28,204 nucleotides of DNA from a virus. The notes beneath the pieces were generated by a model. The model searched no databases, was not told the origin of the DNA, and saw only the letters and a program-made list of their open reading frames with translations. The stretch covers positions 1 to 28,204 of IMG/VR virus record IMGVR_UViG_3300050821_012261, one strand, 5' to 3'. This document shows positions 1 through 28,204 of the stretch, in pieces. How positions within the stretch are numbered: the stretch's first letter is position 1; every line of letters begins with the position of its first letter. The translations under genes were made by a program, and so were the position numbers.

Positions 1-179
1 TGGAGCCCGGACGTCGTCCCAGGACTTCCCCGCCCCCGATCGGGGCGCCTCCGGGCGATCCCGGCTCGGGCGGGCCTATTCCGGATATATTCCAGTTCTA
101 TTCGTCTGATATCGGGGAATTTCCATTTAGTGAATATCGCCGATATCCATATGTCAGATGTCGGCGCGGTGGGTTAGCG
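1..179. promoter_or_regulatory. Non-coding end region with AT-rich repeat island upstream of terminase
   Basis: No credible gene lies here. If the molecule is circular, it joins the empty 28093-28204 segment to make a gap of about 290 bases. It holds a perfect 12-base palindrome (ccccgatcgggg, 34-45). An AT-rich island at about 77-150 stands out in this GC-rich sequence. It contains tattcc twice at 11-base spacing (77-82, 88-93), ATATC three times (109-113, 134-138, 143-147), and an inverted repeat gatatcgg/ccgatatc (108-115/140-147). The position just before terminase suits a late promoter or a packaging (cos/pac) recognition site. Which of these it is remains inference. Confidence 0.5.
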
Positions 180-1952
180 GTGCCGCGTCGGGGTTCTCCG
201 TACGGGCCTGAGTACGAGCGGGCCAAGGCGCGGCTGCTGGCGGGGCTGCCGTTGTGCTGGCATGGCTGTGGTCGTCGGGCGACCGAGGCTGACCACGACC
301 CGCCGTTGTCGCGCCACGAGCACGTGGCGGGGTCGGGCTGCTGCCGGCTTCGGCCAGCGTGCGGCCCGTGTCAGCGCCGTCAGGCGATCGGGCTGGCGAA
401 TGAGACGCGGGTGGGTCGGGCGGTGCCGGTGGTGGGAGAGGAGCTGGTCGAGGAGCTCGAGCCGGTCGGGTTCGACGTCGACGACGTGGTGTGGGACGTC
501 GAGTGGCTGGAGGATCTGCGGGAGCTGCCGGTGGAGGCGGTGTGGCCGCGGCTGATGACGTTGCCGCACCCGCGGGCGGTGGGGTCGTTGGGGCGGGAGT
601 TCGAGTGGTGGGTGCGGGCGCGCACCGGGCGGCGGCTGCGCTGGTTGCAGCGGCTGTTCGTGCGCCGGCTGCTCGAGGTTGACGCCGCCGGGGCGCTGGT
701 GTGGGAGACGGCGCTGCTGACGATGGCGCGCCAGCTGGGGAAGTCGTGGCTGCTGCGGGAGGTGATCATGTGGCGGCTGCATCAGGGCGGCCGGTTCGGT
801 GAGCCCCAGGAGATCGCTCACATGGCGATGACGGTGCAGCACGCCCGCCAGGTCCTCGAGCCCGAGCAGCGCTGGGCGAAGACCAGGACGGGCTACGACA
901 TCGCCGAGGCCCACGACGACGAGTCGATCACCTGGCAGGCCGACGAGTCCCGGTGGCTGGTGGTGTCGAAGGGGACGAAGCGCTCGGGTGGGGCGTACGG
1001 CAAGTCGACGGCGCTGGGGGTGGTGGACGAGGCGTGGGCGGTGCGGGCCGCGGCGGTCGACGACGCCCTGGAGCCGACGACGGTGGCGGTGGCCCAGTCG
1101 CAACTGCTGTTGGTGTCGACGGCGCATCGGATGGCGACGTCGCTGATGTTGGACCGGCGGGCCGCTGCGCTCGAGGTGTTGGACGACGGCTCCGAGGGTG
1201 ACCTGATCGTGGAGTGGTCGGCGCCTTACGACTCCGAGCTCGAGGACCGTGAGGCGTGGCGGCTGGCGTCGCCGCACTGGTCGGCGCAACGTGAACGGCT
1301 GATCGCCAAGGCGGTGCGCCGGGCGTTGTCGGGGCAGGCGTCGGACGATCCTGACGAGCCGGACCCGGTGCAGGCGGTGCGGTCGCAGTGGCTGAACATC
1401 TGGCCGCGACGCCTGACGGTGGGTGGCGGCGAGGCGCTGGTCGACGTGGCGACGTGGCGCAGTTTGCGCCGGCCGGTCGACGCCACCCCGGGCCGCCTGT
1501 GGGTGGCGGTCGAGGACAACTACGGCCACGGCGCGGCGGTCGCCGCGGTGGCGTCGCTGGGCGCCGACGTGTTCGAGGTCGACGGCTGGCTGTGTGTCGA
1601 CCGGTTCGGCGCCGTCGCGGAGGCCGAGGCGTTGATCGCCGGGCACCGGTCGCCGGCCACGCTGATCCTCGGGGCGTCGCTGGACAGGGCGCGCCGGTCG
1701 TGTGTGCGGGCGAGCTCGGCCGAGACCCGCTACGGGCTGCCGCTGCTGCGCTCGCTGGTTGCGCAGCGCCGCCTGGTCCACGACGACACCCCCGAGCTCG
1801 ACGAGCAGTTCGCCGCGGTGCGGGTGCGTGAGGTGATCGGCGGGCTGCACCTCGTCGGCGGCAAGCGCTCCGACCTCGTGCGTGCCACGTGCTGGGCGCT
1901 GCGCGAGGCCGTCGTGCGGCGGCCGTCGCCGGAGATCCACACCGGTGTGTGA
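180..1952 (+). CDS. terL: Terminase large subunit with N-terminal HNH-like zinc domain
   Basis: This is the 590-residue DNA-packaging motor, which translocates and cuts phage DNA at the portal. The N-terminal 75 residues look like an HNH/treble-clef zinc module: C26 and C30, a DHDPPL motif (D38-H39), then C61xxC64. The usual final Asn/His of the module is Gln (Q65). The ATPase follows, with a Walker A-like ARQLGKS (183-189), a Walker B VVDEA (281-285) and an STAH coupling motif (313-316). An RNase H-like nuclease domain probably begins near VAVED (442-446). GTG is chosen because no ATG or GTG lies in frame just upstream. No separate small terminase gene was found. Identification as terminase is strong. 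The HNH reading is probable but possibly degenerate. Confidence 0.88.
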   Translation: MPRRGSPYGPEYERAKARLLAGLPLCWHGCGRRATEADHDPPLSRHEHVAGSGCCRLRPACGPCQRRQAIGLANETRVGRAVPVVGEELVEELEPVGFDVDDVVWDVEWLEDLRELPVEAVWPRLMTLPHPRAVGSLGREFEWWVRARTGRRLRWLQRLFVRRLLEVDAAGALVWETALLTMARQLGKSWLLREVIMWRLHQGGRFGEPQEIAHMAMTVQHARQVLEPEQRWAKTRTGYDIAEAHDDESITWQADESRWLVVSKGTKRSGGAYGKSTALGVVDEAWAVRAAAVDDALEPTTVAVAQSQLLLVSTAHRMATSLMLDRRAAALEVLDDGSEGDLIVEWSAPYDSELEDREAWRLASPHWSAQRERLIAKAVRRALSGQASDDPDEPDPVQAVRSQWLNIWPRRLTVGGGEALVDVATWRSLRRPVDATPGRLWVAVEDNYGHGAAVAAVASLGADVFEVDGWLCVDRFGAVAEAEALIAGHRSPATLILGASLDRARRSCVRASSAETRYGLPLLRSLVAQRRLVHDDTPELDEQFAAVRVREVIGGLHLVGGKRSDLVRATCWALREAVVRRPSPEIHTGV

Positions 1953-1987
1953 TGCTGCCCCCGGACTAGATCGGGGGGCAGCACCAC
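1949..1987. terminator. Bidirectional terminator hairpin
   Basis: tgctgcccccg (1953-1963) pairs with cggggggcagca (1972-1983), with a one-base bulge and an 8-base loop. After a mismatch, three more outer pairs extend the stem. It lies exactly between the convergent ends of the terminase gene (stop 1952) and the minus-strand YjzC-like gene (stop 1996). A shared terminator is the simplest reading. There is no long T-run on either side. Confidence 0.65.
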
Positions 1988-1995
1988 GGACGGCG

Positions 1996-2157
1996 CTACT
2001 TCGTCGGTCGGACGATCTTGTAGCCCGTGCCCTTCCCGCCGGCCGGCGGGATCCGGTCACCCTTGCTCAGAGCGACCTCCTTGGCGCCGTTCGCCGGCTT
2101 GTAGATCCCCGACTTCGGGGCCTTCTGGCCGGTGTGTGGTGTGTTGGCTCTCGCCAT
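1996..2157 (-). CDS. YjzC-like small protein
   Basis: This 53-residue protein resembles the YjzC-like family of small bacterial proteins. It carries the characteristic GQKAPKSGIY segment (residues 10-19), then EVALSKGDRIPP, and ends in a GTGYKIVRPTK tail. The family has no established function. The ATG (complement of 2155-2157) has a GAGG Shine-Dalgarno-like sequence upstream, while longer in-frame versions run into the stem-forming intergenic repeat. It is a lone minus-strand gene inside the packaging/head cluster and diverges from the RHH gene at 2357, so it looks like a moron with its own promoter. Family recognition is from memory of the motif, not a search. Confidence 0.75.
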   Translation of the reverse strand: MARANTPHTGQKAPKSGIYKPANGAKEVALSKGDRIPPAGGKGTGYKIVRPTK

Positions 2158-2181
2158 CACTAACCTCGCTTTCTTCGTGCA

Positions 2182-2229
2182 CCGCTGGAACCGGGCTTGG
2201 TTTCGTAGGCCTCGGTCCGGTTCCAGCGG
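2182..2229. repeat. Perfect 13-bp inverted repeat in divergent intergenic region
   Basis: The arms ccgctggaaccgg (2182-2194) and ccggttccagcgg (2217-2229) are exact reverse complements around a 22-base spacer. The repeat lies just upstream of the YjzC-like start. It could be an operator for a dimeric regulator or a 5' leader hairpin of the YjzC-like transcript. Confidence 0.7.
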
Positions 2230-2280
2230 GGCCGCCACCGTGGCGACGCACACATGTTCGCGCGGTGGCGCTGTCACATC

Positions 2281-2322
2281 GTGGATCTACCTCCGTCACA
2301 CCGCCGGTGTGAAGACATCCAC
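2281..2322. promoter_or_regulatory. Nested palindromic operator upstream of the RHH gene
   Basis: A 17-base palindrome, tcacaccg-c-cggtgtga (2296-2312), is flanked by an outer pair, gtggat (2281-2286) and atccac (2317-2322). It ends 34 bases before the RHH start codon. Ribbon-helix-helix proteins commonly repress their own genes from such sites, so autoregulation, and perhaps control of the divergent YjzC-like gene, is a reasonable inference. Confidence 0.6.
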
Positions 2323-2356
2323 CACCATGCCCCCGTGGCGGCGTACTTTCGTCGCC

Positions 2357-2539
2357 ATGGCCGTAGCAGCAAAGCCCACCGATCAGCCGGTCAACGTTCG
2401 TCTTCCTCGTGACCTCCACGAGGCCGTCCTGGCTCGTGCCGCCGCCGAGGACCGCACCATGGCTCAGACGATTCGCGTCGCCCTGCGCTTCTATCTCGAC
2501 AAGACGCTGCCGGAGCCGGCCCAGACGATCGGCGCCTGA
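2357..2539 (+). CDS. Ribbon-helix-helix (CopG/Arc-type) DNA-binding protein
   Basis: This is a 60-residue protein. A β-strand segment (QPVNVRLP, residues 10-17) is followed by two helices (residues about 18-30 and 35-48), the standard RHH fold that dimerises and inserts a β-sheet into the major groove. ATG 2357 is chosen because the fold begins right after it; the longer upstream reading crosses the palindromic operator. It lies between terminase and portal and diverges from the YjzC-like gene. It is a likely autoregulator, or alternatively the antitoxin half of a missing pair or a packaging accessory factor. No Shine-Dalgarno sequence is obvious, so translation may be leaderless. Confidence 0.72.
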   Translation: MAVAAKPTDQPVNVRLPRDLHEAVLARAAAEDRTMAQTIRVALRFYLDKTLPEPAQTIGA

Positions 2540-2599
2540 CACGACCACCGCGAGCACCGTGCGTGCCGAGGGCAGCGGCCCTGCGTACGCTGTTGGTCC

Positions 2600-3886
2600 G
2601 TGGCTGAACGGGTGACCTCGAGCGGCCTCGCTGTCGTCGAGCACCGGTCTCTGCGGCCGCCATCGGGCGCGGTGATCCCCAACGACAACGACCCGGCCGA
2701 CGTACCACCGGCGACGGTCGGGCCGCCCGACGCCCGCCCGGGCGATCCCAACGGAGTCGAGATCATCTCCGACGGGCCAGGCCGGCCGTGGCCGCCGTCG
2801 ATCATCCGGCCGTCGGCGTGGTCGGGGTGGCCGGCGGAGTGGGCGACCCCGAACTGGTGGGGACAGCTCGACGCGCTTACCGACATCGCCTGGTCGTGCA
2901 TCGACCTCAACAGCTCACTGCTAGCGACGATGCCGCCCTACCTGGTCGACTCCTCGCCGAGCACGCAGGCGGGCTGGCTCGACAACCCGGACCCCGACAA
3001 GTACACGTCGTGGGAGGAGTTCGCCAAGCAGTTGTTCTGGGACTACCACCTCGGCGAGGTGTTCGTCGTCGCCACCGCCTACTACTCGAGCGGCTGGCCG
3101 GCCCGCTTCCACGTCGCGCCGCCATGGACCGTCAACGCCGAGCTCGTCGACGGCGCGCGGCGCTACTCGATCGGGTCGCTCGACGTCACCGCCGACACGC
3201 TGCACATCCGGTACAAGTCGACCGTCGACGACGCCCACGGCCACGGCCCGCTCGAGGCCGGCCGGGCCCGGCTGATCGCCGCCGCGATGCTGACCCGCTA
3301 CGCCACCAACATCGCGGCGTCCGGTGGCATCCCCAACAGCGTGCTCAAGCATCCCGATGAGCTCAGCGCCAAGCAGGCCGCCGACCTCCAAGCGCAGTGG
3401 GTCGAAGCCCGGCTCAACTCGATGGGGCTGCCGGCGGTGCTATCGGGCGGCGTCGACTTCGAGACGATCCAACTCGACCCGGAGAAGATGGCGCTCGTCG
3501 ATCTGGCGCAGTGGAACGAGGCGCGCATCGCCATCCTGCTCGGCGTGCCGCCGTTCCTCGAGGGCCTCCCGTCGGGCGGTGACTCGATGACGTACAGCAA
3601 CGTCATCAGCCTGTTCGACTACCACTGGCGCGGCGGTCTGCGCCCCAAGGCCCAGACGGTGATGTCGGCGCTGTCGGGCTGGTTGCTGCCGCGCGGGATA
3701 CGGGTCGAGGTGAACCGTGACGCCTACGTCCAGCCGGGGCCGCTCGAGCGCGCCCAGACCGACCAGATCTTCAATCAGATCCGCGACGACGCCGGCAATC
3801 CAGCCATGACGGTGGCGGAGATCCGGGCCTCCGAGCGGTTCGACAACAGCCACCCGACCGACCTCGCGGCAGGAGTCCTGCGATGA
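2600..3886 (+). CDS. Portal protein (HK97-like family)
   Basis: This 428-residue protein would form the dodecameric ring at the capsid vertex through which terminase pumps DNA. Portal-type features are a helical core beginning near WSCIDLNSSLLATMPPYLV, a GHGPLEAGRARLIAAA segment, and the typical ILLGVPPFLEGLPSGGDSMTYSN stretch in the C-terminal half. The C-terminus overlaps the protease gene by four bases (ATGA). The GTG start has no clear Shine-Dalgarno sequence. A TANNNT-like hexamer (tacgct, 2585-2590) about ten bases upstream could indicate a leaderless promoter, but this is weak. The first 75 residues are Pro/Gly-rich and probably disordered. Confidence 0.9.
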   Translation: MAERVTSSGLAVVEHRSLRPPSGAVIPNDNDPADVPPATVGPPDARPGDPNGVEIISDGPGRPWPPSIIRPSAWSGWPAEWATPNWWGQLDALTDIAWSCIDLNSSLLATMPPYLVDSSPSTQAGWLDNPDPDKYTSWEEFAKQLFWDYHLGEVFVVATAYYSSGWPARFHVAPPWTVNAELVDGARRYSIGSLDVTADTLHIRYKSTVDDAHGHGPLEAGRARLIAAAMLTRYATNIAASGGIPNSVLKHPDELSAKQAADLQAQWVEARLNSMGLPAVLSGGVDFETIQLDPEKMALVDLAQWNEARIAILLGVPPFLEGLPSGGDSMTYSNVISLFDYHWRGGLRPKAQTVMSALSGWLLPRGIRVEVNRDAYVQPGPLERAQTDQIFNQIRDDAGNPAMTVAEIRASERFDNSHPTDLAAGVLR

Positions 3887-4479
3887 GCGACGACACCACC
3901 ACCAGCCCTGACGAGCGACCCAAGAGCCCGGTCGAGTTCCGGATGGCGCCCGACATGTCGGTGCGCTGGCAGGACCGCATCATCGAGCTCGTCGCCATGC
4001 CCTACGACGTCGACGCTGGCGTCATCGTGCACGGCCGCCCGGTGATCGAGTCATGCGCGCCGGGCGCCTTCACCGGCTGCGAGCGGCGCGCCAACCGCGT
4101 CAAGGTGAACCGCGACCACGACCTCACCCGCACGGTCGGGCGCGCCATGTCGCTGCACCCGTCACGCGCCGAAGGACTTGTGGCCGAGCTGCGCATCGCG
4201 CAGACCCCGCTCGGCGACGAGACCCTCGCCCTGGCCGAGGACCAGTCGCTCGAGGCATCCGTCGGCTTCCAGGTCATGCCGGGCGGGGAACGCTGGCTGG
4301 AGATGCGGTCGCGGCGTCGCCTGGAGAAGTGCTTCATCGACCACATCGCGATGGTCCCCGAAGGCGCCTACGAAGGTCGCGTGCTCGACGTGCGCGCCGC
4401 GCTACTACACGGCGCCGGCGACCAGCAGCCGGTCGCTACCCCGAACCTCGACGAAGTGCTCGCCTGGTTCGGGCGTTGA
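3883..4479 (+). CDS. Prohead maturation protease (HK97 family)
   Basis: This 198-residue serine protease (herpesvirus/HK97 assemblin type) would remove the scaffolding portion of the capsid protein during prohead maturation. The probable catalytic His is H79 in a VNRDHD motif and the probable Ser is S126 in EASVGF. The later DHIAMVPEGAYEGRVLDVR stretch is also family-typical. The gene starts by ATGA overlap with the portal gene and is followed, after a 140-base gap, by the capsid gene, the canonical order for this family. Confidence 0.88.
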   Translation: MSDDTTTSPDERPKSPVEFRMAPDMSVRWQDRIIELVAMPYDVDAGVIVHGRPVIESCAPGAFTGCERRANRVKVNRDHDLTRTVGRAMSLHPSRAEGLVAELRIAQTPLGDETLALAEDQSLEASVGFQVMPGGERWLEMRSRRRLEKCFIDHIAMVPEGAYEGRVLDVRAALLHGAGDQQPVATPNLDEVLAWFGR

Positions 4480-4619
4480 CAGGCGCTCGGCGCGCGTGCG
4501 CATGATGCGCCTCGAGTAGCGCATCGCACTACCAGCCGTTGTTGACCGTTGGACGGGCCGGCTGTTGCGGGTGTCGAAGCCCTACGTGATCCCACCGTGT
4601 GTCACGAAGGAGCATCAGC
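4480..4619. promoter_or_regulatory. Capsid gene leader with hairpin-forming repeats
   Basis: This is the longest non-coding gap within the head genes. It carries a perfect palindrome gcgcat-g-atgcgc (4498-4510) and an alternative pairing of atgcgc (4505-4510) with gcgcat (4519-4524), so two hairpins are mutually exclusive. A strong Shine-Dalgarno AAGGAG (4607-4612) precedes the capsid ATG at 4620. It plausibly raises capsid expression through an extra promoter or RNA processing. No promoter could be assigned. Confidence 0.4.
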
Positions 4620-5855
4620 ATGCCCGCCCAGACCGACGCGATGATCGCCCGCCTGGAGGCGGACCTGGAGGAGCGCAACGCCTTCATCGAGGGGCTGATC
4701 GCCGGCGCCCAGGAAGCCAACAACAACACCGGCCGCGACCTGAACAGCCAGGAGATGGAGCTCATCGGGTCCGCCCGTGCCCGCATCGCTGCGGTCAACG
4801 AGCAGCTCACCCCGCTGCGTGAGACGTCGCGGATCGCCATCGAGTCCCGTAACCGGGCCCGAGAGATCAACGCCGAGATGCAGGCCGGCCGGCAGCGCGC
4901 CGGGGTCGGCCCCGTCGAGTACCGCTCGGCCGGCGCGTACATCGCCGACTTCGTCCGCGCCTACACCGGCAACCACGAGATCGCCGAGCGCCTCGAGGTG
5001 TACAACCGGGCCGCCGCTCATCAGACCACGGGCGACAACCCGGGCCTGCTGCCCGAGCAGCTGCTCTCACCGATCCTCGGCCAGCTCGACTATGCCCGGC
5101 CGCTGGTCAGCGCGCTTGGACCACGCCAGCTGCCGTCTGGGTCGTGGTCGCGGCCGCGCATCACCCAGCACACCCAGGTCGGCAAGCAGTCGGCAGAGAA
5201 GACTGAGCTGCCGTCGCGCAAGATGATCATCGGCAAGATCCCGATCGAGGCCGACACCTTCGGCGGCTACGTCAATGTCTCCCGCCAGAACGTCGACTGG
5301 TCCCAGCCCCAGGTCGTCGACATCGTGATCGGCGATCTCACCTCGGAGTACGCGTTCGAGACCGAGGAGGAAGCCGGCACCGTCATCACGGCGGCGGCGC
5401 AGGCCGGCCCCACCATCCCGGCCAATGCCACGGCGCAGGACGTCGCGAACGCGCTGTGGGCCGCGGCCGGGCTCGTGTTCGCCAACATGTGGGCGGCGCG
5501 GATGCCAGTTGGGCGGCTCATCCTGGCGCTCGCCCCCGACATGCTCGGCGTGGTCGGCCCGCTGTTCGCGCCGGTGAACCCGCAGAACGCCCAGTCGTCC
5601 GGCTTCAACGCCGGCGCCTTCGGTGAGGGCCCTCAGCCCGCCATCTCCGGCATCACCCCGGTCGTGTCCGGCGCCCTCGCCGCCGGCACCGCCGAGGTCA
5701 TCTCGTCGAGCGCCGTCGAGGCGTACGAGGACCGCATCGGCGCGCTGCAGGTGATCGAGCCGTCCGTGCTCGGCACCCAGGTTGCCTACGCCGGTTACTT
5801 CGCGATCCCGGTCCTCGAGCCGACCGGCATCGTCAAGATCACCAAGGCCCCGTGA
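4620..5855 (+). CDS. Major capsid protein (HK97 fold)
   Basis: This is the 411-residue main shell protein. The first 100 or so residues are highly charged and helical, like the HK97 delta (scaffolding) domain that the upstream protease removes. The remainder, from about ALGPRQLPSGSW onward, has the layout of the HK97-type core, with a β-rich stretch near KIPIEADTFGGYVNVSRQNVDWS and a C-terminal β-segment ending in a bulk-nucleating VAYAGYFAIPV. ATG 4620 is favoured over the GTG seven codons earlier because AAGGAG at 4607-4612 is ideally spaced for it and would lie inside the longer form. Confidence 0.9.
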   Translation: MPAQTDAMIARLEADLEERNAFIEGLIAGAQEANNNTGRDLNSQEMELIGSARARIAAVNEQLTPLRETSRIAIESRNRAREINAEMQAGRQRAGVGPVEYRSAGAYIADFVRAYTGNHEIAERLEVYNRAAAHQTTGDNPGLLPEQLLSPILGQLDYARPLVSALGPRQLPSGSWSRPRITQHTQVGKQSAEKTELPSRKMIIGKIPIEADTFGGYVNVSRQNVDWSQPQVVDIVIGDLTSEYAFETEEEAGTVITAAAQAGPTIPANATAQDVANALWAAAGLVFANMWAARMPVGRLILALAPDMLGVVGPLFAPVNPQNAQSSGFNAGAFGEGPQPAISGITPVVSGALAAGTAEVISSSAVEAYEDRIGALQVIEPSVLGTQVAYAGYFAIPVLEPTGIVKITKAP

Positions 5856-5859
5856 CCAG

Positions 5860-6384
5860 GTGACCAACGAAGGCAACGCCAACGGCGAGCGAATCGACGA
5901 ACCGCTCGTCAACTCGGCGGTCGTCGGCGTCCCGTACGCCTCCCCGGAGGCCGCCGATGCGATGGGCGGGCTCACGGTCGACGAGTTCACCGCGACGGCG
6001 ACCATCGCGGGCGGCGATCCGGACGAGCGACGCACGCTCAACTGGGGCGACGGCTCGCCGGAGGAGGAGTACGTGCTGTCTGACAGCGGCGGGCAGGTCG
6101 CCTCGCATACCTACGCCGCAGCCGGGACCTACACCGTCACCGCAGCGGACTCCGCCGGCAACATGCTCACGTCGGACACGGTCGAGATCGTGGACCCCGC
6201 GCCGCCGAGCGGAGACGACGGGCCGGCTCCGGAGGAGGACAAGGGCACCTACGAGCCGGGCGAGCACACCGTCGCTGACGTTGAGGCGTACGTTGCCGAA
6301 CACCCCGACGAGCGCGCCGCCATCACCGTCGCGGAGCGCGCCGGCAAGAACCGCTCCACGCTGCTCGAGGCGCTGGGCGGATGA
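5860..6384 (+). CDS. Capsid decoration/head protein with PKD domain
   Basis: This is a 174-residue protein starting at GTG five bases after the capsid stop. Its central region has PKD/Ig-like hallmarks: LNWGDGS followed about 20 residues later by HTYAAAGTYTVT. Such domains decorate phage heads or tails and bind surface sugars or proteins. The C-terminal 40 residues (EHTVADVEAYVAEHPDERAAI and the following helix to the end) form a helical module that I associate with head proteins of actinophages. Position directly after the capsid gene supports a decoration role. The alternative is a head fibre or neck protein. The PKD call is fairly firm; the decoration role is inferred. Confidence 0.68.
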   Translation: MTNEGNANGERIDEPLVNSAVVGVPYASPEAADAMGGLTVDEFTATATIAGGDPDERRTLNWGDGSPEEEYVLSDSGGQVASHTYAAAGTYTVTAADSAGNMLTSDTVEIVDPAPPSGDDGPAPEEDKGTYEPGEHTVADVEAYVAEHPDERAAITVAERAGKNRSTLLEALGG

Positions 6385-6623
6385 CGCTCTGGGACGCCCC
6401 GAACCAGGAGGTAGTGCGTCCGTCGCGCCGGCCGCCGCCTGAGGGCGTCGGCACCGGCGTCGGCCGACCGCCCGACCCCGACCCCGACCCGGAACCCGAC
6501 CCCGACCCCGATCCCGACCCCGACCTCGACCCCGACCCGGAACCCGAGTCCGACGATGACCCCGACCCGGAACCCGAGTCCGACGATGACCCCGACCCGG
6601 AACCCGAGTCCGACGATGACTGA
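6381..6623 (+). CDS. Acidic Asp-Pro repeat protein
   Basis: This 80-residue protein starts by ATGA overlap. The first 28 residues are ordinary. The rest is DP/EP dipeptides ending in three copies of a ten-residue unit, DPDPEPESDD. I do not recognise a family. It is extremely acidic and presumably extended, and could act as a spacer or charged surface tail on a head protein. Its 3' end overlaps the connector gene, whose ATG lies inside the last repeat copy. It could also be read as the former C-terminal tail of the preceding decoration protein, now on a separate start. Confidence 0.6.
   Translation: MTLWDAPNQEVVRPSRRPPPEGVGTGVGRPPDPDPDPEPDPDPDPDPDLDPDPEPESDDDPDPEPESDDDPDPEPESDDD
6531..6620 (+). 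repeat. Three exact tandem copies of a 30-bp unit
   Basis: Copies lie at 6531-6560, 6561-6590 and 6591-6620 and look identical by eye. Each unit begins cccgacccgg and ends cgacgatgac. The unit is a multiple of three, so copy-number change would keep frame in both overlapping genes. Each copy carries an ATG in the frame of the downstream connector gene. Confidence 0.9.
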
Positions 6624-6978
6624 CATCGCGCCTCCGGCGGCCGCGACCTGGGATGTCGAGGACATCGTCACGCAAGCGCTCGCCGTGCTGCGCCTCGGCC
6701 CCGGTGACGTCGACGAGGGGCGAGTCGAGACCATGGCCGTCGTGGCGTGCGGTCAGGTCGACAGCCTCGTCGACAGCCCCGAGTCGATCGATCCCACCCC
6801 GGCGATGATCGACAGCGCGGTGCAGACGACCATCGCGCTCTACCGCCGCAAGGACGCCCCGTTCGGCACGGCGGATGCCTGGTCGAGCGACGCGGTCGCC
6901 GTCGGAATCCCGACCGGCCCACTCGCCGGCGGCCGCGCCGAAGTGCTTCCGGACAAGAGGCGCTGGGGGGTCGGATGA
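6616..6978 (+). CDS. Head-tail connector (gp6-like adaptor)
   Basis: This 120-residue protein is predicted mainly helical and matches the size and position of the HK97 gp6-type adaptor that docks under the portal. Helical segments include VEDIVTQALAVLRL and PAMIDSAVQTTIALYRRKDAPFG, the latter typical of actinophage head-to-tail connectors. ATG 6616 overlaps the stop of the repeat gene. Two further in-frame ATGs at 6556 and 6586 within the repeats could give longer forms with MTPTRNPSPT repeats at the N-terminus. It overlaps the next gene by ATGA. Confidence 0.7.
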   Translation: MTDIAPPAAATWDVEDIVTQALAVLRLGPGDVDEGRVETMAVVACGQVDSLVDSPESIDPTPAMIDSAVQTTIALYRRKDAPFGTADAWSSDAVAVGIPTGPLAGGRAEVLPDKRRWGVG

Positions 6979-7430
6979 GCCGTCTGTCCGACGCCCGCGC
7001 CACGCTGCACGCCGCGCTCAAGCCCGTCGTCGAGGACCCGATCAACGGACTCGCCCTGTCCGTCGAGCGCGTCCACCAGTGGCCCGCCCCGCAGCCGAAC
7101 GCCCCCTGCGTGTGGATCGAGCAGCCCTCCGGCGTACTCACCGAGGCCGGCCGCCAGAGCAGCGTCCTCATCAACACCGTCACCTTCCCCGTCGCCGTCG
7201 TGTTCGACGGCTCCGACCGCGCCCAGGTCGCCGGCCTCGACGAGCTCGTCGCCCGCGTCTGGGACCAGGCCTGGGCCGCCGGCGGCCGCCCGGTCCGGTT
7301 CCGGCCCGGCCCCGTCAACGTCGGCGGCCCCAGCCTGCGCGCCACCTACGTCGACGTCGAGATGACCGTCCGCTCCATCACGTTCTGCGACCCCGTCCCA
7401 GCCCGAACCTTGGAGGTCCCCGTTGGCTGA
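6975..7430 (+). CDS. Tail terminator/completion protein
   Basis: This is a 151-residue protein in the slot just before the major tail protein, where the tail terminator (gpU-like) normally lies. It begins with a helix (SDARATLHAALKPVVEDP), then alternates β-strands and one long helix (AQVAGLDELVARVWDQAWAAGG), and ends with a strand-rich segment (ATYVDVEMTVRSITFCDPV). That matches the small α/β fold of terminators. It would cap the tail tube after polymerisation stops. Start by ATGA overlap; the end overlaps the tail gene by eight bases. A head-closure (stopper) protein is the alternative. Confidence 0.6.
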   Translation: MSRLSDARATLHAALKPVVEDPINGLALSVERVHQWPAPQPNAPCVWIEQPSGVLTEAGRQSSVLINTVTFPVAVVFDGSDRAQVAGLDELVARVWDQAWAAGGRPVRFRPGPVNVGGPSLRATYVDVEMTVRSITFCDPVPARTLEVPVG

Positions 7431-8190
7431 TCCAGTCACCTTCCAGATCGAGGACGGCGTCCTGGCGCTCGCCGTCGTCGACAAGACCGAGTCCGGCTAC
7501 CAGGACTCCTGGCAGGCACCCGGCGGCGGCACCGTCGACACCGTCACCGAGGGCGACTACGACGCCGGCGCGGCGAGCTGGAAGTGCCAGGTCACCTCCG
7601 GCAAGCTCACCCCCTCGGCCTCGACCACGACGACCGACGTCCCGGCCACGTTCTGCGGGCCCGCCCGCACCATCCCGACGCCGGGCGAGACCAGCTACGC
7701 CCTCGACGCCGAGTTCCTCCAGGACGTCACCGTCAAGGCTGGCCTGTCCCGGTTCCTGTTCGAGCACGACACCGACGAGGCCTACTTCCTGCTCGGCCTC
7801 GACGGCGACGACCCGCCCAAGGCGATCGGCCGGGTGCGGGTGCAGGCCGGTGACTTCGGCGGAGCGGCCCGGACCAACCTGACCGCCACCGTGTCGCTGC
7901 CGCTGTCACGCAAGCCGCAGATCGACTTCGGCACGGCGACCGATTCCGAGGTGGTGCCACCAAACCCGGGGCCGGGTGCGGCGTCCGGAGCCACAGCCGG
8001 CACTCCGGGCGCCTGGACCCCAGCCGGCGCCACCCCGCCCGCCACCGTCGCCGCCCTCCAGGCGTCGTCGGTCGTCGCCAACCCGGCGACCGCCTGGACG
8101 ACGGGCGCCTACGTGCAGACCGGCACCGCCGGCACCGGCGGGCAGGCGCACTGGGACGGCGACTCATGGGAGGCAGGCGCCGCGCCGTGA
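7423..8190 (+). CDS. Major tail (tube) protein
   Basis: This 255-residue protein should build the tail tube. Residues 1-170 are β-rich, as expected, with segments such as ASWKCQVTSGKLTPSAST and AARTNLTATVSLPLSR. A Gly/Pro-rich linker (about 181-200) leads to a C-terminal module of about 55 residues (ATVAALQASSVVANPATAWTT to DGDSWEAG) that I have seen at the ends of actinophage tail proteins, probably displayed on the tail surface. The TTG start is supported by GGAGG at 7412-7416 and by the frame. Tape measure and minor tail genes follow in order. Confidence 0.82.
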   Translation: MADPVTFQIEDGVLALAVVDKTESGYQDSWQAPGGGTVDTVTEGDYDAGAASWKCQVTSGKLTPSASTTTTDVPATFCGPARTIPTPGETSYALDAEFLQDVTVKAGLSRFLFEHDTDEAYFLLGLDGDDPPKAIGRVRVQAGDFGGAARTNLTATVSLPLSRKPQIDFGTATDSEVVPPNPGPGAASGATAGTPGAWTPAGATPPATVAALQASSVVANPATAWTTGAYVQTGTAGTGGQAHWDGDSWEAGAAP

Positions 8191-8621
8191 GCTCGGGCGC
8201 CGGCACCGTGCACCAGTGGGCCCGCGACATCGAGCGGTTCGCCGACGACTGGCCAGCACAGGGCGCCACGGTGTTGCAGCGTGCTGTTGAGCAGCAGTTG
8301 CGGGCTGACACCGGTGGCGACGGCGGCCTGTCCCATGCTCGCGACCTCGGGCGCGCCAGCGTCGACGTCGACCCCGGCCGTGCCAGCGCCGACGTGCTCG
8401 GCGCCGGGTCGATGGCGGTGTGGGTGATGCTCGAGCACGGCACCCGCGGCCACGACGTGCGCGCCGGGCGCGGCCGAGTGCTGCGCACCCCGTACGGTCC
8501 GCGGCGCGTCGTGCACGTCTCAGGGATGGCCGCCAAGCGGACGTGGTCGAGCGGCGTGCAGGCTGGCATGCCGCAGGTGGCGCGCGATGGCGAGGCCGCG
8601 TGGTCGAGGGTGGGCGGCTGA
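8187..8621 (+). CDS. HK97 gp10-like tail-completion protein
   Basis: This is a 144-residue protein when started at GTG 8187, which overlaps the tail gene stop (GTGA). A longer form from ATG 8166 is possible. The C-terminal half (WVMLEHGTRGHDV, TPYGPR, VSGMAAKRTWSSGV) resembles the HK97 gp10-like family of minor structural or head-tail joining proteins. It occupies the position between major tail protein and tape measure, where tail assembly chaperones with a programmed frameshift are normally found. No such frameshift pair is visible here. Confidence 0.62.
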   Translation: MSSGAGTVHQWARDIERFADDWPAQGATVLQRAVEQQLRADTGGDGGLSHARDLGRASVDVDPGRASADVLGAGSMAVWVMLEHGTRGHDVRAGRGRVLRTPYGPRRVVHVSGMAAKRTWSSGVQAGMPQVARDGEAAWSRVGG

Positions 8622-11044
8622 TGTCCGACGCCGAGTTCCGGGCCCGGATCACCGCCGACGATCAGGCCTCCGACGTCCTCGACGACGTCGCCGAAGCTGC
8701 CGCCAAACTGGAGGACGAGCCCGTCGAGATGACGGTCGACGCCAAGATCGACCAGGCCCTCTCGGCGCTGCAGGAGCTGGCCGAGGACACGATCAAGGCG
8801 CAGACGGCGGCCGAGGCCCTCGGGACCGCCCTCGGACCGGAGCTGTCCGGCAAGGTCGACATCAACCAGCTCGTGGTCGGCTTCGAGAAGGCCGGGCTGT
8901 CGCTCGATGAGATCACCGCCAAGGCCGACGAGCTGGCGACAGGCCTCCGAGACGTCGACCAGTCCGCCGGGCTCGACAACGTGTCGGCGCGGGCGAAGGC
9001 CGCAGCAGACGACACGGACAAGCTGACGCACTCGGCGCAGGGCGCCAACTCGGCGCTCGCCAACATGATCGGCAACAGCGCCCAGGATCTCGGCCAGCTC
9101 GGCGGGCTCGCGGGATCTGCCGGCGTCGCCATCGGGCAGATGGCCGAGTACGCCGCAGATGCCGTGCTGGAGACCGAGTCGCTCGGCTCGGCCCTTAAGT
9201 CGATGGTCGCGGTGGCCGGGCCGATCGCTGCCCTGACGTTGATCGTGGGCACCATCACCGGCTTGATCGGCCAGCAGCAAGCCGCGGCCGCGGCGGCTGC
9301 AGAGCGCACCAAGCAGTTCGGCGACGCCATGAACTCGGCATCGGACGACGCCGAAGGGCTCGCCGACTCTCTGCGCAAGAACAGCGAGCAGCTCACTGAG
9401 TTCGATGCCGACGCCACCGGCTTCGGCGGCGGCGTCCTCGAGGGCCTCGCCAAGGTCGGCAAGGCGGTCCCGCTGCTCGGCGGCCTGATCGGTGATACGG
9501 GGCAGGACTTCCAGGACCTCGTGACGATCATGAACGCCAGCGGGGTCAGCATCTACGACTTCTCCCAGGCCCTCCAGGACGGTGGCAAGGTCGGATCCGA
9601 TTTCGAGCGCCAGATCCGGGCTGCGGCCAACGCCGGGAAGATCACCGACGACCAGTACGCCGCCATGTCAGACGCCCTGCGCAAGTACTCGAAGAGCGTG
9701 GCCGATGCCAACGCTCAGCAGAAGCTATTCAACGTCGACCAGAAGGAGGCCAACGCGATCCTCGGCGACCTTACGACGCAGGCCGATCCGCTCTCCAAGA
9801 TGGGCAGCACCTGGCAGACCCTCTTCGCCGACATGGCCGACGGATCGATCGACACAAAGGCCGCGGCGGACGCCGTGAACCAGCTGGCTGCAGGCCTCGG
9901 TCTGAGCCAAGAGCAGGTGATCAAGTTCGCCCAGCAGCACCTCGCCGACGACCTCAAGGCCCAAGCGGAGGCAGCCGAGCAGGCCGCGCAGGCCGCGCAG
10001 GACTACGCCACCGTCCTCGCCTCGAGCGACTGGGGTGCCTCGACCGTCAACGCCGCGGTCGCCGGCTACCAGCAGCTCGCCGCCGCCCAGTTCGGGCTCA
10101 CCGACATCAACTCGGCCGTGCAGGCCTCCTACGACGACCTGAGCGAGAGCGTCAAGAAGAACGGGTTCACCTTCGACGTCACCACCCAGAAGGGACGCGA
10201 CAACCAGAAGCAGCTCGAGGGTCTCTACCAGACGCTGCTGCCCCAGCTCTCCGCGGCCTTCGCCGACTCGGGCGGCAGCATCGACACCTTCGGCGCCAAG
10301 ATGGACGACCTCCGCTCCCAGGTCTTCCAGCAGCTCGACACCCAGACCGGGCTGACGAAGGACCAGATCAACGAGGTCATCTCCCGCCTCGGTGTGTTCG
10401 ACGGCTCGACCTACTCGTCGACGTTCCAACTGCTCGGCACCGAGGACGCCACCACCAAGCTCGGCCTGCTGTCGGGCGTCATCTCGTCTCTGCCGCCCGT
10501 CACCCAGAAGCAGGTCGCCCTCGACATCATCGCCGGAGACCCGGCGGCTGCCGTGCAGCACATCCAGGACGCCGTCAGCGGCGGCCCCCAGCCGACGACG
10601 TCACTCGGTGTCGACACCAACCCGGCGTTCGCCGGCCTTGCCCAGTGGTCGAAGGCGGCGGCTGGCACGACGGCCACGACGACCACCGACACCGACACAG
10701 GTCCCGCCGACAAGGGCGTCGACAAGTTCGCGCAGACGACCGAGAACACCACACCGGTGGTCAAGGTCGACGCCAACACCGCGACGGCGATCGCCACGAT
10801 GATCTACCTCAAGGTGCTCGCCGCCTACCTGCAGCCGGTCGTCACCGTGGACGCCAACATCGGCCCGGCGATCGCCGACCTGTTCTACGTCGCCTCGCTG
10901 CGCCCACGCGTCCCGGTCACGGCGTACCTCTCCGACTATCCGTCGGCCGGTGACATCGCCGGGCGCATCGGCACGATCCGCGTCCCGGTCGACGCCTACC
11001 TTCGCTCCACCCCACGCATCAACGGCAGCCTGGACGGCGGCTGA
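8621..11044 (+). CDS. Tape measure protein
   Basis: This 807-residue protein would set tail length. At roughly 0.15 nm per residue, a known rule of thumb, this suggests a tail of about 120 nm. The N-terminus is helical and Ala/Asp/Glu-rich, as in coiled coils. A hydrophobic segment (about residues 194-217, VAVAGPIAALTLIVGTITGL) is typical of tape measures that insert into the host membrane. Long Gln/Ala-rich helices follow at about 430-460. Near the C-terminus two VDAN motifs introduce repeated short hydrophobic blocks. No peptidase or lysozyme motif was seen. ATG 8621 (TGATG coupling) is chosen over the longer upstream reading, which overlaps the gp10-like gene. Confidence 0.9.
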   Translation: MSDAEFRARITADDQASDVLDDVAEAAAKLEDEPVEMTVDAKIDQALSALQELAEDTIKAQTAAEALGTALGPELSGKVDINQLVVGFEKAGLSLDEITAKADELATGLRDVDQSAGLDNVSARAKAAADDTDKLTHSAQGANSALANMIGNSAQDLGQLGGLAGSAGVAIGQMAEYAADAVLETESLGSALKSMVAVAGPIAALTLIVGTITGLIGQQQAAAAAAAERTKQFGDAMNSASDDAEGLADSLRKNSEQLTEFDADATGFGGGVLEGLAKVGKAVPLLGGLIGDTGQDFQDLVTIMNASGVSIYDFSQALQDGGKVGSDFERQIRAAANAGKITDDQYAAMSDALRKYSKSVADANAQQKLFNVDQKEANAILGDLTTQADPLSKMGSTWQTLFADMADGSIDTKAAADAVNQLAAGLGLSQEQVIKFAQQHLADDLKAQAEAAEQAAQAAQDYATVLASSDWGASTVNAAVAGYQQLAAAQFGLTDINSAVQASYDDLSESVKKNGFTFDVTTQKGRDNQKQLEGLYQTLLPQLSAAFADSGGSIDTFGAKMDDLRSQVFQQLDTQTGLTKDQINEVISRLGVFDGSTYSSTFQLLGTEDATTKLGLLSGVISSLPPVTQKQVALDIIAGDPAAAVQHIQDAVSGGPQPTTSLGVDTNPAFAGLAQWSKAAAGTTATTTTDTDTGPADKGVDKFAQTTENTTPVVKVDANTATAIATMIYLKVLAAYLQPVVTVDANIGPAIADLFYVASLRPRVPVTAYLSDYPSAGDIAGRIGTIRVPVDAYLRSTPRINGSLDGG

Positions 11045-12315
11045 TGAGCCTCGCCACGTTCGACTTCACCGAGCGGGCCCGGCCCGTCGTCGAGATCGGC
11101 CTTGGCGACTCCCGCGCGCCCATCGGTGTGGCCCAGTGGGACTCCGCGAAGTGGGACGACCCCGCTGCGACCTGGGTGGCCGGAGAGCCGGTGTGGATCG
11201 ACATCAGCTGCTACGTCCGCTCGGCCCGGTGCCAGTACGGGCGCGCCGCCGTCACCGACCGCTTCGTCGCCGGGCTGGCCACGCTGATGGTCGACAACTC
11301 GACCGGGTGGGCCGACACCTCGACCGTCAACCCACCGACGCCGATCCAGATGCGACCCGGGCGCGAGATCCGCTTCGGCGTCAACCACGACGCCTACGGC
11401 ACCGTCTGGCTCTACCGCGGGTTCATCGACGCCGTCACCCCGAGCTACGACCCCGTCGACGTCGACACCGTACAGCTCGACTGCATCGACGCCCTCGGCG
11501 AGGTCAACCGGGGCAAGACCGTCCCGCAGCCGGCCCCGATCGACGACGGCATGGCCCCGGTCGCCCGGGTCAACAAGATCCTCGACCTCGCCGGCTGGCC
11601 CGCCTACCGCCGCGACCTCGCCTCGGCCGTCACCCCGCTCGCCGCCATCGACTACGGCGGCCAGATCGCCGACATGCTCGGCATCAGCGCCGACAGCGTC
11701 GGCGGCGCAATCTTCGGCGACACCCGCGGCTACATCGTGTTCCACGGCTCGGGCTGGCCCAGCTACCAGCCAGGTCAGCCCGTCGACGCCACCATCGGCA
11801 ACATCGACCCGACCGACATCTGCCCGACCGGATGGCAGCGTCCCTTCGACCGGGCCGACATGGCCACCCGCGTCATCATTGGCCGCGACTCCTCGAGCGC
11901 CCAGACCTTCGACGACCTCACCGGTCAGCAGTACTACGGCATCGAGCCCTTCGAGCGGACCAATCTGCTCACCAAGTCCGACGCCACCATCGGCCTGCTC
12001 GGCCAGCGCATCCTCGCCCTGCGCGGAGCCTCGACAGCGCCCCGCGTCCGCCAGGTCAGCTTCGACGCCTCCACCGATCCCACCGCACTCGACCTCATGG
12101 CCAGCGTCGACGTCACCAAGCCCAGCGTCTACCGCTGTCGGCTCAACTACGGGCGCGGGCTCGTGTTCGACGCCAACCACTTCGCCACCGCCGTCGCCCA
12201 CGAGATGGACCGCAGCCGCTGGACCCTCGACCTGTCGCTCGACCTCGCCAGCCCCTTCGTCACCGCGCCGTCGGGCTGGGACGAGGCCCGCTGGAACCAA
12301 CGGACCTGGAGCTGA
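11044..12315 (+). CDS. Minor tail protein (distal tail/baseplate hub-like)
   Basis: This is a 423-residue β-rich protein directly after the tape measure, with TGATG coupling. The order of motifs recalls the actinophage minor tail family: an early W-D/W-D stretch (VAQWDSAKWDDPAATW), a CQYGRAAVTDRFVAGLATLMVDNSTGW segment, RPGREIRFGVN, and LYRGFIDAVTPSYDP. These proteins build the tail tip that organises receptor-binding and cell-wall-degrading subunits. It ends in DEARWNQRTWS. No enzymatic motif is evident. Confidence 0.75.
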   Translation: MSLATFDFTERARPVVEIGLGDSRAPIGVAQWDSAKWDDPAATWVAGEPVWIDISCYVRSARCQYGRAAVTDRFVAGLATLMVDNSTGWADTSTVNPPTPIQMRPGREIRFGVNHDAYGTVWLYRGFIDAVTPSYDPVDVDTVQLDCIDALGEVNRGKTVPQPAPIDDGMAPVARVNKILDLAGWPAYRRDLASAVTPLAAIDYGGQIADMLGISADSVGGAIFGDTRGYIVFHGSGWPSYQPGQPVDATIGNIDPTDICPTGWQRPFDRADMATRVIIGRDSSSAQTFDDLTGQQYYGIEPFERTNLLTKSDATIGLLGQRILALRGASTAPRVRQVSFDASTDPTALDLMASVDVTKPSVYRCRLNYGRGLVFDANHFATAVAHEMDRSRWTLDLSLDLASPFVTAPSGWDEARWNQRTWS

Positions 12316-12318
12316 CCG

Positions 12319-12750
12319 ATGGCCTCCCGCTATCCCGACGCCGTCGCCCCGGGCCAGATCATCGCCTCGGCGTGGGGCAACGACGTCCACGACTTCGCCG
12401 CCGCCGAACCGCTCTTCCAGTGGGGCCTCTTCAACGGCAACACCGACGCCAACGGCTACGCCCGCATCACCTGGCCCATCGCCTACCCCGGCATCGCCGC
12501 CTCGGGCGACAGCCCCAACCTCAACACCTGCGGCGTGAACTGCATCATGGCCCGCGGCGCCGGCGACGTCCTCTCGGTCAAGCACATGATGTTCAGCCTC
12601 GGCGGCTTCAACGCGGGCAGCGCCATCGTGCGCTGCTTCCAGTACTTCAACGCCGCCGTCGTCCCGGTCACCTCGCAGTACGTCCCCTTCCACTTCATGG
12701 TCTGGGGCCCGCGGTACTCGGGCCAGATCTCCGCCGGCACCCGCACCTGA
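12319..12750 (+). CDS. Putative minor tail or receptor-binding protein
   Basis: This 143-residue protein starts three bases after the previous stop. The opening YPDAVAPGQIIASAWGNDVHD resembles a trimerising or attachment segment common at the start of actinophage tail-tip proteins. The rest is predicted β-rich with many aromatics (FHFMVWGPRYSG near the C-terminus) and three Cys. Small size and position suggest a compact tail knob or receptor-binding protein. I do not recognise a specific family. Confidence 0.5.
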   Translation: MASRYPDAVAPGQIIASAWGNDVHDFAAAEPLFQWGLFNGNTDANGYARITWPIAYPGIAASGDSPNLNTCGVNCIMARGAGDVLSVKHMMFSLGGFNAGSAIVRCFQYFNAAVVPVTSQYVPFHFMVWGPRYSGQISAGTRT

Positions 12751-12761
12751 CAGGAGCGCGC

Positions 12762-13079
12762 ATGAGCTACACGACCCTCGTCCAACAGGTCGGCGAAGTC
12801 GCCTTCACCAACCGCATCCAGGCCGCCGCGATGAAGGAGACCTTCGCCAACGAGGAGCTCGGCAACTCCACGTTCGGGCAGCAGCTCATGCTCTCCCCGT
12901 CCCAGAGCATCCAGCTCAACTGGCCCGTCTCGATCGCCACCGAGCAGCAGTACGCCTACGCCGTGCAGATCGGCAACCCCAACCCCGGCGGCGACCCCGC
13001 CGTCATCACCGACGCCGACATCCTCGCCGCCGTCCAGGCCAACTGGCCGCAGGACCCGCCGGCTGGCAGTGAGACGTGA
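12762..13079 (+). CDS. Small protein of the tail module, unknown function
   Basis: This is a 105-residue protein with a good AGGAG Shine-Dalgarno (12753-12757) just upstream of ATG 12762. The N-terminal half is helical (TTLVQQVGEVAFTNRIQAAAMKETFANEELG). The second half contains IQLNWPVSIATEQQYAYAVQIG and an acidic end. No domain is recognised. It lies between tail-tip and lysis genes, so a small tail-tip or virion-associated protein is a guess. Confidence 0.5.
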   Translation: MSYTTLVQQVGEVAFTNRIQAAAMKETFANEELGNSTFGQQLMLSPSQSIQLNWPVSIATEQQYAYAVQIGNPNPGGDPAVITDADILAAVQANWPQDPPAGSET

Positions 13080-13240
13080 GCGACGACGACACCACGTTCG
13101 AGGATTGGCCGGACGACGGTGACGGCCCCGACGACTCGGCCGCGGTGGACGACTACATGGCCGAGGTGGCCGAGGCGGCCGAAGCCTTCGGGGTGCCGGT
13201 GGAGGAGCCCGGCGAGGCTGAGCCCGGGCCGCGACCGTGA
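13076..13240 (+). CDS. Small acidic protein, unknown
   Basis: This 54-residue ORF begins with GTGA overlap to the preceding gene and ends with GTGA overlap to the amidase gene, which strongly suggests a translated link in the chain. Over a third of its residues are Asp or Glu (SDDDTTFEDWPDDGDGPDD at the start), with a short helix in the middle (VDDYMAEVAEAAEAFGV). Its function is unknown. Confidence 0.55.
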   Translation: MSDDDTTFEDWPDDGDGPDDSAAVDDYMAEVAEAAEAFGVPVEEPGEAEPGPRP

Positions 13241-14085
13241 GCTACTACTGGGCGACCTGGCTCGCCGAGGCGCTCGGCGCCGACCCGTGGCTAGCGCCGC
13301 GCATCATCGAGCGCGGCGGGTGGCAGACCTTCGGGCGCCCGCCGGCGGACTTCTCGTTCAACCCGTCCGGCTTCGTCTCGCATCACACGGCGTGCATGGC
13401 CCGCACCAACCACGACCCACAGGGCTGCATCAACGGCATCGTGGCCGGCAACAGCTCGGCGCCGGGCCCGATCGCTCAGCTCCTCGGCACGTGGACGCCA
13501 CCCGGCACGCGGTGGAACGGCTCGAACGCCGACCCACGCATCGTGGTCATCGCGGCCGGGCGCGCCAACCACGCCGGCGACGGCGTGTACCCGTGGGGCG
13601 CGCCCTCGGGCAACGGCTCCTCCATCGGCATCGAGTGGTGCGGGCCGCCCGACACGGGCGCCGGGCCGTGGCCCGACGTCGTGGTCGAGTGCTACGAACG
13701 CGTCGCCGCCGCGCTGCTACGCCACTGCGGCTGGACCACCCGACAGCTCACCACGCACTGGGAGTACGGCACCCCGCGCGGCCGCAAGATCGACCCGAGC
13801 GGTCCCTACGTCGGCCAGCCGACGCTGGCGTCGCTCACCCCGTGGGACCCGGCGACGTGGCGCGCCCGGATCGACGCCCGACTCGCCACCGATCCGGAGG
13901 ACGACGACATGGCACTCAGCGACGACGACGTGGCCCGCATCGCCAACGCGGTGTGGTCACAGCAGTTCTGGGACAGCGGCCGGGGCGCCGCCGAGTTCCT
14001 GACCGGCGCCGAGCAGAACGCGGCCGACGCCCGCGACGCGGCACGGGCCGCGCCGCAGCAGACGGTCGACCTCCTGAACCAGTAG
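13237..14085 (+). CDS. N-acetylmuramoyl-L-alanine amidase endolysin (Amidase_2-type)
   Basis: This 282-residue lysin would cleave the amide bond between muramic acid and the stem peptide. Zinc-site residues are consistent with amidase_2: the SHHT motif (H49/H50), H174 in THWEYG, and D186 in GRKIDPS with K184 nearby; E133 in GIEWCG is typical too. Residues from about 200 form a linker and a helical C-terminal module (ALSDDDVARIANAVWSQQF), probably a wall-targeting domain. The GTG start overlaps the upstream stop. An internal ATG at 13909 with GGAGG eight bases upstream could yield a separate 58-residue C-terminal peptide. Two membrane proteins follow, completing a lysis cassette. Confidence 0.85.
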   Translation: MSYYWATWLAEALGADPWLAPRIIERGGWQTFGRPPADFSFNPSGFVSHHTACMARTNHDPQGCINGIVAGNSSAPGPIAQLLGTWTPPGTRWNGSNADPRIVVIAAGRANHAGDGVYPWGAPSGNGSSIGIEWCGPPDTGAGPWPDVVVECYERVAAALLRHCGWTTRQLTTHWEYGTPRGRKIDPSGPYVGQPTLASLTPWDPATWRARIDARLATDPEDDDMALSDDDVARIANAVWSQQFWDSGRGAAEFLTGAEQNAADARDAARAAPQQTVDLLNQ

Positions 14086-14093
14086 GGCTGACC

Positions 14094-14276
14094 GTGCTCG
14101 CTGACATCGCGTCCGGGGACACCGGGGCCGCTGACATCGCCTTCCTCGTCGGCCTGGTCCTCGCCGTCGTCGCCGGTCTCTTCGCCACGGTCCGACGCCT
14201 GTCGGCGGGCTCCTACCACATCGGCGTCGGGTGGCTCGCCGTCGCCGCCATCGCCCTTGGGCTCCTCCTCCTCTGA
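14094..14276 (+). CDS. Holin-like small membrane protein, two segments
   Basis: This is a 60-residue protein from GTG 14094. It has two hydrophobic segments: residues about 16-32 (AFLVGLVLAVVAGLFAT) and 43-60 (IGVGWLAVAAIALGLLLL). They are separated by a short basic loop (RRLSAG). Size and position right after the endolysin fit a class II holin or antiholin that permeabilises the membrane. The gene ends directly at the second segment with no charged tail, which is slightly unusual for a holin. Confidence 0.6.
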   Translation: MLADIASGDTGAADIAFLVGLVLAVVAGLFATVRRLSAGSYHIGVGWLAVAAIALGLLLL

Positions 14277-14547
14277 GTACCGCGGCGCCGAGCTGGTCGC
14301 CGTGGTCCTCGCCGCCTCCCTCGGGCTCGCGCTCAACCTGCTCATGTTCGCCGTCCTGTGGGACGCCCTCCGCTCCGACACCCCGGGCCTCTCCGAGAAC
14401 GCGACGCAGGTCATCATCGCCGGCTTCGGCGGCATCATCGGACTCCTCGGCGGCTACGTCGGTGGGCGCGCCGTCGAGCGCTCCCGCCAAGAGCGGCTCC
14501 GTCCCGTCCCGAGCCCGCCGGCCGACGACGAGGCGTCGTCTACATGA
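14257..14547 (+). CDS. Holin-like membrane protein
   Basis: This 96-residue protein has two transmembrane segments (about residues 12-35 and 49-69, the latter Gly-rich: AGFGGIIGLLGGYVGG) and a charged C-terminal tail (RAVERSRQERLRP), the classic holin layout. The start is uncertain: TTG 14257 overlaps the previous gene by 20 bases, while an in-frame GTG at 14302 would trim 15 residues. Two tandem holin-like genes may act as holin and antiholin. The 3' end overlaps the convergent minus-strand gene by eight bases. Confidence 0.62.
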   Translation: MGSSSSEYRGAELVAVVLAASLGLALNLLMFAVLWDALRSDTPGLSENATQVIIAGFGGIIGLLGGYVGGRAVERSRQERLRPVPSPPADDEASST

Positions 14548-15319
14548 GCTCGCGACGGAACAGGTCGAAGACCGACCACACGTAGTTGCAGAGCGCGAGG
14601 AGCAGCTCGCCACACGAGCGCAACCCGGTCGTGGTTTCGAGCATCACTCTCGACGATCCGCTCAAGCTGATCTCGGTCGTCTTGATCGGGTCCTTCGCAC
14701 GATGCTCGTACATCACGAGGCCCGGCACGATCGGTCCGGGGCAGAAGGTCACGTCCGGCGGGTTGCGCCTGGCCGCTGCTTCGTCCTCGTACTGCGCCTT
14801 CACGTCGAACTTGAACTCGGTCGTCAACACGCTGACAACGCTCGGGATCTTGTGCTTGTCGTCGATGTCGAGGCGATGCAGGATCCACAGGAGATCGGCC
14901 TCCGGGCTGACGTTGCGTAGCGGCTGAACGTGCTCGATGAGACCCTGAGCGGTGTCCGACAGGTCGCCCCGGATCCGACCCATCGCGCTCTTGTACTGCT
15001 GGGTGTCCTTGCAGATAGGAAAGTTGAGCAAGTCCGGATTGGCGGGAGGATCGTGATGTTGCCGCGCCGCCGCGAACACAAGGTTGTCCAGCGCAGCCCG
15101 CAGGTTGTGCACGCAGTCGCCCACAACCATGCCCCAGCCTCCGAAGTCGGGAGCCGGCTCGAACTCGTCAGCGACGATCCGCATAGCGAGCCGATCATCG
15201 CTGTACTCACGATGGGTCCGAAACGGCGCGCTCGCGGTCCAGCTGGCGATGGCCTCGGCTACCTCACGGCCATGCTCGCCCGCCCGCATGATCCGAGCCT
15301 CGATCTGGGCGAAGGCCAA
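14540..15319 (-). CDS. Minus-strand moron protein of unknown function
   Basis: This is a 259-residue soluble protein from TTG 15319; ATG at 15289 would give 249 residues. Motifs GDCVHNLRAALDNLVFAAA (about 67-85) and LWILHRLDIDDKHK (about 143-156) recall a widespread actinobacterial family of hypothetical proteins, but I know no function. The mature protein is mixed helix/strand, with an aromatic C-terminus (NYVWSVFDLFRREL). It sits downstream of a small membrane gene on the same strand and beside attP, where lysogenically expressed accessory genes usually lie. Lysogenic conversion or superinfection exclusion is an inference only. Its codon use is less GC-biased than that of its neighbours. 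Confidence 0.65.
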   Translation of the reverse strand: MAFAQIEARIMRAGEHGREVAEAIASWTASAPFRTHREYSDDRLAMRIVADEFEPAPDFGGWGMVVGDCVHNLRAALDNLVFAAARQHHDPPANPDLLNFPICKDTQQYKSAMGRIRGDLSDTAQGLIEHVQPLRNVSPEADLLWILHRLDIDDKHKIPSVVSVLTTEFKFDVKAQYEDEAAARRNPPDVTFCPGPIVPGLVMYEHRAKDPIKTTEISLSGSSRVMLETTTGLRSCGELLLALCNYVWSVFDLFRRELM

Positions 15320-15351
15320 CTCCCTTCTCTCGCCGTGGCAGCTCCTCGCGC

Positions 15352-15579
15352 TCAGGGCGGTCCCTTGCCTTCCCCACGGCGCTCACGACCGGCGCGCGCT
15401 TCCTCGCGCTCGTTCAATGCTCCGACCGTGGTCCACACGAGCCAGGTGACGAACACGATGGCGACGCACACGAAGATGAAGCCGAAGATCAGCTGAACCA
15501 GGACGGTCGCAGTGTCGGCGGCGATCATCTCCCAGTTACCTACGCCTTCCCCTTCGGCCGTTCGGCGGACCTTCACCAT
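15352..15579 (-). CDS. Small single-span membrane protein
   Basis: This is a 75-residue protein with one long hydrophobic segment (about residues 24-53, ATVLVQLIFGFIFVCVAIVF and beyond) and a charged C-terminal tail (NEREEARAGRERRGEGKGPP). Codon choice is less GC-rich than in the structural genes, suggesting separate acquisition. Only 32 bases separate its stop from the downstream 259-residue gene, so the two are probably co-transcribed. A soluble protein paired with a small membrane anchor is a layout seen in exclusion or defence morons, but nothing here proves that. Confidence 0.55.
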   Translation of the reverse strand: MVKVRRTAEGEGVGNWEMIAADTATVLVQLIFGFIFVCVAIVFVTWLVWTTVGALNEREEARAGRERRGEGKGPP

Positions 15580-15628
15580 AAACGCTCACGCAGCCTCACT
15601 GGGTCTCATGGAGGCGCAGGTAGAGTCA

Positions 15629-15657
15629 CGTCGACTCCGAAAAACCGGTCAGCGACG
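15629..15657. repeat. Short inverted repeat flanking the attP core
   Basis: cgtcg (15629-15633) pairs with cgacg (15653-15657) directly left of the tRNA-like core. On the right side ctcggc/gccgag (15730-15735/15752-15757) and gaaacc/ggtttc (15701-15706/15720-15725) also pair. Such arms are common in attP regions for integrase and host-factor binding, but each is short. Confidence 0.3.
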
Positions 15658-15658
15658 A

Positions 15659-15700
15659 TGACACGGTGGAGGTCCCGGGTTCGAGTCCCGTCGTGCCCAC
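15659..15700 (+). other. attP: attP core: 3' half of tRNA-Val(GAC)
   Basis: The segment reads as the 3' half of a tRNA: U33 and anticodon GAC at 15659-15663, the 3' strand of the anticodon stem (ggtgg), variable loop (aggtc), T-arm with loop ttcgagt (15680-15686), and an acceptor strand cgtgccc plus discriminator A (15692-15699). No 5' half is present (D-arm absent; the bases left of the core do not pair with ggtgg), so it is not a functional tRNA gene. It lies 116 bases upstream of the integrase start. The host bacterial attachment site is therefore predicted to be the 3' end of a tRNA-Val(GAC). The T-stem has one mismatch (C49-T65), perhaps natural. Confidence 0.78.
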
Positions 15701-15815
15701 GAAACCCCTGGTAGACAGCGGTTTCCGTGCTCGGCTGGGCTGTGAGAGGCGGCCGAGTATCGCCACTGGGACCCCAACCATGCGGTCGGGACCTCCACCA
15801 TGAAAGGCGCCTCTC

Positions 15816-16754
15816 ATGCCCACCGACCTGCCCGCCGCCACCCTCGAGCTCGTCGACGACGTGCTGTCCGAGTGGCGGGCCACCCCGGCCTCCCGCGACC
15901 TCTGCCGGCGCACCGTCGTCGCCTTCGCCCAGTGGCTCGCCGGGCGCGACACCGACCTCACAACCGCCACCCGCGCCGACTGCCAGGCCTGGCTCGACGA
16001 GCGGGCCAACGTCGTCGCCGCCAGCACCGTGGTCAAGAACTGGTCGCAGCTACGGGCCTGGTACGCCACCGCCGAAAGCGACTTCGCCGACCCCCTCGAC
16101 GGGCGCCGCTCGCCGATGGCGCGCGTCCCGATGCCGCGGGCGCCCAAGTTCGCCCGCACCCACGCCGCCACCGTCGCCGAGGTCGACGCCCTGGTCGCCA
16201 CGTTCGACCTGCGTTCCGGGCTCGGCCTGCGCAACGCGGCGATGGTCTCGCTGATGTTCCGCTCCGGCCTGCGCGTCGGCGAGCTCGGCCCGCTCGACCT
16301 GTGGCACCTCGACCTCGAGGCCCGCACGGTGCTCATCGCCCAGTCCAAGAACGACGAGCCCCGCCGCCCACCGCTGCACCCCGAGACCATCGCCCTGCTG
16401 CGCCGCTACCTGCGCCGCCGCGGCGACTGGCCGGGCCCGCTGTTCGTCAACCTCGGCGTCCGGCGCAAGTCCGAGCGCCTCACCGTCACGGCGTGCAAGA
16501 ACGTCGTCAAGAAGGCCGCCGCCGCCGCCGCCGTGCCGGTGTCACCGCACTGCCTGCGCCGCGGCTTCGCCGTCGAGTACATGGCCAACGGCGGCGACAT
16601 CGTCACGCTGATGGAGATCGGCGGCTGGTCCTCGGAGGTGATGATCTACCGCTACCTCGCCGACGCCCGCAGCCGCACCAGCCAGCAGGTCTACGACACC
16701 GTCGCCGCCCGCCAGCTCGCCGCCGCCCGCGGCCGCCGGCTCCGCGCCGTCTGA
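15816..16754 (+). CDS. int: Tyrosine integrase
   Basis: This 312-residue site-specific recombinase would catalyse integration and excision. The N-terminal SAM-like domain occupies about residues 10-95. The catalytic domain carries R153 in SGLRVGEL, K178 in the β-hairpin, H245 and R248 in PHCLRRG, W271 in GGWSS (a common substitute for His) and nucleophile Y280 in IYRYL. All key residues are present, so the enzyme should be active. ATG 15816 has an AAAGG about nine bases upstream. It is located immediately next to attP. It ends 15 bases before the convergent repressor gene. Confidence 0.93.
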   Translation: MPTDLPAATLELVDDVLSEWRATPASRDLCRRTVVAFAQWLAGRDTDLTTATRADCQAWLDERANVVAASTVVKNWSQLRAWYATAESDFADPLDGRRSPMARVPMPRAPKFARTHAATVAEVDALVATFDLRSGLGLRNAAMVSLMFRSGLRVGELGPLDLWHLDLEARTVLIAQSKNDEPRRPPLHPETIALLRRYLRRRGDWPGPLFVNLGVRRKSERLTVTACKNVVKKAAAAAAVPVSPHCLRRGFAVEYMANGGDIVTLMEIGGWSSEVMIYRYLADARSRTSQQVYDTVAARQLAAARGRRLRAV

Positions 16755-16768
16755 GCCAAGGTCAGGGT

Positions 16769-17251
16769 TCACCCGGCGCTGCGCCGACGGGCCAGCACGA
16801 AGTGGGCGAACGACACGACGTCGGTCAGCTCGGCGTCGGTGAGCTCGGCGGCTAACGCCTCCAGGCGGTTCACCGGCTGTTGCGCGCTGAGGGTCCGCAG
16901 CGCGGTCTCAAGCTCGTCGAGGCGCGAGCGCAGCTCCTCGACGCTCGCCACCGACGCCGCCGGAACGTCCCAGCCGGCCTCGTCGGGCGGTTCGTACAGA
17001 TCCCAGGCACTGCGCCCCAGCATGGCGTCGAAGTGCGCAAGCGTCTGGGGCTGGTAGTTGCGAACCTTCGCCTGCTCGAGCGCGCACAGCGTCGAGTAGG
17101 GCACGTTCCAGTAGGCGGCAGCCGCTTTCTGCGAGCGCATGCCGCGCGCCTTCTTCAGCTCCGCGGCGAGACGTCGCAACCCCATGGCGCGGTCGGACCC
17201 TAAGGCGCCGCCTTCGTCTGGGCTCCCTGGCCCTACTCCGCTCTCATCCAT
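16769..17251 (-). CDS. XRE-family immunity repressor (CI-like)
   Basis: This is a 160-residue protein from ATG 17251. GTG 17275 (168 residues) and ATG 17185 (138 residues) are alternatives, and no start has a convincing Shine-Dalgarno sequence, so a leaderless mRNA is possible. An HTH_3-type domain lies at about residues 26-80 (LRRLAAELKKARGMRSQKAA, then YWNVPYSTLCALEQAK). The C-terminal part includes a coiled-coil-like segment (VEELRSRLDELETALRTL) suited to dimerisation and a terminal helix. No LexA-type autoprotease motif was seen, so induction may not rely on self-cleavage. It diverges from the excisionase-like gene, forming the lysis-lysogeny switch. Confidence 0.8.
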   Translation of the reverse strand: MDESGVGPGSPDEGGALGSDRAMGLRRLAAELKKARGMRSQKAAAAYWNVPYSTLCALEQAKVRNYQPQTLAHFDAMLGRSAWDLYEPPDEAGWDVPAASVASVEELRSRLDELETALRTLSAQQPVNRLEALAAELTDAELTDVVSFAHFVLARRRSAG

Positions 17252-17275
17252 GCCGCCCGGGGGAAAGTTACCCAC

Positions 17276-17430
17276 AGCGTCGGCCAGCGCACCAAGACTT
17301 CATGGTGCGTGTGAATGCGTCCAGATGAATCAGCACCCCTGAGCCGTCTGACTTGTCCACTTGCACCTCACAGGAATGCGGTGCTTAGGTGACCGCGAGG
17401 CTGCTTCTCGATGAGCATGGGGGAAGTTGA
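17276..17430. promoter_or_regulatory. Repressor/excisionase divergent control region
   Basis: This 155-base gap lies between two divergent genes. It holds a perfect inverted repeat, cgcacca (17288-17294) and tggtgcg (17303-17309), with an 8-base spacer, near the repressor start: a good candidate operator. A weak promoter for rightward transcription might be ttgcac (17361-17366) with ttaggt (17385-17390). A good Shine-Dalgarno (gggggaag, about 17420-17427) precedes the excisionase-like gene. Confidence 0.5.
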
Positions 17431-17433
17431 GTG

Positions 17434-17622
17434 ATGACCGCCCACGTCACGCAGATGTTCACGGTGGACGAGATCGCGGAGCGGCTCCACGTCCACGTCC
17501 AGACGGTGCGTCTCTGGATCCGCAAGGGTGAGCTCGGCTACCACAAGCTTGGGCGGTACTCGATGGTCTCCGAGGACCAGCTCGCCGAGTTCCTCGCGGC
17601 CCGCCGCCACGACGTGGCGTGA
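17434..17622 (+). CDS. xis: Excisionase-like helix-turn-helix protein
   Basis: This is a 62-residue protein matching the MerR-type helix-turn-helix family seen in excisionases: FTVDEIAERLHVHVQTVRLW (winged-helix recognition), then IRKGELGYHKLGRYSMVSED (wing) and a final helix. It would bend DNA at attP to direct excision, or act as a Cro-like early regulator. It is the first gene rightward of the switch region. ATG 17434 is chosen; GTG 17431 adds one residue. Confidence 0.75.
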   Translation: MTAHVTQMFTVDEIAERLHVHVQTVRLWIRKGELGYHKLGRYSMVSEDQLAEFLAARRHDVA

Positions 17623-17641
17623 TGTCGGCCAGCGCACCCTC

Positions 17642-17686
17642 ACCTGCCGGCGGCGCGCCTCTCGACCGCCCGCGCCGCCGGCAGGT
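17642..17686 (+). terminator. Perfect 16-bp hairpin between excisionase-like gene and rusA
   Basis: acctgccggcggcgcg (17642-17657) and cgcgccgccggcaggt (17671-17686) are exact reverse complements around a 13-base loop. Seven bases follow before the rusA Shine-Dalgarno aggagg (17694-17699). There is no T-run. It could be a terminator, or an attenuator or antitermination site that separates the switch gene from the recombination operon. Confidence 0.6.
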
Positions 17687-17704
17687 CAACCTCAGGAGGC
17701 CGTC

Positions 17705-18184
17705 GTGAGCGCCACGCTCGATCTCACCAGCTCCACACAGTGCAGCTTCACCGTGTACGGCGTGCCGGTCACCCAGGGCGGCATGCGCACCGTCCCCACC
17801 CCAGCCGGGTACCGCCAGATCTCGACCGGCGGCAAGGGCCTGCTGCCATGGCGCCAAGCCGTCGCCCGCGCCGCCCGCGAAGCCGCCGAAGCCCACGGCG
17901 CGTTCGGGGCTGACCCCGTCGTGGTCACGCTCGACTTCCGCTTCCCGATGCCCAAGGCGCGCACCAAGGCGCAGCGGCGCGGCGGGGTCTGGTACCACCT
18001 CGGGCGCCGCGACGACATCGACAAGCTCGAGCGGGCGATGCTCGACGGGCTCACCGAGGGCGGCCTGATCGCCGATGACGGCAACGTCGTCGAGGTCCAC
18101 AAGCGCAAGCGGGAGTACGTCGACGGCTGGCTCGGCTGCGACGTCGCCGTGCGCGTCGCCGACCTCGCCGAGGCGACGCTGTGA
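17705..18184 (+). CDS. rusA: RusA-family Holliday junction resolvase
   Basis: This is a 159-residue endodeoxyribonuclease that would cut recombination junctions or branched DNA before packaging. The signature DDIDKLERAMLDGL (about 101-114) plus IADDGNVVEVHKRKRE is the RusA metal-binding motif, with Asp residues at about 101, 102, 104 and 112, and the DD in IADD. The GTG is supported by a strong AGGAGG at 17694-17699. It heads the YqaJ-RecT operon, in keeping with a recombination role. Confidence 0.85.
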   Translation: MSATLDLTSSTQCSFTVYGVPVTQGGMRTVPTPAGYRQISTGGKGLLPWRQAVARAAREAAEAHGAFGADPVVVTLDFRFPMPKARTKAQRRGGVWYHLGRRDDIDKLERAMLDGLTEGGLIADDGNVVEVHKRKREYVDGWLGCDVAVRVADLAEATL

Positions 18185-18191
18185 GCGCGCC

Positions 18192-18356
18192 GTGACCGGG
18201 CCCGACACCGCCGTCACCGCCATCGCCCTCGGCGCGGTGTGCGCCGGCGTGCTCGAGGTCGTCGCGCTATGGCGCGACCGTCCCCGCCTGGTGCGCGGCG
18301 CCGACGGCCGCTGGCGCGCCGCCCGCCGCTGCCGCAACGGCTGGGGCCGACCGTGA
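18192..18356 (+). CDS. Small membrane protein, unknown
   Basis: This is a 54-residue protein from GTG, beginning eight bases after the rusA stop. A single hydrophobic segment at about residues 6-25 (AVTAIALGAVCAGVLEVVAL) is followed by a strongly basic tail. It ends in GTGA overlap with the next gene, which supports real translation. Function unknown. Confidence 0.55.
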   Translation: MTGPDTAVTAIALGAVCAGVLEVVALWRDRPRLVRGADGRWRAARRCRNGWGRP

Positions 18357-18730
18357 CCACCAAGCGGACCGGCACCGGCACCGGCCCGAAGCCCCTGACG
18401 CGGCAGCGTTCGTGCTGGGAGCCGATGGGCTACGACACCATCGAGGCCAATGGCCGCGCCTGGCCGATGAAGTGGTGGCAGCGCCAAGTCGGTGACGGGC
18501 TGCTGCTCGCCTCGGTAGCTGAGGAGCCCGCCGGCTGGCATCTCGCGATCAGCTTCCGTGACCGCCGCCGCCGGTACACGCGCTATCCGCGCTGGGACGA
18601 GATCACCCATGCCCGCTACGAGCTGCTGCCGGGCGACGTCGACGTCGTGATGCACCTCCCCCCGCCCGACGAGTACCTCGCTGCGCATCCGACGACGTTC
18701 CATCTGCACGAGCATCCGGGACGCCCGTGA
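18353..18730 (+). CDS. DUF7694-like protein, unknown function
   Basis: This is a 125-residue protein with a GTG start overlapping the previous stop. The second half, RYPRWDEITHARYELLPGDV followed by PPPDEYLAAHPTTFHLHE, resembles the DUF7694 family, which I recall as a conserved small phage protein without known activity. The first part is basic with WPMKWWQRQ. It may serve in early phage DNA metabolism by position, but no enzyme motif is seen. Confidence 0.55.
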   Translation: MTTKRTGTGTGPKPLTRQRSCWEPMGYDTIEANGRAWPMKWWQRQVGDGLLLASVAEEPAGWHLAISFRDRRRRYTRYPRWDEITHARYELLPGDVDVVMHLPPPDEYLAAHPTTFHLHEHPGRP

Positions 18731-19749
18731 TGACGGTCGAAGCTGACCTGGGCGCGCCGGTCGCTGGGGGGAAGACCGGCGCGCCCGCCCGGCAGCACGC
18801 CTCGGGCGACCGTACCGAGTGGCTCCGCTGGCGGCGCGGTGGGATCGGCGCCTCCGACATCGCCGGCATCGCCGGGGTGTCGCCGTGGGCCAGCCCATGG
18901 TCCGTGTGGGTCGACAAGGTCGGCCTCGTCGACCTCGACGACGACGACGCCAGCGACCAGATGATCCTCGGCCAGGACCTCGAGCCCGTGATCATCCGCT
19001 GGTTCGAACGGCGCCGACGCGGGCTATGGGTCGCCGGCCGCCAGTTCCGTGCCGTGCATCCCGAGCTGGACTGGGCGCGCGCCACCCTCGACGGCCTCAT
19101 CCTCGAGGAAGGCAGCGACGCCCTCGACTCGGCGCTCGCCGTGTTCGAGTCGAAGTACGACGCCGGCAGCCGCTGGGACGAGATCCCCGAGCACTACCGG
19201 CTGCAGGTGCAGTGGCAGCTGTTCGTCACCGGCCTCGACGTCGCCGAGCTGGCCGTGATGCACATGGCCTTCGGCAGGCCCCGCTTCGAGATCTACGAGG
19301 TGCCGCGCGACCAGCGCCTGATCGGCCGTCTCGTCAAGCGGGCCGAGCGGTTCTGGACCGACCACGTCGCCGCCGGTGTTCCGCCGCTCGCCGACGGCCA
19401 CCGCGCCACCACCGCCGCCCTCGCCGACGCCTGGATCGACCCCGAGCACACCCCGGCGGTCAACGTCCGCTCGCTCGAGCACGTCGTCGACGAACTGCGC
19501 GGCCTGCGGGCCGCCCGCAAGGAGCTCGACGCCGACATCGAGCGCGACGAGAACCTGCTCAAGGCCGCGCTCGGCACCTACACCGAGGGCTGCATCGACG
19601 GCCAGGTCGTCGTGTCGTGGCGCCAGCAGTCACGCACCGACATCGACCGCGACGCCGTCCGCGCCGACCACGGCGACAAGTACGACCGGCACGGCACCGT
19701 GCGCGTGCTGCGCCTCCACACCCCGCGCGCCACGAGGAGGATCGCATGA
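18730..19749 (+). CDS. YqaJ-type recombination exonuclease
   Basis: This 339-residue nuclease is related to lambda exonuclease and would resect double-strand ends 5' to 3', supplying ssDNA for the RecT annealase encoded just downstream. The N-terminal RRGGIGASDIAGIAGVSPWA motif is the YqaJ hallmark. Likely metal residues are E85 (LGQDLEP), D121 (TLDG) and E140 with K142 (FESKY). A C-terminal part with ERDENLLKAALG and a DHG-rich end follows. ATG 18730 (TGATG coupling) is preferred; GTG 18727 is one codon earlier. Confidence 0.88.
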   Translation: MTVEADLGAPVAGGKTGAPARQHASGDRTEWLRWRRGGIGASDIAGIAGVSPWASPWSVWVDKVGLVDLDDDDASDQMILGQDLEPVIIRWFERRRRGLWVAGRQFRAVHPELDWARATLDGLILEEGSDALDSALAVFESKYDAGSRWDEIPEHYRLQVQWQLFVTGLDVAELAVMHMAFGRPRFEIYEVPRDQRLIGRLVKRAERFWTDHVAAGVPPLADGHRATTAALADAWIDPEHTPAVNVRSLEHVVDELRGLRAARKELDADIERDENLLKAALGTYTEGCIDGQVVVSWRQQSRTDIDRDAVRADHGDKYDRHGTVRVLRLHTPRATRRIA

Positions 19750-20054
19750 GCGACTGGTACAGCGACCCTGCGATGCAGCCATGGCTGGCCCACGTCCGGC
19801 ACCAGGTGATACCGGCCATCCAAGGGAGCGCGCTCAGCATGATCGTCAGCCCCGACGGCGAGCCCGACCTCAAGCTCGCCGTCGAGCTCGGCCTCAGCGT
19901 GCTGTTCAACAAGCCGATCATCGTCGTGGTCCCGCCCGGGCGCGTCCCGCCCGCCGGCCTCGCCCGCATCGCCCACGAGGTCGTCGTCGGCGACGTCACC
20001 ACCGCCGAGGGCCGCCGCCATCTCCACGACGCCATGGAGCGCCACGCGCCATGA
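19746..20054 (+). CDS. Rossmann-like small protein (deoxyribosyltransferase/TIR-like fold)
   Basis: This is a 102-residue protein, ATGA-coupled on both sides and lodged between exonuclease and annealase. It alternates strands and helices: SALSMIVSPDGEPDLKLAVE, LGLSVLFNKPIIVVVPPGR and ARIAHEVVVGD. A conserved-looking D-x-K-x-A-x-E-L-G motif with a KPIIVVV strand resembles nucleoside 2-deoxyribosyltransferase or TIR-like folds. No clear catalytic Glu could be confirmed, so an enzyme activity is not claimed. The pattern is familiar from actinophage recombination operons. Confidence 0.5.
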   Translation: MSDWYSDPAMQPWLAHVRHQVIPAIQGSALSMIVSPDGEPDLKLAVELGLSVLFNKPIIVVVPPGRVPPAGLARIAHEVVVGDVTTAEGRRHLHDAMERHAP

Positions 20055-20881
20055 GCAACGCCGCGCCCGCCGTTGTCGAGCCCAACCAGGCGATCGTCCA
20101 GATCGTCAACCGGTACAAGCCGGTCATCTCCAAGCACCTGCTCCACACGGGCACCAGCGAAGAGACGTTCGTCGCCCAGTTCGGCAACGCCTTGCGCGCC
20201 GCCCCGAAGCTGTGGGCCTGCGAACCAGAGACCGTCCTCGGTGCTGCGCTGCGCTGCGCCCAGCTCAACCTGGCCCCCAACACCGAGGCCAACCTCGCCT
20301 GGGTCATCCCCTACAAGACCGTCGCCACCTTCCAGCTCGGCTACGGCGGCGTCATCGAGCTCGCCCGGCGCGCCCAGCCCGGCATCCGCTTCGAAGGCCA
20401 CCCCGTCTACCCCGGCGACATCTTCGACCTCGACTACGGCCGCACCCCACCGCTCAAGCACAAGCCGCACCTGGCCCGCCGGCCCGCCAAGCCCAGGGGC
20501 GGACCGGCGGTCGCCTGGTACGTGAAGGTCACGTACCCCGACGGCTCCGAACAGGTACACGCCCTCGACCGGGACGGCGTCGAGTACCACCGCGGGTTCT
20601 CCAAGCAGCCCGACGGCGAGATGTGGTCGAAGAGCTACGACGCCGCCGCCCTCAAGTCCGTCGTGATGGACATGAAGCGCTGGCTGCCCCACAGCCCGCA
20701 GATGACGGCGGCGATCGCCGCCGACGAGCAGGTCTACGACGTGCGCACGATGGACGTCGCCGACATCACCCAGCCTCGCGAGGAATTGGCCCCGGGCGCC
20801 CCTATGACCGCCGACGACGAGGCCGACGCGGCGTGGATCGCCGAAGCGTCCGGCGCTGACCCGATCGGAGGCCCGACGTGA
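20051..20881 (+). CDS. recT: RecT-family single-strand annealing protein
   Basis: This is a 276-residue annealase partnering the YqaJ exonuclease; it would coat ssDNA tails and anneal homologous strands. Family-typical motifs are PETVLGAALRCAQLNLAPN (about 57-75), LAWVIPYKTVATFQLGYGGV (about 81-100), and a C-terminal half with YDAAALKSVVMDMKRWLP. The last 40 residues are acidic and probably disordered. It overlaps neighbours on both sides (ATGA, then GTGA). Confidence 0.88.
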   Translation: MSNAAPAVVEPNQAIVQIVNRYKPVISKHLLHTGTSEETFVAQFGNALRAAPKLWACEPETVLGAALRCAQLNLAPNTEANLAWVIPYKTVATFQLGYGGVIELARRAQPGIRFEGHPVYPGDIFDLDYGRTPPLKHKPHLARRPAKPRGGPAVAWYVKVTYPDGSEQVHALDRDGVEYHRGFSKQPDGEMWSKSYDAAALKSVVMDMKRWLPHSPQMTAAIAADEQVYDVRTMDVADITQPREELAPGAPMTADDEADAAWIAEASGADPIGGPT

Positions 20882-21339
20882 GCGGCCCACGTCGCCACGT
20901 GTGGCTCGCCGCCACCACGATGGCCCTGACCACGCTGACCGGCTGCACCCCCGAACAGCTCGCCACGTGGATCGGCTGGCACAACACTGATCCGGCCGCC
21001 GCCGAGGAGTTCGCCAACCGGCCCGAGGTCCAGGCCGCGCTCCACGACCCGCCCGCGCCCTCCCCCGCGCCGGCGCCCGCCGCGCGGGATGCCGCGCGCC
21101 CGTCCGCCGTGTGGGACCGCATCGCATGGTGCGAGTCCGGCGGCCAGTGGGCTCATCCGCCGGTCACCAACCGCACCGGCACCTACTCCGGCGGGCTCAT
21201 GATCTGGACCAAGGCGTGGATCGCGTACGGCGGCCGCCAGTTCGCCCCGCAGGCCTGGCTCGCCACCCGCGCCGACCAGATCACCGTCGCCGAACGCATC
21301 CTCGCCGACCGCGGCTGGCAGGCGTGGGACTGCGCGTGA
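20878..21339 (+). CDS. Lipoprotein with Rpf/transglycosylase-like domain
   Basis: This is a 153-residue protein. The N-terminus looks like a lipoprotein signal: basic MSGPRRHVW, hydrophobic LAATTMALTTL, lipobox LTGC with C23. A Pro/Ala linker (about 58-70) leads to a C-terminal domain that fits resuscitation-promoting-factor or transglycosylase-like modules: VWDRIAWCESGGQW with probable catalytic E86, GLMIWTKAWIAYGG, and a final WDCA with C85/C152 placed for the usual disulfide. It would act outside the membrane on peptidoglycan. Placement in the early operon rather than the lysis cassette is unusual. The GTG start overlaps the recT stop. Confidence 0.72.
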   Translation: MSGPRRHVWLAATTMALTTLTGCTPEQLATWIGWHNTDPAAAEEFANRPEVQAALHDPPAPSPAPAPAARDAARPSAVWDRIAWCESGGQWAHPPVTNRTGTYSGGLMIWTKAWIAYGGRQFAPQAWLATRADQITVAERILADRGWQAWDCA

Positions 21340-21379
21340 CGCCCCCTGACGTGTCCACCTACCAACCGGAGGAGATCCG

Positions 21380-21733
21380 ATGAGCACGCTCACCCCGTTC
21401 GACGACCGCGAGGTCACCGAAACCACCGTGCGCATCGTCGGTGCCGGCGACGGCCTCTCCGAGTCGATGGAGGTCGAGCCCGTCGAGCTCCACCACGGCC
21501 AACGGGTCCACGTCGTGCTGCGCGGCGAGGTCACCAAGATCACCTACGAGCCGACGAAGGACGGCGACGAGCTCCGCCGGGTCCACACGATCCGGGCGGT
21601 CTTCGGCACGCTCGTCGACGAGGCCGCGGTGCGCAAGGTGCTCGACGCGCAACGCAAGGCGATCGACAAGGCCCACGGGCTCGCCCGACTGCCCGGCGTC
21701 GACGGCGACGAGAGCGCAGACGGCGATGACTGA
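21380..21733 (+). CDS. Conserved actinophage protein, unknown
   Basis: This is a 117-residue protein with a strong Shine-Dalgarno (GGAGGAG) just upstream of ATG 21380. Pattern: VRIVGAGDGLSESMEVEPVELHHGQ, then HVVLRGEVTKITYEP and HTIRAVFGTLVDEAAVRKVL. This matches a small β-barrel-like family common in actinophage early regions whose function I do not know. It ends in an acidic tail and an ATGACTGA overlap with the next gene. Confidence 0.6.
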   Translation: MSTLTPFDDREVTETTVRIVGAGDGLSESMEVEPVELHHGQRVHVVLRGEVTKITYEPTKDGDELRRVHTIRAVFGTLVDEAAVRKVLDAQRKAIDKAHGLARLPGVDGDESADGDD

Positions 21734-21959
21734 GACGACCGCGCTCGATCCACTCGTCGAGGCCCTCATCTGGTGCCTCGAACACCTCGCCCACACCGAC
21801 CAGGCCAACGCCGCCATGCACTGCGCCCCGGTGCGCTACAGCCCGATCACCTTCCGCGTCGCCGAGGCGCTCGAACACGCCGGCTACCGCGAGGAGTCCG
21901 ACACCCTTGAGGACGTCCTCGACCACGTCGGCCGCTACGCCGAGGACCCTGGCCGGTGA
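21726..21959 (+). CDS. Small helical protein, unknown
   Basis: This is a 77-residue protein, mostly helical, with two Cys (WCLEHL and MHCAPVRYS). No family is recognised. It is placed in a chain of overlapping small early genes: ATG 21726 overlaps the previous stop, and the end overlaps GTG 21956. Confidence 0.6.
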   Translation: MTETTALDPLVEALIWCLEHLAHTDQANAAMHCAPVRYSPITFRVAEALEHAGYREESDTLEDVLDHVGRYAEDPGR

Positions 21960-22249
21960 GCGCGCCCGCGCCACGCCCGGTGCGGCCGCCCTCGCCCGAC
22001 GTTCCCGCCGACCCCGTCGAGCTGCCCCGCATGCCTGTCCGCCCGGCCGCCACCATCGACCAGCGCATCGCCACCCTGCTCACCATCCGCCAGGACATCC
22101 GCAACGACGTACAGGCCCTCGACGGCCAGCCCTTCGACGGGCGCACCGTCGCCGTCGCCTTCGGGCAGCTGTCGGCGATCGTCGACGCCCTCGCCGGCAT
22201 CGTCCTCGACCTCCTCGTCGACGACCGCCCGGACGGTGGCCATGGCTGA
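21956..22249 (+). CDS. Small helical protein with Pro-rich start, unknown
   Basis: This 97-residue protein starts at GTG. A Pro-rich first third (APAPRPVRPPSPDVP) leads into two helices (IDQRIATLLTIRQDIRNDVQ and VAVAFGQLSAIVDALAGIVL). It was not recognised; it could be a small adaptor or regulator. It overlaps the next gene by eight bases (start 22242). Confidence 0.55.
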   Translation: MSAPAPRPVRPPSPDVPADPVELPRMPVRPAATIDQRIATLLTIRQDIRNDVQALDGQPFDGRTVAVAFGQLSAIVDALAGIVLDLLVDDRPDGGHG

Positions 22250-22514
22250 ACAACTCCGCGACCTCCTCGCCGGGGTCCCAGCCGAGACCGAAGCCGTGCT
22301 GCGCTCCATCGTCGACGGCCTCGCCGTCGAGCTCGGCGAATCAGCCGAAGCGTGGCGCGGAGTCGACCACCTGAGCCACATCGTGATGGGCTGCCTCGCT
22401 ACGGGCAACGAGGCCGACGTCGAGCCGTGGAACCTGCTCGCGATGGTCGGCCTGCTGATCGCCATCACGGTCGACCACCCACTCGCCCGCATCGCCCGCG
22501 CCCGCCATGCCTGA
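22242..22514 (+). CDS. Small helical protein, unknown
   Basis: This is a 90-residue protein; GTG 22236 is two codons earlier. It is helical throughout, with a hydrophobic stretch near the C-terminus (WNLLAMVGLLIAITVDHPLA, about residues 65-84) that could be membrane-associated but is short and followed by basic residues. It ends inside the next gene (start 22507). Confidence 0.55.
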   Translation: MAEQLRDLLAGVPAETEAVLRSIVDGLAVELGESAEAWRGVDHLSHIVMGCLATGNEADVEPWNLLAMVGLLIAITVDHPLARIARARHA

Positions 22515-22701
22515 CGTCACCGACCACGTCCGCGCCTGTCCCAGTTGCGGCGCCCGCCATGACGGCGACCCCTACGACATCGGCGACGGCCCCGAGTTCT
22601 GCTGCCCCGCGTGCGACTGGTGCTGGGGCGCCCTCGGCCAACCGCTCACCGCGCTCTGCACCAGCTGCCACCTACCAATCGGTCGGCTCCGCGATGGCTG
22701 A
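22507..22701 (+). CDS. Small zinc-ribbon protein
   Basis: This is a 64-residue protein with eight Cys, including CPSC (11-14), CCPAC (32-36) and CTSC (51-54), so one or two zinc sites are likely. Such short ribbons in phages often bind nucleic acid or host polymerase, but the partner is unknown. It overlaps both neighbours. Confidence 0.65.
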   Translation: MPDVTDHVRACPSCGARHDGDPYDIGDGPEFCCPACDWCWGALGQPLTALCTSCHLPIGRLRDG

Positions 22702-22915
22702 CCACTGCACGTCGTGCGGCGCGCCCATCGAGTGGGTCGTCACCGCCAAGGGCTCCCGCATGCCACTCGACCTCGCCTCGAGTCCCGACGCCAACATCAT
22801 CCTCGACGGCCTCATCGCCCGCGTCGTCAAGCCCGGCGAAGGCGTACGCACCTCCCACTTCGCCAGCTGCCCCAACGCCGACCGCCACCGCAAGAGCATT
22901 CGGAGTCGCCGATGA
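22694..22915 (+). CDS. Small zinc-binding phage protein
   Basis: This is a 73-residue protein with HCTSCGAPIEWV near the start and SHFASCPNADRHRKS at the end, giving a C-x2-C plus H/C set that probably binds zinc. The pattern, including KGSRMPLDL and KPGEGVRTSHF, is a frequent small protein in actinobacterial phages. Function unknown. Start ATG 22694 overlaps the previous gene. Confidence 0.65.
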   Translation: MADHCTSCGAPIEWVVTAKGSRMPLDLASSPDANIILDGLIARVVKPGEGVRTSHFASCPNADRHRKSIRSRR

Positions 22916-23430
22916 TCTCCAAGGCCGAACGCACCGAGCTGCGTTCCCTCGTCCGCAACCAGATCCGAGTGCTCCGCCACGAGGTCCTGCAGCGCGCCAA
23001 GGAGCTGACAGCGGATGTCGACGTCCAGCTCGAGCAGCGCTACGCCAACGTCGACAAGGCGTGGGCCGACGCCGCCTTCCTCGCCGAGCAAGCGGTCCAG
23101 GAAGCCAACCGCGCCGTCAACGACGCCTACCGCACGCTCATGGGCGAGCACCACCTCGAGCGCCGCTACGTCGATTGGCACCCACCCGAGAAGCCCGCCC
23201 GCGAGCGCGCCATGCTCCGCCAGACCGCGCTGTCGCGCATCCAGGCTCAGGTCACCGCCGCCATGCTGCGCCTCGACCGCCAGGAGGCCGACCTGCTGCG
23301 CGACCTCGCCATCGGCGCGCTCGAGTCCGACGAGGCCCACGAGTTCCTGCGCGCCATCCCCACCGTCGGCGAGCTCGTGCCCGCCGCCCGCCTGGCCGAG
23401 ATCGAAGCCGACCTCGGAGGCGAGCGATGA
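22912..23430 (+). CDS. Coiled-coil-rich protein, unknown
   Basis: This is a 172-residue protein that is almost entirely helical and charged (RTELRSLVRNQIRVLRHEVL, LEQRYANVDKAWADAAFLAE and others), with coiled-coil character over about residues 5-70 and 90-130. A weak break at WHPPEKPARERA lies in the middle. It may scaffold a DNA-processing complex. It was not recognised. It starts by ATGA overlap. Confidence 0.6.
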   Translation: MISKAERTELRSLVRNQIRVLRHEVLQRAKELTADVDVQLEQRYANVDKAWADAAFLAEQAVQEANRAVNDAYRTLMGEHHLERRYVDWHPPEKPARERAMLRQTALSRIQAQVTAAMLRLDRQEADLLRDLAIGALESDEAHEFLRAIPTVGELVPAARLAEIEADLGGER

Positions 23431-23789
23431 CCTCTCGACAGAACCATCGGCCGAGCGGGGAGGAGACGACGGACCGCTGTCACAACGCCGTCGGCTCCGT
23501 TGATCCGTGTGAGGTGATGGGTCAGCTGGGCGCCGCACCGACCCCAACCGGGGCGGCGAGTACCCGAGGGCGCCGATCCATCGGCCTGGCGCCCGAACCC
23601 CAGCACACCCACCTCGACCAGCAGCGCCGCCCGCGCGGCGTCTGCCCCGCCTGCGACGAAGCATGGGCGCGCCAGGACCCCCTCACCAGACGTCACCAGT
23701 TCACCGAAGCCGTCGAAGCCCGCACCCACCGGCGCGACGTCGCGCTCGGCCAGCTCGCCGCCCACCGCTACGGCAGGCCTCTCACATGA
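23427..23789 (+). CDS. Small protein with possible zinc pair, unknown
   Basis: This is a 120-residue protein, ATGA-coupled on both sides. A disordered, basic first half is followed by CPACDEAW (about 73-80), one Cys pair, and a final helix (FTEAVEARTHRRDVALGQLA). Two more Cys lie at about 18 and 28, so a zinc site could form. Function unknown. Confidence 0.5.
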   Translation: MTSRQNHRPSGEETTDRCHNAVGSVDPCEVMGQLGAAPTPTGAASTRGRRSIGLAPEPQHTHLDQQRRPRGVCPACDEAWARQDPLTRRHQFTEAVEARTHRRDVALGQLAAHRYGRPLT

Positions 23790-24034
23790 CCTGGACAGCG
23801 CGCACCACCCGCACCCCAGGCCTCTGGATGCTGCGCCGCGACGGCATCGAAGTCGGCACCATCAGCCTCCTCCCCGGCACCGTCCGACGCGCCCAGCTCG
23901 CCATCGACGCCATGGTCAACGCCCTCAACCACCCGCCGCGCCCCGACGGGTTCGCCGGCAAGGCCGGCGACATGCTCGCCGCCCGCCGCGCCCACGCCAC
24001 CATGCTCGACAACACCAAGCCAGACGAGCCATGA
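23786..24034 (+). CDS. Small protein, unknown
   Basis: This is an 82-residue protein. Its opening TPGLWMLRRDGIEVGTISLL suggests a short β-meander, followed by two helices. It was not recognised. ATG 23786 overlaps the preceding stop, and the end overlaps ATG 24031. Confidence 0.5.
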   Translation: MTWTARTTRTPGLWMLRRDGIEVGTISLLPGTVRRAQLAIDAMVNALNHPPRPDGFAGKAGDMLAARRAHATMLDNTKPDEP

Positions 24035-24219
24035 GCCACCCCCACGCCATGGCCGCCGCCAACGCCGTCCTGCGCGCCGCCGAAGCCTGGCGCGACGACC
24101 TCCTCCCCGGCACCTCCACCGCCGGCGCCCGCACCACCAACGCCCTCACCGCCGCCGTCGACGCCTACCGCCAGGCCGCCGCCCAACCCCAGCCCGCCGC
24201 CACACCCGAGATGCCGTGA
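24031..24219 (+). CDS. Small Ala-rich protein, unknown
   Basis: This is a 62-residue protein, mostly helical, ending Gln/Pro/Ala-rich. Low complexity makes it hard to judge. It is kept because it is coupled at both ends (ATGA start, TGATG into the following zinc ribbon). Confidence 0.4.
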   Translation: MSHPHAMAAANAVLRAAEAWRDDLLPGTSTAGARTTNALTAAVDAYRQAAAQPQPAATPEMP

Positions 24220-24392
24220 TGTCACTCGCCTCCGAACGCCACGCCGGCCAGCTCGTCTGCACCTGCCCGCAGCCCATCTACCACTGCGTGGTCCTGTTCG
24301 ACTCCATCCACCTCACCGACCTCTACGAGTGCGCCCGCTGCGGCCGCAAGATCGTCGGCTGCCCTACCCGCCCACCATCGGATCCGAGATGA
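24219..24392 (+). CDS. Small zinc-ribbon protein
   Basis: This is a 57-residue protein with VCTCP (C14, C16), C23, and ECARCGRK (C39, C42) plus C49, enough for a zinc ribbon. ATG 24219 is shared with the previous stop (TGATG). It was not recognised beyond the zinc motif. Confidence 0.55.
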   Translation: MSLASERHAGQLVCTCPQPIYHCVVLFDSIHLTDLYECARCGRKIVGCPTRPPSDPR

Positions 24393-24396
24393 CGCC

Positions 24397-24741
24397 ATGC
24401 CGTGGTTCCGCCTCGAGGACAGCTTCTACAACCACCCCAAGGTCACCCGCGCCGGCAACGCCGCCACCGGCCTGTGGGTGCGCTGCGGCACCTACTCCGC
24501 CCAGTACCTCACCGACGGCATTGTCCCGGCCGAGGTCGCCCACACCTTCGGCCGCGCCACCGAGATCGACAAGCTGCTCCGCACCCGCCTGTGGGTCGAG
24601 ACCAAGGAGGGATTCCTGATGCCCGACTACCTCGAGTACAACCCGTCCGCCGAACAGGTCCGCGCTGACCGCGCCGCCGCCCGCGACCGACAACGCCGAG
24701 CCCGCGAAGCCGCCCAAGCCCGACGCAACGGTCACCCATGA
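24397..24741 (+). CDS. Replication-initiator-like winged-helix protein
   Basis: This is a 114-residue protein. The start PWFRLEDSFYNHPKVTRAGN followed by GLWVRCGTYSAQYLTDGIVP matches the N-terminal domain of phage replication-organiser proteins found in actinobacteria and their phages. The end (PDYLEYNPSAEQVRADRAAA) is a basic helix. The longer forms of this family continue into a DnaD-like or other domain; here it is short. It probably marks the origin or loads the host helicase together with the 24888 product. Confidence 0.65.
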   Translation: MPWFRLEDSFYNHPKVTRAGNAATGLWVRCGTYSAQYLTDGIVPAEVAHTFGRATEIDKLLRTRLWVETKEGFLMPDYLEYNPSAEQVRADRAAARDRQRRAREAAQARRNGHP

Positions 24742-24875
24742 ACAGCCACCGCGCGTCACGGCGTGACTACAGGCAGCGTCACGGTCCCCCCGACCCAGCC
24801 CAGCCCAGCCCCGCCCGACGCGCGGTCTGGCTCTCACCGGTGGACCGTTACTCTCATCTCGCGCGACGTCGCTGA
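24738..24875 (+). CDS. Possible 45-residue basic protein
   Basis: An ATGA overlap with the replication-initiator-like gene opens a 45-codon frame ending nine bases before ATG 24885, filling what would otherwise be a gap. The product is Arg/Pro-rich (SHRASRRDYRQRHGPPDPAQ) and unlike any family I know. The same DNA contains two copies of cgtcacgg (24754-24761, 24777-24784) and a cagcc-rich run, so an origin or regulatory role instead of coding is possible. Confidence 0.4.
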   Translation: MNSHRASRRDYRQRHGPPDPAQPSPARRAVWLSPVDRYSHLARRR

Positions 24876-24887
24876 CCAGGGGCGATG

Positions 24888-25286
24888 ATGACCAGCGACG
24901 ACACAGCGAGGCTCGTGAACCTGCTCGTGGCGACCTGGCCGACCGGCCCGAAGGCGTACGTCTGGACCCAGGCCATCGCCGACCTCGACGCAGCCGGCGC
25001 CAACCGCGCCTACGCCCGGCTGCGCGACACCGTCGACCGCGTCACCGTCGCCAGCTTCCTCGAGACCCACCGCGCCCAGCGCTCACCGACCGAGGCGCGC
25101 CGGCGCGACCCGAGCGAGACGTGCGAGCACTGCGCCGGTACCGGCTACGAGCCCGGGCCGCCCGAGTACGAGACGGTGTACGGCGAGCAGCACGAGTACT
25201 CGACGCTCGTCCCGTGCCGCTGCACCCAGCCCGCCCGCGCGGCATCCCGCGCGCCCGCCCCGCCCGGACTGTTCGAGGAGTTCTGA
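24888..25286 (+). CDS. Helicase-loader-like protein with zinc motif
   Basis: This is a 132-residue protein (ATG 24885 gives one more). The N-terminus (LVNLLVATWPTGPKAYVWTQ, then DLDAAGANRAYARLRDT) resembles small phage replication proteins that load or cap the replicative helicase. The second half has CEHCAGTGY and a VPCRC pair (C79/C82, C107/C109 approximately), a zinc-knuckle-like site. It ends in acidic LFEEF, a possible clamp or partner peptide. Coupled by TGATG to the next gene. The helicase-loader role is inferred. Confidence 0.55.
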   Translation: MTSDDTARLVNLLVATWPTGPKAYVWTQAIADLDAAGANRAYARLRDTVDRVTVASFLETHRAQRSPTEARRRDPSETCEHCAGTGYEPGPPEYETVYGEQHEYSTLVPCRCTQPARAASRAPAPPGLFEEF

Positions 25287-25499
25287 TGGTCGACGAGCAG
25301 CTCGACGACCAGCCGGCCGACGTCGTCGCGCATCTGCGGTTCATGGCCGACCGCTGCCGGGACGACGCCGTGCGACACCGCGCCAACGCCGCCGAGTTCA
25401 CCAGCCGCGCCACCGACTCCGCCTTCCGGGCCCACCAGTCCGACCGCGAGGCCGCCGCGTGTCGATGCCGCCGCCGACCGCCTCAAGGCCGACGACTGA
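25286..25499 (+). CDS. Small helical protein with apparent +1 frameshift
   Basis: ATG 25286 is coupled to the upstream stop (TGATG). The first 58 codons encode a helical protein (VAHLRFMADRCRDDAVRHRA and SAFRAHQSDREAAA). After codon GCG at 25457-25459, skipping one T (25460) restores a frame with strong third-position GC, VDAAADRLKADD, ending at TGA 25497-25499 and giving 70 residues. Without the shift, translation would run antisense through two minus-strand genes with atypical codons to 26020. So either a programmed +1 shift, a natural mutation or an assembly error lies at 25460. Function unknown. Confidence 0.6.
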
Positions 25500-25513
25500 T
25501 GGGCGCCAGTCGC

Positions 25514-25720
25514 TCAGGTCTCCCGGTCGATGATGTTCTGCACCGTCTGATGCGCCACCCCGGCGGCGTCGGCGATCACCCGCAGCGACCCGCCGGCTCG
25601 GTGGGCGGCACGGATCGCCCGATCCCGGGCCTCCTGGGCATCTCGCAGACGCTTGGCGTGGCCACGCACCGAGCGCAGCGCCACGGACAGTTCGGTCACG
25701 GTCGAGTCGGTGACTGGCAT
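25514..25720 (-). CDS. Small helix-turn-helix DNA-binding protein
   Basis: This is a 68-residue protein with a strong Shine-Dalgarno (GAGGAG) just before ATG 25720. A charged helix (ALRSVRGHAKRLRDAQEARD) is followed by RAIRAAHRAGGSLRVIADAA and GVAHQTVQNIIDR, an H-T-H pair of the type found in small phage and plasmid regulators. It is the downstream gene of a two-gene minus-strand unit facing the dyad operator at 25959-25996 and is a candidate binder of that operator. An antitoxin or Cro-like regulator is equally possible. Confidence 0.72.
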   Translation of the reverse strand: MPVTDSTVTELSVALRSVRGHAKRLRDAQEARDRAIRAAHRAGGSLRVIADAAGVAHQTVQNIIDRET

Positions 25721-25751
25721 GGCTACTCCTCACGTAGGCTCACAGCCCGTG

Positions 25752-25791
25752 GGTGGCCGGGACCTTCGAGCGATCGACGGTCCCGGCCACC
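25752..25791 (-). terminator. 13-bp hairpin between two minus-strand genes
   Basis: ggtggccgggacc (25752-25764) and ggtcccggccacc (25779-25791) are exact reverse complements with a 14-base loop. It lies just after the stop of the 53-residue gene (25796) and 31 bases before the HTH start (25720), both on the minus strand. It may terminate the first gene partially, setting a ratio between the two. Confidence 0.6.
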
Positions 25792-25795
25792 GGGG

Positions 25796-25957
25796 CTAGC
25801 CGAAGAGTCGGCGCTCGATCTCCTCGATCCATCCCATGAGTCGCATCGCTTCGACCATCTGGGTGCTGGCGATCGCTACTTCGTAGGCAATCCACAGCAG
25901 ATCGAGGAGGTCTCGGGCTTCCTCCGCGGCCAGGATGATGTGCTCATCCATGCCCAT
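25796..25957 (-). CDS. 53-residue helical protein facing a dyad operator
   Basis: Reading the minus strand from ATG 25957 (or 25951) gives 53 residues, largely one or two amphipathic helices (DEHIILAAEEARDLLDLLWI, then TQMVEAMRLMGWIEEIERRL), ending TTCGGCTAG. It was not recognised. The start abuts the dyad operator, so leaderless or very short-leader translation is likely. Below-average GC suggests recent acquisition. With the HTH gene it may form a regulator pair or toxin-antitoxin-like unit, which is inference. Confidence 0.6.
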   Translation of the reverse strand: MGMDEHIILAAEEARDLLDLLWIAYEVAIASTQMVEAMRLMGWIEEIERRLFG

Positions 25958-25958
25958 A

Positions 25959-25996
25959 GTCTAACGACTAGACGCCGGAACGTCTACCTGTTAGAC
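25959..25996. promoter_or_regulatory. Four-box dyad operator (GTCTA-N5-TAGAC twice)
   Basis: Two 15-base inverted repeats of the form GTCTA-N5-TAGAC lie side by side (25959-25973 and 25982-25996, 23 bases centre to centre). Together they form a larger dyad: gtctaac (25959-25965) mirrors gttagac (25990-25996) and tagacg (25969-25974) mirrors cgtcta (25981-25986) around ccggaa. It sits between divergent genes starting at 25957 (-) and 26013 (+), ideal for a repressor that controls both directions. Confidence 0.75.
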
Positions 25997-26012
25997 AGGG
26001 AAGGCGGGCGTG

Positions 26013-26285
26013 ATGAGTAACAGAACCGACCGGCTGGGCAGCGACGAGCCGCCGTCGTTCACCTGCCCGCGCTGCGGTGCCATCAGCTGGAATCCGAACG
26101 ACGCCCGTGAGGGCTACTGCGGGAGGTGCCACGACTGGACCTCGCTGAGCCCGGGCGTCTACGACGACGGGGCCGGGCTTCATCTCGACGTGGCCGAGAT
26201 GCTGCGCGCCAACGGCTGGCCGAACACGGCCGCCCGCGACATGTTCGGGACGATCGAGGTACACGACGAGCCCGACGATGGCTGA
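26013..26285 (+). CDS. Small zinc-ribbon protein
   Basis: This is a 90-residue protein (GTG 26010 is one codon earlier). CPRCGAISW (about 18-26) and CGRCHDW (about 36-42) form a standard zinc ribbon, here with a disordered start. It is the first gene of the terminal + strand block and diverges from the 53-residue gene across the dyad operator, so its expression is probably regulated there. Confidence 0.65.
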   Translation: MSNRTDRLGSDEPPSFTCPRCGAISWNPNDAREGYCGRCHDWTSLSPGVYDDGAGLHLDVAEMLRANGWPNTAARDMFGTIEVHDEPDDG

Positions 26286-26550
26286 CGACCCGCTGCGCAT
26301 CATCGTCGAAGCCGCCGGCCTCACCATCGACGTCGACGCCTACCACCGCAACCGGTCGCAGCACGACCTCGCCGACCGCATCCTCACCCACCTCGGCCTC
26401 GCCAACGACCACGTCATTGAGATGCGCATCACCGAGGCTGCCGTCGAGATCGACCGCTACATCCTCGACGCCGACGGCCGCCCCACCTTTGACGACGAAG
26501 GCTGCGCCGTCGAGACCCTCCGCTACAACCTCGCCGGGCCCGACCGCTGA
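26278..26550 (+). CDS. Small protein, unknown
   Basis: This is a 90-residue protein. The strand/helix mix (DPLRIIVEAAGLTIDVDAY, HVIEMRITEAAVEIDRYIL) was not recognised. It overlaps the zinc-ribbon gene by eight bases and shares TGATG-type coupling with the cupin gene. Confidence 0.55.
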   Translation: MADDPLRIIVEAAGLTIDVDAYHRNRSQHDLADRILTHLGLANDHVIEMRITEAAVEIDRYILDADGRPTFDDEGCAVETLRYNLAGPDR

Positions 26551-26999
26551 TGCGCATCGACCCGTGGCCCCGGCTGGTCCTGCCGTCGGTCAGCGGGATC
26601 CCCGACGTCGACGGGCTGCACCGCAGCGTCATCGTCCACGCGGACGGCGCGCCGTACCTCGAGCGTTACCACCTCGTCGACACCAGCCACGTGCAGGTCC
26701 GCATCCACCACTGGCTGAGCGGCGACGACGAGCGCGCCCCGCACGACCACCCGTGGGCCAACACCACCCTCGTCCTCACCGGCACCCTCATCGAGCACAC
26801 GGAGACCGGCGGCTACGCCCTCGGCCCCGGCAGCGTGGTCACCCGCCATCCCACCGACCCGCACCGCGTCGAGCTGGTGTCCGACGACGCCTGGACCCTG
26901 TTCGTCACCGGGCCCATCGTGCGTGACTGGGGGTTCCACACACCGACCGGCTGGGTCCACTGGCGCCGCTGGCCTCTCGCCGGGCACTACGAGAGCTAG
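26550..26999 (+). CDS. Cupin-fold protein
   Basis: This is a 149-residue β-barrel protein. APHDHPWANTTLVLTGTLIE carries metal ligands H-x-H (about H65 and H67) and a later Glu, followed by GPGSVVTRHPTDPHRVEL with a third His and then WTLFVTGPIVRDWGFHTPTG. That is the cupin pattern seen in a group of phage and bacterial proteins of uncertain substrate. It may bind a metal and modify a small molecule, or serve structurally. TGATG coupling to the preceding gene. Confidence 0.7.
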   Translation: MRIDPWPRLVLPSVSGIPDVDGLHRSVIVHADGAPYLERYHLVDTSHVQVRIHHWLSGDDERAPHDHPWANTTLVLTGTLIEHTETGGYALGPGSVVTRHPTDPHRVELVSDDAWTLFVTGPIVRDWGFHTPTGWVHWRRWPLAGHYES

Positions 27000-27011
27000 G
27001 ACATCCAGCCC

Positions 27012-27371
27012 GTGACGACAGACCCGACGCTCGATCCACGCTTCCTCGCTGCCGTCCAACTGTTGAAGCGCACTGGCGCCCAGACGTTCCGCATCGGCTA
27101 CAGCGACGAGGACGACGGCCCACCCACGGTCTGGTACGCCGTCGCCGAGTGGCCCGGCAACAAGGCCGAGGCCGACGCCTCGATCGACCCGGTCGACGCC
27201 GTGCTCCGCCTGTGCGAGCGGGTCATCGACGGCGGCCAGTGCACCCACTGCCGCCGGCCGACCATCTTCGTGCCCGACACCGACACCGCCGTGCTCGACC
27301 AGATGGGTTGCGTGTACGCCTGGGACCCCGAGCTCGCCACCTTCCGCCGCAGTTGCGAGGGCGACACCTGA
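27012..27371 (+). CDS. Small zinc-binding phage protein
   Basis: This is a 119-residue protein from GTG. The sequence includes VWYAVAEWPGNKAEADASID, GGQCTHCRRPTIF and a late Cys pair (GCVY, RRSCEG), a common accessory protein of actinophages. No function is known. A short gap (12 bases) separates it from the cupin gene. Confidence 0.6.
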   Translation: MTTDPTLDPRFLAAVQLLKRTGAQTFRIGYSDEDDGPPTVWYAVAEWPGNKAEADASIDPVDAVLRLCERVIDGGQCTHCRRPTIFVPDTDTAVLDQMGCVYAWDPELATFRRSCEGDT

Positions 27372-27580
27372 TGCGCTGGCGCCGCCGCCCCGAGCCACCC
27401 GAGGACGTCCGCATCGTGCGCCGCGACGGCACCCAGATCGGCGCCGAGGTCATCTACACCGGACGCAAGCACGGCATCCACGAGTGGCACATCGTCGGCG
27501 TGACCCTGCACCCGGGCGACGCCGTCCACATCGAGCGGCTGCCCCCTCACACATCCGTCGGCGGGGACTACGAGCCGTGA
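27371..27580 (+). CDS. Small basic protein, unknown
   Basis: This is a 69-residue protein. A basic start (RWRRRPEPPEDVRIVRRDGT) and a β-like segment (VIYTGRKHGIHEWHIVGVTL) are visible. It was not recognised. TGATG coupling in; GTGA coupling out. Confidence 0.5.
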   Translation: MRWRRRPEPPEDVRIVRRDGTQIGAEVIYTGRKHGIHEWHIVGVTLHPGDAVHIERLPPHTSVGGDYEP

Positions 27581-28092
27581 TCTTCGACCCCGCCACCCAC
27601 ACCGTCCACGCCGCCGGACGCACCTGGCAAGCCGACCCCGACCACACCAGCATCGAGGACCTCGAGGGCGGCGGCTTCGATGGCCGCCGCTTCCTCCACC
27701 GCAGCCGGCGCTGCCTGGTCCGCTTCGAGACCGGCTGGGCCGCCTCCATCGTCTGGGGCACCGCCACCTACAGCAGCAACCACGACCAGCTCCACGCCGA
27801 CGACCCGTTCGCCGAGCAGCCCGCGCTCGTCGAGGTCGGCGTGCTCGACCACACCGGCCAGCTCCGCATGCGACGCCACACCGACGACGACGGCTACGAG
27901 TGGCACGACCTCGAGGCCTACCTCGACGACGCCGGCCTCGCCGCCCTCCTCGAGCAGCTCGCCGGCCTGCCCACCGACCACGACTACGGGACCCGGCCAC
28001 CCACACTGGACGGGCTCCGCCAGACCTATGACACCTACCGCGACGCCGCCCGAGCCGCCGGCCACGACGTCCCCGACTGGCCCGACCCGTGA
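27577..28092 (+). CDS. Protein of unknown function at the right end
   Basis: This is a 171-residue protein from GTG with GTGA overlap. The N-terminal half is β-rich (RRCLVRFETGWAASIVWGTA); the C-terminal half is helical (LEAYLDDAGLAALLEQLAGL) and ends Pro/Asp-rich. It was not recognised. As the last gene before the non-coding end it is in the slot where phages often keep packaging-associated or host-takeover proteins, but nothing in the sequence points to either. Confidence 0.55.
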   Translation: MIFDPATHTVHAAGRTWQADPDHTSIEDLEGGGFDGRRFLHRSRRCLVRFETGWAASIVWGTATYSSNHDQLHADDPFAEQPALVEVGVLDHTGQLRMRRHTDDDGYEWHDLEAYLDDAGLAALLEQLAGLPTDHDYGTRPPTLDGLRQTYDTYRDAARAAGHDVPDWPDP

Positions 28093-28204
28093 CTCCGCGC
28101 CCGCGCCGCGCTTCCATACCCGGCGGGGGTACCCGGCCTCGCGCCCCGCGCCACGCCGCGCGCTCGCCGCGCCGCCCCGTTTTTTGGTGGCCGTGGAGCC
28201 CGGA
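28093..28204. other. Non-coding right end with T-run and terminal 11-base repeat
   Basis: No gene. The DNA is extremely GC-rich. It contains tacccggc twice at 13-base spacing (28117-28124, 28130-28137), a palindrome gggtaccc (28127-28134), a short gcgcg/cgcgc stem and then six T (28180-28185), a plausible Rho-independent terminator for the right-end operon. The final 11 bases (28194-28204) repeat bases 1-11. Confidence 0.55.

Follow-up and report, generated by a model that had tools for sequence, protein, structure and literature searches.

The 38-bp block that separates two divergent operons in the window (the whole stretch of DNA analysed here, a 28,204-base virus record with 71% GC from an actinobacterial-type small phage) is quite probably the operator through which a phage-encoded 68-aa mini-HTH protein of the ClpC2 class represses its own gene, and probably governs the divergent rightward operon as well. 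In the proposed mechanism, one dimer of the 68-aa protein would bind each GTCTA-N5-TAGAC dyad, and the two dyads would cover the -35 and -10 elements of a minus-strand promoter that is probably leaderless. Given this overlap, the 68-aa protein would repress its own operon, which consists of a gene for a 51-aa or 53-aa product and the HTH gene; as 13 bp separate the end of the symmetric block from the GTG start codon of the Zn-ribbon gene, repression probably extends to the rightward operon. What the analysis itself shows is the presence and rarity of the dyads, the link with homologous HTH genes, the covariation of box and HTH within one lineage, the promoter-like geometry and the homology to ClpC2.

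The motif GTCTA-N5-TAGAC is present in exactly two copies in the entire record, 23 bp apart (Table 1). The sequence-only reading had described two adjacent copies within a block that is itself a dyad around ccggaa, flanked by minus-strand ORFs for a 53-aa protein and a 68-aa HTH protein and by a plus-strand Zn-ribbon ORF, and all of this is confirmed, with 26 of the 38 positions equal to the reverse complement. The 23-bp separation is also correct but corresponds to 2.2 helical turns rather than "about two". A search of the record with spacers of 4-8 and one mismatch allowed finds no further sites, and there is no degenerate third site at the next 23-bp register beside the two sites and no box near positions 17276-17430. 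The chance expectation of an exact site is 0.00 (none of 100 dinucleotide shuffles contained one), and 300 Markov copies of the whole genome contained 2 single sites in total. The proximal dyad ends 1 nt from the ATG at 25957 on the minus strand, the same distance as for the ClpC2 operator in the chromosomal locus L223.

Table 1. Features in and around the 38-bp block
Feature	Positions	Strand	Basis or remark
Proximal dyad GTCTA-N5-TAGAC, GTCTAACGACTAGAC	25959-25973	no strand	exact pattern
Distal dyad GTCTA-N5-TAGAC, GTCTACCTGTTAGAC	25982-25996	no strand	exact pattern
8-bp centre of the overall 38-bp dyad (ccggaa)	25974-25981	no strand	reverse-complement match
-35-like TAGACG, inside the distal box	25981-25986	minus	17-nt spacer to TAGACT, 8/12 matches
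-10-like TAGACT, inside the proximal box	25958-25963	minus	6 nt before ATG at 25951
Possible -35-like TAGACG	25969-25974	plus	mirror of the minus-strand layout; weak, sequence only
Possible -10-like TAGACA	25992-25997	plus	weak; position 6 is not T
First gene, 53 aa (51 aa with a leaderless start at 25951)	25796-25957	minus	ORF, prediction
13-bp perfect-arm hairpin between the minus-strand genes	25752-25791	minus	-49.8 kcal/mol for 80 nt, z = -5.0
68-aa mini-HTH regulator, proposed box ligand	25514-25720	minus	profiles, model, homologue boxes
Zn-ribbon protein, 91 aa (Cys pairs), GTG start	26010-26285	plus	ORF; divergent from the HTH operon

On the minus strand, the block reads TAGACG-N17-TAGACT-N6-ATG, with the ATG at 25951, an arrangement comparable to TTGACG-N17-TATGGT-N6-ATG at clpC2 in L223 and to TTGAAT-N17-TAGAAT-N6-ATG at the HTH gene of L215; the -10/N6/ATG geometry is common to all three. 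Given that the letters of the -35 and -10 elements are those of the inner and outer half-sites, the 23-bp period is explained as 6 + 17. The boxes thus likely overlap a leaderless minus-strand promoter, which the sequence-only reading had overlooked, and the same geometry suggests that the 53-aa ORF may start at its second ATG, yielding a 51-aa product. A scan for consensus promoters and terminators returned nothing in the window at its thresholds, the minus-strand pair scoring 8/12 against a promoter threshold of 9/12, and the plus-strand -10-like TAGACA was missed by both promoter scans.

The closest characterized parallel is ClpC2 of mycobacteria and other actinobacteria, an autorepressor for which binding has been proven by EMSA and whose operator, CGTCAAC-N5-GTTGACG, stands 1-2 nt ahead of the ORF, has further upstream copies in many species and overlaps the -35 and -10 elements of a promoter whose mRNA was inferred to be leaderless (PMC10030653). 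In actinobacterial genomes, we recovered ClpC2 operators that are paired at a distance of 28-29 bp and stand beside ORFs recognized by an HTH profile (A4) that, among 1078 ORFs, matches ClpC2 ORFs only. The window shares with this system a homologous HTH, tandem dyads of GTC-type half-sites, a proximal dyad 1-2 nt before the ORF, the overlap with -35 and -10 elements and the N6 stretch from -10 to ATG, the promoter features being predicted in silico in the window. The two differ in the half-site (GTCTA in the window vs GTCAA(C) in ClpC2), in the inner spacer by the same count (5 vs 7) and in the dyad period (23 bp vs 28-29 bp); in addition, the window protein lacks Clp_N, is phage-borne, is encoded second in its operon and faces a divergent gene. 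The ClpC2 operator sequence itself is not found at the block, where GTCTA-N5-TAGAC stands instead. With a different half-site and no Clp_N domain, the block would work like a ClpC2 operator but is not one. For the window, we infer binding, dimerization, cooperativity, repression, the transcription start and relief of repression from sequence comparison.

The predicted model of the 68-aa protein (mean pLDDT 92) consists of a long helix (residues 5-41) followed by two HTH helices (46-53 and 57-67), a fold that would suit a dimer whose recognition helices are spaced by one turn. A Foldseek search started with this model identifies generic HTH matches, none at E<0.001, and the sequence itself matches HTH models only, weakly and of the HTH_38/HTH_23-like kind. 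A match to HTH_3/XRE, which a CI/Cro-type immunity switch would call for, was not detected, the chain carries no Clp_N domain, and no relatives were found in viral contigs and phage records at the sensitivity of a single-sequence search. An hhalign comparison of the 68-aa family with ClpC2 yields a probability of 92.5% (E 4.7e-7, 35 columns), and a comparison with the box-linked Streptomyces-type HTH yields 97% (E=1.1e-10).

An upstream GTCTA-N6/7-TAGAC with at most one mismatch is present in six of the eight chromosomal homologues that best match the 68-aa protein, compared with 59 of 4400 shuffled windows (1.3%); the binomial P of ~1.6e-10 is somewhat optimistic because the range of spacers scanned, 4-8, was widened after reading of the upstream regions had first shown spacers of 6 or 7. 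Strict N5 boxes were not found near chromosomal homologues. The six site-bearing homologues include one HTH-Clp_N fusion and one fusion of the HTH to a ClpX-type zinc finger; L155/L251, a close relative, is an HTH-Clp_N fusion. No sites were found at the 14 lower-scoring HTH homologues, whose HTH is mostly C-terminal. Chromosomal HTH genes with GTCTA-N6/7-TAGAC upstream are exemplified by L155/L251, L151/L252, L148/L250 and L152/L254, several of which have TAGACA-N17-TANNNT promoters. Given that the same architecture precedes chromosomal Clp_N and ClpX-zinc-finger fusions, it appears to be that of a general autorepressor, and the idea that the block is a special lysis-lysogeny switch finds no support.

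The exact tandem pattern is present also in 12 other viral contigs, for which ~0.04 occurrences would be expected by a rough estimate that assumes ~4e10 bases in IMG/VR (our own figure), and in 13 stretches of bacterial genome contigs; by rough collection size, the expectation is well below one. When a gap of 0-30 between the dyads is allowed, 55 contigs are recovered, with pair spacings clustering at 22-24 and 42-45 bp; a scan for single GTCTACTNAGTAGAC sites yields 69 contigs, approximately the chance level by a rough estimate of collection size, and served as the control. A literature search for the motif itself returned nothing relevant. In the viral contigs, the boxes occur in two main settings, namely replication-initiator genes in AT-richer contigs and small HTH genes in GC-rich ones, and in most of the latter a small HTH ORF starts close to the boxes and is oriented away from them. 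An earlier HTH profile, seeded with box-linked proteins, was partly circular and was replaced with one rebuilt, to avoid circularity, from the 68-aa protein plus eight chromosomal homologues whose loci had been identified independently of box scans. At E<1e-3, a search of 7713 ORFs with the rebuilt profile detects 15 matches outside the window, of which 12 abut boxes; most of these 12 ORFs represent one Streptomyces-type lineage and hence few independent events. In the single-site control, only one of the 70 sites (L083) has a significant HTH match.

Additional evidence comes from HTH homologues of the MTDWEKQL type, which were identified without using boxes and have two to four boxes 38-118 bp upstream in 15 of 17 cases; among the five loci that were not known before from the box scans, three have boxes. 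Boxes are also present at two chromosomal copies of this type in a Streptomyces-like genus, and no HTH of this type was found in named phage and plasmid records. In the two boxless loci, L196 and L202, the HTH coding region is continuous with an upstream stretch. By eye, this stretch is the end of a GIY-YIG domain, apparently fused to the HTH; in L010 and L014, a GIY-YIG nuclease-like domain is encoded in an operon with the small HTH.

A search for the L010/L014-type lineage identifies seven loci. Two of these, L215 and L218, have two exact boxes each, and L216 and L217 have one box each, with two mismatches; all four have a recognition helix of the MSRAG[VI]IKLH type. In L219 and L220, the recognition helix is MTR[HQ]GVVKLH, the usual box is absent and both share GTAAACTCAGTTACC upstream of the HTH start, where the GTCTA box normally stands; L221, a weak match of this search, has no boxes. 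The comparison of L215-L218 with L219/L220 thus reveals covariation of the recognition helix and the box within one lineage. Across the box-linked HTHs, recognition helices vary (AHQTVQN, NHERART, SRAGAIK) with a constant half-site. Taken with the ClpC2-like architecture, the boxes at homologous HTH genes support the initial suggestion that the block would be a two-site operator for the small HTH protein.

The composition of the minus-strand operon raises the question of a toxin-antitoxin operator, with the 53-aa product as a small toxin and the 68-aa HTH protein as an autoregulating antitoxin, a reading that we consider unlikely. The A4 profile matches RelI (PDB 9sdc, E=5.7e-5), the antitoxin of the RelS-RelI system of M. 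tuberculosis, which places RelI in the same HTH group, and the HTH gene in the window is likewise the second of a two-gene operon, a toxin-first, antitoxin-second order that fits RelS-RelI or HicA-HicB (PMC13284704). The authors of that study relate the HTH of RelI to that of ClpC2; they detected neither inverted repeats ahead of relSI nor any sign that RelI binds DNA (PMC13284704). Furthermore, tandem GTCTA boxes precede a HicA-like and then a HicB-like ORF in L133, the latter having a C-terminal HTH, and a HicB-like protein with a C-terminal HTH of the same type in L136. Nevertheless, RelS is a 78-aa protein of the RelE/ParE fold, whereas the 53-aa product is predicted to be an all-helical two-helix hairpin (AF2 single-sequence model, pLDDT 93.6) that is not RelE/ParE-like and has neither a family match nor, in single-sequence searches, relatives in viral contigs or phage records. 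The box-linked Streptomyces-type HTH genes have no constant partner gene, and in the window the two genes are separated by a strong hairpin. This hairpin, which has no U-tract, is a possible attenuator that might set the ratio of the 53-aa and HTH products. Behind it, the HTH gene has its own Shine-Dalgarno-like GAGGAG; being second in its operon, it lies 240 bp from the boxes, while in most relatives it is the first gene.

The other main setting of the boxes raises the possibility of replication-origin iterons, bound by the replication protein encoded 1.2 kb away (24397-24741), whose gene matches PHROG replication initiation proteins. In the AT-richer contigs, replication-initiator genes (Phage_rep_O, E=1.9e-8; HTH_36) contain or adjoin the repeats; in seven box contigs, the tandem falls within Phage_rep_O-type genes or next to winged-helix initiators, and L007 has four tandem repeats at 23 bp, one of them mismatched. 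For the window, however, we regard this possibility as very unlikely: the two sites have no degenerate third neighbour, they lie between divergent genes at a promoter-like position rather than in the initiator gene, and the window initiator belongs to a family different from Phage_rep_O. The GTCTA..TAGAC repeats at 22-24 bp within Phage_rep_O-type genes (L003, L006, L008, L009, L012, L013, L011, also L135 and L144) resemble the lambda iterons in gene O, and several genome matches for them are Patescibacteria-type contigs. It is also quite improbable that the boxes are bound by another host or phage protein, e.g., the putative regulator encoded at 16769-17275, or that they form a symmetric divergent promoter without a dedicated regulator. 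TAGAC elements at -35/-10 spacing in both directions are compatible with the latter option, and in Bacteroidetes the same tandem is found next to NtrC-type response regulators. On the other side, the motif is confined to the tandem pair in each of three whole carrier genomes (G001-G003, 2-5 Mb), which argues for a locally encoded ligand and against a host regulon; the region at 17276-17430 has no box; and the boxes associate with HTH genes of the family of the 68-aa protein. In L134, L139 and L142 (Bacteroidetes; also L138 and L140), tandem GTCTAA-N3-TTAGAC-type dyads at 23 bp are found, by eye in the first three loci, between response-regulator-like and outer-membrane-efflux-like genes, apparently an unrelated use of the same motif. 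Because the same tandem occurs in such unrelated settings, as well as in phage replication genes, the motif alone cannot identify its ligand.

Several observations count against the assignment of the block to the 68-aa autorepressor, namely the differences in inner spacers between subfamilies (5 in the window, 6-7 in the closest chromosomal relatives and 7 in ClpC2), the position of the HTH gene, the differing recognition helices, the weak -35/-10 pair (8/12) and the even weaker plus-strand promoter, the occurrence of the motif in unrelated settings, the 14 siteless weaker homologues and the lack of inverted repeats at RelI. Two phage systems provide partial parallels. The repressor gp33 of mycobacteriophage BPs is also an actinobacterial phage regulator with tandem palindromic sites between divergent promoters, but it uses a 12-bp palindromic half-site, CGACATATGTCG, spaced by 5 or 8 bp and including one divergent copy, and the BPs genome has several operators along its length (PMC4557955), whereas the window has a single operator of two near-perfect 15-bp dyads. 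The Ltr/RinA regulators of staphylococcal phages resemble the window in combining a regulator gene with repeats upstream of packaging genes, but Ltr-type proteins are activators of ~130 aa encoded just upstream of the late promoter (PMC13123087); in the window, a divergent regulator and boxes that cover the promoter suggest repression.

With respect to the divergent side, the Zn-ribbon ORF is the first in a rightward run of small genes that extends to 28092. The Zn-ribbon gene was considered as the box-linked gene and rejected given that none of the ten relatives found has boxes, so that a tie between the operator and this gene finds no support. The suggestion of divergent control appears reasonable, considering that 10 of the 12 records in which TerL could be placed have the operon opposite the HTH gene heading towards TerL on the same strand, a count for which we combined the positions ourselves, with G005 placed by eye and the window included only on the premise that the genome ends join and with a weak TerL match. 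G694 and G006 do not conform; in L102, by eye, a replication operon faces the boxes instead. Thus, the module may often, albeit not universally, sit at the start of the packaging-side operon. Tentatively, these genes could represent an undescribed module of actinobacterial temperate phages, in which a ClpC2/RelI-class mini-HTH gene diverges from a packaging-bound operon with the GTCTA tandem operator in between, forming a second, late-region switch independent of the lysogeny switch; its members would read a common GTC(T/A)A code with half-sites spaced by 5-7.

The assignment proposes a ligand and an operator for a class of tiny HTH proteins that are common in actinobacterial phages and chromosomes and mostly have no assigned function. 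It would extend to phages the operator logic of ClpC2, i.e., tandem dyads on a leaderless promoter, offers a simple testable code of GTCTA or GTCAA half-sites with 5-7 bp between them, and hints where DNA-binding activity could be sought in the RelI antitoxin group. The conserved position between the HTH gene and a terminase-bound operon also makes late-region control testable in these little-studied phages. The putative large terminase of the window (180-1952) has a weak match to phrog_2 (E=2.7e-4) and no Pfam match, and its N-terminal part resembles, by eye, an HNH-type Cys/His segment. In the rightward operon, the region 26550-26999 encodes a cupin protein that matches a PHROG family annotated as cysteine dioxygenase, and this region shows small DNA matches to other phage records.
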